A DNA stretch of 64,000 nt, taken from contig NZ_JAGQDF010000003.1 of assembly GCF_018069875.1 (NCBI RefSeq), positions 310,001-374,000 on the forward strand. The letters are read 5' to 3'. Within the stretch, counting starts at the first letter, position 1. Each line of letters opens with the position of its first letter. The position numbers were made by a program, and so were the translations under genes. This document shows positions 1 to 64,000 of the stretch, in pieces. A model generated the notes under the pieces. The model was not told the origin of the DNA and did no database searches. It worked only from the letters and a program-made list of their open reading frames with translations. Source of the stretch: Ideonella alba. Lineage in GTDB: Bacteria > Pseudomonadota > Gammaproteobacteria > Burkholderiales > Burkholderiaceae_C.

Positions 1-290
1 AGCGCCAGCTGTCCGCTGCCCAGCCGCGACATGTCCTTCAGTCGCTCGACGGCGCTGGTCATGTCCTGCACCAGCGCGCGCGCCTGCGGCAGGAACTCGC
101 GGCCCACGGTGCTCAGCGCGACGCGCCGCGTGGTGCGGTCCAGCAGCTTCAGGCCCAGGTAGGCCTCGAGCTTCTGCACGCGCCGGGTCAGCGCGGTCTG
201 GGTGAGGTGCAGCTCGCGCGCCGCGCGGCTGAAGCCGCCCAGCTCGGCCACCGCCACGAAGGCCTGAACGCCATCGAAATCGACCTTCAT
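1..290 (-). CDS. LysR-type transcriptional regulator, N-terminal part (runs off the window)
   Basis: About 97 residues are visible from the ATG, beginning MKVDFDGVQAFVAVAELGGF, followed by SRAARELHLTQTALTRRVQK. This is the winged helix-turn-helix of LysR-type regulators (roughly residues 5-65). The linker helix follows and the effector-binding domain lies outside the window. The gene is divergent from the thioesterase at 323 across a 32-base gap, so the two may share a promoter region. The regulated process cannot be told from this fragment. The family call is firm because spacing and helix composition are typical. Confidence 0.88.
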   Translation of the reverse strand, partial: MKVDFDGVQAFVAVAELGGFSRAARELHLTQTALTRRVQKLEAYLGLKLLDRTTRRVALSTVGREFLPQARALVQDMTSAVERLKDMSRLGSGQLA

Positions 291-322
291 GCACCGATCT
301 TACGGCGCGCGAAAATCGGCCC

Positions 323-751
323 ATGCCCCGACTTCAGCTTCAGCCCCCCGAGCGCTTCGGTTTCGAGACCGCCGTGCAGATCTACATCAGCCACGTCAAC
401 CAGGGCGGGCACCTGGACAACGCGCAGCTGATCACGCTGGTGTCCGAGGCGCGGCTGCGATTTTTCCGCGCACTGGGCTGGCGCGAGGGCGATGTGGGCG
501 GCTGCCCGATCGTCGTGGCCGAGCTGCAGGCGCAGTACCAGAGCGAGGGCTTCCACGGCGAGACCATGCGCATCCGCATGCAGCCGGTGGAGTTCGCGCG
601 CTGCGGCTTTGCGCTGGCCTTCCAGATGAGCGACGAGGCCAGCGGCCGGCCGGTGGCGCGCGGCCAGAGCGGCATCGTCTTCATCGACCGCGCCACGCGC
701 AAGCCGGTGGACATCCCGCCCGCCGTGCGGGCTCAGCTGCTGGCGGTCTGA
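323..751 (+). CDS. Acyl-CoA thioesterase family protein (hotdog fold)
   Basis: 142 residues, the usual length of a single-hotdog 4HBT-type thioesterase. The motif HVNQGGHLDNAQLITLVSEA near residues 24-43 sits where YbgC/4HBT enzymes carry D-x-x-G-H-x-x-N and the following helix, but the catalytic Asp of the classic motif is not obvious. The strand-rich second half (GETMRIRM, FALAFQM, GIVFID) fits the fold. Family members hydrolyse acyl-CoA or acyl-ACP thioesters in the cytoplasm; the substrate here is unknown. It is divergent from a LysR regulator. Its last 19 bases overlap the convergent YgjP-like gene. Confidence 0.75.
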   Translation: MPRLQLQPPERFGFETAVQIYISHVNQGGHLDNAQLITLVSEARLRFFRALGWREGDVGGCPIVVAELQAQYQSEGFHGETMRIRMQPVEFARCGFALAFQMSDEASGRPVARGQSGIVFIDRATRKPVDIPPAVRAQLLAV

Positions 752-1266
752 GCGGCCACGGCATCGGCCGCCAGCCACAGGCGCAGGTCGAACTCGCGCT
801 GGTGGTAGTCGCCCAGCATGTGCGTGCACAGGCCATAGAAGGCCTTGTCGTGCTCGGGCTCCTTCAGGTGGGCCAGTTCGTGCACGACGATCATCTCCAG
901 GAAGGCCGCGGGCAGATCGCGGAACAGCGTGGCGATGCGGATCTCGCGGCGCGATTTCAGCTGACCGCCCTGCACCTGGGTGCGCCGGGTGTGGGTGCCC
1001 AGCGCCTGCTGCAGCAGGCGGATCTTGGCGTCATAGGCGATGCGGGCGATCGGTGGCGCGTTGCGCAGGAAGCGCTGCTTGCGCTCGTTGACATAGTCGA
1101 ACAGCGCGCGGTCGTCGCGCACCGGGTTGGGCTCAGGGTGGCGCTGGCGCAGCAGCGCGTGCATCTGCCCGGCCAGCAGCGTGGGCGTGACCTGGGCGAT
1201 CAGCTCGGGCGGGTAGCCGCCCAGCGGCGCCAGCGCCTTGGCGGGCAGGGCGGCGGACGCGCTCAC
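733..1266 (-). CDS. YgjP-type (SprT-like) zinc metallopeptidase
   Basis: 177 residues. The C-terminal half carries MIVVHELAHLKEPEH, a gluzincin-type HExxH followed by a downstream His in CTHMLGDYHQREFDLRLWL, the layout of the YgjP/DUF45 family. These are soluble, probably zinc-dependent peptidases of unknown substrate. Translation probably starts at a GTG (1264-1266) that overlaps the TGA of the upstream M61 gene in a GTGA arrangement, so it is likely translationally coupled as the last gene of the M61-M61-YgjP run. The 3' end overlaps the convergent thioesterase gene. Confidence 0.8.
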   Translation of the reverse strand: MSASAALPAKALAPLGGYPPELIAQVTPTLLAGQMHALLRQRHPEPNPVRDDRALFDYVNERKQRFLRNAPPIARIAYDAKIRLLQQALGTHTRRTQVQGGQLKSRREIRIATLFRDLPAAFLEMIVVHELAHLKEPEHDKAFYGLCTHMLGDYHQREFDLRLWLAADAVAAQTASS

Positions 1267-3230
1267 CGGGCGCTGTAGATGGCCGCCAGGCGGTCGGGCT
1301 GGCCGTCCGCACGCTGCAGCACCGGGAAGCGCTGGCCGCCGCGCCAGTCGATCGTCACCAGGCGGAAGAGATCGTCCTCCTTGAGCAGCAGCTGGATCGG
1401 CGCGCGGCCGTCCCGGTTGGCGTCGATCGCCTGCGCCAGGCGCTCGCTCGTATAGGCCTGCAGGTTCACCGCCAGCAGCGTCAGGCCCGGCGCCAGGCCC
1501 GCCTTGAACGCGGGGCTGTCCCAGGCCACCTGCTCGAGCTTGCCCTCGTGCGTGACCATCAGGCCCAGCGACCAGCGGAAGTCGGCCGGGCGCGGCTTGC
1601 CGTCGCGCGACGGGGCGTTCTTCGCGAAGGGGCTTTCGGTGCCGCTCCAGCCCAGCGTCCAGCCGCCGCGGGCCAGGCCGTCGAGCGGCGCGCTGGGGCC
1701 GTGGCTGTCCAGGCGCTGGCGCAGGAAGCCGGCCCAGTCGTGCGGCTGCACCGCGTTCAGCGCGGCCACCACCTCGTCGAAGGTGTAGGGCAGGGGCGCG
1801 ATGCTGCCGTCAGCACGGAAGGCCGTGGGCACGCCGAAGAAGGCCCGGGCGAAGTCGTCGAGCGACTTGGTGCCTCCACTCTTCTCGCGGATCAGCGTGT
1901 CGGCGTCCAGCCAGATCAGCGTGGCCTCGTCGTAGTAGTCGACGCCGCGCTGCCAGTCGCGCCAGGCCTTGTCGCGGCTGCTGCGGATCGTGCCTTCGTT
2001 GGTGGTGTCCTGCAGGTTGCGCCAGGTGCGGCCGGCGCGCGCATCCAGATACGCGGCCACGTAGGCCAGCGCATCGCGCGACTGCTCGGGCGTGGCCAGA
2101 CCTGAGCGGGCGGTCAGCACATGGCCCCAGTACTGGGTCATGCCTTCGTAGACCCACAGCAGCGTGTTCTGCATCGGCACGTTGTAGTGCGGGGTCAGCA
2201 GGTCGGCGGGGCGGCGGAACTTGCCGTTCCACGAGTGCACGTACTCGTGCGGCAGCAGCTCGCGCGAGGCGATTGCCTTGTCCCAGTCCTTGAAGTAGCC
2301 GGGACGCACGCCGTTCTCGCTGGACTCGTGGTGCTCCAGGCCGATGCCGCCGAAGTGCCTGGACTGCGCCAGCAGGAAGTCGTACTGGCGCCAGTGGCGC
2401 GCGCCGAACAGGCGGTCGGACTGCTGCACCAGGCGGCGGTGGGCCTCCAGCTGCGCATCGCTGGCGTCCAGCAGGCCAGGCTCGTCGGCCAGCAGGTTCA
2501 GCGCCACCGGGCGCGGCGTGCCGGGCGGGTCCAGTTCCACCCGCTTCGCATGGCGGCCGGCGAACAGCGGCGAATCCACCAGCGTCTCCACCGACACCGG
2601 CGCAAAGCGCACCCAGCCCTGGCCATCGGCCTGGGCCACCCGGCCTTGCGCGTCGCGCAGCGCGGTGGCGGCCTGCCAGCCGTCGGGCAGCTTCACCTGC
2701 GCCTGCACGCGCACCGCGGCGGCGGGCACGCGGGTGGGGTAGAGCAGGGTCTGGTTCCACTGCACACCCAGGATCTGGCGCGTCATCGTGGGCCGGCCCT
2801 GGCTGCTGTTCTGCGGTGCCAGGTGCTCGTAGCGCAGTGTCAGCTCGCGCACGCCGGCAGGCACGTCGATCAGGAAGGCGTAGGGGTCCAGCGTGTCGCG
2901 GCGCCACTCGATCCGGCGCTCGCCGGCGCTGATCTGCAGCCCGGCCAGCTGGGCCACATCGCCATAGGGGCCGTGGGTGCCGGGCAGGAAGCGCGGGTAG
3001 TGCAGCGTCAGCGGCCCGGGGCCGGGCACCGGCAGCGTCTGGGTGACGCGCTGGATCTGGCGGTCCAGGTCGGTGGCGTCCACCGCCAGCGTGATCGTGC
3101 CGGGCCAGGGGCCGGGCGAGGTGGGGGCGGCGGCGATGGCCGCCGGTGGGGCGGCGGTGGTGGCCAGCGCGGTCAGCGCGGCCGCCAGGACAGCGCGCAG
3201 GCTGGCCTTGTGGGCGAGGATGCGGGGCAT
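1263..3230 (-). CDS. M61 family metallopeptidase (glycyl aminopeptidase-like), copy A
   Basis: About 655 residues from the ATG at 3230; a GTG 33 bases upstream is possible, but MPRILAHK followed by a hydrophobic Ala-rich run makes a cleaner signal peptide (cut near AIAAAP), so the product is exported. Residues 328-332 are HEYVH, the zinc-binding HExxH, and WVYEGMTQYWG downstream supplies the third ligand Glu, as in M61 enzymes. An N-terminal beta domain (DATDLDRQIQRV) and a C-terminal PDZ-like segment (GLMVTHEGKL through LTLLAVN) complete the family architecture. M61 enzymes release N-terminal Gly/Ala or degrade peptides. It lies 63 bases downstream of a paralogue of the same architecture. 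Confidence 0.9.
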   Translation of the reverse strand: MPRILAHKASLRAVLAAALTALATTAAPPAAIAAAPTSPGPWPGTITLAVDATDLDRQIQRVTQTLPVPGPGPLTLHYPRFLPGTHGPYGDVAQLAGLQISAGERRIEWRRDTLDPYAFLIDVPAGVRELTLRYEHLAPQNSSQGRPTMTRQILGVQWNQTLLYPTRVPAAAVRVQAQVKLPDGWQAATALRDAQGRVAQADGQGWVRFAPVSVETLVDSPLFAGRHAKRVELDPPGTPRPVALNLLADEPGLLDASDAQLEAHRRLVQQSDRLFGARHWRQYDFLLAQSRHFGGIGLEHHESSENGVRPGYFKDWDKAIASRELLPHEYVHSWNGKFRRPADLLTPHYNVPMQNTLLWVYEGMTQYWGHVLTARSGLATPEQSRDALAYVAAYLDARAGRTWRNLQDTTNEGTIRSSRDKAWRDWQRGVDYYDEATLIWLDADTLIREKSGGTKSLDDFARAFFGVPTAFRADGSIAPLPYTFDEVVAALNAVQPHDWAGFLRQRLDSHGPSAPLDGLARGGWTLGWSGTESPFAKNAPSRDGKPRPADFRWSLGLMVTHEGKLEQVAWDSPAFKAGLAPGLTLLAVNLQAYTSERLAQAIDANRDGRAPIQLLLKEDDLFRLVTIDWRGGQRFPVLQRADGQPDRLAAIYSAR

Positions 3231-3293
3231 GGGTCGGGCGTCCGTGGAAGGAAGCGCGACCATACCTCAGGGCCGGGCGCGCCCGCGTCGGGG

Positions 3294-5222
3294 TCAGCGC
3301 GGACGGTAGATGGCCGACAGCCCGTCGGTCTGCGCCGGCAGGCGCTGCAGCACCGGGTGGCGCGCCCCCTGGCGCCAGTCGATCGTCACGCTGCGGTAGC
3401 GCTCGCCGTCCTTGACCAGCAGGCGCAGCGGCGCTTCGCCACCGGTGTTGGCGCGCAGCGCGGCATCCAGGCGCTCGGGCTTGTAGGCCAGGTCGTTGAC
3501 CGCCAGCAGCGTCATGCCCTTGGTCAGGCCGGCCGCATAGGCGGGGCTGCCCCAGAAGACCTGGGTCAGCGTGCCGTTGCCGATGACGCGCAGGCCCAGC
3601 GAATGGGCCAGGTTCTGCGGGCGCTCGGTGCCCGAGTCGCCCTCCCAGCCGCGTTCGTGCTGCTGGAAGCGGCTCTCCTCGGCCTGCCAGCCCAGGGCCC
3701 AGCCGCTGTGCGTCAGGGCCAGCGCGGCGTCGCGGCCGGGCTGGTCCAGGCGCTCGCGCAGGAAACGCCGCCAGTCCAGCGGCTGCACGGCGGTCAGCGC
3801 GGCGATCAGCGCGTCCTCGGTGTAGGGCTGCGGGCGGACCGAGCCATCGGCGTGGCGGCCCGGCGCGCGGCCATGGAACGCGCGTGCGAAGTCGTCCAGC
3901 GAGCGCTGGCCGCCGCTGGCCTGGCGGATGGCCAGGTCGGCCTCCAGCCACAGCAGCAGGCCCTCGTCGTAGTAGTCCTGCAGGCGCTGCTGGTCTTCCC
4001 ATTCGCGGGTGTGGCCGGGGCCGATCGCCGGGTCGATCTGGGTGTCGGCCAGCGCACGCCAGCGGCGGCCGGCGCGTGCCTGCACCTCGGCCACGGTGGT
4101 GGCCAGGCGGTCCATCGCCTGCTCGGGCGTGGACAGGCCGGCGCGCGCCGCCAGCACATGGCCCCAGTACTCGGTCAGGCCCTCGTAGACCCACAGCAGC
4201 GAGGTGCCCATCGGCTGGTGGTAATCGGGCGTCAGCAGGTCGGCCGGGCGGTGGGCCTTGCCGTTCCAGCTGTGCACGTACTCGTGCGGCAGCAGCTCGC
4301 GGCCGCGGATCGCGTCGGGCCAGTCCTTGAAGTAGTCGGGGCGCAGCGCGTTCTCGCTGGACTCGTGGTGCTCCAGCCCCATGCCGCCGAACTCGTCGGA
4401 CAGCGCCAGCATCAGCTCGTAGTGGCGAAAGGGCCGCATGCCGCCGAACAGGCGGTCGGCCTGCGTGACCAGCGCGCGGTGGGCGGCCAGCTGTGCGGGC
4501 GTGGCGCTCAGCGCCCCGGGCTGATCGGCCAGCAGGGCCAGGCTGACCGGGGGCGCGCCGGGCGTGTCGTCCAGCGCATGGCGCTGCAGGTGGCGGCCGG
4601 CGAACAAGGGCGAATCCACCAGGGTCTCGACCGACATCTCGCGGTACTGTCGCCAGCCGCGGGCATCAGGCTCGGCGCGCTGGCCGGCGGCGTCGCGCAG
4701 CGCGCTGGCCTCCTGCCAGCCCGCGGGCAGGCGCAGCCGCGGCGTGATGCGCTGGGCATCGACCGCCCGTCCGTCGACATAGAGCAGCACCGTCTCCCAC
4801 TCGATGCCCAGCAGCGCCGGCGTGATGCTGATGCGCTCGCCACTGCCGCGCACCGGCGCCAGGTACTGGAAGTCCAGCTCCAGCGTCGACACGCCCGGCG
4901 GCACGTCGATCAGGAAGGCGAAGGGGTCGCCGGCCACGCGGCGCCAGGCCAGCGCCTGTTGGCCGGCCTGCACGCGCAGGCCGGCCAGGCGGGTGACGTC
5001 ACCGTAGGGCCCGTGGCCGCCGGGCAGGTAGCGGGCGTAGCGCAGGGTCAGCGGGCCGGGCCGATCGACGTCGATCTGCTGCTGCACGCGCAGCACGCGG
5101 CGATCCAGGTCGGTGGCGTCCACGGCCAGGCGCATTGGTGCCCCCAGGGCGGCCTGGGCCGCCAGCGCCATCCACAAGGTGGCGGCCAGCAGCCGCCGCA
5201 CAGCGTTCCAGGGCGAGGTCAT
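3294..5222 (-). CDS. M61 family metallopeptidase, copy B
   Basis: About 642 residues; ATG at 5222 chosen, with a GTG immediately before it. A signal peptide is visible (NAVRRLLAATLWMALAAQAA, cut near ALGAP). Zinc motif HEYVH is at residues 313-317, followed by the Glu of WVYEGLTEYWG. The N-terminal beta domain and C-terminal PDZ-like domain (LGLRVIGNGTL through GMTLLAVNDLAY) match copy A segment by segment, so the two are tandem paralogues. It is the first gene of the M61-M61-YgjP run. Divergent from it, about 60 bases away, is an exported protein of unknown function. Both active sites look intact, so neither copy looks like a pseudogene. Confidence 0.9.
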   Translation of the reverse strand: MTSPWNAVRRLLAATLWMALAAQAALGAPMRLAVDATDLDRRVLRVQQQIDVDRPGPLTLRYARYLPGGHGPYGDVTRLAGLRVQAGQQALAWRRVAGDPFAFLIDVPPGVSTLELDFQYLAPVRGSGERISITPALLGIEWETVLLYVDGRAVDAQRITPRLRLPAGWQEASALRDAAGQRAEPDARGWRQYREMSVETLVDSPLFAGRHLQRHALDDTPGAPPVSLALLADQPGALSATPAQLAAHRALVTQADRLFGGMRPFRHYELMLALSDEFGGMGLEHHESSENALRPDYFKDWPDAIRGRELLPHEYVHSWNGKAHRPADLLTPDYHQPMGTSLLWVYEGLTEYWGHVLAARAGLSTPEQAMDRLATTVAEVQARAGRRWRALADTQIDPAIGPGHTREWEDQQRLQDYYDEGLLLWLEADLAIRQASGGQRSLDDFARAFHGRAPGRHADGSVRPQPYTEDALIAALTAVQPLDWRRFLRERLDQPGRDAALALTHSGWALGWQAEESRFQQHERGWEGDSGTERPQNLAHSLGLRVIGNGTLTQVFWGSPAYAAGLTKGMTLLAVNDLAYKPERLDAALRANTGGEAPLRLLVKDGERYRSVTIDWRQGARHPVLQRLPAQTDGLSAIYRPR

Positions 5223-5280
5223 CACGCGACGATACCCGAGCCGGCGCCGGATCCCGGCCGGTTTGAGGCATCATGACCGG

Positions 5281-6006
5281 ATGTTCGCTGCTCCCCGGTT
5301 CCTGCCTCTGGCGCTGCTGGCCGCGTCCGTGTCGGCGGCAGCAGCGGACGAAGCGCCGCGCGGCGCCACCATCTACCGCTGCGACGGCGGCGGCACGCCC
5401 ACCTACTCCGACAGCGCGGTGCGCTGCGACAACGGTGCGGTGCTGACCAACCCCAAGCCCTCGGCGGTGCCGCTGGTCGGACCGGCCACGGCCAAGCTCA
5501 CCCTCAACGGCCCGCCCTGCCCCTTGCCGCAGACCGATCCGGAAGGCCCGGCCTGGGCGCCGATCCGCGCCTGCTTCCGCCAGGCCCTGCAGCAGCAGCC
5601 CGAGCACAAGCTGGCCGAGACCCAGCTGGCCGGCATGCTGATGGGCGTGTGCGACGCCGAGACCCGCAGCCTGATGCAAAGCAACAGCTTCCCGGCCGAA
5701 CTGGGCCGCACGCCCGACGAGCGCGGCGCCGCGATCCGGCGCTGGTCGCAGTGGCTGGTGCAGCAAAGCGGCCGCGCCAGCGACAGCGTGCCGGTGCAGG
5801 CCCTGGTCACCGGCAAGGCGGTGCCGCTGCAGCGCATCAGCGGGCCGGCCGAGCTGCAACTGCCCAGCGGCCAGATCACCGAGGCGCTGCCCGGCACGCT
5901 GCTGCGCCAGGGCGACCAGATCTACGTGCGCCGGGGCGTCAGCCTGCAGGTGGGCGGACAGAACCTGCCCGCCCAGCAGCGCGAGCGCTGCGTGCGCGTC
6001 GACTGA
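5281..6006 (+). CDS. Exported protein of unknown function (DUF4124-like start)
   Basis: 241 residues. A signal peptide (MFAAPRFLPLALLAASVSAA, cut near AAADE) is followed by ATIYRCDGGGTPTYSDSAVRC, reminiscent of DUF4124, a short Y-x-C ... G-x-x-x-Y-S-D module in periplasmic proteins of this group. Cysteines recur (YRC, VRC, PPC, RAC, GVC, ERC), suggesting disulfides. The rest has no motif I recognise: a helical middle (AWAPIRACFRQALQQQPEHK) and a beta-rich end. It is divergent from the M61 genes and convergent with a cytochrome c. Function unknown. Confidence 0.7.
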   Translation: MFAAPRFLPLALLAASVSAAAADEAPRGATIYRCDGGGTPTYSDSAVRCDNGAVLTNPKPSAVPLVGPATAKLTLNGPPCPLPQTDPEGPAWAPIRACFRQALQQQPEHKLAETQLAGMLMGVCDAETRSLMQSNSFPAELGRTPDERGAAIRRWSQWLVQQSGRASDSVPVQALVTGKAVPLQRISGPAELQLPSGQITEALPGTLLRQGDQIYVRRGVSLQVGGQNLPAQQRERCVRVD

Positions 6007-6048
6007 ACTGCAGCGCGGCCGTCGGCCAGGGCCGACAGCCGCCCAGGC

Positions 6049-6423
6049 TCACTTGAGCTGCAGGATCCAGCTGACCAGCTTGGACGCGTCGGCTTCGGTG
6101 ATCGCCACCTTGTTGGGCGGCATGGCCAGGCCGCTGACCTTGCCCTTCCAGTGGCTCTCGTAGGGGTTGGAGCCGGCCATCACCGTGGCGGTGAGGGTCT
6201 TCTGGGCGTCCTTCTGGCCCTTGTACTTCGCGGCCACATCCTTCCAGGCCGGGCCGATCGGGGCCAGGCCGTCCGGGCCCTTGCCGCCCGGATCGATGTG
6301 GTGGCAGGTCAGGCAGCCACTGGTGTTGGCCAGTTTGAGCATGGCGTCGTCATTGCCGGCGGCCAGGGCCGGGCCGGCGACGAGCGCGGCAGCGAGGGCG
6401 ATCAGGTGCGGGGTGCGCAGCAT
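6049..6423 (-). CDS. Small periplasmic c-type cytochrome (class I, c551/c552-like)
   Basis: 124 residues: signal peptide MLRTPHLIALAAALVAGPALA, heme site CLTCH, a Gly/Pro-rich stretch (GPDGLAPIGPAWKDVAAKYK), then GLAMPPN carrying the probable Met axial ligand and a C-terminal helix ending SKLVSWILQLK. This is the layout of bacterial c551/c552 electron carriers, which shuttle electrons in the periplasm. A clear purine-rich site (AAAAGGAG on the coding strand) precedes the ATG. The queA-side intergenic region upstream carries two inverted repeats. The partner oxidase or reductase cannot be identified from context. Confidence 0.9.
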   Translation of the reverse strand: MLRTPHLIALAAALVAGPALAAGNDDAMLKLANTSGCLTCHHIDPGGKGPDGLAPIGPAWKDVAAKYKGQKDAQKTLTATVMAGSNPYESHWKGKVSGLAMPPNKVAITEADASKLVSWILQLK

Positions 6424-6476
6424 GGTGGACTCCTTTTGATAGCGGTGAACCCTTGGACCGCATCTTGGGAGCCGGC

Positions 6477-6540
6477 GCGCCAGCAGAGTTGAGCCTCGTC
6501 AAGACTGCTGGCGCTTTTGCCAGGATGGAACACCCTGGCA
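6477..6540. repeat. Two adjacent inverted repeats between queA and the cytochrome c gene
   Basis: The first repeat is GCGCCAGCA (6477-6485) with its exact complement TGCTGGCGC (6506-6514), loop 20 bases, followed by TTTT. The second is TGCCAGG (6518-6524) with CCTGGCA (6534-6540), loop 9 bases. They occupy the 184-base gap between the queA stop and the cytochrome c start. They could form transcript hairpins or be protein-binding dyads; the TTTT lies on the + strand, on which no gene ends nearby. Confidence 0.5.
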
Positions 6541-6607
6541 CACCTGGCGCGCAGCGTCGGCGCGACGGCTGCGCCAGCCCGCGACAGCGGATCGGGCGCC
6601 CTGACCG

Positions 6608-7699
6608 TCAGGCGCGCTGCAGCAACATCGCGTCGCCGTAGCTGAAGAAGCGGTAGCCGGTCTCGATCGCGTGGCGGTACAGCGCCATCACCTGCGGGTA
6701 GCCGGCGAAGGCGCTGACCAGCATCATCAGCGTGCTCTTGGGCAGGTGGAAATTGGTCAGCAGCACGTCCACCACCTGGAAGTGGAAGCCTGGCGTGATG
6801 AAGATGTCGGTCTCGCCGCTGACCGCCTGGGCCAGGCCGCCGCGGCCCGCATGGCGCGCCGCGGACTCCAGCGCCCGCAGCGTGGTGGTGCCCACCGACA
6901 CCACGCGGCCGCCGCGCGCGCGGCAGGCGGCGATGGCCTCCACCGTGGTCTGCGGCACGTCGTACCACTCGCTGTGCATGCGGTGTTCGGACAGGTTCTC
7001 GGTGCGCACCGGCTGGAAGGTGCCGGCCCCCACATGCAGCGTCACATGCGCGCGCTCGACGCCGGCCGCGGCCAGCGCCGCCAGCACGCCTTCATCGAAG
7101 TGCAGCGCCGCGGTGGGCGCGGCCACCGCGCCGGGCTGGCGGGCGAAGACGGTCTGGTAGCGCTCGGCGTCCTCGGGCGCGTCGTCGTGGGTGATGTAGG
7201 GCGGCAGCGGCACATGGCCGTGGCGCTCCAGCAGCACCAGCGGGTCGCCTTCGACGCGCAGGTGGAACAGGCTGCCGTCGGGGCCGGCGCGGCCCAGGAC
7301 CAGGGCGTCGAAGCCGTCGGCGCCGCCGAAGCGCACCGTGCTGCCCTCGCGTGGCGACTTGCTGGCGCGCAGGTGGGCCAGCATCTCGCCGTGGCGCGCG
7401 TCGGTGCTGGGCAGCAGGCGCTCGACCAGCGCCTCGACCGCGCCACCGGTGGGCTTCTCGCCGAACAGGCGGGCCTTGAGCACCCGGGTGTCGTTGAAGA
7501 CCAGCAGGTCGCCTGGCCGCAGCAGCGTGGGCAGCGCGCGGAACACGCGGTCCACCGGCAGCAGCCCGGTGCCGTCGAGCAGGCGCGAGGCGCTGCGCTC
7601 CGGGGCCGGGTGCTGGGCGATCAGCTCGGCGGGCAGGTGGAAGTCGAAATCGGCCAGCTGGAAGGGCCGACCGTGGGGGTGCAGGGCAGAAGAGGGCAT
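6608..7699 (-). CDS. queA: S-adenosylmethionine:tRNA ribosyltransferase-isomerase QueA
   Basis: 363 residues from the ATG at 7699 (an in-frame ATG at 7753 would add 18 residues; QueA proteins are usually 340-360 long). QueA transfers and isomerises the ribosyl of AdoMet onto 7-aminomethyl-7-deazaguanine in tRNA, giving epoxyqueuosine. Family signatures visible: [19 protein letters not shown] at the N-terminus, [51 protein letters not shown], and [20 protein letters not shown] near the end. It is divergent from recG. No tgt gene lies in the window. Confidence 0.96.
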
Positions 7700-8155
7700 G
7701 GCTTGCAGGCTGTACCGGCCTTCAAGGATCTCGGAAGGCACCGATTGTTCCATGCACCACGCCAGCCCTGGGCCGCGCAGGGCCGTTGTCAGCCCATCAG
7801 TCAGCCCATCAGACCGCGCTTGGCGGGCCCACCCGTGGCCCTGCCGGGCCGGTTCAGCGGATCGCGGCGGCCGGGGCGTCGGGGTCGTTGCGGTCCCAGG
7901 CCCAGGCAAAGGCCAGGCTCAGACCCAGCACCAGCGACAGCAGCAGCAGAAAACGGGCAATGAGGCGCATGGTGGTGGGCAGGATTCAGGGCAGCAGACG
8001 GCGCGGGAGTGCGCGTCAGATCTGATTGTCCGCTGCGGCGGGGTGGCCGGCCTAGGGGAAGGTCCTCAGGGCGTGGCGAATTGGGCAGCGGCCCGGGCCA
8101 CTGTGGCCGCCGACCGACAGACGCGCAGAGCAGCGCACACCGCCACAATCACCCC
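7700..8155. other. queA-recG divergent intergenic region
   Basis: 456 bases separate the chosen queA and recG starts. If queA starts at 7753 the gap shrinks to about 400. The region holds one plausible 38-codon ORF on the minus strand (7854-7970). I see no convincing promoter boxes, RNA gene or repeat, although both flanking promoters should lie here. Confidence 0.5.
7854..7970 (-). CDS. Possible small single-span membrane or secreted peptide (38 aa)
   Basis: ATG at 7970, TGA at 7854-7856. The translation begins [20 protein letters not shown], continues into [10 protein letters not shown] and ends AAAIR. A positively charged start followed by about 20 hydrophobic residues and a polar tail is the usual shape of a small membrane protein or a bare signal peptide. 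There is no strong ribosome-binding site (GCCCACCACC precedes the ATG). It lies in the queA-recG gap, co-directional with queA and upstream of it. Existence is unproven; the composition is better than chance for a 456-base gap. Confidence 0.35.
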
Positions 8156-10252
8156 ATGGTCACGCCGGCCCCCGCTCCCGCCCCTGCCGCCCTCAGCGGG
8201 CCGGCGCGCGCGCTGCAGCGCCTGGGCCTGGACACGCCGCTGGCGCTGGCGCTGCATCTGCCGCTGCGCTACGAGGACGAGACCCGCCTGACCCCGCTGG
8301 CCCAGGCCCGCGCGGGCGAGACGGTGCAGGTGCAGGTCACGGTGCAGCTCAGCCAGGTCGAGCAGCGCAGTCGCCGCCAGCTGGTGCTGCGCTGCCGAGA
8401 CGAGGCCGGCGACGAGCTGGTGCTGCGCTTCCTGCACTTCTATCCCTCGCAGCAGAAGGCCTGGGCGCCGGGCACCGGCCTGCGGGTGCGCGGCGAGCTG
8501 CGCCACGGTTTCTTCGGCCGCGAGATGGTGCACCCGCAGGTGCGCGTGGCCGAGCCGGGCGACGCGCTGCCGCAGGCGCTGACCCCGGTCTACCCCGCCA
8601 GCGCCCAGCTGCCGCAGGCCTACCTGCGCAAGGCGGTGGCCGGCGGCCTGCAGCGCGCCGATCTGCGCGAGCTGCTGCCGCCCGACGCCGTGCCGCCGAA
8701 GCTGCCCACCTTGCGTGCGGCGCTGGAGTTCCTGCACCACCCGCCGCCCGGCACGCCGCTGGCCACGCTGGAGGACCACAGCCACCCCGCCTGGCAGCGC
8801 CTGAAGTACGAGGAGCTGCTGGCCCAGCAGCTCAGCCAGCAGCAGGCCCGGCGCGAGCGCGCCCGGCTGCGCGCGCCCGAGCTGGCGGTGCGCCCCGGCG
8901 GCGTGCGCGACGGCCTGCTGGCCGCGCTGCCCTGGGGCCTGACCGACGCCCAGCGCCGCGTGGCCGAGGAGATCGCCGCCGACATCGCCCGCCCCCAGCC
9001 GATGCACCGCCTGCTGCAGGGCGACGTGGGCGCCGGCAAGACGGTGGTGGCCGCGCTGGCCGCGGCGGTGGCCATCGACGCCGGGTGGCAGTGCGCGCTG
9101 ATGGCGCCCACCGAGATCCTGGCCGAGCAGCACTTCAAGAAGCTGGTGCAGTGGCTGGAGCCGCTGGGCCTGCAGGTGGCCTGGCTCAGCGGCAGCCGCA
9201 AGGGCAAGGTCCGGCGCGAGCAGCTGGCGGCGATCGCCGAGGGCCGGGCGCGCCTGGTGGTGGGCACGCACGCGGTGATCCAGGACGACGTGCACTTCGA
9301 GCGCCTGGGGCTGGCCATCGTCGACGAGCAGCACCGCTTCGGCGTCGCCCAGCGGCTGGCGCTGCGCCACAAGCTGCGCCAGGACCTGCCGGACGGCGGC
9401 GCGCTGGAGCCGCACCTGCTGATGATGAGCGCCACACCGATCCCGCGCACGCTGGCGATGACCTACTACGCCGATCTGGAGGTCTCCACCATCGACCAGC
9501 TGCCGCCTGGCCGCAGCCCGATCATCACCCGCGTCTTTGCCGAGTCGCGCCGCGAGGAGGTGATCGGCCGCATCCGCGACGAGGTGGCCAGGGGGCGGCA
9601 GGTCTACTGGGTCTGCCCGCTGGTCGAGGCCAGCGAGGCCGAGGACCTGAGCGGCAAGTCGATGGCCGAGTTGGCCAACGTGACCGAGACCCACGCCCAG
9701 CTGTCCGAGGCGCTGGCCGGCATTGGCGTGGGCCTGCTGCATGGCCGCCTGGCGCCGGCCGAGAAGGCGGCGGTGATGGCGCGCTTTGCCGCAGGCGAGC
9801 TGGCCGTGCTGGTGGCCACCACGGTGATCGAGGTGGGTGTGGACGTGCCCAATGCCAGCCTGATGGTGATCGAGCACGCCGAACGCTTCGGCCTGGCCCA
9901 GTTGCACCAGTTGCGCGGCCGGGTGGGCCGGGGTTCGGTGGAGAGTGTGTGCGTACTGCTGTTCAGCCAGCCGCTGTCCGAGACCGGCAAGTCGCGCCTG
10001 AAGGCCATGGCCGAGACCACCGACGGCTTCGAGATCGCCCGCCGCGACCTGGAGCTGCGCGGCCCGGGCGAGTTCATGGGCCAGCGCCAGTCGGGCGACG
10101 CGCTGCTGCGCTTCGCCGACCTGGCCGAGGACGCCCCGCTGCTGGCCGCTGCCCGCCGCCACGCCCCGCGCCTGCTGGAACAGCACCCGGCCGTGGCGGC
10201 CGCCCAGGTGCGGCGCTGGCTGGGCGCGGCGGCGGAGTTCATGAAGGCCTGA
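8156..10252 (+). CDS. recG: ATP-dependent DNA helicase RecG
   Basis: 698 residues from the ATG at 8156. RecG rewinds and reverses stalled replication forks and branch-migrates Holliday junctions. The N-terminal wedge/OB region (about 60-180) contains YEDETRLTPL. Helicase motifs follow: GDVGAGKTVVA (Walker A), MAPTEILAEQHF (Ia), VGTHAVIQ, DEQHRFG (DExH box), MMSATPIPRTLA (III), then in the second domain LLHGRLAPAEKAAVM, VATTVIEVGVDVPNA and the QLHQLRGRVGRG motif VI. The length matches the family. In related bacteria oxyR often lies directly next to recG; here an M4 protease gene separates them. Confidence 0.97.
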   Translation: MVTPAPAPAPAALSGPARALQRLGLDTPLALALHLPLRYEDETRLTPLAQARAGETVQVQVTVQLSQVEQRSRRQLVLRCRDEAGDELVLRFLHFYPSQQKAWAPGTGLRVRGELRHGFFGREMVHPQVRVAEPGDALPQALTPVYPASAQLPQAYLRKAVAGGLQRADLRELLPPDAVPPKLPTLRAALEFLHHPPPGTPLATLEDHSHPAWQRLKYEELLAQQLSQQQARRERARLRAPELAVRPGGVRDGLLAALPWGLTDAQRRVAEEIAADIARPQPMHRLLQGDVGAGKTVVAALAAAVAIDAGWQCALMAPTEILAEQHFKKLVQWLEPLGLQVAWLSGSRKGKVRREQLAAIAEGRARLVVGTHAVIQDDVHFERLGLAIVDEQHRFGVAQRLALRHKLRQDLPDGGALEPHLLMMSATPIPRTLAMTYYADLEVSTIDQLPPGRSPIITRVFAESRREEVIGRIRDEVARGRQVYWVCPLVEASEAEDLSGKSMAELANVTETHAQLSEALAGIGVGLLHGRLAPAEKAAVMARFAAGELAVLVATTVIEVGVDVPNASLMVIEHAERFGLAQLHQLRGRVGRGSVESVCVLLFSQPLSETGKSRLKAMAETTDGFEIARRDLELRGPGEFMGQRQSGDALLRFADLAEDAPLLAAARRHAPRLLEQHPAVAAAQVRRWLGAAAEFMKA

Positions 10253-10372
10253 TGGGCACATTGCACATGCCTAGAACAGGGGGGTGGTGAACGCACCAGC
10301 GCGGGGCGAGACTAGCGCTCTGTTCTCAACCCACGGCCGATGCCACGAACATCGACCCCACCTGGAAGTCCC

Positions 10373-11953
10373 ATGACCCCTCGCTTTGCCCTTCGCCGCC
10401 TGACCCTGGCGCTGGCCGCCCTGGTCGGCCTGTCCGGTACCGCTTTCGCCGCGCCGGATGCCTCGCACCCCGCCGTGCAGCGCGCGCTGCAGCACCTCAG
10501 CGGTGGCGCCTTCACCGGGGCCCGTGCCTCGCTGGACGACAGCTATGTCGCCAAGGACGTGGTGGTCGATGCCGACGGCACCGAGCATGTGCGCCTGGAC
10601 CGTCAGTACAAGGGCCTGCCGGTCATCGCCGGTGACCTGATCGTGCGCAGCCATCCCGATGGCTCGCTGCATGGCGTGATCCAGACGCTGCAGCGTCCGC
10701 TGGCGCTGAGCGCCACGCCGGCGCTGTCGGCCGGCGCCGCCTCGTCGCGCGCGCTGAAGGCCTTCAAGCACCTGCAGGGCCAGGTCAGCGGCCAGCGCCT
10801 GGTGGTCTATGCGCGCGGCGACGTGCCGCACCTGGCCTGGGAAGTGGCGGTGGACGGCGTGCAGCGCGACGGCACGCCCAGCCAGGCCCGCCTGATCGTC
10901 CACGCCGACAGCGGCAAGGTCGTCGACCAGTGGGACACCGTGCACACCGGCTCCGCCGTCGGCACCGGCAAGACCCTGTACTCGGGTGACGTGGCGGTGA
11001 ACACCAAGAGCAACAAGCGCGTCACCAAGTACGCGCTGACCGATCTGCAGCGCGGTGGCCAGTACACGGTGACGATGAGCAACGGCACCACCACCGAGAC
11101 CAAGATGACGGATGCCGACAACATCTGGGGCACCAACCTCAAGACCAACACCCAGTCCGCCGCCGCCGACGCCCACTACGGCATGGCCGTGACCTGGGAC
11201 TACTACCTGAACGTGCACGGCCGCCTGGGCATCGACGGCGCCGGCACCCCGGCCCGCTCGCGCGTGCATTACTCCAGCGCCTACAACAATGCCTTCTGGA
11301 GCGATGGCTGCTACTGCATGACCTACGGCGACGGCAGCGGCAGCTACCCGGGATTCAACCCGCTGGTCTCGCTGGACGTGGCGGGCCACGAGATGACCCA
11401 CGGCGTGACCAGCCGCACCGCCGGCCTGATCTACTCGGGCGAGTCGGGCGGCCTGAACGAGGCCACCTCGGACATCTTCGGCACCATGGTCGAGTACTAC
11501 GCGGCCAACGCCAATGACCCGGGCGACTACCTGATCGGCGAGGAGATCTCGATCGCCCCGCGCGCCTACCTGCGCACGATGATCCAGCCCAGCGCCGACG
11601 GCGCCTCGTCCGACTGCTGGTACAACGGCGTGGGCAACATCGACGTGCACTACTCGTCGGGCGTGGCCAACCACTTCTTCTTCCTGCTGGCCGAAGGCAC
11701 CACCAACGGCGTGCCGTCCAAGACCTGCACCAGCGGCACCCGCGTGGCCACCGGCACCGGCACGGTCGCCGGCATCGGTCGCGCCAAGGCCGAGAAGATC
11801 TGGTACCGCGCGCTGACCACCAAGTTCACCGCCAGCGAAACCTTCGCCGCCGCGCGCACCCACACGATCGCGGCCGCGCAGGAGCTGTACGGCATCGGCT
11901 CGGCCGAGGAAGCCGCGGTGGCCGCGGCCTGGTCGGCCGTGAACCGCAACTGA
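10373..11953 (+). CDS. Secreted M4 (thermolysin/elastase-type) metalloprotease
   Basis: 526 residues: signal peptide (RFALRRLTLALAALVGLSG, cut near AFAAP), an FTP/PepSY-type propeptide (to about residue 200), then the M4 catalytic domain. Zinc motif HEMTH is at 339-343 and the third ligand is Glu363 in GGLNEATSD, exactly 20 residues after the second His as in thermolysin. DVHYSSGVANHFFFLL holds the later catalytic His. Paired cysteines (CYC; SSDCWY; SKTCTSG) suggest disulfides, as in Pseudomonas elastase. Such proteases usually exit by type II secretion and self-process. A strong terminator follows at 11974. Confidence 0.94.
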   Translation: MTPRFALRRLTLALAALVGLSGTAFAAPDASHPAVQRALQHLSGGAFTGARASLDDSYVAKDVVVDADGTEHVRLDRQYKGLPVIAGDLIVRSHPDGSLHGVIQTLQRPLALSATPALSAGAASSRALKAFKHLQGQVSGQRLVVYARGDVPHLAWEVAVDGVQRDGTPSQARLIVHADSGKVVDQWDTVHTGSAVGTGKTLYSGDVAVNTKSNKRVTKYALTDLQRGGQYTVTMSNGTTTETKMTDADNIWGTNLKTNTQSAAADAHYGMAVTWDYYLNVHGRLGIDGAGTPARSRVHYSSAYNNAFWSDGCYCMTYGDGSGSYPGFNPLVSLDVAGHEMTHGVTSRTAGLIYSGESGGLNEATSDIFGTMVEYYAANANDPGDYLIGEEISIAPRAYLRTMIQPSADGASSDCWYNGVGNIDVHYSSGVANHFFFLLAEGTTNGVPSKTCTSGTRVATGTGTVAGIGRAKAEKIWYRALTTKFTASETFAAARTHTIAAAQELYGIGSAEEAAVAAAWSAVNRN

Positions 11954-11973
11954 TCGGCCTCGCCGGCCACGTC

Positions 11974-12002
11974 AACGCCGCCTTCGGGCGGCGTTTCTTT
12001 TT
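11974..12002 (+). terminator. Rho-independent terminator after the M4 protease
   Basis: Perfect 9-bp stem AACGCCGCC / GGCGGCGTT with a TTCG tetraloop (11974-11995), followed by TCTTTTTT. It begins 21 bases after the protease stop and ends about 43 bases before oxyR, so oxyR probably has its own promoter in the short gap. Confidence 0.92.
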
Positions 12003-12045
12003 CCCGCACTGTGCGTGCCCGGTGGCTTGTGCGCACAATCCCGGC

Positions 12046-12969
12046 ATGACCCTGACCGAACTGCGCTACATCGTCGCCGTGGCCCGCGAGCGCCACTTCG
12101 GCCGCGCCGCCGAGGCCTGCTTCGTCTCGCAGCCCACGCTGTCGGTGGCGATCAAGAAGCTCGAGGAGGAGCTCGACGTCAAGATCTTCGAGCGCGGCAG
12201 CACCGAGGTCACGATGACCGCGCTGGGCGAGGCCATCGTGCGCCAGGCCCAGCAGGTGATCGAGCAGGCGGCGGCCATCAAGGAGATCGCCCAGCGCGGC
12301 AAGGACCCGCTGGCCGGCCCGCTGCGCCTGGGCATCATCTACACCATCGGCCCCTACCTGCTGCCCGAGCTGGTGCGCCACGCGATCGAGCGCTCGCCGC
12401 AGATGCCGCTGGTGCTGCAGGAGAACTTCACCGTCAAGCTGCTGGACATGCTGCGCACCGGCGAACTCGACTGCGCCATCATGGCCGAGCCTTTTCCGGA
12501 CGCCGGCCTGGCCGTGGCGCCGCTCTACGACGAGCCCTTCATGGTGGCCGTGCCCAAGACCCACGCGCTGGCCAAGCGCAAGTCGATCAGCAGCCAGGAG
12601 CTCAAGCAGGAGACCATGCTGCTGCTGGGCACCGGCCACTGCTTCCGCGACCAGGTGCTGGAGGTCTGCCCCGAGTTCGCCCGCTTCTCCAGCGACGCCG
12701 AGGGCATCCGCAAGAGCTTCGAGGGCTCCTCGCTCGAAACCATCAAGCACATGGTGGCCTCGGGCATGGGCGTGACCGTGGTGCCGCGCCTGAGCGTGCC
12801 GCGCGAGGCGCAGCCGCACCTGAAGTTCATCCCCTTCGAGGCCCCGGTGCCCAGCCGCCGCGTGGTGCTGGCCTGGCGGCGCAGCTTCACCCGCTACGAG
12901 GCGATTGCCGCGCTGCGCAACGCGGTGCACGCCTGCGAACTGCGCGGCGTGACGCGCCTGCGCGAGTAG
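12046..12969 (+). CDS. oxyR: Peroxide-sensing LysR regulator OxyR
   Basis: 307 residues. The N-terminal helix-turn-helix (RHFGRAAEACFVSQPTLSVA) is followed by the regulatory domain with TGHCFRDQVLEVC. The two cysteines fall at residues 199 and 208, the same positions as the redox-switch cysteines of E. coli OxyR. Hydrogen peroxide forms the 199-208 disulfide, which activates catalase, peroxiredoxin and related promoters. ATG at 12046 chosen over an upstream in-frame ATG at 12022 because MTLTELRYIV is the family N-terminus. It follows an M4 protease and its terminator and is convergent with an SDR gene. Confidence 0.97.
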   Translation: MTLTELRYIVAVARERHFGRAAEACFVSQPTLSVAIKKLEEELDVKIFERGSTEVTMTALGEAIVRQAQQVIEQAAAIKEIAQRGKDPLAGPLRLGIIYTIGPYLLPELVRHAIERSPQMPLVLQENFTVKLLDMLRTGELDCAIMAEPFPDAGLAVAPLYDEPFMVAVPKTHALAKRKSISSQELKQETMLLLGTGHCFRDQVLEVCPEFARFSSDAEGIRKSFEGSSLETIKHMVASGMGVTVVPRLSVPREAQPHLKFIPFEAPVPSRRVVLAWRRSFTRYEAIAALRNAVHACELRGVTRLRE

Positions 12970-12981
12970 CGCAGCCGCCGC

Positions 12982-13893
12982 TCAGCGCGCGGCGCGCATC
13001 GCCTGGCCGACCTCGTTGGTGCCCTGGGCCGAGCCCGATTCGGGCACCACCTCGCCCTCGTCGCGCTGCGAGATCTCCTCCCACTGCGCGGCCACCTGCT
13101 CGGGCGTGTCCGGCGCCAGGCCCAGGTGCACGCCCTGGGTGAGCGTGATGTAGGCGCGCTCGAAGGTGCCGGCGCCGGCGCAGGCGATCGCGCGGGTGGG
13201 TGCGTCGTCGTGGCACAGGTGCAGCAGCGCGGGCGTCACCGCCTCGGGCTTGAGCAGGTCCAGCACGGCCTGCGGCATCAGGCCTTCGGTCATGCGGGTG
13301 GCGGCGGTGGGTGCCAGGCAGTTGACTCGGATGTTGTTCTTCGCGCCCTCCAGCGACAGCGTCTGCATCAGCCCCACCAGCGCCATCTTGGCGGCGCCGT
13401 AGTTGCTCTGGCCGAAGTTGCCGTACAGGCCCGAGGACGAGGTGGTCATCACGATGCGGCCGTGGTTCTGCGCGCGCATGATCTCCCACACCGCCTTGCA
13501 GCAGTGGACCGCGCCCATCAGGTGCACGTCCATCACGAGGCGGAAATCGTCCAGGTCCATCTTGGCGAAGCTCTTGTCGCGCAGGATGCCGGCGTTGTTG
13601 ACCAGGATGTCCACCCGGCCCCAGGCATCCATCGCCTGCTGCACCATGGCCTGCACGGCGGTGAAGTCGGTGACCGAGGCGCCGTTGGCCAGCGCCTCGC
13701 CACCGGCGGCGCGGATCGCGGCCACCACGGCGTCGGCCGGGCTGTCGCTGCCATGCGCGGGCGCGAAATCATTGACGATGACCTTGGCGCCGCGGGCCGC
13801 CAGGGCCAGCGCATGCTGGCGGCCCAGGCCGCCGCCGGCACCGGTGACGATGGCCACGCGGCCATCAAAGCGAAGGGGGTTGGCAGTGCTCAT
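12982..13893 (-). CDS. SDR family dehydrogenase, 3-hydroxyacyl-CoA dehydrogenase-like
   Basis: 303 residues. NAD(P)-binding motif TGAGGGLGRQHAL (17-29), NNAG (99-102), catalytic Tyr165/Lys169 in SNYGAAK with Ser in TTSSSGLYG before it. The GGLGRQHALALAARGAKVIVND start and the C-terminal extension ending near GLAPDTPEQVAAQWEEI resemble the dehydrogenase unit of peroxisomal multifunctional enzyme type 2 (HSD17B4-like), which acts on (3R)-hydroxyacyl-CoA. The substrate is inference. It lies 56 bases downstream of the PaiB-like gene in the same direction and is convergent with oxyR. Confidence 0.86.
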   Translation of the reverse strand: MSTANPLRFDGRVAIVTGAGGGLGRQHALALAARGAKVIVNDFAPAHGSDSPADAVVAAIRAAGGEALANGASVTDFTAVQAMVQQAMDAWGRVDILVNNAGILRDKSFAKMDLDDFRLVMDVHLMGAVHCCKAVWEIMRAQNHGRIVMTTSSSGLYGNFGQSNYGAAKMALVGLMQTLSLEGAKNNIRVNCLAPTAATRMTEGLMPQAVLDLLKPEAVTPALLHLCHDDAPTRAIACAGAGTFERAYITLTQGVHLGLAPDTPEQVAAQWEEISQRDEGEVVPESGSAQGTNEVGQAMRAAR

Positions 13894-13949
13894 GGCCCTG
13901 ATTCGACCATGAAGCGCCGACCCGGCGCTGCCGCTCGGGTGACAGCCCG

Positions 13950-14585
13950 TCAATCCAGCGTGCGCTGCACGATGTCCGCCATCGCCCGCGCGTCGTCGCC
14001 CGGCTGGGTGCGCAGGCCGGCCACCGTGCCGTGGCGGTCGGCCAGGTCCTCGTCCTGGCTGGCCTTGCGGCGGGCCTCGATGCGATCGATCACCAACTCG
14101 ATGCCGACGATCCCGCGCAGCAGCCCGTCCAGGTAGTCGGCGGGCGCGTCGGCGGGCTGCCAGGGGCGGGCCTGGGCGGCCTCATGGCGCGCGCTCAGGC
14201 GGTCCAGCAGCGCGCGCAGCGCGGCCGGCTCATCGACTGCGCGGGCGCTGCCGTGCAGGTGCACGGCCACGTCGTTCCAGGTGGGCACCACCCGGCCGTG
14301 CGCGGCCTTGCCCGGGTACCAGCCGGGCGTGATGTAGGCCTGCGGGCCGCGGAACGCCACCAGCGCCGGCGCCCCGTCGCCCAGCGCGCGCCACAGCGGG
14401 TTGGCGCGCGACACGTGGGCCCACAGGCGACCGTGCGCTCCGTGGTCGGGCTCCAGCAGGCTGGGCAGGTGGTGCGCCTGCAGTTCACCGCCAGCGGCCG
14501 TGACCCAGGTGCCCAGCGGGTGGGCGTCGACCAGCGCCAGCGCGTCGGCGCGCTCGGGCATCGCATGCAGGCGGGGGATGTACAT
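13950..14585 (-). CDS. PaiB-like FMN-binding protein
   Basis: 211 residues beginning MYIPRLHAM, the typical start of the PaiB family (FMN-binding split-barrel, named for the B. subtilis negative regulator PaiB). Supporting segments: HPLGTWVTAAGG, HHLPSLLEPD, WAHVSRANPLWRAL, ALVAFRGPQAYITPGWYPGK and TWNDVAVHLHGSARAVDE. Members bind FMN in vitro; their biological role in proteobacteria is unclear. The start lies 13 bases after the argO stop, so it is probably cotranscribed with the exporter. Confidence 0.88.
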   Translation of the reverse strand: MYIPRLHAMPERADALALVDAHPLGTWVTAAGGELQAHHLPSLLEPDHGAHGRLWAHVSRANPLWRALGDGAPALVAFRGPQAYITPGWYPGKAAHGRVVPTWNDVAVHLHGSARAVDEPAALRALLDRLSARHEAAQARPWQPADAPADYLDGLLRGIVGIELVIDRIEARRKASQDEDLADRHGTVAGLRTQPGDDARAMADIVQRTLD

Positions 14586-14598
14586 CGGCGGCGGTCCT

Positions 14599-15234
14599 TC
14601 AGGCCAGGGCTTCGCGCAGCAGCAGCGCGGCCAGCAGCGCCATCGTGGCACCGATCAGACCGTCCAGCCACTGCCAGGCGCGCGGCCGCGCAAACACCGG
14701 TGCCAGCCAGCGCGCGCCGTAGCCCAGCGCGCCGAACCACAGTGCGCTGGCGCTGCCGGCGCCGCCAATGAAGGCGCCGCGCAGTGCCGGCGGCTGCTGC
14801 GCCCCGATGCTGCCCACCAGCAGCACCGTGTCCAGGTAGACATGCGGATTGAGCAGCGTGAAGGCGGCGGCCTGGGCCAGCGCCGCGCCCAGCGCCATCG
14901 GCGCGCCGCCGGGTGCGGCCTGCAGTGATTCGGTGTGCAGCGCCCGGCGCAGCGCACGCCAGGCGTACCCCGCCAGGAACAGCGCGCCGCCCAGCGCCAG
15001 CGCGCGCGCCAGCCCCGGCCGATCGCCCAGTGCCTGGCCCAGGCCCAGCACGCCGGCGGCGATCAGCGCCACATCGGCCAGCGCGCAGAACGCAACGATC
15101 GGCCCCACATGCTCGCGCCGCAGGCCCTGGCGCAGCACGAAGGCGTTCTGCGCGCCGATCGCCACGATCAGGCTGCCGCCCAGCGCCAGACCCTGCAGGA
15201 AGACCGGCGCTGCGGCCGGGAAGTCGTCATTCAT
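14599..15234 (-). CDS. argO: LysE/ArgO family basic amino acid exporter
   Basis: 211 residues with six hydrophobic segments. The N-terminus ALGGSLIVAIGAQNAFVLRQG is the LysE/ArgO signature, and the C-terminal half (NPHVYLDTVLLVG) carries the second conserved Asn-Pro-His motif of the family. ArgO exports arginine (and canavanine or lysine in relatives) across the inner membrane. The ArgP-type LysR gene is divergent and 73 bases away, the classical argO/argP or lysE/lysG arrangement, which strengthens the call. It is probably the first gene of an argO-paiB transcript. Confidence 0.92.
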   Translation of the reverse strand: MNDDFPAAAPVFLQGLALGGSLIVAIGAQNAFVLRQGLRREHVGPIVAFCALADVALIAAGVLGLGQALGDRPGLARALALGGALFLAGYAWRALRRALHTESLQAAPGGAPMALGAALAQAAAFTLLNPHVYLDTVLLVGSIGAQQPPALRGAFIGGAGSASALWFGALGYGARWLAPVFARPRAWQWLDGLIGATMALLAALLLREALA

Positions 15235-15307
15235 GGGCTCAGCTTGCCAGCGACCGTCGATGAAGACAAACTCAATCCGCTAACCGAACATAAGGAAAAC
15301 TGAATCC
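15235..15307. promoter_or_regulatory. argO-argP divergent promoter/operator region
   Basis: 73 bases, distinctly AT-richer than the flanking coding DNA (from about 15265: GACAAACTCAATCCGCTAAC and on). TAAGGAAAACTGA before the argP ATG offers an AAGGA ribosome-binding site. By analogy with other ArgP/LysG systems the regulator should bind here and control both directions. No exact operator can be assigned by eye. Confidence 0.55.
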
Positions 15308-16198
15308 ATGTTGGACTACGCCGCACTCGCCGCGCTGGCCGCCGTGGTGCGCGAAGGCAGCTTCGAGCGCGCCGCGCGCGCACTGCATGTCACGCCCTCG
15401 GCGGTGTCGCAGCGCATCCGCTGGCTGGAGGAGCGCAGCGGCTGCGCGCTGGTGCTGCGCGGCCAGCCCTGCACCGCCACCGAGGCCGGCCGCCGCCTGT
15501 GCCAGCACGTCGACCGCGTGCGCCTGCTGGAGCAGGAGCTGCAGGGCGCGCTGCCCACGCTGGCGCCGCAGGACGGCGTGCGCGTGCCGCTGCCGGTGGC
15601 CGTCAATGCCGACAGCCTGGCCACCTGGTTCGCCCCTGCGCTGGCGGCCTTCGCGGCCGACGCCCCGGTGCTGATGCAGGTGGCGGTGGACGACGAGGAG
15701 CACACCGCCGGCTGGCTGCGCAGCGGCGCCGTGCTGGCGGCGGTGTCGTCGGCGCCGCGCGCGCCCGCCGGCTGCAACAGCCAGCCGCTGGGTGCGATGC
15801 GCTACCTGGCCGCCGCCAGCCCCGCCTTCATGGCGCGCCACTTCGCCGACGGCGTGGGCGCCGGCAGCCTGGCCCGCGCGCCCAGCCTGGTCTTCAGCAC
15901 CAAGGACGAGTTGCAGCAGCGCTGGGCCCGCCGCGTCTGCCACCGCCACGTGGAGCTGCCGCGCCACACCCTGCCCTCGTCCCAGGCCTTTGTCACTGCC
16001 GCGCTGGCCGGCATGGGCTGGGGCATGCACCCGCTGCCGCTGGTGGCCGACGCGTTGCGGCGCGGCGCGCTGGTGGAGCTGGTGCCGGGGGCGGTGCTGG
16101 AGGTGCCGCTGTACTGGCACCAGGCCCGGGCGGCGTCGGGCTTGCTGGATGGCTTGACCCGGGCGGTGGTGCGGGCGGCCGCGGCCGCGCTAGGGTAG
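15308..16198 (+). CDS. argP: LysR family regulator ArgP (LysG/IciA type)
   Basis: 296 residues. The N-terminus LDYAALAALAAVVREGSFER followed by AARALHVTPSAVSQRIRWLE is the ArgP/LysG/IciA signature: SAVSQRI in the recognition helix and LDYAAL at the start. The effector domain (from about residue 90) would bind arginine or lysine and switch on the divergent exporter gene. The length fits the family. Its stop codon overlaps by 9 bases the 3' end of the convergent PNPOx-family gene. Confidence 0.92.
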   Translation: MLDYAALAALAAVVREGSFERAARALHVTPSAVSQRIRWLEERSGCALVLRGQPCTATEAGRRLCQHVDRVRLLEQELQGALPTLAPQDGVRVPLPVAVNADSLATWFAPALAAFAADAPVLMQVAVDDEEHTAGWLRSGAVLAAVSSAPRAPAGCNSQPLGAMRYLAAASPAFMARHFADGVGAGSLARAPSLVFSTKDELQQRWARRVCHRHVELPRHTLPSSQAFVTAALAGMGWGMHPLPLVADALRRGALVELVPGAVLEVPLYWHQARAASGLLDGLTRAVVRAAAAALG

Positions 16199-16828
16199 TG
16201 GGGGGCGTTCCTCCGGGCTTCGCCGGCAGCGCGCCAGCTCGGCTTCCAGCGCGGCGATGCGGTCATCGCGCGATTGGATCGCGGCCTGCACCTGCGCGGC
16301 CTCGAAGCGCTGCGGAATGTGCTGCGGGCAATTCACGTCCCAGGCGCTGACGGTGAACAGCACCACCTGCTCCGGCCGCGCGCGGTAGCCCGGCGGCATC
16401 AGCTGGCGCAGCAGCGCCTCGTCACCTTCCACCACACGCGCCGTGCCCCAGAGCTTGATGCGGCGTTGCTGCGCATAGTCGATCAGGAAGAGATGGGCCT
16501 TGGCGTTGTCCTGCAGATTGCCCTGGGTGATGTACTGGCGGTTGCCGACATAGTCCGCGAAGCCGATCGTGTGCGCGTCCAGCACCCGCAGGAAGCCGGC
16601 CGGCCCGCCGCGGTGCTGGATGTAGGGCTGACCGTCGGCATTGGCGGTGGCCAGGAAGACGCTGGTCTGGGCCTCGATCTCGGCCTGCAGCTCGGCGGTG
16701 ATGACCGACGCCCAGGAGCCGCCGGCCTCCATGCGCGCATAGGCCGGGCGCGAGCCCTTGCGCGCCTGGATCGCCTTGACGGTGTCGGTGAAGGCCACGT
16801 CGCTGGCCACGGTGTGCGTGTCGGCCAT
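16190..16828 (-). CDS. Pyridoxamine 5'-phosphate oxidase family flavoprotein
   Basis: 212 residues from the ATG at 16828. The split-barrel core reads TSVFLATANADGQPYIQHRGGPAG...ADYVGNRQYITQGNL, typical of PNPOx-like proteins that bind FMN or F420-type cofactors. The C-terminus SRDDRIAALEAELARCRR looks like a short coiled coil. The start lies 2 bases after the stop of the NTF2-like gene, so the two are translationally coupled. The cluster (AhpD-like, NTF2-like, PNPOx-like) is divergent from a LysR regulator that probably controls it. Substrate unknown; a redox or detoxification role is inference. Confidence 0.83.
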   Translation of the reverse strand: MADTHTVASDVAFTDTVKAIQARKGSRPAYARMEAGGSWASVITAELQAEIEAQTSVFLATANADGQPYIQHRGGPAGFLRVLDAHTIGFADYVGNRQYITQGNLQDNAKAHLFLIDYAQQRRIKLWGTARVVEGDEALLRQLMPPGYRARPEQVVLFTVSAWDVNCPQHIPQRFEAAQVQAAIQSRDDRIAALEAELARCRRSPEERPPLP

Positions 16829-16830
16829 GG

Positions 16831-17295
16831 TCACAGCCCCAGCGCGGACAGGCCGGCGTGGTCGTCCGGCCGCCGGCCTGCCGGCCAGTGGTACAGGCGC
16901 TGCGCTGCGTTGATCGGCAGGTCGTTGATGCTGGCGATGCGCGTGTGCATCAGTCCCTCGGCGTCGAAGGCCCAGTTCTCGTTGCCATAGCTGCGGAACC
17001 ACTGGCCCGAGGCGTCGTGCCACTCGTAGGCGAAGCGCACCGCGATGCGGTCCTCGCGAAACGCCCAGAGCTCCTTGATCAGGCGGTAGTCGAGTTCGCG
17101 CTGCCATTTGTCGCTGAGGAAGTGCTCGATCTCGGCGCGGCCCTGCACGAAGGTCGATCGGTTGCGCCAGCGGCTGTCCGGCGTGTAGGCCAGGGCCACG
17201 CGCGCAGGATCGCGGCTGTTCCAGGCGTCCTCGGCCAGGCGGACCTTCTGCGTGGCGGTCTCCAGGGTGAAGGGCGGCAGCGGGGGACGGGGCAT
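16831..17295 (-). CDS. NTF2-like protein of the DUF1348 family
   Basis: 154 residues from the ATG at 17295 (a GTG precedes it directly). Conserved DUF1348 segments: [89 protein letters not shown] and IASINDLPI. The SnoaL/NTF2 cone fold binds small hydrophobic ligands; the reaction is unknown. GGAGAA lies just upstream as ribosome-binding site. It sits between the AhpD-like gene (79 bases upstream) and the PNPOx-like gene (2 bases downstream), so the three are likely one transcript. Confidence 0.88.
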
Positions 17296-17374
17296 CACAG
17301 GTTCTCCAGCAAGTTGTTGTGCACGGCCCGCAGCGGCGCGCCTGACGCGCTGCCTGGGGCCGCGGGTCCAACAC

Positions 17375-17923
17375 TCAGGCGGCCAGGGCCTGAGCGACGG
17401 GGAAGTCGATCTCGGTCTGCGCCACCGAGTTCAGGTAGTTGGTCCAGGTGTTCAGGGCCACGTGCTGGACGATCTCCACGATCTGCGCGTCGTCGTAGCC
17501 GGCCAGGCGCACCGCCTGCACCTCGGCGTCGGACACATGCCCGCGGGCGTGCATCACCTGGGTCGCGAAGCGCACCGCCGCTTCGGCCTTCGGGTCCAGC
17601 GAGCGGCCGTGGCGGTTGGCGGCGATTTCGGCCTCGCCCAGCTGGGCCAGGTGCTTGCCCAGGTAGCTGTGGGCCGACAGGCAGTAGCCGCAGTCGTTGA
17701 TCTGCGCGACGGCCAGCGCGATGCGCTCGCGGGTCGGGGCTGGCAGGCTGCCCTTGGCCAGCGCGCCCGACAGGCCCAGGTAGCCCTCCAGCGCCGCGGG
17801 GCTGTTGGCGACCACGCGAAACAGGTTGGGCACGCTGCCGAGCTGCTGGTTCACGGCGTTGAGCAGCGGGCGGGCCGGGGCCGGGGCGGCGTCGATGCTG
17901 GCGGGGGTGGTGAGGCGGGACAT
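17375..17923 (-). CDS. AhpD-like alkylhydroperoxidase / carboxymuconolactone decarboxylase family protein
   Basis: 182 residues. CGYCLSAH (Cys78, Cys81, His85) is the active-site CxxC-x3-H of AhpD-like proteins, preceded by [18 protein letters not shown]. The ending [20 protein letters not shown] is typical of the uncharacterised peroxidase-related branch (YfdX/YciW-like peroxidases). The role is probably thiol-dependent peroxide reduction in the cytoplasm, partners unknown. It is the first gene of a three-gene run and is divergent from a LysR regulator across an AT-rich gap. Confidence 0.9.
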
Positions 17924-18052
17924 GCTGTGTTCTCCAGAGGTGGTGAGGGCCGGTGAATGCCGGTGAGGAGACTGTAGATATTCCCGTTTCGTTGAACTAG
18001 ACTGCGTTGATGCGAATGTTTATCTCGAAATTTGAAACAGTGATCAAGCGCG
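17924..18052. promoter_or_regulatory. AhpD cluster-LysR divergent control region
   Basis: 129 bases. About 17972-18050 is markedly AT-rich (TAGATATTCCCGTTTCGTTG ... TTTATCTCGAAATTTGAAAC), unlike the surrounding GC-rich coding DNA. GTTTC near 17983 and GAAAC near 18035 form a widely spaced inverted pair. It probably holds both promoters and the LysR operator, but no exact site can be called. Confidence 0.5.
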
Positions 18053-19024
18053 ATGGATCGTCTTGATGCCATGGCGGTGTTCGCCGCCATCGCCGATGCC
18101 GGCAGCCTGTCTGCGGCCGGTCGCGCGCTGGGGGTGCCGCTGGCCACCGTCAGCCGCAAGCTGGCGGATCTGGAGGCGCACCTCGGCACCCGCCTGATCA
18201 CACGTTCGACCCGCAAGCTGGTGCTGACCGACGCCGGTCGCGACTACCTGCTCGCCTGCCGGCAGATCCTGGAGCAGGTGGACGAGGCCGAACGCGTCGC
18301 CTCGGGCGCCTATGCCCAGGTGGCCGGCCAGTTGGTGCTGGCCGCGCCCATCGTCTTCGGGCGGCTGCATGTGCTGCCGGTGGCGGCGGCCTTCCTGGAA
18401 GCGCATCCCGAGGTCGACATCCAGCTGCGCCTGGGCGACCGCAACGTCAACCTCATCGAGGAGCATGTCGACCTGGCCCTTCGGATCGGCGCGCTGCCGG
18501 ACAGCAACCTCGTGGCCATCCCGGTGGGCGCGGTCCGCCGCGTGGTCTGTGCCAGCCCGGCCTACCTGGCGCGTCACGGCACGCCGCACTCGCTGGACGA
18601 TCTCGCCTCGCACCGATGCATCAGCTTCGACGGCCTGGAGGCCGCCGACGCCTGGACTTTCGCCGATACCGCCGGTCAGAAACGGCGGGTGCCCGTCTGC
18701 TCGCGCCTGGTGGTGTCCACCGCCGACGCCGCCATCGACGCCGCCCTCCTCGGCCTCGGCCTGACGCGGGTGCTGTCCTACCAGGTGGCCGCCGCCTTGC
18801 ATGCCGGCACGCTGCAGCGCGTGCTGGTCGACCAGGAGCCGCCCGCGGTGCCGGCCAGCCTGATCTATCCCGGCCAGGGGCGGCTGCCGATGAAGACGCG
18901 GGCCTTCATCGACGCCGCCGTCGGGCCGCTGCGCGAACGGCTGGCGGTGCTCGACACTGCCGGCGCCCCGGGACCTGCACAGCCCGCCGCCGCGGCTCGG
19001 CGACGGCGGCCGGTCCGTCACTGA
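18053..19024 (+). CDS. LysR-type transcriptional regulator (CrgA/AaeR-like)
   Basis: 323 residues. The N-terminus MDRLDAMAVFAAIADAGSLS is followed by AAGRALGVPLATVSRKLADL, the form seen in the large AaeR/CrgA-like LysR subgroup. The effector domain covers about 90-295. The C-terminus is longer than usual and ends in a Pro/Ala/Arg-rich tail (AAARRRRPVRH). It probably regulates the divergent AhpD-NTF2-PNPOx genes, as in many genomes where this regulator type faces an AhpD or oxidoreductase gene; the inducer is unknown. Confidence 0.9.
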   Translation: MDRLDAMAVFAAIADAGSLSAAGRALGVPLATVSRKLADLEAHLGTRLITRSTRKLVLTDAGRDYLLACRQILEQVDEAERVASGAYAQVAGQLVLAAPIVFGRLHVLPVAAAFLEAHPEVDIQLRLGDRNVNLIEEHVDLALRIGALPDSNLVAIPVGAVRRVVCASPAYLARHGTPHSLDDLASHRCISFDGLEAADAWTFADTAGQKRRVPVCSRLVVSTADAAIDAALLGLGLTRVLSYQVAAALHAGTLQRVLVDQEPPAVPASLIYPGQGRLPMKTRAFIDAAVGPLRERLAVLDTAGAPGPAQPAAAARRRRPVRH

Positions 19025-19286
19025 CGCGCACGGCTGGGCTCAGCCTGCCGACGCATACCCGAAGGGCTGCCGAGTACCGCACCGTCTGCCCGTCACCGGC
19101 ATCGGGGAAAAGTTCACAGCCAATCGACCCCGATCGGCACAGATCGGCCCGAATGCCACCGGCGCCCCGGGAAAACCGCGTGGTGAGAGGCGGGTTGCGC
19201 AGCTAGCGTCGGTCGCGGAGCCATCGGGCCACGGCGAAGAGCGCCATGGCGCCGCCGGTGACCCGTGCTAAGCCCAGGAGGGGTGA
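19025..19286. other. Intergenic region before the DUF1566 gene
   Basis: 262 bases with no credible ORF or RNA gene. A short direct repeat GATCGGCACAGATCGG lies near 19131. AGGAGGGG (19276-19283) is a strong ribosome-binding site for the gene at 19287. Promoter not identifiable by eye. Confidence 0.5.
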
Positions 19287-20522
19287 ATGAAGTTGCAACG
19301 ACGGCGCGCAGAGGGCGCGCAGGCCGGCGCCTGGCGCCCGTGGGGGAACGTGTGGGGGAGCGTATGGGCCGCAGGGCTGGGCGGTCTGGCGTGGCTCCTG
19401 GGGCCGGCCGCGCTGGCCCAGTCGGTGGCGCCGGCACGCGCTGCCCAGCCTGCCACCGTGTCATTCCAGAAGCTCAACCTCAACGACACCGGGCGCACCA
19501 CCTGCCTCGATCCCTCCAACGGCAGCCGGCTGCCGTGCGCGGGCTCTGGCCAGGATGGCGAGTTCGGCCGCGATGTGAGCAACCCCAGGAAGCGCGATGG
19601 CCGCGCCGGCTTCAGCTTCGTCAAGATCGCCGCGGACGGCACCGAGCTGCCGCCCAAGGCCACCGCGTGGTCCTGCGTCAAGGACAAGGTCACCGGCCTG
19701 GTGTGGGAGGTCAAGACCGACGAAGGCGGTCTGCGCGACCAGCACCACACCTACACCGACTACCGCGACGGCCGCCCGGGCGATGCCAGCGAGTTCGTGC
19801 CCGCCGTCAACGCGGCTGGCCTGTGCGGTGCCACCGACTGGCGGCTGCCCACGGCCTGGGAACTGCAGAGCCTGGTCGACTACGGTCAGACCTCACCGAA
19901 CTTGCCCATCGACACCGCATGGTTCCCCCACACCGTGGGCCAGCCCTACCGGACCTCTACTGGTGTCGTGGGCTTCCCCCCGGGGCGGTGGTCCGTGCAG
20001 TTCGCGAGCGCTCCCCTACCGTGGGTCGGCGGCGAGATCGACAACCTCTGGGGCCAATCCGACGCCCTGCCCGTCCGCCTTGTCCGTGGCGCCCGCTGGG
20101 CCCAGGGCGACCGCTTCGTGCCCATTGGCGCCGAGGTGACCGACCGCATGACGGGGCTGGTCTGGCGCCGCTGCGCCGAGGGGCAGACCTGGGACGGTTC
20201 GGGCTGTGGTGACCCCAGCACCGCCACCCGCTACACCTGGCAAGGGGCCCTGGATCAGGCGCGCGCAGCGGCCGCGGGCGGAACCGGCTGGAGGCTGCCC
20301 AACGTGAAGGAACTGTTCAGCCTGGTCAGCCTGGACGAAGTGGGACCAGCCATCGACAGGGCGGTGTTTCCGAACACCCCGCGCGCGCTCACCTGGACAT
20401 CCACGTTCTCGAACTACAACCCGCTGTACCCCTGGGTCGTCAACTTCGACATCGGCCATGTCCTTCCCGGCTACACCACGCCCACCGAGTTCCCGATCCG
20501 CCTGGTGCGTGACGGCTCCTGA
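19287..20522 (+). CDS. Exported DUF1566 (Lcl C-terminal) domain protein, two domains
   Basis: 411 residues. An unusually long charged N-region (MKLQRRRAEGAQ) precedes a hydrophobic segment (GLGGLAWLLGPAALAQ) that probably is a signal peptide. Two DUF1566 units follow: KVTGLVWEVK ... GATDWRLPTAWELQSLVDYG (about 135-200) and RMTGLVWRRC ... GGTGWRLPNVKELFSLVSLD (about 285-350), the second closing with FPIRLVRDG. The repeated GLVW and WRLP motifs define the family, found in surface or periplasmic proteins, often adhesion-related (Legionella Lcl). It ends convergently with a decayed MBL gene. Confidence 0.85.
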   Translation: MKLQRRRAEGAQAGAWRPWGNVWGSVWAAGLGGLAWLLGPAALAQSVAPARAAQPATVSFQKLNLNDTGRTTCLDPSNGSRLPCAGSGQDGEFGRDVSNPRKRDGRAGFSFVKIAADGTELPPKATAWSCVKDKVTGLVWEVKTDEGGLRDQHHTYTDYRDGRPGDASEFVPAVNAAGLCGATDWRLPTAWELQSLVDYGQTSPNLPIDTAWFPHTVGQPYRTSTGVVGFPPGRWSVQFASAPLPWVGGEIDNLWGQSDALPVRLVRGARWAQGDRFVPIGAEVTDRMTGLVWRRCAEGQTWDGSGCGDPSTATRYTWQGALDQARAAAAGGTGWRLPNVKELFSLVSLDEVGPAIDRAVFPNTPRALTWTSTFSNYNPLYPWVVNFDIGHVLPGYTTPTEFPIRLVRDGS

Positions 20523-20608
20523 ACGTGCTGGACCCGGCCTCGCGGCGACCGGCCAGGCGCTGAGTTCGCCGCGCGGTCCGCCCGAGTTGGACCCCCAGCG
20601 CGCAGGTC

Positions 20609-21013
20609 TCAGGGCCGGTCTGCCCGGATCGGCCCGAACTCCACCGGCACCCACGTACAGCCCTTCGGGTCCTTGCGGATGCGGCCCAGGCCGGGGAAGG
20701 GCAGGTGCGCGCCGGCGATCTGCCAGCCGGCTTGGGCGGCACGCTGGAACAGCGCCTTGCGGGTGGCAATCACCTGCTTCTGGTCGACGTCGAACTCGAG
20801 TGACACCTCGGGGTGGGCGAACTGCACCGCGTGCGAGTGCACCACGTGGCCCCAGACCAACAACTGCCGGCCCTTGGCGCTGAACAGGAAGGCGCTGTGG
20901 CCGGGCGTGTGGTCATGGGTAGGCACCACACCGTCGCGGGCCCTATCGGCCAGGGCTTGGCTGAGCCAGAAACCGGCGTCCCGCCGCGCAGCCCGGACGG
21001 TGGCCTTGGGGAA
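20609..21013 (-). pseudogene. Remnant of an MBL-fold metallohydrolase gene
   Basis: About 135 codons, closed by TGA, match only the C-terminal half of secreted MBL-fold hydrolases: FPKATVRAARRDAGFWLSQA, HDHTPGHSAFLFS, LLVWGHVVHSHAVQFAHPEV, AHLPFPGLGRIRK and WVPVEFGPI. The N-terminal HxHxDH metal site is absent. The stretch between FWLSQ and THDHTPGH is shorter than in intact relatives, which suggests an internal deletion. WGHVVH has His where relatives carry the metal-ligand Asp (WGD). No start codon or ribosome-binding site fits, and homology ends about 12 bases from the hlyD-like stop. Best read as a truncated, decayed gene. Confidence 0.72.
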
Positions 21014-21024
21014 GGCTGGCTTGC

Positions 21025-22344
21025 TCAGCGTTCGCGGAAGCCCTGGCGGAAGAAGCCGGCCACCGGTTCCAGCAGGAAGTCCAGCGCGCTGCGCTCGGTC
21101 ACCCGGATGTAGACCTCGGCGGCCATGCCGGGGCGCAGCGGCAGCGCGGCGCGGCGGGCCTCGTCGGCGTCCACCTGCAGCAGCACGGTGAAGTAGGCGC
21201 TGCCGTTGCGCTCGTCGGTCAGCGCATCGGCCGAGACGCGCTGCACGCGCGCCGCCAGCAGCCGCTCGAAGCGCTGCGCGCCGGTCAGCAGCTTCAGCTC
21301 GGCGGCCATGCCTTCGCGCACGTCGGCGCCGGCGTCCAGCGGCAGGCGGGCTTCGACGAACAGCGGCGCATCGGCCGGCACGATGTCGACCACCGGCTCG
21401 CGCGGACCCAGCGCCGAACCGGGGGTGTTGACGCGCAGGTTCAGCAGCCGGCCGTCCACCGGCGCCAGCACGCGCTGGCGGCTCTGGTCGTCGCTGCTGG
21501 CGCGCAGGCGCTGCTCGGTCTCGGCCAGGCGCGGGCCCAGCTCGCGCAGCTCGTCGCTGGCGGTCTGCACATAGCTGTCGCGCAGGCTGCGGCTGCGCGC
21601 GTCCAGCGCGCCCAGGCGCTGGCGGGCCTGGGCCAGCTCGGCCTCGTTGGCCAGGTGGCGCGACTGGTATTCGCTGGCGTTGCGCTCCAGCCCCAGCACG
21701 CGGGCGCGGCCGACGAAGTTCTGCGCCTCCAGCGCCTGGTTGGCGCGCAACTCCTCGGTCATCAGGGCCAGCGCGCGCTGCGAGTTCACCCGCTCGCGCT
21801 CGCGCACCTCGATCTCGGTGCGGGTGTCGCGGATCTGCTGCGACTGGCCGTCGATCTGGGCCACCAGGTTGGCGCGGCGCGCCGCGAAGGCGGCGCGTTC
21901 CTGGGCGGCCAGTTCGGGCAGGCGCTTCACATCGGCCAACTCGCGCAGCAGGGCCGCTGGCGGCTGCCACTGCGCGGCCTGGGCCACCTCGGCCTGCAGC
22001 CGCGACTGGCGCAGCCGGTCGGCGGCGAAGGCGGCGCGCAGCTGGTCCTGCGACGCGTCCACGCGCACGTCCTCCAGCTCCACCAGCAGCTCGCCGCGGC
22101 GCACCAGCTGGCCTTCACTCACCGCGATGCGGGCGACGGTGCCGCCGTCGCGGTGGGTGACGGTGCGGCGGTTGGCGTCCACCTTCACCACGCCCTGGGC
22201 CACCACGCCACCGGCGATCGGGGCCAGGGTCAACCAAGCCGTCATCAGCGCCAGCCAGGCGCCGATGATCCACAGCGCCTGGCGCTGCAGCGGGCGCAGG
22301 CCGGGCACCGGGTCGGCGGGCCGGGGAGCGACGGCAGCGGTCAT
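21025..22344 (-). CDS. HlyD/PrtE family periplasmic adaptor of a type I secretion system
   Basis: 439 residues. A short cytoplasmic N-terminus, one membrane span (ALWIIGAWLALMTAWLTLAP, about 23-42), then GVVKVDANRRTVTHRDGGTV and IAVSEGQLVRRGELLVELED (lipoyl-like half), a long helical hairpin (about 95-290) and the closing beta domain (RVLAPVDGRLLNLRVNTPGS, RPGMAAEVYIRVTERS). It bridges the inner-membrane ABC exporter and an outer-membrane TolC-type channel. The start overlaps the exporter gene stop by 4 bases. The giant RTX gene lies upstream in the same direction, so the order is substrate, ABC, adaptor. No TolC homologue is in the window. Confidence 0.93.
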   Translation of the reverse strand: MTAAVAPRPADPVPGLRPLQRQALWIIGAWLALMTAWLTLAPIAGGVVAQGVVKVDANRRTVTHRDGGTVARIAVSEGQLVRRGELLVELEDVRVDASQDQLRAAFAADRLRQSRLQAEVAQAAQWQPPAALLRELADVKRLPELAAQERAAFAARRANLVAQIDGQSQQIRDTRTEIEVRERERVNSQRALALMTEELRANQALEAQNFVGRARVLGLERNASEYQSRHLANEAELAQARQRLGALDARSRSLRDSYVQTASDELRELGPRLAETEQRLRASSDDQSRQRVLAPVDGRLLNLRVNTPGSALGPREPVVDIVPADAPLFVEARLPLDAGADVREGMAAELKLLTGAQRFERLLAARVQRVSADALTDERNGSAYFTVLLQVDADEARRAALPLRPGMAAEVYIRVTERSALDFLLEPVAGFFRQGFRER

Positions 22345-24110
22345 GCGGGCACCGCCGGGGTGGCGGCGTTGTTCGGGGTGTCTTGGGGTGTGTCGCGCGG
22401 CGCGTTGTGCGGCGCGCTCTGCGCCGGGTCGCGTGGCACGTCGCCGGGCGGGTTCTGGGGGGCCTCGTTGCGGGCGACGGTGCGCTCGACGCTGCCCTCC
22501 TTCAGCACCACCACCTGGTCGGCCACCGACAGCAGGCGCCGGCGCTGGGTCACCGCCACCACGGTGGCGCCGCGCGCCTTCAGGCCGGCGATGGCGGCCA
22601 CCAGCGCGTCCTCGCCCTCGCCGTCCAGGCTGGCGTCGGGCTCGTCCAGCACCACCAGCGCGGGCTCGCCGTACAGCGCGCGGGCCAGCGCGATGCGCTG
22701 GCGCTGGCCACCCGACAAGGCCATGCCACGCTCGCCCACCGGCGTGTCGTAGCCCTGCGGCAGGCGAACGATGAAGTCATGCACCTGGGCCGCCTGCGCG
22801 GCGGCGATCACCGCCTCGGCCTGGGCGTTGCCGAAGCGGGCGATGTTCTCGGCCACGGTGCCGGCGAACAGCTCCACGTCCTGCGGCAGGTAGCCCAGCG
22901 CCGGGCCCAGGCGGGCCGGGTCCCAGTGGCGGATGTCGGCGCCATCCAGACGCACCGCCCCGGCGGCCGGGCGCAGCACGCCCACCAGCAGGCGGGCCAG
23001 CGTGGTCTTGCCGGCGCCGCTGCCGCCGATCACCGCCAGCACCTCGCCCGGACGCGCCGACAGGCTGACCTGGCGCAGCAGCAGGCGCTGGCCGCCGGGC
23101 ACGCTGGCGCTGAGCTGTTCCACGGTGAGCGCGCCGCTGGGGCGCGGCAGCGCGGTGGCAGCGGTGGCCTCCAGCGGCAGTTGCAGCAACTGGTCCAGGC
23201 GACGGTAGGCGGCGCGCGCATCGGCCAGCAGGCGCCACTGCGCCATCAGCTGCTCCACCGGCGCCAGCGCGCGGGCCAGCAGCACGGTGCAGGCGATCAT
23301 CAGACCCGGCGTGGCGCCGCCGCGGATCACCAGCCAGGCGCCCAGGCCCAGCATCAGGATCTGCACCGCCTGGCGCAGCGTGCGGGTGAGGCTGCCCAGG
23401 CGCGAGGCCAGCTGGCCGCCGTCTTCGGCGGTCTGCTGTTGCTGGTCGAGCTGGCGCAGCCACTGCGCTGCCAGGGCGTCGCCCATGCCCAGCGCGGTGA
23501 CCACCTCGGCGTTGTGCAGGCTGCGCTCGGCCACCCGCTGCGTGGCCCGGGCCTGGGCCTGCACGCGCGCCTGATGGTCACGCAGGCTGCGGTCCTGGGC
23601 CCAGCTCAGGCCCAGCAGTGCGGCGGCGCACAGCAGCGCCAGGCCGCCCAGCCGCAGGTCGAAGGCGGCGATCAGCGCCAGGTAGACGGGGGCCCAGGGG
23701 GCGTCGCACAGCGCCACCACCGCGGGTCCGCCGATGAAGGCACGCAGCGTGCCCAGATCGCGCAGGCCGTCGGTGGGGGCACCGGGTTCCTGGCGGGCGC
23801 TGGCGGTGATCAGGCGGCTGAGCACGCCGGGGCCCACCTGGCGTTCCAGCGCATGGCCGGTCAGCGCCAGCATGCGTGAGCGCAACTGCTCCAGCGCGCC
23901 CATCGCCACCAGCGTCAGCAGCGCGGCAACAGCCAGCATGGCCAGGGTCTCGACACTGCGGGTGACCAGCACACGGTCGTAGACCTGCAGCATGTAGATC
24001 GACGGCGCCAGCAGCGCGATGTTGACGGCCAGGCTCAGGCCCAGCACGGCGCCGATCGGCCGCGCCAGGAAGGCACGCAGGGGCATCGGGGGGCGGTCGT
24101 GGGCGGGCAT
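22341..24110 (-). CDS. Type I secretion ABC transporter (PrtD/AprD-like permease-ATPase)
   Basis: 589 residues from the ATG at 24110 (a further ATG at 24164 adds 18). Six-span membrane domain (about 10-300; GLSLAVNIALLAPSIYMLQV is the PrtD-type first span), then an ATPase with GGSGAGKTTLARLL (Walker A), LPQDVELFAGTVAENIARFG (Q-loop region), LSGGQRQRIALARAL (signature) and ALVVLDEPDASLD (Walker B). No C39 peptidase domain, so the substrate is not cleaved after a double glycine. After the NBD a tail of about 45 residues rich in Pro, Asn, Asp and Gln is unusual. It should export the adjacent RTX protein. Confidence 0.94.
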   Translation of the reverse strand: MPAHDRPPMPLRAFLARPIGAVLGLSLAVNIALLAPSIYMLQVYDRVLVTRSVETLAMLAVAALLTLVAMGALEQLRSRMLALTGHALERQVGPGVLSRLITASARQEPGAPTDGLRDLGTLRAFIGGPAVVALCDAPWAPVYLALIAAFDLRLGGLALLCAAALLGLSWAQDRSLRDHQARVQAQARATQRVAERSLHNAEVVTALGMGDALAAQWLRQLDQQQQTAEDGGQLASRLGSLTRTLRQAVQILMLGLGAWLVIRGGATPGLMIACTVLLARALAPVEQLMAQWRLLADARAAYRRLDQLLQLPLEATAATALPRPSGALTVEQLSASVPGGQRLLLRQVSLSARPGEVLAVIGGSGAGKTTLARLLVGVLRPAAGAVRLDGADIRHWDPARLGPALGYLPQDVELFAGTVAENIARFGNAQAEAVIAAAQAAQVHDFIVRLPQGYDTPVGERGMALSGGQRQRIALARALYGEPALVVLDEPDASLDGEGEDALVAAIAGLKARGATVVAVTQRRRLLSVADQVVVLKEGSVERTVARNEAPQNPPGDVPRDPAQSAPHNAPRDTPQDTPNNAATPAVPA

Positions 24111-24234
24111 GGCGGGGCAGGGGACAGCGGCGCGCGGGCAGGCCGCAGCACCAGGCTGGGCCATGCTAGGCCGCCTGCCACCCCGCCAATGCCCGGAAAA
24201 GCGGCCCGCCAGCCGCCCGATCCCGGGCCCTGGG

Positions 24235-27200
24235 TCAGGTGATGATGAAGTCCAGCGCGCTCAGCGCCAGTCCGGGCCCCAGCTTGGCCACCAGCACCGC
24301 GGCGCCGGCGCCGTTGCCGTCGGCGTCGTAGTAGAGCTGGCCGCCGTCGCTGTCGTAGACCAGGTAGTCATTGGCGTCCATCGCCACGCCGGCGGTGTTG
24401 GCGGTGAAGTAGGTCGCCGACAGCGTGCCGGTGGTGACCAGCTTGGTGAACACGCCGTTCTCCAGCGAGAAGCTGTCATCGGCCACGCTGTAGTCGGTGA
24501 TCGTGTCGGCGTTCAGCGTGGCCGAGGGGGCGGTGTCGAAGCGGAAGGTGTCGGAGCCCAGGCCGCCGCTGAGGCTGTCGTTGCCCAGCCCGCCGGCCAG
24601 CGTGTCGTGGCCGGCGCCGCCGCTCAGCAGGTTGTCGCCCGAGGTGCCGCTCAGGCGGTCGGAGAAGCCGCTGCCCAGCACCGCCTCGATGTTGCGCAGC
24701 GTGTCGGTGCCGCTGCCGCCGGTCAGCTGCGCACTGGTGCTGGCCAGGTTGACCGTGACCGCGCCGGTGGCGCTGCCGTAGTCCACCGTGTCGAAGCCGG
24801 TCAGGCCGTCGATGGTGTTGTTGCCCGCGCCGGCGCCCAGCAGGTTGGCGCTGGCGTTGCCGGTCAGGTTGGCGCTGCCGGTGCTGGCGATGCGGCCGTT
24901 CTCGATGGTGGTGCCCAGCGTGAAGGCACTGAGCAGCGAGGCCACGGTGTCGGTGCCTTCGCCGGCCAGTTCGGTCACGACATCGCCCAGGTGGTCGACC
25001 AGGTAGGTGTCGTCGCCCGCGCCGCCGGCCATCGTGTCGGCGCCGATGCCGCCGTCCAGCGTGTTGGCGGCGGCGTTGCCGGTGAGCTGGTTGGCCAGCG
25101 CATTGCCGGTGCCGTTGATCGCCGCGCTGCCGGTGAGCGCCAGGTTCTCGACATTGGCGCCCAGCGTCACGCTGACCGAGGCGCGCACGGTGTCGAGGCC
25201 GCCGCTGCTGCTGCTCTCGACCACCACATCGCCGCTGCTGTCAACGATGTACGTGTCGTTGCCGGCGCCGCCATTGAGGGTGTCGTTGCCGAGTCCGCCG
25301 TCCAGCGTGTTGGCCGCAGCATTGCCGGTGATCTGGTTGCCCAGCGCGTTGCCGGTGCCGTTGATCGCGCCGCTGCCGCCCAGCACCAGGTGCTCGAGGT
25401 TGGCGCCCAGCGTGTAGCTGACGCCGGACTGCACCGTGTCGATGCCGCCGCTGGCGCTGCCCTCGACCACGACGTCGCCGACGTGGTCGACGATGTAGCG
25501 GTCGTCGCCCGCGCCGCCGTTCAGCGTGTCGGCGCCCAGGCCGCCGTCCAGGATGTTGGCCGCCGCATTGCCGGTGATCTGGTTGGCCAGCGCATTGCCG
25601 GTGCCGTCGATCACCGCGCTGCCCAGCAGCACCAGGTTCTCCAGGTGGTTGCCCAGGGTCCAGCTGACGCCGGACTGCACGGTGTCGGTGCCGTAGGTGG
25701 CGCTGCCTTCGGTGACCACGTCGCCGACCTGATCGACGACGTAGGTGTCGTCGCCAGCGCCGCCGTCCATGGTGTCGGCGCCGGCCTTGCCGTCCAGCAG
25801 GTTGGCGCCGGCATTGCCGCTCAACAGGTTGGCCGCGCCATTGCCGGTGGCGTTGATCGCGGCGCTGCCCAGCAGCGCCAGGTTCTCCAGGTTGCTGCCC
25901 AGCGTGTAGCTGATCGCGCTGCGCACGGTGTCGGTGCCCTGGCTGGCGCTTTCGGTGACCACGTCGCCGGCCTGGTCGACCACGTAGATGTCGTCGCCGG
26001 CGTAGCCGCTCAGGGTGTCGGCGCCGGTGCTGCCGTCGAGCAGGTTCGCGCCGCTGTTGCCCAGCAGCGTGTTGGCCAGGCTGTTGCCGGTGCCGCTGAG
26101 TGCCAGCGTGCCCGAGGCCAGCTGCAGCCGCTCCAGGTTGGCGCCCAGCGTGTAGTTGACCGCGCTGCGCACGGTGTCGGTGCCCTGTCCGGCGTTCTCG
26201 GTGACGATGTCGCCGGCCTGGTCGACCACATAGGTGTCGTCGCCGGCGCCGCCGTTCAGGCGGTCGCTGCCGGCGCCACCGTCCAGCGTGTCGTTGCCGG
26301 CACCGCCTTCCAGGTACTCGCCCGAGCGCAGGCTGCCGGTCAGCAGGTCGGCGTAGTTGGAGCCGCGCAGGCCCTCGATGCGCAGCAGCTGGTCCTGGTG
26401 GCCGTAGCCGTCCTGGCTGACGCGGCCGGTGGCCAGGCTGGCCACCACGCCCTGGCGGGCGGTGCCGTAGTCGGCGATGTCGAAGCCGGCGCCGCCGTCG
26501 ATCGTGTCGTTGCCGGCACGGCCTTCGAGCAGCTCGAAGTGGCCATCCACCGCCTTGGTGTCGCGGTCGGAGCCGACGATCAGGTCGTTGAAGTCGGAGC
26601 CGCGCACCTGCTCGATGTTGCGCAGATCGTCGGTGCCGCCCAGGCCGTCCTGGGCCCAGCCACCCAGCGTGGCTGTCTGCGCGTCCCAGCTGAGGTGGAC
26701 CTCGACGCCGCTGGTGCTGCTGGCGTAGTCGGCGCGGTCGAAGCCGGCGCCACCGTTGATCGTGTCGTTGCCGGCGCCGCCGCGCAGCACTTCCTTCTTG
26801 CCGCTGTTGCTGTAGTCGGTGCCGTTGGCCGTGGCGCCGCCGAGCAGCACGTCGTCGAAGGCCGAGCCGAAGGCGCCCTCGATGTTGAGCAGCGTGTCGG
26901 TGCCCATGAAGCTGCCCTGGGCCGTGCCCGCCGCCAGATCCACCGTGACCGCGCTGGTGGTTGACGGGGCGTCGTACTTGACGATATCGAAGCCGCCGCG
27001 GCCGTCGATCATGTCGTCACCCTGCATGCCCTCGAAGGACTCGGTGTAGGCCGTGGCGTCGCTGCCCAGCAGCACGTCGGCGTAGGCCGAGGCGCGCACC
27101 TGGTTGATGTTGGTGAACTGATCATGACCGGCGTTGCCGGCGATGGTGTCGTCACGGGTATCGGCACGGCCGGTGGCCAGGTCCACGGTGACACCGGCAC

Positions 27201-30200
27201 GGGCGCCGAAGTAGTTCAGCCGGTTGGCCGCGTAGTCGGTGATCGCACCGCCATCGATGGTGTCGTTGCCGACACCGCCGTAGAACATCTCGAACTGCTC
27301 GGCGGTGCTGCCGATCATCACGTCGTTGCCGTTGCCGGCGGTGATGAAGTTGACGTTCACCACGGTGTCGGTGCCCGCGCTGCCGTCGGCGCTGGTCACC
27401 GTGCCGGTGCCGCTGCTGCCGTTGCCGGTCAGGCCGCTGAGGTCGATCGTCAGCGCGGCGTTGACGCCCGAGTAGCTCAGCGCGTTGCCGTCGGTGTAGT
27501 TGATGCGGTCGCTGACCGCGCCGCCGTCGATGTAGTCGTCGCCCGCGCCGCCCAGCAGGGTGTCGCCGCCGGCGCCGCCCTGCAGCACGTCGTCGCCGGC
27601 GTTGCCGATCAGCAGGTCGTTGTCGGCGCCGCCATCGATCTGGTCGTGGCCCAGGCCGCCGTCGATCGAGTCGCGGCCAGCCCCGCCGTCGATCGTGTCC
27701 TGGCCCTGGTAGCCCATCAGGCTGTCGTTGCCGGTGCTGCCGGCCATCACGTCATTGCCCCAGAAGGTGGCTTCGTTCATCGAGGCCCACAGCGAGAAGC
27801 TGCCGCCCTCGGGGCTGCTGATGCGCAGGAAGTCGAGGGTGTCGGTGGCGTTGTCGGCGCTGTCGCCGACCAGCCAGGACACGGTGTTCGACAGCGCCTG
27901 GATGCCCAGGGCCGGCGAGAACAGGTCGGACATCATCACCGAGTCGCCCAGGTGCCAACCCATGCCTTCCCACTGCACGATCTGCACCGTCAGTTGGGCA
28001 TTCATGAAGGCGTGGCTGTCCAGCCCTTCGGTGGCGTTGGCATCGAAGTTCGGATTGGCCACCAGCGTCGAGGGGCGGAACTGGATGGTCAGCGTACCGT
28101 CGGCCTCGGCCACCACCTGGCCGGCCTGGTCGAAATTGGCGAAGGCCGGATCGGCGCTGGCGTAGCCGCGCAGCGCATCGAGCATGCCGCCGGACAGGCC
28201 GCGCGCGGCGCCGTCCAGCGCCTCGAACTGCAGACCAGTGTAGTGCTGCGAGGCCACCTCACCCGCGGGCGCGTCGTTGCCCACCCAGTCCTGCACCACC
28301 TGACCACCCTGGTCGGTGGCCGGCGGGTGGTAGCTGACGCTGACCTGGGCGTTGTCGGGGATGCTGCGGTCCAGTGTCAGCAGCACGCCGCGGTTCATCT
28401 CGGCCTTGAGCACGCCGTAGGTCTCGGTCTGGCCGTTCACCGTGACGCTGACGGTGAACAGCGAGGGGTCGGGCTGGCCCATGTCGGCGCGCCAGCCGTT
28501 GGACGCGGTGTTGGGCAGGCTGTCCAGGCCCTGCCAGTTGGGCGTGTCGAAGTGCAGGTTGACCTGGTCGCCCTGGTGGAAGGCGGCGATCAGTGTGGGT
28601 GCCTGGTCGGTCATGCCGATCTGCACCGTGCCGGCCTGGTCGCCCGCGGCGCCCACCCAGGTCTGGCCGTCGGCCGAGATCGACACCGTCCAGCGGATCA
28701 CGCTGGCGTGCGAGGGCTGGTCCACCCCCGGCACATAGGACACGCCGATCTGCTGCAGCACCGCCTGCATCGTGGCGCTGTCCAGCGCGCTGCCGTCGGC
28801 GCTGTCGATGCGCAGGTCCCAGGTCGGCTGGCCGTCCTCGGCCACGCCCTCGACGCTGCTGGCGCGCAGGGCCACGCTCTGGCCGTCGATCCACAGCGTG
28901 AAGTCCACCGGGTCCTGGGCGCTGGCGTAGGCCAGCGTGGGGGCGTCGTGCTGCAGCTCACCGGTGGCGGGGTCCACCGAGTCCCAGCCCAGGCGCCATT
29001 GCAGCGACACGTCCAGGTTGGTGGCGGCGCGGTCGGTGTGGATCAGGATCGACGAGATGCCGGCGTCCAGGCCGATGTGCGCGTTCCAGAAGGGGTTGGG
29101 CTGGCCCGGCACGAAGCCGCCGTCCACCGCCCAGGCCAGGTGCGGCCCGAAGTCGTAGTAGGACAGCGTGCCCGGGTTCTGGCCGTTGAGGTCCACGCCC
29201 AGGCCGGCGGTCAGCGAGGGCTGGACGTCCACCATCGTCACATGGGTCACCGGCACCGCGTCCGGCTCGGCGCCGCTGAAACTCCACTGCAGGCCGATCT
29301 GGCCGGCGGCCGTGCCCTCGGCCGGCTGGAAGGTCAGCGCGGCCAGCAGCGCATCGAGCTGGGCCTGCGTGAAACCGGGCGCCAGCGTGATCTGCACCGT
29401 GCCGCCGCCCTGGGTCCAGGTGCAGCCGCTCAGGTCCACCACCGGCAGGCCGGCGTCGTTGGCGGCCACGGCGAACTGGTCGCCGGGGTCGGCGCCGCCC
29501 AGGCGGCTCAGGGTCAGGGTGCAGCCGCCGTAGTTGCCCTGCTCGCCATTGAGGGCCGCCAGGTCGGCGTCGTGCAGCGCGACGAAGCGGCCGATGGCCA
29601 CCGGCGCGTCGCCGACATGCCAGTGGGCGGTGGTGTCGGCAAAGCTGGCGTCGAGCTGGCCGTCGGCCAGCAGGCGCACGACGAAGCTGTCGCGGTTGTC
29701 GCCATTGACCGCGTCGCCGACGATCAGCACCCGGCCCTGCGCATCCACCAGCACCTGGCGGGCGATGTCCTGGCCGCTGCTGACCGGCAGCAGCGCCACG
29801 CCGCCGTTGCCGAACTGGGTGTCCAGGCTGCCGTCCGCGCCCAGCCGGATGGCGAAGCTGTCGGCGTCGGCGCCGTCCAGCAGCGTGCCGCCATGGCCCA
29901 CCACCACGACGCCGCCGTCGGCCAGCACGGCCAGGTGCATGGCGGTGGATTCGGTCAGGCCGGTGTCGAGCACGACCATGCCGTCCTGGCCGAAGCTGGT
30001 GTCGAGGCTGCCGTCGGCATGAAGGCGCAGCACGGTGCCGTGGGGATGGCCATCGACCATCGTGAAGCCGCACATCAGCAGCGAGCCGTCGGCCATCTGC
30101 ACCAGGCTGTGGTCGCCGGGCTGCGGCATCCGCAGCGGCAGGACCACCTTGCCGTCGGTGCCCCAGGCCAGGTCGAGCGCGCCGCTGGCGTCCAGCTTGG

Positions 30201-31200
30201 TCAGCACGCGGTGGGTGCCCTGCATGCCTTCGGTCCAGCCGCTGCAGTCGAGGATCAGGCCGCCGTCGGCGCTGGCCACCAGGCCGCGCAGGCCCTCGGC
30301 GGTGTCGATGCGCGGCACGTCCAGCGTGCCGTTGCCGTTGCCGCCGAACCCGGTGGCGATGCTGCCATCGGCGTTCAGGCACAGCAGGCTGGCGCCGTTG
30401 TGGTCGACCGACCAGCCGCCCAGCACGATGCGGCCGTCGGCCAGTTGCACCAGGTTGCTGCCGTAGGCGTCGCCCGCGCCCAGGGGCACGCGCACCAGCC
30501 CGTTGTCGCCGAAGCTGCTGTCGCGGCTGCCGTCGGCGTTCAGGCACAGCACGGCGAACTCGTAGCGCCAGCCATCGCCCACGAAGCCGCCCAGCAGGGT
30601 GCGGCCGTCGTCCAGCACCAGCACGGCTTTGGCCTGGTCGACCGAGGAGGGCAGCGCGTCCACGGTGGTGGTGCCGCGGTCGGCCCAGTCGGCGACGGGT
30701 CGGCCGTCGGCGTCCACCCGCCAGGCGCGGAAATCGAAGCCCGCCAGGTTGCGCTGGTGGCCGCCCAGCACCAGCGAGCCGTCGCTCAGCAGCTGGGCAC
30801 CGGTGGCCCATTCATCGTGGCCATGCTGGGCCAGCATCAGCACGCCCTGGCCGCCGAACTCGCCAAACGCGGGCGCGTCGTCCACCGGGGTGACGGTGCC
30901 TTGCACCGTGCCGTCGGCCACCGCGGTGCCGCTGGCGTCCTGCCACTGCAGGGTCAGCGACAGGCGGTCGCCGTTGTCGTTCGCCTCGGGCACGAAGCGC
31001 ACGCGCCCGGCCAGCACGTCGGCCAGTGGGATGTCCGAGCCCGGTTGCAGGAACTCGTCGCCGTTGTAGAGCTCGCCGCGCAGGTTCAGCGCGGCGATGT
31101 GCAGGGTGATCGCGTCCTCGGTCTGCGGCCAGCCCAGCAGGCTGGCATCAAGCACGAACGGGGTGTCTTCCGGGGTGGTGAAGGCGGTGCTGGTCGTCAC
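24235..31200 (-). CDS. Giant RTX calcium-binding protein with N-terminal delta-60 propeller, probable type I secretion substrate
   Basis: About 2,321 residues from the GTG at 31200 (start [17 protein letters not shown], typical of cadherin-like repeat proteins; another GTG at 31251 adds 17). Regions: cadherin-like module (about 1-110); seven delta-60-type repeats (about 118-520, e.g. [19 protein letters not shown]), which would make a seven-bladed propeller; several unassigned beta-rich modules (520-1150, with [17 protein letters not shown] and [14 protein letters not shown]); RTX nonapeptides (27515-27745); [11 protein letters not shown]-type RTX modules; six 81-82-residue repeats; and a C-terminal tail ending LSALDFIIT, like T1SS signals. 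No N-terminal signal peptide. Likely a surface or released Ca-binding adhesin; no lipase, protease or toxin domain recognised. Confidence 0.9.
24786..26253 (-). repeat. Six tandem 81-82-codon RTX repeats
   Basis: Six consecutive units of about 244 bases within the giant RTX gene. Each starts [12 protein letters not shown](A/V)GDVV, continues [19 protein letters not shown], then [21 protein letters not shown] and LDGG-GADT. Units 3-5 (25030-25770) are the most alike; unit 6 is the most diverged and leads into the C-terminal region. Such repeats can expand or contract by recombination. Confidence 0.85.
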
Positions 31201-31354
31201 GGCAGGTCTTTCGGGCTGGACAGGCGCTCGCGCGAACGCGCGCAGGCGCACCCCCGCCTGGGGGCCTATGGGCTATCGGCGCCGCAGCGCAGCGAATAAG
31301 CCGGCGGTCCCTCGACCGTGAACTGCTTCACGCCGCCTGCCGGCGGCCGGGCCC

Positions 31355-32671
31355 TCAGGCCTGCTCGGCGGCGACCAGCGCGGCCAGCGCCTGGGCCACC
31401 TCGTCGGGCGACACGTCCTCGCCCAGCGCCACCGGCGCGCTGTCCAGCGCGGCGGCGCCCTCGGTCTTCAGGCGCTTGACCCAGGCGCCGGCGTCGCGGC
31501 CGCCGTCAAAGCCCTGACTCTGCAGCAGCACCCGGCCGTCGTGGGCGCTGAGCTTGAAGTAGAAGCGGTTGTCGGCCTCGCGGTACTGCTTGAACACCGG
31601 CAGCTGGACCTTGGGCTTGGCCGCGGTGTCCACCGGCGCGGCCAGCGCCTGGAAGCGGCGCAGGCCCACCGCGTGGCGCAGTTCATCGAGCAGCGGGCGG
31701 GCGATGGCGCGCGCCTTGGCGGCGCCGGCCTGCAGGATGGCCTCGATCTTCTCGGGCTCGGCCATCAGCGCGTCGTAGCGGGCGCGCATCGGCGCAATCT
31801 GGCGGTTGATCTGCTCGAACAGGCGCTGCTTGGCCTCGCCCCAGGCCAGGCCGGCGCGCAGCTCGGCGCGGAAGGCGGCGCGCTCCTCGGGCGTGGCGAA
31901 GGCGTCGAAGATCTGGATCAGCGCGGTGCCCTCGGGCTCCTTGGGCTCGCCGGGCAGGCGGCTGTCGGTGACGATGCGGGCAATGGCGTCGCGCAGCGCC
32001 TTCTCGCCGCCCTCGAACAGCGGGATGACGTTGTCGTAGCTCTTGCTCATCTTGCGGCCGTCCAGGCCGGGCAGCAGCTCCATCTCGGCGTCGATCTGCG
32101 CCTCGGGCAGCACGAAGAACTCGCGCCCGATGGCGGCGCCGTAGAGGTGGTTGAAGCGCTGCGCCACGTCGCGCGCCATCTCGATGTGCTGGACCTGGTC
32201 CTTGCCCACCGGCACCACATGGGCGTTGAACATCAGGATGTCGGCAGCCATCAGGATGGGGTAGCAGTACAGGCCCATCGTGATGCCGGCGTCGGCGTCC
32301 TCGCCGGCGGCGGTGTTGGCGTCGGTGGCGGCCTTGTAGGCGTGGGCGCGGTTCATCTGGCCCTTGCCGGTGACGCAGGTCAGCAGCCAGGTCAGCTCGG
32401 GGATCTCGGGGATGTCGCTCTGGCGGTAAAAGGTGGCGCGGTCGGTGTCCAGGCCGGCGGCGATCCAGGTGGCGGCGATCTGCAGGCGGCTGGCCTCGAT
32501 GCGGGCCGGCTCGTCGCACTTGATCAGTGCGTGGTAGTCGGCCATGAAGAAGAAGCTGTCGACGTCGGCGCGCCGGCTGGCCTCGATGCAGGGGCGCACG
32601 GCGCCCACATAGTTGCCCAGGTGCAGGGTGCCGGTGGTGGTGATGCCGGTGAGGACGCGGGTGACGGGCAT
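31355..32671 (-). CDS. trpS: Tryptophan-tRNA ligase with C-terminal DUF1508-like extension
   Basis: 438 residues; typical TrpS is about 330-350. The class I motif [13 protein letters not shown] (HIGH-type), the Trp-binding region ([20 protein letters not shown]), [32 protein letters not shown] and [11 protein letters not shown] (KMSKS) are intact, so it should charge tRNA-Trp. About 80 extra C-terminal residues contain [20 protein letters not shown] and [20 protein letters not shown], resembling a YegP/DUF1508 module. A GC hairpin (GCCGCC-TGCC-GGCGGC, 31332-31347) lies after the stop but lacks a T-run. Upstream, a perfect 11-bp inverted repeat separates it from the DUF2087 gene. Confidence 0.95.
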
Positions 32672-32698
32672 GGTGGCGCAGTGCAGCGGTGGAACGAC

Positions 32699-32723
32699 GG
32701 GAGCGGCGATTGTCGCCGCTCCC
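32699..32723. repeat. Perfect 11-bp inverted repeat upstream of trpS
   Basis: GGGAGCGGCGA (32699-32709), loop TTG, TCGCCGCTCCC (32713-32723). It lies between the DUF2087 stop and the trpS ATG. There is no T-run on either side, so it could be a transcript hairpin at the end of the DUF2087 message, part of the trpS leader or a protein-binding dyad. I see no Trp-codon leader peptide or T-box. Confidence 0.6.
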
Positions 32724-32737
32724 GCCAGGCCAGTCGC

Positions 32738-33373
32738 TCAGCGCGGCAGGCGCAGGCCGCGCCGGCTGCGCTCGCGCAGCGCCTGCAGCAGCGCCTGCAC
32801 CTCGTCGCCGGGGCGCTGCGGCTGCTTCCAGTAGGCCGAGCAGTCGTCCTCACGCGCCAGCAGGCCCATGTTGATCAGCTCGCGCCGCGGGGTGACGTGG
32901 TCGCCGTAGATGGTCCAGGCCTTGAGCAGCTCGTTGACCTCGCGCTCGGTGTAGCGCCGGCCGGTGTCGAAGCGGGTCCACAGCACCCACATCGCCAGCC
33001 GCTGCACGCTGTGCTTGTGGGGCCAGCGGGTCAGCCGGCCCCAGTCGTCGAACTGGGTCAGGGCCTTGGCCGCGGCGGCGCTGAGCGGCGCGGCCGGGGT
33101 GTCGGGCGCGTCGTCCACCACCGGCGGCGCCTCGGCGGGCGGTTCGGGGGCCAGCATCGGCGCCAGTGCGCGCATCGCCTGCCAGTTGCGGTGGCCGGCG
33201 GCGTGGGCCAGCATCTGCAGCAGCTGGGTGTGGCTGGGCGGCTCGGCGTGCTCGGCGTGGTGGCCGATCAGCTGGCGCCGCAGCGCCTTGGCAAAGCCCG
33301 ACAGGTCGGGGCTGTGCAGGGGCACGCGGTGGCGCTCAGTTCGCCGCGCGGGAAGAGAGGTGTCCGTGTTCAT
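32738..33373 (-). CDS. DUF2087 domain protein
   Basis: 211 residues. ATG at 33373 chosen because AGGAGA lies about six bases before it. The N-terminal half (DLSGFAKALRRQLIGHHAEH, TQLLQMLAHAAGHRNWQAMR) looks like a helical module; a Pro/Ala-rich linker follows (about 75-105). The C-terminal half matches DUF2087: HKHSVQRLAMWVLWTRFDTG, RYTEREVNELLKAWTIYGDH, VTPRRELINMGLLAREDDCS and AYWK. DUF2087 is a small winged-helix-like unit often fused to or beside regulators, so a nucleic-acid-binding role is possible but unproven. Same direction as trpS, 66 bases upstream of it. Confidence 0.82.
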   Translation of the reverse strand: MNTDTSLPARRTERHRVPLHSPDLSGFAKALRRQLIGHHAEHAEPPSHTQLLQMLAHAAGHRNWQAMRALAPMLAPEPPAEAPPVVDDAPDTPAAPLSAAAAKALTQFDDWGRLTRWPHKHSVQRLAMWVLWTRFDTGRRYTEREVNELLKAWTIYGDHVTPRRELINMGLLAREDDCSAYWKQPQRPGDEVQALLQALRERSRRGLRLPR

Positions 33374-33544
33374 GCATGTCTCCTGCATGCACCGGGGAGT
33401 GGCGCGAGTCAGGCCCGCGCCGGCTGGGGTTGCCGACTTGCAGCCGCGGTGCACACCAGACAAGGGGTGAACAACAGGCGGTGGAATCAGGGCAGGTTCA
33501 GCTCGCAGACGGGCTGCGCGGCAACGCCTCGGTGAACTGCCGAC

Positions 33545-33569
33545 CGGGGCCGCGATGATAGCGGCCCCG
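33545..33569 (-). terminator. Terminator-like hairpin after the M16 protease genes
   Basis: Perfect 9-bp stem CGGGGCCGC / GCGGCCCCG with a 7-base loop, starting 9 bases beyond the stop of the non-catalytic M16 gene. There is no T-run on the minus strand, so intrinsic termination would be weak; it may instead protect the 3' end. Confidence 0.5.
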
Positions 33570-33578
33570 ACGGCGGCG

Positions 33579-35063
33579 TCAACGCTTGAGCGTGGGCGAC
33601 TCCAGGTCCAGCGCGCTGGCCTCGATGCTCAGCGCCTGCGGATCCAGCGCCTTCAGCGTGGGGCCGCTGGCGGCCACGTCGCCGACGATCACGGTGCGCA
33701 GCTGATCGGTGCGCCAGTGGCGGGCGGCGTAGTCGCGCACCTGCTCGGCGCTGACGGCCTCGATCTCGGGCACCACCTGGCGCAGCTGGGCCAGCGGGCG
33801 GCCGCGCTCGATCTCGCCCAGGACGATGCCGGCGATGCCGCCGGTGGTGTCGAACTGGCGCGAGAAGCCGCCGATCAGCGAGGCCTTGCGCGCCGCCAGC
33901 TCGTCGGCAGCGGGGGCTTCGCGGCCCAGGCGCTGCATCTCGTCCATCGTCACCTGGGCCAGCTCGGCGGCGGTGGTGGGCTTGGTCTGCGCGGCGGCCT
34001 TGAGGATGCCGCCGCTGGCCTGGCTGTCGTGCATGGCGGTGGCGCCGTAGGTCAGGCCACGCTTGATGCGCAGCTCGGCGCCGAGCCGGGCCGAATACCC
34101 GCCGCCCAGCACCGCGGTGGCCAGCTGGGCCGCGCGGCGCTCGGGCGAATCGACGGCCACGCCGGGCGCGGTGACCACCACGCCGCTCTGCCCGGCGCCA
34201 GGCAGGTTGACCAGCACGGTGCGCGGCGTCTGCGGTGCGGGCGGCTCGCGCCGGGCCTGCGGCGGCGCCGTGTCGGTGCCGCGCCAGTCGCCCAGCGTCT
34301 GCTGGGCCAGGCGGCGCGCCTGTTCGGGCGTGATGTCGCCCACCATCACCAGCGTGGCCTGCTGCGGCTGGGCCAGTCGGCGCTGCAGCTCGCGGATGTC
34401 GTCCAGCGTGATGCGGCCGACACTGGCCGGCGTGGCCTGGCTGCCGAACACCGAGGCGCCCCAGGCGCCCTGGGTGGCGGCCAGGTTGGCCAGCTGCATC
34501 GGATCGGCCAGCGGGATCTTCAGACCGTCCAGGGTCTGGGCCTTCAGGCGTTCGAGCTCGTCGGCGGCCAGCAGTGGCTCGCGCACCACCGCGGCCACCA
34601 GGGTCAGCGCCTCGGGCAGGTGGGGCGTGACCACGGTCATGCTGGTGCTCAGGCCGCCGCGGCCGGCACCGGCCTCCAGCGCGCCACCGAGCGCCTCGGC
34701 GCGCTTGGCCAGCGCGCTGGCGCCCAGGGCCTGGCCGCCGACACGCGCGCCCTTCAGGCGCAGCTGCGCGGTCAGGCTGCTCAGGCCGGCGCGGCCAGCG
34801 GGCTCGGCGCTGCTGCCGGGCGCCAGGTGCAGCACCACGCTGACCAGCGGCACCGAGTGGCGCGGCACCACCACCAGGCGCAGGCCGTTGGGCAGGCGGT
34901 CTTCATGGATGTCGGGCAGGGCCAGCACCGGGGGCGTGCCGGGCACCGGGGGCTCGTCGACCCCCGGGGTGGCGGCGGCGGGCAGGGTGGCCAGCACCAG
35001 GCTGGCCAGCAGCGTGGCGCGGCGCAGACGCTGGGGCAGGCGCTGTGGCAAGGCGGGGGACAT
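33579..35063 (-). CDS. M16 family protein, non-catalytic subunit
   Basis: 494 residues: signal peptide (LRRATLLASLVLATLPAAAT) and two M16 halves. The position of the zinc motif reads AGLSSLTAQLRLKGA with no HxxEH, so this copy is inactive by itself. TLVMVGDITPEQARRLAQ, PRTVLVNLPGAGQSGVVVTA and RAAQLATAVLGGGYSARLG are the usual second-half signatures. In related bacteria such a subunit pairs with an active M16 protease in the periplasm. Its ATG shares one base with the stop of the catalytic partner upstream (TGATG), so the two are translationally coupled. A hairpin follows. Confidence 0.9.
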   Translation of the reverse strand: MSPALPQRLPQRLRRATLLASLVLATLPAAATPGVDEPPVPGTPPVLALPDIHEDRLPNGLRLVVVPRHSVPLVSVVLHLAPGSSAEPAGRAGLSSLTAQLRLKGARVGGQALGASALAKRAEALGGALEAGAGRGGLSTSMTVVTPHLPEALTLVAAVVREPLLAADELERLKAQTLDGLKIPLADPMQLANLAATQGAWGASVFGSQATPASVGRITLDDIRELQRRLAQPQQATLVMVGDITPEQARRLAQQTLGDWRGTDTAPPQARREPPAPQTPRTVLVNLPGAGQSGVVVTAPGVAVDSPERRAAQLATAVLGGGYSARLGAELRIKRGLTYGATAMHDSQASGGILKAAAQTKPTTAAELAQVTMDEMQRLGREAPAADELAARKASLIGGFSRQFDTTGGIAGIVLGEIERGRPLAQLRQVVPEIEAVSAEQVRDYAARHWRTDQLRTVIVGDVAASGPTLKALDPQALSIEASALDLESPTLKR

Positions 35064-36457
35064 CAGCGGCTCTCCTGGCGGGTCGGGGTGCGGGGCCGCG
35101 CGCTGCGGCCCTGGGTGTAGTGCAGCACCGTGCTGGGGCGTCCCAGCACGTACTGGCGCAGCACGCGCTGCACATCGGCCGCGGTGACGGCCTGCAGTTC
35201 GGCCAGCTCGCGGTTGATGGCCTCGGGGTCGTTGCGGTGGATCACCGCCCAGCCGATGGCTTCGGCCAGGCCCTGGGCGCTCTGGCGCGCGCCGAGCGAG
35301 GCGGTGAGCATCTGCGTCTTGACCTTGTCGAGCTCCTCGGCCGGGATGGGGCCCTGGGCCAGGCGGCGCAGCTCGGCCAGCAGCGGCGGCAACAGCTGCT
35401 GCGGCGTGCTGCGACCGGCGGCAATGGCGTAGGCGAAGATCGCGCCGGCGTCGGTGTGCGGATCGGCCTGGAAGGCGGCGGCCTGGGCGATGCGCTGGCG
35501 GTAGACCAGCGACTGGTTCAGCCGCGACGATTCACCCGATGACAGCAGCGCCTGGGTCACCGACAGTGCCGCCACGTCCGGGTGGCCGGCCTTCGGGCCC
35601 TGCCAGATCGCCACCACGGCCGGCAGCGGCACGCTGGGGCCGGTGACGGCCTGGCGGCGGCTGCTGCGCCAGGCCGGCTCGGCCACGTCGACGCGCGGCA
35701 CCGGGGTGGCGGGGCGGGCGATCGGGGCGAAGTAGCGGTCGACCCAGGCATCGAGCTGCGCCGGATCGAAGTCGCCGGTGACGATCAGCACCGCGTTGTC
35801 CGGCCGGTAGTAGGTGGCGTGGAAGCGGCGCACGTCGTCCAGCGTGGCGGCGTCCAGGTCCTCGATGCTGCCGATCACCGGGCGGCGGTAGGGGTGGCGC
35901 TGGTAGGCCGCAGCCGGGATCGCGTTGAACAGCCGGCCATAGGGCTCGGCCAGCACGCGCTGGCGGAACTCCTCCTGCACCACCGCGCGCTCGCTGCGGA
36001 AGTTGGCCTCGTCCAGGCGCAGGCTGGCCAGGCGGTCGGCCTCGGCCCACAGGATGCGCTCCAGGTGGTGCGAGGGCACGACCGCGTGGTAGGCGGTGAC
36101 GTCCTCGGCGGTGAAGGCGTTGTTCTCGCCGCCGACGTCCTCGGTCAGGCGGTCGAACTGCTCGGGCAGCATGTGCGCCGAGCCCTTGAACATCAGGTGC
36201 TCGAACAGGTGGGCGAAGCCCGAGCGGCCCTCGGGGTCGTCCTTGCCGCCCACGCGGTACCAGACATTGATCGCCACCGTGCCCACGCCACCGGCGCGCA
36301 GGCTGATGACCTGCAGGCCGTTGGCCAGGCGGCGCTGTCGCAGAGGCAGGGGGGGCACGGCCAGCGGGGTGGCCGCCAGGGCGGAGCCGCCGGCCAGGCT
36401 GGCCAACGGGGCGCCGGCCAGGCCCGCGAGGAGCTGGCGGCGATCGAAACAAGGCAT
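35063..36457 (-). CDS. M16 family zinc protease, catalytic subunit
   Basis: 464 residues. HLFEH at residues 83-87 is the inverted zinc motif HxxEH, with the more distant Glu expected in ENNAFTAEDVTAYHAVVP. The N-terminus MPCFDRRQLLAGLAGAPLAS resembles a twin-arginine signal followed by a cleavable Ala-rich region, so export folded is possible. The start at 36457 is set by GGAGAC about eight bases upstream. It forms an operon with the inactive partner. Substrates are unknown; M16 pairs of this type degrade short peptides in the envelope. Confidence 0.92.
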   Translation of the reverse strand: MPCFDRRQLLAGLAGAPLASLAGGSALAATPLAVPPLPLRQRRLANGLQVISLRAGGVGTVAINVWYRVGGKDDPEGRSGFAHLFEHLMFKGSAHMLPEQFDRLTEDVGGENNAFTAEDVTAYHAVVPSHHLERILWAEADRLASLRLDEANFRSERAVVQEEFRQRVLAEPYGRLFNAIPAAAYQRHPYRRPVIGSIEDLDAATLDDVRRFHATYYRPDNAVLIVTGDFDPAQLDAWVDRYFAPIARPATPVPRVDVAEPAWRSSRRQAVTGPSVPLPAVVAIWQGPKAGHPDVAALSVTQALLSSGESSRLNQSLVYRQRIAQAAAFQADPHTDAGAIFAYAIAAGRSTPQQLLPPLLAELRRLAQGPIPAEELDKVKTQMLTASLGARQSAQGLAEAIGWAVIHRNDPEAINRELAELQAVTAADVQRVLRQYVLGRPSTVLHYTQGRSARPRTPTRQESR

Positions 36458-36556
36458 GGGTGGGGTCTCCTGATCGGTGCCGGCGAGCATACGCCCGCGC
36501 GGCCGACCCGGATGGATCCCGTCCTGCGCCGCCGGTTCCGTGACCGGCGTGGGGAG

Positions 36557-36919
36557 TCAGGCGCTGAGGTCGATGTGGCGGCCCAGCGTGCCCTCCTGGG
36601 CCAGCGGGCGGCTGGTGGCCTTCTCGGTGCCCGGGTCCTTGCGCTGCTTGGTGACCATCTGCTCGAAGGCCGTGCTGGCGGCCTGCAGGTCGCCACCAGC
36701 CAGCGCGGCCTGCAGGCGGGCGAAGGGGCCATCGGTGCGCCGAACGCGGTCGTCGGCGGCGGCCTCGCTGAGCTGCCCGAAGGCGCTGCGCGCGGCGTCG
36801 AGGTTGCCGCTGGCCAGCGCCTCGGCCAGGGCCTCGCGGGCCTGCTGGCGGCCGGGCTTGACGCGGTCGCCTTCGGTGATCATGGCGGTGCGGCCGCCCT
36901 GGATGCTGCTGATGCTCAT
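36557..36919 (-). CDS. Small helical protein of unknown function
   Basis: 120 residues with a good ribosome-binding site (GGAG six bases before the ATG). The N-terminus MSISSIQGGRTAMITEGDRV is followed by two similar helical units, REALAEALASGNLDAARSAF and FARLQAALAGGDLQAASTAF, 45 residues apart, then KQRKDPGTEKATSRPL. No signal peptide, membrane span or known domain. The doubled helix suggests an internal duplication or a short TPR-like pair. It stands about 100 bases upstream of the M16 operon in the same direction. Confidence 0.7.
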   Translation of the reverse strand: MSISSIQGGRTAMITEGDRVKPGRQQAREALAEALASGNLDAARSAFGQLSEAAADDRVRRTDGPFARLQAALAGGDLQAASTAFEQMVTKQRKDPGTEKATSRPLAQEGTLGRHIDLSA

Positions 36920-36938
36920 CGGATGCTCCGGGTAGGGT

Positions 36939-36970
36939 GGGTGCCCGGTCCCCCGGCGGGGGCTGCACCC
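36939..36970. repeat. Dyad symmetry in a divergent intergenic region
   Basis: Outer arms GGGTGC (36939-36944) and GCACCC (36965-36970) enclose inner arms CCCCC (36950-36954) and GGGGG (36958-36962) around a GGC loop. It lies between two divergent small genes (36919 and 37052) and could be an operator or a hairpin in a leader. Confidence 0.4.
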
Positions 36971-37051
36971 GGCGCTATTTCAGCGCGCCCGGGCGCGGCA
37001 CAATGGCCGGAAGTGCGCTGCCCTGGGGCGCCTGTTTCGCGCGCCACACCG

Positions 37052-37327
37052 ATGAACGACCTTGACGCCACCATCCACCACCTGCGCCTGACGCTGAGTC
37101 AGCTGGACGCCGGCGAGATCAGCCCCGAGGCCGTGTGCGCACGCTTTCGCCTGGCGGCGCTGCAGTGGAACGGCCTGCCGCAGCGCTATGCGCAGGTGCT
37201 GGAGCGGCTGCTGCAGCCGCTGGACACCGCGGTGATGCTGGGCGAGGAGAGCTGCTCCTTCAGCCGCTCCGACCTGGTGCAGGCACTGGGGCAGTGGCTG
37301 GACCACGCGGCGCAACTGCCGCGCTGA
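37052..37327 (+). CDS. Conserved-looking small protein of unknown function
   Basis: 91 residues, MNDLDATIHHLRLTLSQLDA at the start, then GEISPEAVCARFRLAALQW, AQVLERLLQPLDTAVMLGEE and SDLVQALGQWLDHAA. All-helical prediction, no signal peptide, no membrane span, two cysteines. Codon use matches the neighbours, so it is likely real. No family recognised. It is divergent from the 120-residue protein and convergent with the GlsB-like gene. Confidence 0.65.
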   Translation: MNDLDATIHHLRLTLSQLDAGEISPEAVCARFRLAALQWNGLPQRYAQVLERLLQPLDTAVMLGEESCSFSRSDLVQALGQWLDHAAQLPR

Positions 37328-37362
37328 GCGTCTGACCTGGCCGCGCCGGCCAGCGGTAAGTG

Positions 37363-37626
37363 TCAGGCCTGGTCGTTGCCGGCGCCCTGCAGCCGCGAGA
37401 CCACGAACAGCAGCACCATCGCGCCCAGCACCGAAGCGATCCAGCCGGCCTTGTCCCCGGCCACGTAAAAGCCCGCCACCTGACCGGCAAAGCTGGCCAG
37501 GAAGGAGCCCGCCACGCCCAGCAGGCTGGTCATGATCCAGCCCATGCGCTGGTCGCCGGGCAGCAGCAGGCGCGCCACCGCGCCCACCACCAGCCCCACC
37601 AGCAGCGTCATCAGGATGTTCGTCAT
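37363..37626 (-). CDS. GlsB/YeaQ/YmgE family stress-response membrane protein
   Basis: 87 residues with three hydrophobic segments: ILMTLLVGLVVGAVARLLLP, GWIMTSLLGVAGSFLASFAG and GWIASVLGAMVLLFVVSRL. The first two spans joined by LLPGDQRMGW are the transglycosylase-associated (YeaQ/YmgE) signature; family members usually have a shorter middle. It sits in the inner membrane and is linked to envelope or acid stress in other bacteria. It stands alone between a small + strand gene and the gene following alr. Confidence 0.9.
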   Translation of the reverse strand: MTNILMTLLVGLVVGAVARLLLPGDQRMGWIMTSLLGVAGSFLASFAGQVAGFYVAGDKAGWIASVLGAMVLLFVVSRLQGAGNDQA

Positions 37627-37761
37627 CGTGTTGTCCTCGCCTTGCGATGTTCAACCCGACACCCTAGCGGGCCGGGCGAGCGGCGTGAAAACGATCGACA
37701 TCGCCTTGCGGCAGACCCGGCGCGGCAGTGGCGCCAGGGCGACTGGGGCGCCAAATCCTGC

Positions 37762-38517
37762 TCAGCCCAGCAGCAGGCGCAGCGCCTCGGGCAGCGTGCG
37801 CGCCTGGGGCAGCCAGTGATGCAGCAGGGCGCCGGCCACGGCCACACCCCCGGCCAGGCCCAGCATCGGGGCGGTGGTGCGGCGCAGCGCGTGCATCAGC
37901 CAGCCCTCGCGCCGGGCGCGCCAGGCCAGCGCACCCCCCATCGAGGCGAAGGCCAGCTCCACCGCCACGCCCAGCAGCACGTCCACGCCGAACAGGCCGA
38001 AGACCGCGAAGCCCAGCGCTGCGGCCAGTGACAGCGCCACGCCGACGACCACCAGCAGCGGCACGGCCTCGTCGGCCTCGCCCAGCGTGCCCAGCGCATC
38101 GAGGGCGCCGGAGGCCGCGTCGTCGGCCGCTTCGGACACCGCGCTGCCCGGTACCCGCGGCAGGCCGCGGCCGGCCGCACGGGCGCCCGCAGCCACCAGG
38201 TCGGCGGCACCATCGACCAGGTCGGCGCCGTCCACCAGATCGCCCAGGTCGGCGCTGTCGCGCGACAGCAGCCAGCGCCCCCAGGCCCACAGCAGCCCCA
38301 GGTACAGCGGCCAGGTCAGCAGCACCGCGGCCAGCGGCCGCCAGGCCAGCGACTCGACCCCGGCGCGCCGCAGCAGCGCCGACACGCCCCAGCACAGCGC
38401 GGTGGTCAGCGCCGCCAGCAGCAGCACATGCAGGCGCAGCCAGCGGCGCTGCTGCAGGTCGGCGCGGGTGGCCTGCTCGAAGCCGTCGGGGTCGCGGTGC
38501 CAGGGCCGGCGCGCCAT
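37762..38517 (-). CDS. Multi-pass membrane protein of unknown function
   Basis: 251 residues. Predicted spans: WLRLHVLLLAALTTALCWGV (about 26-45), LAAVLLTWPLYLGLLWAWGR (about 62-82), LLVVVGVALSLAAALGFAVF (about 154-173) with the next stretch to about 195, and TTAPMLGLAGGVAVAGALLH near 215-235. Between spans 2 and 3 lies a 70-residue Ala/Asp-rich soluble loop (DLGDLVDGADLVDGAADLV). No known domain. It begins 13 bases after the alr stop in the same direction, so it is probably cotranscribed with alanine racemase. Confidence 0.72.
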   Translation of the reverse strand: MARRPWHRDPDGFEQATRADLQQRRWLRLHVLLLAALTTALCWGVSALLRRAGVESLAWRPLAAVLLTWPLYLGLLWAWGRWLLSRDSADLGDLVDGADLVDGAADLVAAGARAAGRGLPRVPGSAVSEAADDAASGALDALGTLGEADEAVPLLVVVGVALSLAAALGFAVFGLFGVDVLLGVAVELAFASMGGALAWRARREGWLMHALRRTTAPMLGLAGGVAVAGALLHHWLPQARTLPEALRLLLG

Positions 38518-38530
38518 CGCTGCGCGCGCC

Positions 38531-39643
38531 TCAGAGCGGCTCGGCGTGGATCGGCACGCGCGGCGCGACTGCGCACATCAGCTCGTAGCCGATGGTGCCG
38601 GCGGCGCGCGCCACCTCGTCGATGTCCAGCCGCGTGCCGCGCGGGCCCTGGCCCCACAGCGTCACTTCGCTGCCGAGCTGCGCCGCCGGCACCGGCTCCA
38701 GGTCCACCGCCAGCATGTCCATCGACACCCGGCCGATGCTGCGGGTGCGCAGCCCGTCGACCAGCACCGGCGTGCCGGTGCCGGCATGGCGCGGGTAGCC
38801 GTCGGCGTAGCCGCAGGCGACGATGCCGATGCGCATCGGCACCTCGGCGGTGAAGGCGCTGCCGTAGCCCACCGTGTCGCCCGGCTGCAGGTGCTGGATG
38901 CCGATCAGGCGCGAGCGCAGCGTCATCGCCGGCTGCAGGCGCCAGTGGGCGGCGTCGTGCTCGGGGTAATCGGGCACGCCGCCGTAGCTCATGATGCCGG
39001 CGCGCACCCAGTCGGCGCGCACGCCGGCACGTTCCAGGTGGCGCAGCGTGGCGGCGCTGTTGGCCAGGCTGCGCTCGCCGGGCAGGTCATGGGTGGCCTC
39101 GTCCCAGGCGGCCAGCTGGTGGGCGATGCCGTCGCCGCCGTGGCGGCTGGCATCGGCGTCCGAGAAGTGGGTCATCAGCGAGACCTCGTCCACCTGCGGC
39201 AGCGCATTCAGGCGCGCCCAGGCGGCGCGGAAGGCGCGCGGCGTGAAGCCCAGGCGGTTCATGCCGCTGTTGAGCTTCAGGAACACCCGGTGCGGCTGGT
39301 GGGTCTTGTGCGCGGCCAGCCAGTCGATCTGCTGCTCGCAGTGCACCGCATGCCACAGGTTCAGGCGCGAGCACAGCTCCAGGTCGCGCGGCTCGAACAC
39401 GCCTTCAAGCAGCAGGATCGGACCGCGCCAGTCCAGCGCGCGCAGGCGCTCGGCCTCGGCCAGATCCAGCAGCGCGAAACCGTCGGCTGCGCGCAGGCCC
39501 TCGAAGGCGCGCTCGATGCCGTGGCCGTAGGCATTGGCCTTGACCACCGCCCAGACGCGGGCATCGCCGGCCTGTTCGCGGGCACGGGCCAGGTTGTGGG
39601 CCAGGGCGGCGGTGTGGACGAGGGCTTCGATCGGGCGGGGCAT
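38531..39643 (-). CDS. alr: Alanine racemase
   Basis: 370 residues. It interconverts L- and D-alanine for peptidoglycan using [14 protein letters not shown] carries the PLP lysine (about residue 34). [35 protein letters not shown] (catalytic Tyr about 252) and [11 protein letters not shown] match the Alr/DadX family. The length is typical. The gene is divergent from dedA across about 200 bases and is followed by a membrane-protein gene. No dadA neighbour, so a biosynthetic rather than catabolic racemase is likelier. Confidence 0.95.
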
Positions 39644-39846
39644 GGCCGGGCGGGGAAAAAGGGTGTCGGGACAGGGGGGCGCCGGGCAGTGTGCCAGAGG
39701 GTGGGGCGTGAATTCCTCGGTTCGGTGCGGGTCTGGCGCACCCGGCTGGTGCCCCGGCTGGGGTAAATTCGCGGTTTCCGGCCCGCCTGCCGGGCCGCTG
39801 GCCGTCTTGCAGCGGCCGCCCGTGCGGGGTCGACGCCACCGCCGCC

Positions 39847-40461
39847 ATGGACGTCTTCAACGCGCTGCTTCCCCTCTTCACCGAATACGGCTACCTGGCG
39901 GTTTTCACCATGCTGCTGATCTGCGGCTTCGGTGTTCCCGTGCCTGAGGACGTGACCCTGGTGACCGGCGGCGTGATCGCCGGCCTGGGCTATGCCGACC
40001 CCCACACGATGTTCGCGGTGGGCATGGCCGGCGTGCTGATCGGCGACGGCCTGGTCTTCACCGTCGGCCGCTTCCAGGGCGCCAAGGTGATGCGCTGGCC
40101 CTTCTTCCGCCGCGTGCTGACGCCCGAGCGCTTCGAGCTGGCGCAGCGCGCCTTCGCCAAGTACGGCCGCTGGGTGATGTTCGTCGCCCGCTTCCTGCCC
40201 GGGCTGCGCACGCCGGTGTTCTTCACCGCCGGCATGAGCCACCGCGTGGGCTTCGGCACCTGGTTCCTGATGGACGGCCTGGCCGCGCTGATCAGCGTGC
40301 CGATCTGGGTCTACCTGGGCTATTTCGGGGCGCGCAACTGGGACTGGATGTGGCGCATGGTGCACAACTTCCAGTACGGCATCTTCGGTCTGCTGGGCGT
40401 GGTGCTCGTGGTCGTGGGCGTGGTCTGGTGGCGCCGCCGCCAGCGCGAGCGGCAGCTCTGA
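39847..40461 (+). CDS. DedA family membrane protein
   Basis: 204 residues. Signature segments: [20 protein letters not shown] followed by [47 protein letters not shown] and [21 protein letters not shown]-x-x-R-x-x-P-G-x-R is the conserved DedA motif. These proteins are proton-linked and implicated in polyprenyl-phosphate or phospholipid recycling at the inner membrane. A small GC hairpin (GGCCCG/CGGGCC, 39780-39796) lies in the leader. The EamA transporter starts 2 bases after its stop. Confidence 0.92.
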
Positions 40462-40463
40462 CA

Positions 40464-41324
40464 GTGCCGCACGGTGCGCTCCAGCCCGCCGCCGTCGGCG
40501 GGCTGCTGTTCAATGCCATGACCTGGGGCCTGTCGTGGTGGCCGATGCGCCAGCTGCACGACGCCGGTCTGCACCCGCTGTGGGCCACGGCCATCATCTT
40601 TGCCGTCGCGTCGGCGGCGATCAGCTGGCGCAGCCCCGGGGCCTGGCGCGAGCTGGCCGGCTCGCCGCCGCTGTGGGGCATCCTGCTGGCGGCCGGCACC
40701 ACCAACGCCAGCTTCAACTGGGGCGTCACCGCGGGCGACGTGGTGCGGGTGATCCTGCTGTTCTACGTGATGCCGCTGTGGGCGGTGGTGCTGGCGCGCC
40801 TGGTGCTGCATGAGCCGATCACGCGCAGCGCGGTGCTGCGCGTGGCCCTGGGGCTGGCCGGCGCGGCCACCGTGCTGTGGCCCACCGAGCCCGGCCGCGC
40901 GCTGGCGGTGGCGCCGGTCGACCTGCTGGGTCTGCTGGGCGGCTTCAGTTTCGCGGTCAACAACATCCTGCTGCGGCGCGAGGCGCACCGCAGCGGCGGC
41001 GGCCGCGGCCTGGCGATGTTCGTCGGCGGCTGCCTGGTCTCCACCGTGCTGGCGCTGACGCTGCAGGCCCCGCCGCCGCCGCCGCCGGGCCCCTGGCTGG
41101 CCGGTGCGGTGGCGATGGGCGGGGTCTTCCTGGCCAGCAACCTCGCGCTGCAGTACGGCGTGTCGCGCCTGAAGGCCAACGTGACCGCGGTGATCATGCT
41201 GACCGAGGTGCTGTGGGCCAGCGGCTCGGCGCTGCTGCTGGGCGCCGGCGTGCTGACGCCGCAACTGCTGATCGGCGGTGGCCTGATCCTGGGCGCTGCG
41301 GCGCTGGCGGCGCTGCGGCCCTGA
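40464..41324 (+). CDS. EamA/DMT family transporter
   Basis: 286 residues from the GTG at 40464, two bases after the dedA stop; an ATG at 40518 is possible but would remove the start of the first span. About ten hydrophobic segments in two five-span EamA halves (e.g. VRVILLFYVMPLWAVVLARL closing the first half; VTAVIMLTEVLWASGSALLL in the second). DMT transporters move metabolites or amino acids; the substrate is unknown. Probably cotranscribed with dedA. A Pro-rich loop (APPPPPPGPW) separates late spans. Confidence 0.85.
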   Translation: MPHGALQPAAVGGLLFNAMTWGLSWWPMRQLHDAGLHPLWATAIIFAVASAAISWRSPGAWRELAGSPPLWGILLAAGTTNASFNWGVTAGDVVRVILLFYVMPLWAVVLARLVLHEPITRSAVLRVALGLAGAATVLWPTEPGRALAVAPVDLLGLLGGFSFAVNNILLRREAHRSGGGRGLAMFVGGCLVSTVLALTLQAPPPPPPGPWLAGAVAMGGVFLASNLALQYGVSRLKANVTAVIMLTEVLWASGSALLLGAGVLTPQLLIGGGLILGAAALAALRP

Positions 41325-41376
41325 CGGGGATTTGGCTTCGGCGCTAGCATCGGGGCCCTGCCCTGCGGAGCGCGAC

Positions 41377-41856
41377 ATGCCCAGCCTCTACGACTTCGAC
41401 GCCACCGACATCAACGGCAAGCCGGTGAAGCTGGCCGACTACCGCGGCCGCGTGCTGCTGATCGTCAACACCGCCAGCGCCTGCGGCTTCACGCCGCAGT
41501 TCAAGGGCCTGCAGGCGCTGTGGGAACGCTACGGCGAGCGGGGCCTGACGGTGCTGGGCTTTCCCAGCAACGAGTTCGGCGGTCAGGACCCGGGCAGCAA
41601 TGACGAGATCTCGTCCTTCTGCGAGCTGAACTACGGTGTCAGCTTCCCGATGATGGCCAAGGTCGAGGTCAACGGCAGCGGCGCGCACCCGCTGTGGCAG
41701 TACCTGAAGAAGGCCAAGCCCGGTCTGCTGGGCAGCGAGGCCATCAAGTGGAACTTCACCAAGTTCCTGATCGGCCGGGACGGCGCGGTGCTGGCGCGCT
41801 ACGCGCCGCAGGACACGCCCGAGAAGATCGCCACCGACATCGAAGCGGCGCTCTGA
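41377..41856 (+). CDS. Glutathione peroxidase family thiol peroxidase
   Basis: 159 residues, YDFDATDINGKPVKLADYRG at the start. The catalytic tetrad is visible: Cys in VNTASACGF (Cys rather than selenocysteine), Gln in GFPSNEFGGQ, Trp and Asn in KWNFTKFL. A second Cys in SSFCELNYGV at the usual place for the resolving cysteine suggests thioredoxin-dependent activity, as in most bacterial Gpx-like enzymes. GGAG precedes the ATG at 41377. egtD starts 29 bases later on the same strand, so peroxide removal and ergothioneine synthesis may share a transcript. Confidence 0.94.
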   Translation: MPSLYDFDATDINGKPVKLADYRGRVLLIVNTASACGFTPQFKGLQALWERYGERGLTVLGFPSNEFGGQDPGSNDEISSFCELNYGVSFPMMAKVEVNGSGAHPLWQYLKKAKPGLLGSEAIKWNFTKFLIGRDGAVLARYAPQDTPEKIATDIEAAL

Positions 41857-41885
41857 GCGGACCGCCCGGACAGCGACTCGGCCCG

Positions 41886-42851
41886 ATGAGCCCGCTGTTC
41901 CTGGAGCTGCACCGGATCGATCCCGGCGCACTGGCCCGCGAGGCCGCGCTGGGCCTGCTGGCGCAGCCGGCGGCGGTGTCGCCCAAGTTCTTCTACGACG
42001 CGCTGGGCTCGCGCCTCTTCGAGGCGATCACCGCGCTCGACGAGTACTACCCCACCCGCACCGAGGCGGCGATCTTCGAGCGCCACGGCGCCGCGATCGC
42101 GGCGGCGGTGCACGCGCGCCTGGGCCCGCGGCCGGTGATCATCGAGCCCGGCGCCGGCAGCTGCCGCAAGGCCGCGTCGCTGTTCGGGGTGCTGCGGCCG
42201 CGGCGCTTTGTGGCGCTGGACATCTCGGTCGACTACCTGCGCGAGGCGCTGCGGGCGCTGCAGCCGGCCCACCCGGCGCTGGCACTGGTGGGCGTGGGCC
42301 TGGACTTCTCGGCCCGCCTGGCGCTGCCGCCCGAGGCGCTGGGGCCCGATGCCGGGCCGTCGCTGGTCTTCTACCCAGGATCGAGCATCGGCAACTTCGC
42401 GCCCGAGCAGGCGCTGCGCCTGCTGCGCGAGGCGCGTGCGCTCAGCCAGGGCGGGGCGCTGCTGATCGGTGTCGACCGCGTCAAGGCCATCCCGGTGCTG
42501 GAAGCGGCCTACGACGACGCGCTGGGCGTGACCGCGGCCTTCAACCTGAACCTGCTGCGCCACCTGAACCGGGTGCTGGACAGCAACTTCCGGCTGGACG
42601 ACTGGCGCCACGTGGCCTTCTACGACGCGGCCGCCTCGCGCATCGAGATGCACCTCGAGGCCCGCCTCGCCACCACCGTGCACTGGCCCGGCGGCGAGCG
42701 CCGCTTCGCCGCCGGCGAGCGCCTGCTGACCGAGCATTCCTACAAGTGGACGCCCGAGGCGTTCGACGCGCTGCTGCACGACGCGGGCTACCGCAGCTGC
42801 CAGCACTGGAGCGACGACGCAGGCTGGTTCTCGGTGGTGCTGGCGGCTTGA
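41886..42851 (+). CDS. egtD: L-histidine N-alpha-methyltransferase EgtD
   Basis: 321 residues. EgtD trimethylates histidine to hercynine with three AdoMet, the first step of ergothioneine (and selenoneine) synthesis. Family features: SPKFFYDALGSRLFEAITAL, DEYYPTRTEAAIF, IEPGAGSCRKAASLF (AdoMet loop), FYPGSSIGNFAPEQA, GVDRVKAIPVLEAAYDD, FNLNLLRHLNRVLDSNF and ERLLTEHSYKWT. The length matches. It follows gpx by 29 bases and ends next to the convergent CcdA gene; egtB lies 1.2 kb further on the same strand beyond two minus-strand genes. Confidence 0.95.
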   Translation: MSPLFLELHRIDPGALAREAALGLLAQPAAVSPKFFYDALGSRLFEAITALDEYYPTRTEAAIFERHGAAIAAAVHARLGPRPVIIEPGAGSCRKAASLFGVLRPRRFVALDISVDYLREALRALQPAHPALALVGVGLDFSARLALPPEALGPDAGPSLVFYPGSSIGNFAPEQALRLLREARALSQGGALLIGVDRVKAIPVLEAAYDDALGVTAAFNLNLLRHLNRVLDSNFRLDDWRHVAFYDAAASRIEMHLEARLATTVHWPGGERRFAAGERLLTEHSYKWTPEAFDALLHDAGYRSCQHWSDDAGWFSVVLAA

Positions 42852-43577
42852 TCAGAACAGCGTCGTCAGCGCCAGCCAGCCCTCGGGCAACCAGGCGTTG
42901 ACGCGGGCTTCCAGCCACTTGTCGCCGCCGGTCAGGATCAGCACGCCCATGCCGCCCAGCAGCAGTGCAAAGGCGTTCTTGACCAGGCCGATGCGCCCCA
43001 GCACCCAGCCGCGCACGCGCTGGAAGCCGGCCCGCGAGGCATAAGCCACCGCCACCAGCGGGATCGCCGCCCCCAGGCCGAAGGCACCCAGGATCAGGCC
43101 GCCGCGCGCCACACCGCCCTCGCTGGCCACCAGCGTCAGCGCCGAGGCCAGCAGCGGGCCGGAGCAGGGGCTCCAGACCAGGCCCAGCACGGCGCCCAGG
43201 CCGAAGGCGCTGGCCAGCGAGCCGCCCGACAGGCGCGATGAAGCCGCATTGGCGCCACTGGCCAGCGGCGCCATCAGCTGCGTGAAGCGCTCGTTCCAGG
43301 CGGGGATCAGCATCACCAGCGCGAAGCCGATCAGCAGCCAGGCGCCGGCCACCCGCACCACATCGCCATCCAGGCCCAGGGCCGGGCCCGCGGCGCCCAG
43401 CAGCATGCCGATGCCGGCAAAGGCGCTGGCCATGCCCAGGCCCAGCGCCACCGGCGCCAGCCGACTGGCCTGCAGCGCGCCGCCCAGCACCAAGGGCAGC
43501 AGCGGAAACACGCAGGGACTGAGCGTGGTCAGGCTGCCGGCGGCCAGGCTCAGGCCGAGTTCGGGAAACGACACCAT
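42852..43577 (-). CDS. CcdA-type thiol-disulfide membrane transporter
   Basis: 241 residues, six hydrophobic segments. Motifs LTTLSPCVFPLLPLVLG and LVWSPCSGPLLASAL carry the two conserved membrane cysteines (each before or after Pro) of CcdA/DsbD-beta proteins, which pass electrons from cytoplasmic thioredoxin to a periplasmic partner. The partner is probably the thioredoxin-like protein encoded 10 bases upstream in the same operon. Both lie between egtD and egtB on the opposite strand. It may serve cytochrome c maturation or periplasmic thiol repair; no other ccm gene is in view. Confidence 0.9.
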   Translation of the reverse strand: MVSFPELGLSLAAGSLTTLSPCVFPLLPLVLGGALQASRLAPVALGLGMASAFAGIGMLLGAAGPALGLDGDVVRVAGAWLLIGFALVMLIPAWNERFTQLMAPLASGANAASSRLSGGSLASAFGLGAVLGLVWSPCSGPLLASALTLVASEGGVARGGLILGAFGLGAAIPLVAVAYASRAGFQRVRGWVLGRIGLVKNAFALLLGGMGVLILTGGDKWLEARVNAWLPEGWLALTTLF

Positions 43578-43587
43578 TGCTGGCCGA

Positions 43588-43980
43588 TCAGAGGGCTGCC
43601 TGCAGCGCGGCGCGGATCTTGTCGGGCGCGGTCTCGCCGGCGATGCGGGCCTTCTCTGTGGTGCCGCGGTAGACGATGACGGTGGACTGGGTGCGCACCT
43701 GCAAGGCTTTGCGCAGGTCCTTCTCGTTGTCGTAGTCGACGACCAGCACGGTCAGCTTCAGCGCCGGGTCGGCCTTCAACTGGTTCAGCACCGTGGTCTG
43801 CTGGCGGCAGGTCGGGCACCAGTCGGCATGGAAGTGCAGGGCGACCGGCTGGCCGGCCTGCTGGGCGGCGGCCAGGGCCTGGGCGGTGTAGGGCAGGGTC
43901 TCCAGCGCCTGGGCCAGCGGGGCCAGGGTGGACAGGGCGGCAGCGAACAGGCTGCCCAGCAGCCAGCGGCGGTTCATCAT
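43588..43980 (-). CDS. Exported thioredoxin-fold protein
   Basis: 130 residues from the ATG at 43980, preceded by GGAG. The N-terminus MMNRRWLLGSLFAAALSTLA is a signal peptide (possibly Tat-like with RRWLLG). The active site is HADWCPTCRQQTTVLNQL, a CPTC dithiol. The cis-Pro of typical thioredoxins is not obvious: the region reads QVRTQSTVIVYRG, where Thr-Val replaces the usual Pro. It is likely reduced by the CcdA-type protein encoded just downstream. Divergent from egtB, with an inverted repeat between them. Confidence 0.87.
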   Translation of the reverse strand: MMNRRWLLGSLFAAALSTLAPLAQALETLPYTAQALAAAQQAGQPVALHFHADWCPTCRQQTTVLNQLKADPALKLTVLVVDYDNEKDLRKALQVRTQSTVIVYRGTTEKARIAGETAPDKIRAALQAAL

Positions 43981-44007
43981 GGGGGCTCCTTCGATCGGTG
44001 GACACAG

Positions 44008-44026
44008 CACCGGCCGACGGCCGGTG
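44008..44026. promoter_or_regulatory. Inverted repeat between the thioredoxin gene and egtB
   Basis: CACCGGCC (44008-44015), spacer GAC, GGCCGGTG (44019-44026): a perfect 8-bp dyad in the 101-base divergent gap. Its position fits an operator for one or both directions. It could also form a hairpin in either leader. Confidence 0.45.
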
Positions 44027-44081
44027 ATCCCCCTCTGTCGCACGAGCGGGGCGATTCCTTACAGCTGGGCGAGGCGCTTCG

Positions 44082-45431
44082 GTGATACTGGCCGCCGATC
44101 GAGCTTCCACCGGGCCGAGCGTGCCGCCGCTGTCCACCGAACCGCCATCCCCCGCCGACGCGGCCGCGCTGCTGCAGCGCCTGCGCGCCGTGCGCGCGCA
44201 GACCGAGGCGCTGGCCGCGCCGCTCAGCGAGGCCGATGCGCAGGCGCAGAGCATGCCCGACGCCAGCCCGGCCAAGTGGCACCTGGCCCACACCACCTGG
44301 TTCTTCGAGACCCTGGTGCTGGAAGCCGCCGAGCCCGGCTTCCGGCCCCACCACCCGGCCTTCCGCGTGCTGTTCAACAGCTACTACCAGGCCATCGGCC
44401 CGCAGCATGCGCGCGCCGAGCGCGGCCTGATCACCCGCCCCGGGCTGGCCGAGGTGCGGGCCTACCGCGCGGCGGTGGACGAGCGCCTGGCGCGGCTGCT
44501 GCAGCAGCAGCCCGAGCGCGTCAGCGCCGGCCTGGTCGAGCTGGGCCTGCACCACGAACAGCAGCACCAGGAGCTGCTGCTGACCGACCTGAAGCACCTG
44601 CTGTCGGCCAACCCGCTGCGCCCGGCCTACCGCGAAGCGCCGCCGCGGCCCGCGGCGGCGACCGAGCAGACGATGGGCTGGCTGGCCTGCGACGGCGGCC
44701 GGGTCGACATCGGCCACGACGGTGCCGGCTTCGGCTTCGACAACGAGGACCCGCGCCACCCGCACTGGCTGGCGCCGCATGCGCTGGCCGACCGCCTGGT
44801 CAGCGTGGCCGAGTTCGCCGACTTCATCGCCGTCGGCGGCTACCGCAGCCCGCGCTGGTGGCTGTCCGACGGCTGGGCCTGGGTGCAGCGCAGCGGTGCG
44901 GTGGCGCCGCTGTACTGGGAGGGCCCGACGCCCGGTGACGGCCTGTTCACGCTGCATGGCGTGCAGACGCCCGACCCGGCCGAACCGGTGCTGCACCTGA
45001 ACCTCTACGAGGCCGATGCCTACACCCGCTGGGCCGCCGCGCAGAGCGGCCTGCCGCTGCGCCTGCCCACCGAGCAGGAGTGGGAGCACGCCGCGCGCCG
45101 CCTGCACGCCGACCCCCAACGCCGCGCGCTGCGCGACCCCGCCACGCAATGGCTGCATGCCAGCGCGCCTGAGGCCGGCAGCGGCCTGCGCCAGGCCTTC
45201 GGCGAGGCCTGGCAATGGACCGCCAGCGCCTACGCCGCCTACCCCGGCTACCGGCCCTGGGGCGGCGCGGTGGGTGAGTACAACGGCAAGTTCATGGCCA
45301 ACCAGTCGGTGCTGCGCGGCGCCTCGTTCGCCACGCCAGGGGGCCATGGCCGCGCCAGCTACCGCAACTTCTTCCCGGCCGAGGCGCGCTGGCAGTTCAC
45401 CGGCCTGCGGCTGGCGCGCGACCTGTGCTGA
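44082..45431 (+). CDS. egtB: EgtB-family sulfoxide synthase (possible SenA-type)
   Basis: 449 residues if the GTG at 44082 is used; a GTG at 44121 is an alternative. EgtB joins hercynine to cysteine or gamma-glutamylcysteine with O2 using non-heme iron. The DinB-like half has KWHLAHTTWFFE (His67 or His70) and HEQQHQE (H158, H162, E164; HxxxHxE), the iron ligands. The FGE-like half has LPTEQEWEHAARR, QWTASAYAAYPGY, YNGKFMANQSVLRG and SYRNFFPAEARWQFTGLRLA. selD starts 23 bases downstream. Because SenA of the selenoneine pathway is an EgtB homologue found beside a SelD homologue, a selenium substrate must be considered. Confidence 0.92.
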   Translation: MILAADRASTGPSVPPLSTEPPSPADAAALLQRLRAVRAQTEALAAPLSEADAQAQSMPDASPAKWHLAHTTWFFETLVLEAAEPGFRPHHPAFRVLFNSYYQAIGPQHARAERGLITRPGLAEVRAYRAAVDERLARLLQQQPERVSAGLVELGLHHEQQHQELLLTDLKHLLSANPLRPAYREAPPRPAAATEQTMGWLACDGGRVDIGHDGAGFGFDNEDPRHPHWLAPHALADRLVSVAEFADFIAVGGYRSPRWWLSDGWAWVQRSGAVAPLYWEGPTPGDGLFTLHGVQTPDPAEPVLHLNLYEADAYTRWAAAQSGLPLRLPTEQEWEHAARRLHADPQRRALRDPATQWLHASAPEAGSGLRQAFGEAWQWTASAYAAYPGYRPWGGAVGEYNGKFMANQSVLRGASFATPGGHGRASYRNFFPAEARWQFTGLRLARDLC

Positions 45432-45454
45432 CGCCCATCCGGGACAATCGCGCG

Positions 45455-46519
45455 ATGACCGACCTGTTGCCGACCTCCCTGGACGAACCCCGCCTGACCT
45501 CGCTCTCCCACGGCGGCGGTTGCGGCTGCAAGATCGCCCCGGGCGTGCTGTCCGAGATCCTGCGCGGCACCGCCGCGATGCCGCTGCCGCCGGAGTTGCT
45601 GGTGGGCATCGAGACCTCGGACGACGCGGCGGTCTACCGCCTCAACGACGAGCAGGCGCTGATTGCCACCACCGATTTCTTCATGCCCATCGTCGACGAC
45701 CCGTTCGACTTCGGCCGCATCGCCGCCACCAACGCGATCAGCGATGTCTACGCCATGGGCGGCCGGCCGATCCTGGCGCTGGCGCTGGTGGGCATGCCGA
45801 TCGGCCGGCTCAGCACCGCCACCATCGGCCGCATCCTGGAGGGCGGCGCCAGCGTCTGCCGTGCCGCGGGCATTCCGGTGGCCGGCGGCCACACGATCGA
45901 CTCGGTCGAGGCCATCTACGGCCTGGTGGCGCTGGGCCTGGTGCACCCGGCGCGCGTCAAGCGCAACGCCGACGCGCGCGAGGGTGACCTGCTGGTGCTG
46001 GGCAAGCCGCTGGGCGTGGGCGTGATGAGCGCGGCGCTGAAGAAGGGCGCGCTCGACGCCGAGGGCTACGCCCGCATGATCGCCAGCACCACCGCGCTGA
46101 ACACCCCGGGCCCCGACCTGGCGCAGATCGACGGCGTGCACGCGATCACCGACGTCACCGGCTTCGGCCTGGCCGGCCATGGACTGGAGATGGCGCGCGG
46201 CGCCGGCCTGCAGGCGCAGATCGACTGGCGTGCGGTGCCGCTGCTCCCGGGCGTGCGCGCACTGGCCGAGCAGGGCTTCGTCACCGGGGCCTCCGGTCGC
46301 AACTGGGCCGGCTACGGCGCCGAGGTGAGCCTGCCCGCCGGTTTCGCCGACGTGGACCGTGCGCTGCTGACCGACCCGCAGACCAGCGGCGGCCTGCTGG
46401 TGGCCTGCGCCCCGCAGGCGCTGGACGCGGTGCAGGCGGTGTTCGCCCGCCACGGCTTTGCGCAGGCCGCGGTGGTGGGCCGGATGGCGGCCGGGCAGGG
46501 CCTGGCGCTCAGCGCCTGA
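45455..46519 (+). CDS. selD: Selenide, water dikinase (SelD; SenC-like by context)
   Basis: 354 residues. SelD makes selenophosphate from selenide and ATP. SHGGGCGCKIAP holds Cys23 and Lys26, equivalent to catalytic Cys17 and Lys20 of E. coli SelD, so the enzyme uses Cys, not Sec. Other signatures: DDAAVYRLND, TTDFFMPIVDDPFDFGRIAA, NAISDVYAMGG, GGHTIDSVEAIYG, ITDVTGFGLAGHGLEMA and LTDPQTSGGLL. It probably shares a transcript with egtB. No selU/mnmH, selA or selB is nearby. The 3' end overlaps the convergent esterase gene by 11 bases. Confidence 0.95.
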   Translation: MTDLLPTSLDEPRLTSLSHGGGCGCKIAPGVLSEILRGTAAMPLPPELLVGIETSDDAAVYRLNDEQALIATTDFFMPIVDDPFDFGRIAATNAISDVYAMGGRPILALALVGMPIGRLSTATIGRILEGGASVCRAAGIPVAGGHTIDSVEAIYGLVALGLVHPARVKRNADAREGDLLVLGKPLGVGVMSAALKKGALDAEGYARMIASTTALNTPGPDLAQIDGVHAITDVTGFGLAGHGLEMARGAGLQAQIDWRAVPLLPGVRALAEQGFVTGASGRNWAGYGAEVSLPAGFADVDRALLTDPQTSGGLLVACAPQALDAVQAVFARHGFAQAAVVGRMAAGQGLALSA

Positions 46520-47432
46520 ACAGGAAGCTCAGCGGGATGTGCACCCGCTCGGCCCAGGCGGTTTCGTTGTGGCCGGTGCCGGGGAAGACGCGGCTCAGGT
46601 AGTGGGCATCGGTGTAGCCGCGCGCGCGCACCAGCGCATCCACCGGCGGCTGGTAGGGCGGGTACAGCGCGTCCAGCTCGGTCGTGCCGTGGTCCTGGTA
46701 CAGCCGGTGCGTGGCCGGGTCGGGCAGGTGCTCGCGCAGGTAGGCGCGGCCCGCAGCGGGAAGGTCCTCGTTGGGCTGGAAGATGCCGATCCAGTGGGTG
46801 GACAGGCCTGCCGCTGCGCCGAAGACCTGCGGGTACTCGCACAGCGCGTAGACCGAGATCAGCCCGCCCATGCTGGAGCCCATCACCGCGGTGTGGGCGG
46901 GGCCGGTATGGGTGGCGTAGCGCGTGTCGATCAGCGGCTTGAGCTCCTCAACCAGGAAGCGCAGGTAGGCGTCGGACTGCGGCTGGCCGTGCAGTGCCTC
47001 GGCGACCAGGCGGGTGCGGACGTCCTCAGGCAGGTGCGGCAGGAACTTCTGCGGCAGGTACTCGCTGTGGCGCCAGCGGCCGTTGTTCCACACCGCCACC
47101 AGGATCACCGGCGGCATCTGGCCCTCGGCCACCAGACGGGTGACGGCGCGGTCGATCGCCCAGGCCTGGTGGTTCCAGGTGGTGGCGGCGTCGAACTGCA
47201 TCTGGCCGTCGTGCAGGTAGAGCACCGCGAAGCGCTCACCGCGGGCGACACGGGCGTCGTAGTCGTCGGGCAGCCAGACGTCGACCGGGCGCGCATCCAC
47301 GTGGCGCGAGGCAATGGTGGGCAGGCGCTCCAGCCGGCCGTGGCTGGGGCGGGGCAGGGCGGGTGCAGGGACAGGCTGGGCCAGGGCGGGCAGGCTCATC
47401 GCGAGCAGGCTGGTGAGGAAGTGGCGGCGCAT
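46509..47432 (-). CDS. Exported alpha/beta-hydrolase (esterase D / IroE-like)
   Basis: 307 residues from the ATG at 47432. Signal peptide (MRRHFLTSLLAMSLPALAQP), then FAVLYLHDGQMQF (oxyanion region), VMGSSMGGLISVYALCEYPQ (nucleophile Ser in GSSMGG) and FPGTGHNETAWAERV (catalytic His). The putative-esterase (PF00756-type) fold covers IroE, feruloyl esterases and related enzymes acting on esters in the periplasm; the substrate is unknown. It follows the Crp/Fnr gene by 7 bases in the same direction and overlaps selD tail to tail. Confidence 0.87.
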   Translation of the reverse strand: MRRHFLTSLLAMSLPALAQPVPAPALPRPSHGRLERLPTIASRHVDARPVDVWLPDDYDARVARGERFAVLYLHDGQMQFDAATTWNHQAWAIDRAVTRLVAEGQMPPVILVAVWNNGRWRHSEYLPQKFLPHLPEDVRTRLVAEALHGQPQSDAYLRFLVEELKPLIDTRYATHTGPAHTAVMGSSMGGLISVYALCEYPQVFGAAAGLSTHWIGIFQPNEDLPAAGRAYLREHLPDPATHRLYQDHGTTELDALYPPYQPPVDALVRARGYTDAHYLSRVFPGTGHNETAWAERVHIPLSFLFRR

Positions 47433-47439
47433 GGGGCGG

Positions 47440-48090
47440 TCAGTCGGGCAGCAGCCAGAGCGTGCCATAGCGGCGCTGAACGCGGCCCTGGGATTCCAAC
47501 TGAGACAGCAGGGTGTTGACGCGCTGGCGCGAAAGCCCGGCCAGCTCGGCCAGCGCCTGCTGGGTGGTGCGCAGCGGCACCGCGCCGTGCCCGTCGGGGG
47601 CGGGCGCCTGCTCGCGGCGCAGCTGGGCCAGGGCCAGCGTCAGCCGCTCCATGCCGCCCTGCAGCCGGGCGGCGGCGAGCTGCTGCACCGTGCCGTCATG
47701 GCGCCGCGCGAATTCGCGCAGGAGTGCGCGGCCGAAGCCGGGCACGCCGTCCATCAGCAGCGTGTAGGCGGCGGCGTCGATGCACAGCAGCCGCGTGGCT
47801 GCGGCGGCCACCGCCTCGTAGCTGGACGGCGCGCCGGTGGCCAGGCTGGTCAGGCCGAAGAGCTGGCCGGCCCCGACATGCTCGATCACCGACACCCCGC
47901 CATCCGCCGCCAGCAGGCGGATCTCCAGCGCCCCCGACAGCACGCCGTACAGCGGGTGGCCGCTGGCGCCCTGCGGCACGATCACCGCGCCGCGCGCCAC
48001 CCGGCGGCTGCGCAGCAGCGGCGCCAGCGCGGCCGGCCAGCGCAGGCCGGGGAAGTGGCTGTCCAGGAAGCGGCGGGCGTCGTCGTCCAT
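47440..48090 (-). CDS. Crp/Fnr family transcriptional regulator
   Basis: 216 residues. N-terminal cyclic-nucleotide-binding-like beta roll (RRVARGAVIVPQGASGHPLY, SVIEHVGAGQLFGLTSLATG), dimer helix (GMERLTLALAQLR) and C-terminal winged helix (TTQQALAELAGLSRQRVNTL, LSQLESQGRVQRRYGTLWLL). No N-terminal Fe-S cysteines, so it is not a canonical Fnr; the effector is unknown. A perfect 20-bp palindrome begins 9 bases upstream of its ATG and is the likely autoregulatory operator, shared with the divergent DUF2332 gene. The esterase gene follows at 7 bases. Confidence 0.92.
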   Translation of the reverse strand: MDDDARRFLDSHFPGLRWPAALAPLLRSRRVARGAVIVPQGASGHPLYGVLSGALEIRLLAADGGVSVIEHVGAGQLFGLTSLATGAPSSYEAVAAAATRLLCIDAAAYTLLMDGVPGFGRALLREFARRHDGTVQQLAAARLQGGMERLTLALAQLRREQAPAPDGHGAVPLRTTQQALAELAGLSRQRVNTLLSQLESQGRVQRRYGTLWLLPD

Positions 48091-48098
48091 CGTGCTCA

Positions 48099-48118
48099 AT
48101 TGTCCAACGTTGGACAAT
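48099..48118. promoter_or_regulatory. Perfect 20-bp palindromic operator
   Basis: ATTGTCCAAC followed directly by its exact reverse complement GTTGGACAAT. It lies 9 bases from the Crp/Fnr start and 34 bases from the divergent DUF2332 start, in a 61-base gap. The length and symmetry fit a dimeric helix-turn-helix regulator. It differs from the consensus TGTGA-N6-TCACA (Crp) and TTGAT-N4-ATCAA (Fnr). Confidence 0.82.
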
Positions 48119-48151
48119 CTGGTGGGACGCTGGCCGCTAGCCTTGTGAACC

Positions 48152-49318
48152 ATGCACGACGACGACCTCCACCGCCCCCTGGCTGACCACCCCGACGCCG
48201 CGCTGTACGAGCGCTGCGGCTTCGACGAATTCCAGGAAGAGCCGCTGTACCAGCAGCTGTGCCGACGTGTGGCGCGCCGGCCCGCGCTGCTCGCGCTGCA
48301 TGACGCTGCGCCACCCACCCAGCGCCGCGCCACGCTGCTGCTGGCGGCGCTGCACGAGCGCGTGCTGGCCGACGGTCGGCCGCAGGGCCTGGGCGCCTGG
48401 TACGCCAGTGTGGGCGGCACCCGTGCGCCCGATGACCCGGCGCTGGGCGCGGCGCTCGATGTCTTTGTGCGGCAGCACCACCACGCGCTGACCGACACCC
48501 TGGCGCGCCGCCACACGCAGACCAACGAGGTCGGCCGCTGCAGCGTGCTGTGGCCGGCCCTGGCGCAGGTGGCGGCGCTCAGCGGCCGCACGCGGCTGGC
48601 GCTGTTCGACTTCGGCTGCAGCGCCGGCCTGAACCTGCAGGTCGATGCCTGCCACATCCGCTACCAGGGCGTCGACGGCGTGCACGAGTGCGGCAGCACC
48701 GCCGACGGCGTGCTGCGCCTGGATGCCCGCCACCACGGCCCCGTGCCGCCCACTGCGCCGGCCTGGCAGCTCGACGCCCGCCTGGGCGTGGACCTGCAGC
48801 CGGTGGACCTGGCCGACCCCCACGCGCTGCGCTGGCTGCGCGCCTGCCTGTGGCCGCGCGACCGCGACCGCGACACCCGCCTGCAGGCCGCCGCCGCACT
48901 GGCGCGGCGGCGGCCGTTCCCGGTTGAGCGCTGCGACGACGGCCTGGCCCGGCTGACCCGCTGGCTGGACACGCTGCCGCCCGGCGTGCAGCCGGTGCTG
49001 CTGCACAGCTGGGTGCTGGCCTACTTCGACGCCCCGGCACTGGCCCGCTTTGCGGCGCAGGCCGAGGCGCTGGTTCGCCAGCGCGGCCTGGCCTGGCTGT
49101 CGGCCGAGGATGCGCGCTGCACGCAGGCGCTGGGCGGCATCACGCTGCCCACCGACCCGGTGCCCGGCGAGGCCCGCGCCGACCCGGCGGCGCAGACTTT
49201 CTGGCGCCTGCGCTGGGGCCTGCAGACGGCGTTGCTGGCGCGCAGCCATCCGCATGGCGCGTGGCTGCAGTGGTGGGCGGTCAACCCGCCCGCCAGCCAG
49301 GCCGTTGGCCCTGGATGA
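48152..49318 (+). CDS. DUF2332 family protein (methyltransferase-like fold)
   Basis: 388 residues. DUF2332 features: CSVLWPALAQVA, LALFDFGCSAGLNLQVDACH (AdoMet-loop-like glycine motif), LDARLGVDLQPVDLADPHAL, RWLRACLWPRDRDRDTRLQA, VLLHSWVLAYFD and WLSAEDARC. The DFGCSAGLNL segment resembles Rossmann methyltransferase motif I, but no activity is known for the family. It is divergent from a Crp/Fnr regulator across the palindrome, which probably controls it. Its stop overlaps the start of a thioredoxin-fold gene (ATGA). Confidence 0.85.
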   Translation: MHDDDLHRPLADHPDAALYERCGFDEFQEEPLYQQLCRRVARRPALLALHDAAPPTQRRATLLLAALHERVLADGRPQGLGAWYASVGGTRAPDDPALGAALDVFVRQHHHALTDTLARRHTQTNEVGRCSVLWPALAQVAALSGRTRLALFDFGCSAGLNLQVDACHIRYQGVDGVHECGSTADGVLRLDARHHGPVPPTAPAWQLDARLGVDLQPVDLADPHALRWLRACLWPRDRDRDTRLQAAAALARRRPFPVERCDDGLARLTRWLDTLPPGVQPVLLHSWVLAYFDAPALARFAAQAEALVRQRGLAWLSAEDARCTQALGGITLPTDPVPGEARADPAAQTFWRLRWGLQTALLARSHPHGAWLQWWAVNPPASQAVGPG

Positions 49319-49800
49319 CAATCACACGCAGGGCGTCGCTGGCCACCCTGGCCAGCCTGGGTGCCGTGTCCGCGCAGGCGGGCCTGGTGGACTGGTTCAA
49401 CGGCGTGCGTGTCGATGCGCGCATCGACCTGCCGCCGCTGGACTGGTTGGCGGCGCCGCCTCCGCCCGGCGGCACGATGACGCTGTGGTACTTCTGGGCC
49501 ACATGGTGCGAGCCCTGCCGTCAGACGCTGCCGCTGCTCAACACCTGGCTGACGCGCTACCCGGCGCTGCGCATCGTTGCGGTGACCGACGAGCCGGTGG
49601 CCACCGTACGCAGCTTCGCCGAACGCGTGCCGCTGCAGATGGCGGTGGCGCTGGACCCGCAGCGCGCCCTGCTGGGCCCGCTGGGCATCCGCGCGCTGCC
49701 TTACGCGATGCTGCTGGATCGCGGCCAGGTGGTGCGCTGGAAGGGCCAGCCCAAGGAGCTGGAGCCGGCGCAGTTGCACGCCTGGCTCGCCCAGGGCTGA
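49315..49800 (+). CDS. TlpA-like periplasmic thioredoxin-fold protein
   Basis: 161 residues, ATG overlapping the previous stop by 4 bases. The N-terminus TITRRASLATLASLGAVSAQ is a signal peptide, possibly Tat-like (TRRASL). The redox site YFWATWCEPCRQTLPLLNTW has a CEPC dithiol, and the cis-Pro lies in GIRALPYAMLLDRGQVVRW. TlpA/ResA-like proteins reduce disulfides in the periplasm, for example on apocytochrome c. The coupling to a DUF2332 gene is unusual and gives the only hint about that gene's role. Confidence 0.88.
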   Translation: MTITRRASLATLASLGAVSAQAGLVDWFNGVRVDARIDLPPLDWLAAPPPPGGTMTLWYFWATWCEPCRQTLPLLNTWLTRYPALRIVAVTDEPVATVRSFAERVPLQMAVALDPQRALLGPLGIRALPYAMLLDRGQVVRWKGQPKELEPAQLHAWLAQG

Positions 49801-50169
49801 TCAGGCCTCGTGCGGCGCAAACGCGCGCAGCCGGTGCCCATCCGGGTCGGCCACGGTGCAGGTGTGGCCGAAGTCCATGTCGGTGGGCGGCTGCAGCACC
49901 TGCAGGCCCTGCGCGGCCCACTGGGCGTGCAGCGCGTCCACCTCGGCGCGGCTGCCCAGCGTGATCGTCAGCTCGCTGCCACCGGGGGCGCCGGCGGCGG
50001 GCTGCACGTCGGGCGCCTTCCACAGGCCGATCTGCAGGCCGCCGGGCAGCACGAACATCGCGAAGCCGGGCGAGGCCTCGACCGGTAGCAGCGCGAGCCG
50101 CTCGCCCCACCAGTGGGCGCTGGCCAGCGGATCGGCGACATAGAGGATGGTGGTGCTCGGGTGGGTCAT
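49801..50169 (-). CDS. VOC superfamily (glyoxalase-like) protein
   Basis: 122 residues, TTILYVADPLASAHWWGERL at the start and LQPPTDMDFGHTCTVADPDG followed by HRLRAFAP at the end: two beta-alpha-beta-beta-beta units of a small glyoxalase/bleomycin-resistance-like protein. Metal-binding His and Glu of true glyoxalase I are not obvious. It lies 43 bases downstream of a WYL-domain regulator in the same direction, a frequent pairing (regulator plus VOC protein), so the regulator probably controls it. Substrate unknown. It abuts the convergent TlpA-like gene. Confidence 0.87.
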   Translation of the reverse strand: MTHPSTTILYVADPLASAHWWGERLALLPVEASPGFAMFVLPGGLQIGLWKAPDVQPAAGAPGGSELTITLGSRAEVDALHAQWAAQGLQVLQPPTDMDFGHTCTVADPDGHRLRAFAPHEA

Positions 50170-50212
50170 GGGGATCTCCGTTGAAGAGCCACCATGCTCG
50201 CGCCGGGCCGTG

Positions 50213-50908
50213 TCAGATTCCGTCAGCAGTGATGCCCTGCTCGGCGCGCCACTCGGCCAGCAGCGTGGCGCGGCGGCGCGGGTAGCGTTCGGTCAAGTCG
50301 TCCACGGTGCTGATGCGGTCGGTGCGGAAATGGCGCAGCGCGCCACGCAGCTCGCACCAGGCGACCAGCACCTGCACGCGGTCGAAGAAGCCCAGCGCCA
50401 GCGGCCAGACCACGCGCTGGCTGGTGTCGCCGTGGACATCGCGGTAGCCGATGCGCAGCCGGTGCTCGGCGCGGATCGCGCGGCGCAGCGTGGCCAGGGC
50501 CTCGGGGTCCTGCTCGGCGGGCGCGGCCGGGCCCACCAGCAGGCCGCTGTGCTCCACCGCCATGCGCCGCTCGGGCGGCAGCACGGCGCTGATCTTGGCC
50601 AGCGCGTCACGCGCGGCGGCGGCCAGTGCCGGATCGGCCCGGTCGGCCACCCAGCGGCAGCCCAGCACCAGGGCGTCCAGCTCATCGGCACCAAACATCA
50701 GCGGCGGCAGCAGGAAGCCGTCGCGCAGCTGGTAGCCCAGGCCGGGCGCGCCGTCGATGGCCGCACCCTGCGCCTGCAGCGTGGCGATGTCGCGGTACAG
50801 CGTGCGCAGGCTGATGCCCAGCTCGGCGGCGATGGCCAAGCCGGTCAGCGGGCGGCGGTGGCGGCGCAGCAGCTGCAGCAGATCCAGCAGGCGTGCGGCG
50901 CGGCTCAT
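50213..50908 (-). CDS. YafY-type transcriptional regulator (HTH plus WYL domain)
   Basis: 231 residues. N-terminal helix-turn-helix SRAARLLDLLQLLRRHRRPL, TGLAIAAELGISLRTLYRDI (HTH_11 type, residues 1-60). The C-terminal half carries a WYL-like domain (LRIGYRDVHGDTSQRVVWPL, VLVAWCELRGALRHFRTDRI) that senses ligand or nucleic acid in relatives. It is located upstream of a VOC gene, which is its probable target. Proteins of this type usually repress. Confidence 0.9.
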   Translation of the reverse strand: MSRAARLLDLLQLLRRHRRPLTGLAIAAELGISLRTLYRDIATLQAQGAAIDGAPGLGYQLRDGFLLPPLMFGADELDALVLGCRWVADRADPALAAAARDALAKISAVLPPERRMAVEHSGLLVGPAAPAEQDPEALATLRRAIRAEHRLRIGYRDVHGDTSQRVVWPLALGFFDRVQVLVAWCELRGALRHFRTDRISTVDDLTERYPRRRATLLAEWRAEQGITADGI

Positions 50909-50965
50909 GGGCCGGAAACGGCGATGGGCGGAGTCATCCGCCCATCGTACGCATTCGCTTGTGCC

Positions 50966-51154
50966 TCAGTGGCGCATCAGGCGCCACGGCAGCCAGATCA
51001 GCGCCGCCAGCCTGACGAAGGGCCAGGAGATCAGCATCCCCAGCAGCCGAAACGGCAGCGTGATCAGCCACACCAGCGGCCACAGCACCAGCGCCAGCAG
51101 GGCCAGCGGCCAGCACAGCACGAACAGCAGACACCACAGCAGAAAGCTCAGCAT
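50966..51154 (-). CDS. Small hydrophobic membrane protein
   Basis: 62 residues, nearly all hydrophobic: [62 protein letters not shown]. Two to three spans rich in Trp, Leu and Pro. It starts 11 bases after the stop of the PspC-like gene, so it is probably cotranscribed and part of the same envelope-stress unit. No family recognised. Confidence 0.68.
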
Positions 51155-51165
51155 GGCCGCGTTCC

Positions 51166-51510
51166 TCAGGCGATCTGGGCCGACGGCGGCAGCGGGCGCT
51201 CCGCCAGCGGCACCAGGAACCAGGCCAGCAGGTAGAGCACGAAGCCGGTACCACCGCACAGCGCCAGGCCCAGGAAGACCAGACGCCAGATCCACGAGGC
51301 CAGGCCGGTGGCCACCGCCAGCCCGCCGCAGACGCCGCCCAGCCAGCGGTCATCGCGGTGGCGGCGCAGGCCATTGAGGCCGCGGCTGACCTGGCCGGCC
51401 ACCGAGGGGCCGGCGATCAGCTGCGCCTTGGCGCGGGCGTACTCGTCGTCACTCAGCTGGCCCTCGGCATGCAGGCGGGCCAGGCGTTCCAGGTCGTCGG
51501 GCAGGGACAT
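51166..51510 (-). CDS. PspC domain protein with N-terminal SHOCT-like motif
   Basis: 114 residues. [20 protein letters not shown] followed by AKAQLI (residues 7-32) is a SHOCT-type short helix motif. The second half [48 protein letters not shown] is a PspC domain: one amphipathic and one membrane helix. PspC senses envelope stress in enterobacteria; stand-alone PspC proteins in this group are uncharacterised. GGAGAA lies before the ATG. A small membrane-protein gene follows. Confidence 0.87.
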
Positions 51511-51663
51511 TGCGTTCTCCTTGGGGTGGTCCATCACTCGATGACTGCACTGTGCGCCTGTCGCGGCGGCGGCGCCAGCCCCGGGCGACGAAGGGCGGTC
51601 CCGGCGGGACGAAACGCCGCTGGCGGCGATAATCCGGGCCCCCTTCCTCTCTTCGAGCCCACC

Positions 51664-52860
51664 ATGTTCGCGCACATCGAGCCCTACGGCGGCGACCCGA
51701 TCCTCACCCTCAACGAGAACTTCCAGAAGGACCCGCGCGAGGGCAAGATCAACCTGTCGATCGGCATCTACTTCGACGATGCCGGTCGCATCCCGGTCAT
51801 GGCCTGCGTGAAGGAGGCCGAGGCGCGCATTGCCGCCCAGGTCGGCCCCAAGCCCTACCTGCCGATGGAAGGCCTGGCGGCGTTCCGCTCGGGCGTGCAG
51901 ACGCTGCTGTTCGGCGCCGGCCACCCGGCGCTGGCCGAGCGGCGCGTCACCACCATCCAGACCGTGGGCTCGTCCGGTGGTCTGAAGGTGGGCGCCGACT
52001 TCATCGCCCGCTGGTTCCCCGGCAGCGGCATCTGGGTCAGCGACCCCACCTGGGACAACCACAAGGCGGTCTTCGAGGGGGCCGGCCTGACGGTGGGCAC
52101 CTACCCCTACTACGACGCCGCCACCGGCGGTCTGCGCTTCGAGGCGATGTGCGAAGCGCTGCGTGCACTGCCCGCGAAGAGCGTGGTGCTGCTGCACGCC
52201 TGCTGCCACAACCCCACCGGCGTCGACCTCACCGCCGCGCAGTGGGACGCGCTGATCCCGCTGCTCAAGGAGCGCGGCCTGATCGCCTTCCTGGACCTGG
52301 CCTACCAGGGCTTTGGCGACAGCGTCGATGACGACGCCTACGCGGTGCGCGCGCTGGCCGCCTCGGGCCTGTCCTTCTTCGTGGCCAACTCGTTCAGCAA
52401 GAGCCTGTCGGTCTATGGCGAGCGCTGCGGCGCGCTGAGCGTGGTCTGCCCCGATGCGGCCCAGGCCGAGCTGGTGCTGGGCCAGCTCAAGGCCACGGTC
52501 CGCCGCAACTACTCCAACCCGCCGCTGCACGCCGGCCTGCTGGTGGCCAGCATCCTGAACACGCCGGAGCTGCACGCGATGTGGGTGGCCGAACTGGATG
52601 GCATGCGCGCACGCATCAAGACCATGCGTGAGCGCCTGCACGCGGTGGTCAGCGCCAAGGTGCCGGGCCGCGACTTCAGCTACTTCCTGACCCAGCGCGG
52701 CATGTTCAGCTACACCGGCCTGAGCGCGGCCCAGGTCGACCGCCTGCGCGAGGAGTTCGGCGTCTACCTGGTGCGCTCGGGCCGCATGTGCGTGGCGGGG
52801 CTGAACACCGGCAACGTCGAGCGCACGGCCCAGGCGATGGCGGCGGTGCTGGCGGTTTGA
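51664..52860 (+). CDS. tyrB: Aromatic-amino-acid/aspartate aminotransferase (TyrB/AspC family)
   Basis: 398 residues. PLP enzyme of aminotransferase class I subgroup alpha. [20 protein letters not shown] at the start, [35 protein letters not shown] (Asn of the NPTG motif), [12 protein letters not shown] (Asp/Tyr) and [20 protein letters not shown] (PLP lysine in SFSKS, Arg after GE). It transaminates Phe/Tyr or Asp with 2-oxoglutarate; TyrB versus AspC cannot be separated by eye. A short GGGGC/GCCCC hairpin follows at 52884. Confidence 0.93.
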
Positions 52861-52883
52861 TCCCCGTCAGACCGGCGTTAAGA

Positions 52884-52897
52884 GGGGCCTAAGCCCC
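52884..52897 (+). terminator. Weak hairpin after tyrB
   Basis: GGGGC (52884-52888), loop CTAA, GCCCC (52893-52897), then CTT. It lies 24 bases beyond the aminotransferase stop. The stem is short and no T-run follows, so termination is uncertain. Confidence 0.35.
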
Positions 52898-52906
52898 CTT
52901 GGCCAC

Positions 52907-52941
52907 CATGGGCACCATCGCTTCCCGATGGAGTGCCCATG
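52907..52941 (+). promoter_or_regulatory. Hairpin enclosing the ribosome-binding site and start codon of the SHP gene
   Basis: CATGGGCAC plus CATCG (52907-52920) pairs with CGATG plus GTGCCCATG (52926-52930 and 52933-52941), with loop CTTCC and a two-base GA bulge: 14 base pairs. The right arm contains GGAG (52930-52933), the probable ribosome-binding site, and the ATG at 52939. Folded, it would hide both and limit translation of the first gene of the cytochrome/two-component operon. Confidence 0.65.
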
Positions 52942-53322
52942 TTCAAGCCCCTGATCCTTGCCGCCCTGCTGGGCGGCGCCCTGGCGGCCCAGGCCGCCAC
53001 CCCCGCCGAGCTGCTGGCCGGCTACACCGCCCAGGCCGGCACGCCGGCCCAGGCCGCGCGCGGCCAGGCCTTCTTCACCAGCAAGCACGGCAAGGAATGG
53101 TCGTGCAGCAGCTGCCATGGCGCCACGCCCACCGGCACCGGCCAGCACGCCAGCACCTCCAAGGCGATCAAGCCGCTGGCGCCGTCGGCCAATGCCGAGC
53201 GCTTCACCGAGCTGGCCAAGTCCGAGAAGTGGTTCCGCCGCAACTGCAACGACGTGGTCGGCCGCGAGTGCACCGCCGGTGAGAAGGCCGACGTGCTGGC
53301 CTGGCTGCTGACGCTGAAGTGA
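52939..53322 (+). CDS. shp: SHP-type monoheme cytochrome c (DUF1924)
   Basis: 127 residues: signal peptide to about residue 20 (LAALLGGALAAQAA), heme site CSSCH (56-60), then KWFRRNCNDVVGRECTAGEK and ADVLAWLLTLK. The RNCN...GREC stretch matches the Sphaeroides heme protein (SHP), in which an Asn in this motif is the second, displaceable heme ligand, allowing O2 or NO binding, and the two cysteines can form a disulfide. A Met ligand is indeed absent. It is the first gene of SHP-diheme cytochrome-b561-regulator-kinase, the order known for SHP operons in other proteobacteria. Start chosen at the ATG following GGAG. Confidence 0.9.
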   Translation: MFKPLILAALLGGALAAQAATPAELLAGYTAQAGTPAQAARGQAFFTSKHGKEWSCSSCHGATPTGTGQHASTSKAIKPLAPSANAERFTELAKSEKWFRRNCNDVVGRECTAGEKADVLAWLLTLK

Positions 53323-53333
53323 GGAGCCCGGCC

Positions 53334-53780
53334 ATGATCAAGACCTGGATCACCACCGCCGCGCTGGCCCTGAGCGCCCTGTCGGCGCTGGCCGACGAGC
53401 ACGGCTCCCGCACCCCGCCGCTGCCGGCCTACCAGTCCGAGTGCGGCAGCTGCCACGTGGCCTTCCCGGCGCGCGGCCTGCCGGCCTCGTCCTGGCAGCA
53501 CCTGATGGGTGGCCTGGGCAAGCACTACGGCACCGATGCGTCGCTGGACGCGCCCACCGCCAAGGCGATCGGCGACTGGCTGCAGGCCAACGCCGGCCGC
53601 GGCGAGGCGCCGACCGAGGACCGCATGACCCGCAGCCGCTGGTTCGTGCGCGAGCACGACGAGGCCGGCCCCGGCGTGTTCCAGCGCGCCTCGATCAAGT
53701 CGGCCAGCAACTGCGCCGCCTGCCACACCCGCGCCGCCGAAGGCAGCTTCCGCGAGCGCGAGATCCGCATCCCGAAATAA
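53334..53780 (+). CDS. Diheme cytochrome c (DHC family)
   Basis: 148 residues: signal peptide ITTAALALSALSALA, then heme sites CGSCH (37-41) and CAACH (127-131). YQSECGSCHVAFPARGLPAS, SWQHLMGGLGKHYGTDASLD and the C-terminal SASNCAACHTRAAEGSF are typical of DHC, the diheme partner that passes electrons from a membrane b-type cytochrome to SHP. It starts 11 bases after the SHP stop and ends 10 bases before the b561 gene. Confidence 0.92.
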   Translation: MIKTWITTAALALSALSALADEHGSRTPPLPAYQSECGSCHVAFPARGLPASSWQHLMGGLGKHYGTDASLDAPTAKAIGDWLQANAGRGEAPTEDRMTRSRWFVREHDEAGPGVFQRASIKSASNCAACHTRAAEGSFREREIRIPK

Positions 53781-53790
53781 GGAGCCTGCG

Positions 53791-54537
53791 ATGGACACCT
53801 CCATGAGCCGCGTGCGCGTCTGGGACGTGCCGGTGCGCGTCTTCCACTGGCTGCTGGTGCTGAGCTTCGCCGGTGCCTGGCTGAGCGCCGAGAGCGAGCG
53901 CTGGCGCCTGCTGCATGTGACGCTGGGCTACACCGTGGCCGGCCTGGTGGCCTTCCGCGTGGTGTGGGGCCTGGTGGGCACCAAGCCGGCGCGCTTTGCC
54001 AGCTTCGTGCGTGGGCCGGCGGCGGTGCTGGCCTACCTGAAGGGCCTGCTGGCCGGCCGCGCGCCGCACACCACGGGCCACAACCCGGCGGGCGCGCTGG
54101 CCATCGTCGGGCTGCTGGGCCTGGCCGCGCTGACCACGGGCCTGGGCTGGGCCACCTACAACGAGCTGGGCGGCGATCTTGCCGAGGAGGGCCACGAGCT
54201 GGCCGCCAACCTGATGCTGCTGCTGGTGGGCGTGCACCTGCTGGGCGTGCTGGTGGGCAGCCTGGCGCACCGCGAGAACCTGGTGCGCGCCATGTTCACC
54301 GGCCACAAGCGCGGCCAGCCCGATGAAGGCGCGCAGCGCGCCTGGGCGCCGCTGGGGGCGCTGCTGCTGGCGCTGGTGCTGGGCTTCTGGGCCTGGCAGT
54401 GGCGCAGCGCGCCGCAGCCGGCGGCGGCATGGCAGACTGCGGCGGTCGAGCCCGCTCAGGCGCAGGGTCCGCTGGCCGCGCTGAAGGCGATGCTCGACGA
54501 CGACGATGATGACGATGACGACAAGGAAGGTCACTGA
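53791..54537 (+). CDS. Cytochrome b561-type membrane protein with poly-Asp tail
   Basis: 248 residues. Four core spans with the usual heme-ligand histidines: VRVFHWLLVLSFAGAWLSAE (His19), LLHVTLGYTVAGLVAFRVVW (His42), EEGHELAANLMLLLVGVHLL and a further span (LGALLLALVLGFWAWQW). It oxidises quinol in the membrane and should feed electrons to the diheme cytochrome. The C-terminus after the last span ends in nine consecutive Asp and KEGH. AGGAG precedes the ATG. Its TGA shares a base with the regulator start. Confidence 0.9.
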   Translation: MDTSMSRVRVWDVPVRVFHWLLVLSFAGAWLSAESERWRLLHVTLGYTVAGLVAFRVVWGLVGTKPARFASFVRGPAAVLAYLKGLLAGRAPHTTGHNPAGALAIVGLLGLAALTTGLGWATYNELGGDLAEEGHELAANLMLLLVGVHLLGVLVGSLAHRENLVRAMFTGHKRGQPDEGAQRAWAPLGALLLALVLGFWAWQWRSAPQPAAAWQTAAVEPAQAQGPLAALKAMLDDDDDDDDDKEGH

Positions 54538-55205
54538 TGCGCATCCTGCTGGTCGAGGATGACCCCCTGCTGGGCGACGGCCTGCGCGCCGGCCTGCGCC
54601 AGCAGGGCTTCCAGGTGGACTGGGTGCGCGACGGCCTGGCCGGCGAGCGCGAGCTGCGCAGCGGCGCCTACACCGCCGCCGTGCTGGACCTGGGCCTGCC
54701 CGGCCTGGACGGCATGGAGGTGCTGCGCCAGACCCGCGCCGCCGGCGGCCACCTGCCGGTGCTGGTGCTGACCGCGCGCGACGCGATCGACGACCGCGTC
54801 CGCGGCCTGGACGGCGGCGCCGACGACTACGTGGTCAAGCCGGTCGACCTGCATGAGCTGGGCGCGCGCCTGCGCGCGCTGGTGCGCCGCGCCCACGGCC
54901 AGGTGCAGGAACAGCTGCAGGCCCAGGGCGTGGCGCTGGACCCGGCGGCGCGCACCGTGACGCTGGACGGCGAGCCGGTGGCGCTGTCGATGCGCGAGTT
55001 CGACCTGCTGCAGGCGCTGATGCTGGGCGCCGGGCGCGTGCTCTCGCGCGAGCAGCTCGAGCAGAGCCTGTACAGCTGGGGCCAGGAGGTGGAGAGCAAC
55101 GCGGTGGAGGTGCACATCCACCACCTGCGCAAGAAGCTGCGCCCGGAGCTGATCACCACCGTGCGCGGCGTGGGCTACACCATCACCCGCACGCCGCCGG
55201 CATGA
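54537..55205 (+). CDS. QseB/PmrA-type OmpR-family response regulator
   Basis: 222 residues. Receiver domain: acidic pair EDD (residues 7-9), phospho-acceptor Asp in AAVLDLGLPGLDGMEVL (about 51), LTARDAIDDRVRGLDGGADDY and VVKP (Lys about 101). C-terminal winged helix: LSMREFDLLQALMLGAGRVL, EVHIHHLRKKL and TVRGVGYTI. It overlaps the kinase gene by four bases (ATGA) and follows the cytochrome genes without a gap, so it probably controls this operon and perhaps redox genes elsewhere. Confidence 0.93.
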   Translation: MRILLVEDDPLLGDGLRAGLRQQGFQVDWVRDGLAGERELRSGAYTAAVLDLGLPGLDGMEVLRQTRAAGGHLPVLVLTARDAIDDRVRGLDGGADDYVVKPVDLHELGARLRALVRRAHGQVQEQLQAQGVALDPAARTVTLDGEPVALSMREFDLLQALMLGAGRVLSREQLEQSLYSWGQEVESNAVEVHIHHLRKKLRPELITTVRGVGYTITRTPPA

Positions 55206-56563
55206 CGGCACGTTCGCTGCAGCTGCGCCTGGCGCTGCGCACGCTGGCCATGGTCGGCGGGCTGTGGCTGCTGGCGGCGCTGTGGACCGCCTGGGACGCA
55301 CGCCACGAATTGGACGAGCTGTTCGACGCCCACCTGTCGCAATCGGCCGCGCTGCTGGTGGCGCAGCAGTCGGGCGGGCACGGCGACGATGACGCCGAGG
55401 CCATCGAACACGCGCTGGGTGGGGGCCGCAAGGGCCATCCGTATGAGCGCAAGGTGGCCTTCCAGGTCTGGCACGAGGGCCGCCTGGGCGCGCATTCGCC
55501 GAATGCCGACGGCGCGCCGCTGTCCACGCTGAGCGAGGGCTTCGAGACCATCCAGTACCGCGGCGCCACCTGGCGCCTCTTTGCCGCCAACGGCGCCGAA
55601 GACGACGTGCAGGTCTACGTGGCCGAGCAGGAGGAGGTGCGGCTGGACGTGCTGTGGCCGGTGCTGCAGGGCACCTTCGGGCCGCTGCTGCTGGTGCTGC
55701 CGCTGGTGGCGCTGTCGGTGTGGTGGTCGGTGCGCCAGGGCCTGGCGCCGCTGCGCGAGCTGGGCGAGGTGCTGCGCCAGCGCGCGCCGCAGCAGCTCTC
55801 GCCGGTGGCCCTGTCCGATCCGGCACCGACCGAGCTGCAGGCGCCGCTAGACGCGCTCAACGCGCTGCTGGAGCGCACCGGCCGGCTGATCGATGGCGAG
55901 CGCCGCTTCACCGCCGACGCGGCCCATGAGCTGCGCACGCCGATTGCCATCGTCCGCACCCAGGCCCAGGTGGCGCTGGGCGCCACCGACGACGCCGAGC
56001 GCCGCCACGCGCTGCAGTCCACGATCGCCGGTTGCGACCGCGCGGTCCACCTGGTGCAGCAGTTGCTGACGCTGGCGCGCCTGGACGGCAGCGCCGGCCA
56101 GCGCGCCGCCAGCGTGCACGACGGCGCGGTGATGGCGCGGCGGCTGCTGGGCGAGCTGGCGCCGCAGGCGCTGGCGCGCGGCCAGACGCTGGAGCTGGAC
56201 GCCCCCGATCACTGCGCGCTGGCGATGGACGAGGCCCTGGCGGCGATGCTGCTGCGCAACCTGGTCGACAACGCACTGCGCTACAGCCCCGATGGCGCCA
56301 CCGTGCAGGTGACGATCCACGCGGGGCCGGACGGCGCGCGCTGGACCGTGGAGGACAGCGGTCCGGGCCTGTCCGAGGCCGACCAGGCGCGGCTGGGCGA
56401 GCGCTTCTTCCGCGCTGGCGCCACCCAGGACCAGGCGGGCAGCGGCCTGGGCTGGTCGATCGTGCGGCGCATCGCCCAGGCGGGCGGGCTGGGCATCACG
56501 CTGGGCCGCTCGGCGCGGCTGGGCGGCTTGTCGGTGCAGGTGGCCTGGCCGCCCGCGGCCTGA
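55202..56563 (+). CDS. QseC-like sensor histidine kinase
   Basis: 453 residues. Two membrane spans (LALRTLAMVGGLWLLAALWT, about 10-29; GPLLLVLPLVALSVWWSVRQ, about 160-179) flank a periplasmic sensor of the 2CSK_N type rich in His and Asp (SGGHGDDDAEAIEHALGGGR). Then DHp domain with H-box AAHELRTP (about 242), N-box NLVDNALRYSP, G1 DSGPGLS and G2 GSGLGWSIV. It phosphorylates the adjacent regulator. The His/Asp-rich sensor could bind metal; the signal is unknown. Confidence 0.92.
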   Translation: MTARSLQLRLALRTLAMVGGLWLLAALWTAWDARHELDELFDAHLSQSAALLVAQQSGGHGDDDAEAIEHALGGGRKGHPYERKVAFQVWHEGRLGAHSPNADGAPLSTLSEGFETIQYRGATWRLFAANGAEDDVQVYVAEQEEVRLDVLWPVLQGTFGPLLLVLPLVALSVWWSVRQGLAPLRELGEVLRQRAPQQLSPVALSDPAPTELQAPLDALNALLERTGRLIDGERRFTADAAHELRTPIAIVRTQAQVALGATDDAERRHALQSTIAGCDRAVHLVQQLLTLARLDGSAGQRAASVHDGAVMARRLLGELAPQALARGQTLELDAPDHCALAMDEALAAMLLRNLVDNALRYSPDGATVQVTIHAGPDGARWTVEDSGPGLSEADQARLGERFFRAGATQDQAGSGLGWSIVRRIAQAGGLGITLGRSARLGGLSVQVAWPPAA

Positions 56564-57508
56564 TCACTGCGGGCCCGGCGCCTGCGCCACCTGCTGGCGC
56601 AGCCAGGCCTGGGCGGGCACCGCGTCCAGCCGCATGTGCCACAGCATCGCCACCTGGATCGGTTGCAGCGAGAACGGCAGCTCGCAGGTCAGTAATTCGT
56701 CCGGCACGCCGGTGGCACCCAGGAAGGACACCGGCAGCACCGTCAGCAGGTCGGAGCCGGCCACCACCTGACCGGCGGTGTAGAACTGGTTGACCGTCAG
56801 CACGATGCGCCGGCGCCGGCCCAACGCCAGCAGCGCCTGGTCGACGAAGCCGTGCGGCCGGCCCGAGAAACTCACCAGCAGGTGCTGCGCGGCGCAGTAG
56901 GCGTCCAGGTCCAGCGGCCGCCCGGCCAGCGGGTGGCCGCGGCGCATCACGCACACATAGCGGCTCTCGTAGAGCTGCTGGTGGCGCAGCGTGGCGGTGT
57001 CGCCCTCGGCCACCAGGCCGGTGATCGCATCGGGGAAATGGCCCACCGCCAGGTCGGCGTCGCCGCGCGCCAGCAGCGCCCGCGGGTCGCGCGTGGTCAG
57101 CGGCAGCACGCGGAAGTTGACCGCCGCGCCGCTGCGCTCGACGGTGGCGATCAGGTGCGGCATCAGCAGCACCGCGGTGGCGTCGACCATCGCCAGACGG
57201 AAGTTGACCGGGTCGGCCACCGGGTCGAAGTCCTGCGGCGCCAGCGCCTGCTGCAGCCCCGCCAGCGCCGCGCGCACCTGCGGCCACAGGGCCTGGGCGC
57301 GCGCCGTGGGCTGCATGCCGCGCGCGCCGCGCTCGAACAGGGTCTCGCCCAGGGCGTCGTGCAGGCGGCGCAGCGCGTGGCTGGCGGCGGGCTGGGTCAT
57401 CGCCAGGCGGCTGGCGGCGCGGGTCAGGCTGCCCTCGGCCATCAGGGTGTCGAACACACGCAAGAGGTTCAGGTCCAGCGTGCGGAAATTGGCCTGGCTG
57501 CGAGACAT
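56564..57508 (-). CDS. LysR-type transcriptional regulator (NodD/PcpR/LeuO-like branch)
   Basis: 314 residues. SQANFRTLDLNLLRVFDTLM, AEGSLTRAASRLAMTQPAAS, HALRRLHDALGETLFERG: the RTLDLNLLRVFDTLM start marks the NahR/LinR/PcpR-like subgroup of LysR proteins. The effector domain (about 95-310) is complete. It is convergent with the qseC-like gene (adjacent stops) and divergent from two very small ORFs across an AT-rich control region. Target unknown. Confidence 0.9.
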   Translation of the reverse strand: MSRSQANFRTLDLNLLRVFDTLMAEGSLTRAASRLAMTQPAASHALRRLHDALGETLFERGARGMQPTARAQALWPQVRAALAGLQQALAPQDFDPVADPVNFRLAMVDATAVLLMPHLIATVERSGAAVNFRVLPLTTRDPRALLARGDADLAVGHFPDAITGLVAEGDTATLRHQQLYESRYVCVMRRGHPLAGRPLDLDAYCAAQHLLVSFSGRPHGFVDQALLALGRRRRIVLTVNQFYTAGQVVAGSDLLTVLPVSFLGATGVPDELLTCELPFSLQPIQVAMLWHMRLDAVPAQAWLRQQVAQAPGPQ

Positions 57509-57580
57509 GCCTGAAATTTATATCTGACTTGAAGAATATTCAGTCGACAAACACTGGTGGTAACCCTAGGATTGCACCCC
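57509..57580. promoter_or_regulatory. AT-rich divergent control region upstream of LysR gene
   Basis: About 57509-57550 is strikingly AT-rich (AAATTTATATCTGACTTGAA). CTGAA near 57511 and TTCAG near 57539 form an inverted pair around it. It probably holds the LysR operator and divergent promoters. Confidence 0.5.
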
Positions 57581-57700
57581 ATGAGCCTGCACCCGTCCCC
57601 TCTGGCCCGCCCCCGCGCCGCGTCGCTGCGACAAGTCATCGCCGCGTGGCTGCGCGGCTGGCCGTGGCGACTGCGCAGTGCGCCGGTCGGTTACCGCTGA
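57581..57700 (+). CDS. Possible 39-residue basic peptide
   Basis: ATG at 57581, TGA at 57698-57700. The translation starts MSLHPSPLARPRAASLRQVI and continues AAWLRGWPWRLRSAPVGYR: basic, Arg/Trp-rich, one amphipathic helix. There is no clear Shine-Dalgarno sequence. It lies directly downstream of the LysR control region and 63 bases before another small gene, so it could be a LysR-controlled small protein or a leader peptide. Confidence 0.35.
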   Translation: MSLHPSPLARPRAASLRQVIAAWLRGWPWRLRSAPVGYR

Positions 57701-57763
57701 CCCATTCCCCTGGCTCGCGGGACGCGGCGAGCCGCTTGATCGGACACCCCGAAGGAGCATTCC

Positions 57764-58030
57764 ATGGCTGCCATCACCTCCCAGACCTTCCATCCCGCCC
57801 CCACCCTGGGCATGCCGCGCGGCGCGCGCATCGCCGCCACCGCCTTCCTGGCGCTGCTGTCGGGCATCTCGCGTCACCTGGCCCACCAGGTCACCGCGCC
57901 GCGCCGCCGCAGCCGCTCGGACGAAGCCGCCGAGGTGCGTGAAATGGCCCGTCACTGGGAACACTCCGACCCCGGCTTCGCCGCCGACCTGTACGCCGCC
58001 GCCGCCCGCCACGAGGGCCTGGACGACTGA
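57764..58030 (+). CDS. Small protein of unknown function
   Basis: 88 residues with AAGGAG ahead of the ATG. The first half is weakly hydrophobic (GARIAATAFLALLSGISRHL), then a basic patch (APRRRSRSDEA), then a helical acidic end (EVREMARHWEHSDPGFAADL, YAAAARHEGLDD). The last part has the look of the C-terminus of DUF1127-neighbour small proteins in this group, but I cannot name a family. It stands downstream of a LysR regulator and upstream of the amidase gene. Confidence 0.6.
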   Translation: MAAITSQTFHPAPTLGMPRGARIAATAFLALLSGISRHLAHQVTAPRRRSRSDEAAEVREMARHWEHSDPGFAADLYAAAARHEGLDD

Positions 58031-58110
58031 TCGTCCGGTCGCCGCGCCGCACTGACGGCCGGCCGCGTTTTTGAGGCACCATCGGGCCTGTCGCCCTGAC
58101 GGGCGCTCCG

Positions 58111-59514
58111 ATGGGGCCGATGACCGCACTGCACGCGATTCCCGCGGCCGAACTGGCGCCGCTGTACCGCCGGCGCACCTTGTCGCCGGTGGAGGTCACC
58201 CAGGCGGTGCTGGACCGCATCGCCGCCTGTGATCGGCGCATCGCCGCCACCTGGGCGCTGGACCCCGAGGCCGCGCTGACGCAGGCCCGCGCCAGCGAGT
58301 TGCGCTGGGCGCGCCGCTCGCCGCTGGGGCCGCTGGACGGCGTGCCGGTCACGCTGAAGGAAAACATCGCCTCGCGCGGTGTGCCCCAGCCGCTGGGCTG
58401 CGCCGCCTCGCTGCTCAACCCCGCCCGCGAAGACGCCCCGCCCACCGCGCGCCTGCGTGAGGCCGGCGCGGTCTTCGTGGCCCGCACGACGATGCCCGAC
58501 TGGGGCATGCTCAGCTCGGGCCTGTCCAGCTTTCACCGCCTGACCCGCAACCCCTGGGACCTGCGCCGCAACCCGGGCGGCTCCAGCGCCGGCGCGGGCG
58601 CTGCCGCCGCGATGGGCTACGGACCGATCCACCTGGGCACCGACATCGGCGGCTCGATCCGCCTGCCCGCCGGCTGGTGCGGCGTGGTGGGCCTCAAGCC
58701 CAGCCTGGGCCGCATCCCGATCAAGCCGCCGTACATCGGCCGCGTGGCCGGCCCGCTGACGCGCACCGTCACCGACTGCGCGCTGGCGATGAGCGTGCTC
58801 AGCCGCCCCGACTGGCGCGATGCCAGCAGCCTGCCGCCCGCCGACATCGACTGGCTGGACCTGCAGCGCCCGCTCAAGGGCCTGCGCCTGGGCGTGCTGC
58901 TCGATGCCGGCTGGGGCGACCCGCTGCAGCCCGAGGTGCGCGACGCGGTGATGCTGGCCGCGCTGCTGTTCGCCGCCGAGGGCGCCGAGCTGGTGGAGCT
59001 CAAGCCGATCTCCACCCGCGCGATGGTCGACGGCCTGGACCGCTTCTGGCGCATGCGCTCGTGGCTGGACTACGCCGCGTTGCCGCCCGAGCGCCAGGCC
59101 AAGGTGCTGCCCTACATCCGCCGCTGGATCGAGCGCGGCGCGCAGATGAGCGGCGAGGAGGTCTTCCGCGGCTTCAGCCAGATCGCTGCGCTGCGCGACG
59201 CGGCGATCGCCGCCACGCACGGTGTGGACTATGTGCTCTCACCGGTCAGCCCCGACGTCGCCTTCGGCGCCACCAAGGCCAGCCCGCTGAACGACCCCGA
59301 GCGGCCCTTCGAGCACATCGCCTACACGCTGCCCTACAACATGAGCGAGCAGCCGGCGATCTCGGTGCCCGCGGGCCATGACCGCCGCGGCCTGCCGATC
59401 GGACTGCAGATCGCCGGACGGCGCCATGACGACATCGGCGTGCTGCGCCTGGCCCGCGCCTGGGAGCAGATCCGCCCGCCGCTGCGCGACTGGCCCGAGC
59501 TGCCCGCGGCTTAA
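58111..59514 (+). CDS. Amidase signature family hydrolase
   Basis: 467 residues from the ATG at 58111 (a second ATG at 58120). The Ser-cis-Ser-Lys triad is in place: Lys83 in VTLKEN, cis-Ser158 in NPGGSSAGAG and nucleophile Ser182 in DIGGSIRLPAGW, spaced 24 apart as in known amidases. LSPVEVTQAVLDRI and the C-terminal PYNMSEQPAISVPAGHDRRG with LPIGLQIAGRRHDD are also typical. It cleaves amides in the cytoplasm, substrate unknown. No gatB or gatC near, so it is not the Glu-tRNA amidotransferase subunit. Confidence 0.93.
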   Translation: MGPMTALHAIPAAELAPLYRRRTLSPVEVTQAVLDRIAACDRRIAATWALDPEAALTQARASELRWARRSPLGPLDGVPVTLKENIASRGVPQPLGCAASLLNPAREDAPPTARLREAGAVFVARTTMPDWGMLSSGLSSFHRLTRNPWDLRRNPGGSSAGAGAAAAMGYGPIHLGTDIGGSIRLPAGWCGVVGLKPSLGRIPIKPPYIGRVAGPLTRTVTDCALAMSVLSRPDWRDASSLPPADIDWLDLQRPLKGLRLGVLLDAGWGDPLQPEVRDAVMLAALLFAAEGAELVELKPISTRAMVDGLDRFWRMRSWLDYAALPPERQAKVLPYIRRWIERGAQMSGEEVFRGFSQIAALRDAAIAATHGVDYVLSPVSPDVAFGATKASPLNDPERPFEHIAYTLPYNMSEQPAISVPAGHDRRGLPIGLQIAGRRHDDIGVLRLARAWEQIRPPLRDWPELPAA

Positions 59515-59523
59515 GATCACGCC

Positions 59524-60870
59524 ATGAGCGCGCCCGCGGACCCGGCCCAGTTGCGCGACCAGCGCGACCAGCGGCTGGGCACGGCCTCGCGCGCTGCCGC
59601 CGACGCGGCCGAGACCGCGCTGTGGCGCCTGGTCAGCCAGATCGGCTCGCCCGAGGAGGCGCTGGACCAGGCCTGTGCGGCCGACCCGGCCTGGGCCTGG
59701 CCGCCGCTGATGCGCGCCGGCCACCGCCTGCTGCAGGCCGACGGCCGCCTGGACGACAGCACGCGCGTCGCGCTGGCCGTGGCCAGCCGCCACATCGAGG
59801 GCGCGCCGCCGCGCGAGCAGCGTCACCTGGCCGCGCTGCAGGCCTTGGCCGAGGGCCGCTGCGCAGCGGCCTGCCAGGTCTGGGACGACCTGCTGCTGGA
59901 CCACCCGCACGATGCGCTGGCCCTGCTGTGGGCGCAGGCCTGGGACCTGCGCCGCGGCGAGCTGCCGCCCCTGCAGACGCGCCCGGCCGAGGTACTGCCC
60001 GAGTGGTCGCCCGAGGACCCGCTGCACCCCCACCTGCTGGGCCTGTATGCCTTCGGCCTGCAGGAGAACCAGCGCGACGCCCAGGCCGAGGAAGTGGCCC
60101 GGCGGGCGCTGGCCCGCGAGCCCCAGGTGCCGCGCGCGGTGCTGGCGGTGGCCCATGTGATGGAGAGCCAGGGCCGCTTCGACGACGGCACCGCCTGGCT
60201 GCGCCAGCACCAGGCCGGCTGGGCCGACGACTCCGCGCTGGCCGCCCACCTGTGGTGGCACATGGGCCTGTTCCGGCTGGAGGCGCTGGACCTGTCCGGC
60301 GTGCACCGCCTGATCGACGCCCACCTCAGCGGCACCGCCCTGGTCGGCGATGCCGACCACCGCGATGCCGTCGCCCTGCTGTGGCGCCTGCATCTGCTGG
60401 GCGAGGACGTCGGCGCGCGCCTGGTGCAGCTGCTGGCGGCCTGGCCGGCCGACGAGGGCGAGGCCGGGCTGTGCGCCTTCCACGACCTGCACGTGCTGCT
60501 GTGCCTGCTGGGCGCCGACGAGCTGGTGCGGGCCGAGCGCTGGGTGGCGCGCGTCGCCGCCCGTGCGATGCAGGCCGAGGACGCCCGGCGCAGCAACCAC
60601 GCGGTGACCCGCGAGGTGGCCCTGCCGGTGATGCGCGCGCTGCTGTCGATGGCCCGCGGTGACGCCGGCGCCGCCTGCAGCGCGCTGCGCGCCAGCCGCC
60701 CGCACTGGCCGCGCCTGGGCGGCAGCCGGTTGCAGCGCGACCTGCTCGAGCTGACCCTGATCGCCGCCGCTGCCCGCGCGCCGCAGCCGGCGCTGCACCG
60801 CGCGCTGCTCAACGCCCGCCGCCTGGCGCGTGCGGCGTCGCCGCTGCTGCGCCACCTGGAAGCGCACTGA
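59524..60870 (+). CDS. TPR-like protein (TTC38 family-like)
   Basis: 448 residues, helical throughout, no signal peptide or span. Helical pairs resemble degenerate TPRs, e.g. HPHLLGLYAFGLQENQRDAQ, AEEVARRALAREPQVPRAVL and VAHVMESQGRFDDGTAWLRQ, followed by LAAHLWWHMGLFRLEALDLS. The H-A-V-A-H-V-M-E-x-x-G-R motif and the HLWWHMGLF stretch are the marks of tetratricopeptide repeat protein 38. Function unknown; probably a cytoplasmic scaffold. It follows the amidase by 9 bases, so the two are probably one transcript. Confidence 0.8.
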   Translation: MSAPADPAQLRDQRDQRLGTASRAAADAAETALWRLVSQIGSPEEALDQACAADPAWAWPPLMRAGHRLLQADGRLDDSTRVALAVASRHIEGAPPREQRHLAALQALAEGRCAAACQVWDDLLLDHPHDALALLWAQAWDLRRGELPPLQTRPAEVLPEWSPEDPLHPHLLGLYAFGLQENQRDAQAEEVARRALAREPQVPRAVLAVAHVMESQGRFDDGTAWLRQHQAGWADDSALAAHLWWHMGLFRLEALDLSGVHRLIDAHLSGTALVGDADHRDAVALLWRLHLLGEDVGARLVQLLAAWPADEGEAGLCAFHDLHVLLCLLGADELVRAERWVARVAARAMQAEDARRSNHAVTREVALPVMRALLSMARGDAGAACSALRASRPHWPRLGGSRLQRDLLELTLIAAAARAPQPALHRALLNARRLARAASPLLRHLEAH

Positions 60871-60891
60871 GGGGCCCGCTGGGCGGCGTGC

Positions 60892-62781
60892 TCAGGCCCA
60901 GGGCAGCCGCAAGGAGAAGGTGGCGCCCTCGCCCGGCGCGCTGTGCGCACTCAGCGTGCCGCCCATCGCCTGCGCCAGCTGCTGTGACAGCGACAGGCCC
61001 AGGCCCGTGCCCTCGATGCCGCGGCGCGCGGCGTCCAGGCGCTCGAAGGGGCTGAAGAGGCGGGCGATCTGTTCGGGGGTCAGGCCCTGGCCCTCGTCGC
61101 GCACCTCGAAGACGATGGCCGGGCCGTCGGCGCGCAGCGTCACGTGCACCGCACCGCCCGGGCGGTTGTACTTGACCGCATTGCTCAGCAGGTTGACCAG
61201 CACCTGCAGCAGGCGGCGGCGGTCGGCGCGCACCGGCGGCAGCGCCGGCGGGATGTCGCGCACCAGGGAGCAGGGCGGCCGGCCAGTCAGCGGGGCGGCC
61301 TGCACCATGGACCAGGCCTCCTCCAGCAGGGGCTCGGCCGACAGGTCGCTCAGGCTCAGCTGCAGCTGGCCGCTCTGGGCGGCCGACAGATCCAGCACCT
61401 CGTCCACCAGGTCCAGCAGGTGGCGGCCGGCCTGCAGGATGTGGCCGGTCCATTCGGTGGCGGTGCTGCCGGGCGGCAGGTCGCGCTGCAGCAGCTGGGC
61501 GAAACCCAGCACCGCGTTGAGCGGCGTGCGCAGCTCGTGGCTGACGCGCGAGAGCAGCTGGGTCTTGGCCTGATTGGCGGCCTCGGCGCGGTCGCGTTCC
61601 ATGCGCAGCGCGTCGGCCTGGCGGCGTGCGGTGATGTCGGTGTGGGTGCCGATCATGCGGGCCGGGCGGCCCTCGGCGTCGCGCTCGATCACCAGGCCGC
61701 GCGACAGCACCCATTTCCACTGGCCGTCGCGGCAGCGCACCCGGTGCTCGTTGACGTAGGTGGGCGCGCGGCCGCTGAAATGGGCCTCGCGGTCGCGCAG
61801 CATCGCCGGCACGTCGTCGGGGTGGGTCAGGCTGTCGAGCACCCGCGGGTTGTGCGCCAGGTCGGCTTCGGTGTAGCCGTACATCGCCAGGAACTGCTCG
61901 GAGTAGGTCTCCTCGCCGGTCTGAAGGTTCCAGTCCCAGACGCCGTCGCCGGTGCTGTTGAGCGCCAGCTTCCAGCGCTCGTTGCTCTCCAGCAGCCGCG
62001 CCTCGGCACGCTTGCGGGCGGTGACGTCGATCACCACGCCGGCGTACTCGCTGCGCTGCGGCGTCAGATGGACCGGCGTGGAGCGCACGTGCAGCCACTT
62101 CTCTGAGCCGTCGGCCAGCAGCACGCGATGTTCGATCGACAGCGTGCGGCCGCTGGCCCGCGCGGCCTCGCTGGCGGCGGCCACGCGGGCGGCATCGGCC
62201 GGGTGCCACAGGCGGCGGATCGCGTTGCCGTCGGCCATCACCTGCTCGGGCGTCAGGCCCAGCAGCTCGCGCACACCGCGGCTGACGTAGGAAAAGATCC
62301 GCGTGCCGTCGGGCTGCATCACGGTGCGGAAGACCATGCCCGAGACCTGGTCGGCGATGCGGTCCACCTGGTCGCGGCTGTGTTCGAGGTCGCTGATGTC
62401 CTCGACCGTACCTTCGTAGCAGCGCACGCGGCCCTCGGCGTCGCGCAGTGCATGGGCGTGTTCGCGCACCCAGATGCGTTCGCGCGTGCGGTGGCGGTGG
62501 ATTTCGGAAACGAAGCCCTGCACCTGGCCGTCGCGCGCCAGCAGCCGCATGAACTCACGTCGCCGTCCGGGCTGCACGTACCACTCGCTGCCGATGTCGC
62601 GCACTGCGTGCAGCAGTTCGGCCTCGGTGCTGTAGCCATTGATGCGTACCAGCGCCGGATTGGCGCGCAGCATCGTGCCATCGGGGTGCGAGCGGTAGGC
62701 TCCGATGGGCAGGAAATCGAAGAAGCTGGAGAAGTCGTCGTGCACGACGGGCCTGACGCGCGGTGGCGTGACCCCTGCCAC
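60892..62781 (-). CDS. Soluble sensor histidine kinase with three PAS domains
   Basis: 629 residues, no membrane span. PAS1 (about 20-130, FDFLPIGAYRSHPDGTMLRA), PAS2 (about 140-260, ending YAGVVIDVTARKRAEARLLE), PAS3 with PAC (about 265-390, LALNSTGDGVWDWNLQTGEE, ending MIGTHTDITARRQADALRME), then HisKA with SHELRTPLNAVLGFAQLL and a HATPase with NLLSNAVKYNRPGG, DEGQGLTPEQIARLFSPFER and GTGLGLSLSQQLAQAMGG. No response regulator lies beside it, so it is an orphan kinase. Cofactor of the PAS domains cannot be told. Confidence 0.93.
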   Translation of the reverse strand: MAGVTPPRVRPVVHDDFSSFFDFLPIGAYRSHPDGTMLRANPALVRINGYSTEAELLHAVRDIGSEWYVQPGRRREFMRLLARDGQVQGFVSEIHRHRTRERIWVREHAHALRDAEGRVRCYEGTVEDISDLEHSRDQVDRIADQVSGMVFRTVMQPDGTRIFSYVSRGVRELLGLTPEQVMADGNAIRRLWHPADAARVAAASEAARASGRTLSIEHRVLLADGSEKWLHVRSTPVHLTPQRSEYAGVVIDVTARKRAEARLLESNERWKLALNSTGDGVWDWNLQTGEETYSEQFLAMYGYTEADLAHNPRVLDSLTHPDDVPAMLRDREAHFSGRAPTYVNEHRVRCRDGQWKWVLSRGLVIERDAEGRPARMIGTHTDITARRQADALRMERDRAEAANQAKTQLLSRVSHELRTPLNAVLGFAQLLQRDLPPGSTATEWTGHILQAGRHLLDLVDEVLDLSAAQSGQLQLSLSDLSAEPLLEEAWSMVQAAPLTGRPPCSLVRDIPPALPPVRADRRRLLQVLVNLLSNAVKYNRPGGAVHVTLRADGPAIVFEVRDEGQGLTPEQIARLFSPFERLDAARRGIEGTGLGLSLSQQLAQAMGGTLSAHSAPGEGATFSLRLPWA

Positions 62782-62804
62782 GCTCAGCCAGCGAGCTTAG
62801 CGCA

Positions 62805-63953
62805 TCAGCGCGGCCGCAGCAGCAGTGCGGCTGCTCCTGCCACCACGCCCCAGAAGGCCGAGCCGATGCCCAGCAGGCTCACGCCCGAGAGCGTGACCAG
62901 GAAGGTCAGCAACGCGGCATCGCGGCGCGACTCGTCCTTAAGCGCGCCGTGCAGGCCACCGGCGATCGTGCCCAGCAGCGCCAGGCCGGCCAGCGTCACC
63001 ACCAGGCTGCGCGGCAGCGCGCTGAACAAGGCCACCACCGCACCGCCGGCCAGGCCGGTGGCCAGGTAGAACACGCCGGCCGAGGCGGAGGCCCAGTAGC
63101 GGCGGCGCGGGTCGTCGTGCGCCTCGGGGCTCATGCACAGCGCCGCGGTGATCGCGGCCAGGTTGATCGCGTAGCCGCCCAGGGGCGCCAGCAGCAGGCT
63201 GACCAGGCCGGTGGTGCCCACCACCGGCGAGACCGGGGTGTCGTAGCCGGCAGCGCGCTGCGCGGCCACGCCCGGCAGGTTCTGCGAGGCCATGGTGACG
63301 ATGAACAGCGGCAGGCCCAGGCTGATGATCGCTGCCGGCGCGAACACGGGCGTGGTCCAGACCGGTTGGGTCCAGGCCAGTGTCACGCCGCCCAGGGCCA
63401 GCCGACCGCCCACGGCAGCCACCGCCAGCCCGCACAGCAGCACGCCCGGCACCGCGTAGCGCGGCCACCAGCGCCGCCCGGCCAGGAAGGCCGCCAGCAT
63501 CGCCAGCACCAGCGGCGGGTCCACCGCAGTGGCCAGCGCCGCATCCAGTGCAAAGCGCACCAGGATGCCGGCCAGCAGCGCCTGGGCGATCGCCGCGGGG
63601 ATGCGCTCCATCAGCCGCTCGAACAGGCCGCTGTAGCCCGCCAGCGCGATCAGCAACGCGCAGACGATGAAGGCGCCGGTGGCCTCGGGCAGGGCCAGGC
63701 CGTGGCTGGCGGCGATCAGCGCGGCGCCGGGCGTGGACCAGGCCGTCAGCACCGGGCGCCGGTACCACAGCGACAGGCCGGTGCTGGTGACCGCCATGCC
63801 CAGACCCAGGGCCCACAGCCACGAGGCCGTCTGGTTGGGCGTGGCGCCCAGCGCCTGCGCGGCGGCGAAGACGATGGCCACCGAACTGGTGTAGCCCACC
63901 AGCACGGCGATGAAGCCGGCGACGATGGCCGGCAGGGACAGGTCCTTCAGCAC
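62805..63953 (-). CDS. BenE-family benzoate/H+ symporter-like transporter
   Basis: 382 residues from a GTG start (TGAGG ten bases upstream), 11-12 hydrophobic segments. Family features: SLPAIVAGFIAVLVGYTSSV, ALGATPNQTASWLWALGLGM, LTAWSTPGAALIAAS, GLPLFIVTMASQNLPGVA and APLGGYAINLAAITAALCMS. BenE imports benzoate in Acinetobacter, but many homologues sit outside aromatic-degradation clusters, and no ben or cat gene is in view, so the substrate here is open. Confidence 0.88.
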   Translation of the reverse strand: MLKDLSLPAIVAGFIAVLVGYTSSVAIVFAAAQALGATPNQTASWLWALGLGMAVTSTGLSLWYRRPVLTAWSTPGAALIAASHGLALPEATGAFIVCALLIALAGYSGLFERLMERIPAAIAQALLAGILVRFALDAALATAVDPPLVLAMLAAFLAGRRWWPRYAVPGVLLCGLAVAAVGGRLALGGVTLAWTQPVWTTPVFAPAAIISLGLPLFIVTMASQNLPGVAAQRAAGYDTPVSPVVGTTGLVSLLLAPLGGYAINLAAITAALCMSPEAHDDPRRRYWASASAGVFYLATGLAGGAVVALFSALPRSLVVTLAGLALLGTIAGGLHGALKDESRRDAALLTFLVTLSGVSLLGIGSAFWGVVAGAAALLLRPR

Positions 63954-63965
63954 CGAGGAAGGCCC

Positions 63966-64000
63966 TCAAATCTCCACTTTCGCACCGAGCTCCACGATGC
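63966..64000 (-). CDS. C-terminal end of an upstream gene (partial)
   Basis: The minus strand entering at the window end reads IVELGAKVEI and then TGA at 63966-63968, 12 bases before the GTG of the BenE-like gene. The spacing suggests an upstream gene in the same operon, but ten codons do not allow identification. Confidence 0.3.
   Translation of the reverse strand, partial: IVELGAKVEI

Follow-up and report, generated by a model that had tools for sequence, protein, structure and literature searches.

We describe here a locus of Ideonella alba in which the gene for EgtB, the sulfoxide synthase of ergothioneine synthesis, is directly followed by selD, and in which EgtB takes the position that SenA and SenB hold in a selenoneine cluster of the same bacterial family. 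With a probability of about 0.72, this is an ergothioneine and selenophosphate locus that was derived from a selenoneine cluster in which egtB replaced senAB and selD was retained for MnmH. As judged from its gene content, the strain probably makes sulfur-based ergothioneine rather than selenoneine. The window referred to below is the whole stretch of DNA that was analysed, 64,000 nucleotides in length.

The locus begins with the gene for EgtD (41886..42851, + strand; TIGR03438 351 bits, cut-off 290.9; PF10017), the histidine N-alpha-methyltransferase that makes hercynine. Two genes on the opposite strand fill the space from EgtD to EgtB, one for a DsbD-type membrane protein of a thiol/disulfide electron transfer family (42852..43577, - strand; PF02683 66.5 bits) and one for its partner, an exported thioredoxin-like protein (43588..43980, - strand; PF00085 41.6 bits), for which we assume the ATG at 43980 in an open reading frame that extends to 44043. 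A divergent intergenic stretch (43981..44081) separates the thioredoxin (Trx) and EgtB genes, and the orientation of these genes suggests a promoter there. EgtB is an iron-dependent sulfoxide synthase of 449 amino acids (44082..45431, + strand; TIGR03440 525.9 bits, cut-off 360) that matches its profile in full length (positions 2-413 of 413). After a gap of 23 bases (45432-45454) follows the selenophosphate synthetase SelD (45455..46519, + strand; TIGR00476 425.9 bits, cut-off 125), with its ATG at 45455 in an open reading frame of 45425-46519 and the N-terminal motif GGGCGCK. Open reading frames and HMMs thus confirm the arrangement given in a preliminary description of this DNA, with EgtB and SelD 23 bases apart and EgtD 1.2 kb upstream of EgtB. 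A putative esterase (46509-47468, - strand; PF00756) lies between SelD and a CRP-like gene. The esterase has no match in G259, a genome of the same genus, where the CRP-like gene comes after SelD.

G259 carries the identical EgtB-SelD pairing, with 94% (EgtB) and 98% (SelD) identity to the window. Between the two genomes dN/dS is 0.21 for EgtB, 0.08 for SelD, 0.33 for EgtD and 0.08 for DsbD. EgtB and SelD are under purifying selection, and EgtD and DsbD are likewise maintained by selection. Since the same EgtB-SelD pair is found in a second genome, it is not an accident of assembly. In G259 about 4.8 kb of extra DNA with a frame of 1099 amino acids (L184:11924-16667) separate EgtD from the DsbD-type gene; these two genes abut in the window.

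The protein upstream of SelD is assigned by its sequence to EgtB and not to SenA. On the SenA model NF041186 it reaches 332 bits, below the cut-off of 420, and two control SenAs score 552.7 and 485.8 bits. The C-terminal signature TIGR04373 gives 29.5 bits (cut-off 71) compared to 93 and 83.2 for the control SenAs, and the nearest solved structures are EgtB with 428 bits and SenA with 83.6 bits. The motifs WHLAH, HEQQHQE and FNSYY are all present in an alignment with five other EgtBs, and FNSYY is missing from the SenA rows shown in that alignment. We take HX3HXE together with an upstream histidine to be the iron binding site and FNSYY to be a motif of the EgtB type found in the window. The preliminary description had proposed a placement among EgtB and SenA proteins; a quick tree of both families (77 rows) places the window protein on the EgtB side, where 31 rows (29 EgtB, the window and G259) stand together on a starred branch with support of 100. 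On HMM scores, structure search and joint tree together we rejected a SenA. An AU test in which window and G259 were shifted to the SenA side was not significant (p 0.42), a badly posed comparison as the shift only reaches a long inner branch. The window EgtB may branch deepest on the EgtB side.

The use of SelD can be read from the gene content of the genome (assembly of 5.5 Mb in 36 contigs, 99.8% complete). SelD is the single protein above the cut-off, with two other matches at 67.7 and 45.3 bits vs 125. MnmH is encoded on another contig (G000:C34, 343 bits, 366 amino acids, no internal stop). This intact gene gives SelD a use, and the presence of selD is explained by MnmH and 2-selenouridine in tRNA. 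SelA, the criterion for a selenocysteine trait, had no match at E<=0.001 in the whole genome, and a SelD serving selenocysteine is hence rejected. The preliminary description had seen no gene that explains selD; MnmH on the other contig lay outside its view. The reported absence of SenB from the window is borne out and extends to the whole genome, in which the best match has 38.3 bits vs a cut-off of 300; matches as weak as this occur in 14 of 14 control genomes. A SenB hidden elsewhere in the genome was also considered, and three weak generic glycosyltransferase matches were all that was recovered.

A selenoneine ancestry of the locus is suggested by gene order. The comparison covers a sample of 299 genomes of the family, in which a row denotes the single best tblastn stretch; rows below 70% length were dropped, except for Trx, where no length filter was applied. 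G248, from another genus, has SelD- SenB- SenA+ Trx+ DsbD+ EgtD- within 5.6 kb. Reversed, this reads EgtD+ DsbD- Trx- SenA- SenB+ SelD+, and the window reads EgtD+ DsbD- Trx- EgtB+ SelD+, so that EgtB of the window stands where SenA-SenB stand in G248. The identity of the G248 proteins to those of the window is 86% for SelD, 82% for DsbD, 65% for Trx and 65% for EgtD. Among the matches listed, G248 has SenB and no EgtB at E<=1e-110, and EgtB without SenB is found in the window genome and in G259. The DsbD-type gene is uncommon (a match at E<=1e-30 in 35/299 genomes). In 27 of 30 distinct rows no probed gene lies in its flank (mostly 1.5 kb), and among these 30 rows it adjoins SelD, EgtD, SenA or EgtB only in the window, G259 and G248. 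Trx is its neighbor in 29/29 distinct rows. G248 is the sole genome, among those examined, with the DsbD-Trx pair inside a sen cluster; in G098, SenA is some 6 kb away from a divergent pair with 42 and 44% identity. Between the window genes we detected no remains of senA or senB, and the exchange therefore rests on synteny and on trees.

In a quick EgtD tree of 110 rows, window and G259 fall within a set of 23 rows (97, starred) and there within a subset of 10 (99, starred). A careful tree of 53 rows, hand-picked from the 110 and in agreement with the quick tree, recovers the same sets with 98/98 and 98/94. Apart from window and G259, the larger set has 21 rows, 18 of them with SenA or SenB as neighbor and three from EgtB-EgtD-SelD loci (L049, G118 and G017). 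EgtD type and gene context are matched imperfectly, because five EGT-type EgtD rows (L048, L051, L058, L068, L096) come from stretches that contain SenA or SenB. Placing the window EgtD outside the selenoneine-type set lowered the log-likelihood by 24.5 (AU test, p 0.142) and, in a second test of the same question with the 53-row tree, by 24.8 (p 0.095), neither being significant. Also, the window EgtD is not specifically paired with that of G248 in the 53-row tree. The EgtB tree of 118 rows joins window and G259 to one MAG (L059; SH-aLRT 88), outside a clade of 62 rows (98, starred). Every one of the 10 EgtBs located near sen genes belongs to this clade, and so do all five further EgtB rows with SelD. 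The different tree positions of EgtB and EgtD point to separate histories. DsbD of the window groups with those of G259, G248 and G140 (81/92), and Trx groups with G140 (90/80) and not with G248. The Trx tree, which does not favor G248, and the non-significant AU tests of EgtD (p 0.095 and 0.142) speak against an exchange. The SelD tree is poorly resolved; the window SelD has around it SelDs of related genomes, some from selenoneine clusters and others standing alone, and the only starred branch near it joins window and G259. One very long branch in this tree is L205, a SelD-like protein 34% identical to that of the window. Such very divergent SelD-like proteins occur near some SenB genes (L205:5251-6243, L046, L340).

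In the reading that we prefer, EgtD would methylate histidine to hercynine, EgtB would link hercynine to a cysteine-type donor as sulfoxide, and a lyase encoded elsewhere would cleave this product. SelD, directly downstream of EgtB, is probably co-transcribed with it and would supply selenophosphate to MnmH for 2-selenouridine in tRNA. An ancestral cluster EgtD-DsbD-Trx-SenA-SenB-SelD would have lost senA and senB, and a foreign-looking egtB would have taken their place. The retention of egtD is presumably due to the use of hercynine for both products, and that of selD to the continued need of MnmH for selenophosphate. The reverse order, with EgtB first and SenAB later, appears less likely in view of the selenoneine-cluster type of EgtD and of G309 and G310, from the same genus, which retain SelD-SenB-SenA-EgtD. 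The selenoneine connection suspected in the preliminary description is thus probably right in a historical sense, given the EgtD tree and the gene order in common with G248.

A similar end state is found elsewhere in the family, with EgtB-EgtD-SelD and no senAB at three other loci. In Hydrogenophaga sp. 2FB (L049) the order is EgtB+ EgtD+ SelD+, and the absence of SenB refers to the L049 stretch. G208 (L212) has a combined cluster, SelD- SenB- SenA+ EgtD- EgtB-, which without senAB gives the L049 arrangement, and the two loci pair in the trees of EgtB (99, starred), EgtD (97/88, starred) and SelD (82). The other two loci, in G118 and G017, read EgtB- EgtD+ SelD+ with an EgtD of the selenoneine type, in genomes that have no SenB among the matches listed; as they pair in the EgtD tree (99/89), they may go back to one event. 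Flanks of 7.9 kb or more on each side are available for 55 of 80 named EgtB loci, and SelD is present in nine of the 55. Five of these nine also hold SenB, and L045, L049, L064 and L080 do not, a status that is limited for L045 by a stretch that stops just after SelD.

Across the family, SelD at E<=1e-90 is found in at least 236/299 genomes, one each save for G067 and G195 with two, among the matches listed. Since SelD is single nearly throughout, the SenC of a sen cluster is usually the one SelD that its genome has. MnmH is present in at least 264, SenB in at least 110 and EgtB (E<=1e-110) in at least 163 of the 299 genomes. SelD changes its company and occurs with SenB-SenA, with MnmH, alone, or with EgtB. 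Among the matches listed, G006 and G207 have no SelD at E<=1e-90, and G181, from the same genus as the window genome, has neither SelD at this threshold nor MnmH.

SenA-like proteins are also found apart from SenB. Iron ligands are kept in 42/42 SenA rows with SenB within 3 kb (63 rows in total) and lost in 11/21 rows without SenB nearby (Fisher p 5.7e-7, for rows that are not independent). Ten unlinked rows keep the ligands. Six of these come from genomes with SenB elsewhere (G002, G014, G040, G115, G145, G284), which are true split selenoneine systems; for L229/G094 and L231/G098 the genome has SenB nearby or another SenA, and G129 and G204 have no SenB among the matches listed. SenA-like genes directly beside selD (L331-L337) occur in G129, G132, G066, G103, G204, G109 and G053, again with no SenB among the matches listed and with the ligands lost in 5/7 genomes; their products are possibly SenA-derived, non-iron partners of selD. 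The window genome itself encodes a SenA-like protein of 405 amino acids on contig C32 (L167:1267-2484, - strand), 42% identical to SenA over about 400 amino acids, with 264 bits on the SenA model (cut-off 420) and SenA as nearest solved structure (204 bits). Its HX3HXE iron motif reads HEDHERA, and relatives are present in G303 and G308. A dN/dS of 0.26 against the G308 relative indicates that it is not a plain pseudogene. Immediately upstream of the gene is a GntR-type regulator, and downstream of it a pilin-like gene. The same genome holds, at C11:583143-672234, eleven FGE-sulfatase matches in about 90 kb on both strands, with frames of 871-1760 amino acids. Three of these proteins were checked; two have a NACHT match, one just under the Pfam cut-off, and none has a PADLOC match. 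On these domain matches the region is classed as an array of NACHT/FGE-type proteins.

The preliminary description had left the choice between a split or variant selenoneine system and plain ergothioneine synthesis beside a housekeeping selD. The plain alternative is the better of the two, given the identity of EgtB, the lack of SenB and SelA, the one SelD and the intact MnmH. A split or variant system is not supported, with EgtB identified by HMMs, structures and tree, no SenB found and MnmH present; the EgtB grouping, the mnmH gene and the absence of SenB are the very observations that had been named in advance as arguing against it. Such plain synthesis could also be pure coincidence, an ergothioneine operon that lies upstream of a housekeeping selD and has no selenoneine ancestry. 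We regard this as possible, yet doubtful. The function fits, as EgtB, EgtD and MnmH are all present, and many relatives have SelD either by itself or next to MnmH, which indicates that it moves between contexts. The lack of significance in the EgtD AU tests also favors coincidence. It would leave unexplained, however, that a five-gene order is common to G248 with SenA-SenB exactly at the EgtB position, that EgtD belongs to the selenoneine-cluster type (98/98), and that EgtB-EgtD-SelD clusters recur with the same EgtD type.

A production of selenoneine independent of SenB, with an EgtB that uses selenium from SelD either directly or via selenocysteine, is very improbable. The tight EgtB-SelD pairing is kept in two species, and the review PMC10903977 reports a breakdown of hercynyl selenoxide to selenoneine that needs no lyase and cites work on sulfoxide synthases with selenocysteine as substrate or inhibitor. 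On the other side, sequence and motifs of EgtB are ordinary, SelD is already explained by MnmH, and no enzyme was found that would convert selenophosphate to a small organic selenium donor, SenB and SelA being absent. We give as little credence to the related idea that EgtB and SelD of hybrid clusters act together, with a selenium donor formed without SenB, and yield selenoneine or both products. Least credible of all is a split selenoneine system in which EgtB would be an unusual SenA and SenB would be encoded unrecognized elsewhere. The six family genomes with SenA and SenB apart show that real cases exist, and the protein on C32 is a second, SenA-like candidate in the window genome, but that protein has lost its iron ligands, EgtB stays below the SenA cut-off and at 29.5 vs 71 on TIGR04373, and the best SenB match has 38 bits vs 300 in an assembly that is 99.8% complete.

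The selenoneine cluster senABC was described for Variovorax paradoxus (PMC9814287; also PMC10702425 and PMC10891094), and it was the mining of selD neighbors for new selenium metabolism that led to it (PMC9814287). In the literature searched, which was mostly open-access and included PMC9814287 and the accessible parts of PMC10891094, PMC10702425, PMC10903977 and PMC13188914, we found no description of EgtB beside SelD without SenB or of an exchange between sen and egt genes. If senAB was indeed exchanged for egtB, then the genes for hercynine (egtD) and selenophosphate (selD) synthesis hold their place, and it is the bond-forming module that switches between senAB and egtB. Mining of selD neighbors could then run into a trap, as an ordinary sulfur enzyme may come to lie beside selD through the inherited slot of a lost selenium module. 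Close pairs such as G248 and the window, or G208 and Hydrogenophaga sp. 2FB, would allow to ask why selenoneine was given up for ergothioneine.

Compared to known systems, the window EgtB shares the iron-ligand and FNSYY motifs with its solved relatives (8qf6/6qki/6o6l), as well as an EgtD in the same locus; unlike those EgtBs, it stands directly upstream of selD and on a branch that it shares only with G259 and one MAG. In line with the SelD-MnmH trait, the window genome has one SelD, one MnmH and no SelA, with the two genes unlinked, whereas they are neighbors in 14 SelD rows of the set. Combined ergothioneine-selenoneine clusters (L043 of Hydrogenophaga flava, L212/G208) likewise have EgtB, EgtD and SelD only a few kb apart, but they keep SenA and SenB, both of which the window lacks. 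With the selenoneine cluster senABC the locus has in common SelD (SenC, 425.9 bits), EgtD and, in the case of G248, also the DsbD-Trx pair, all arranged alike. In contrast to that cluster, it has neither SenA nor SenB, and EgtB stands in their place.
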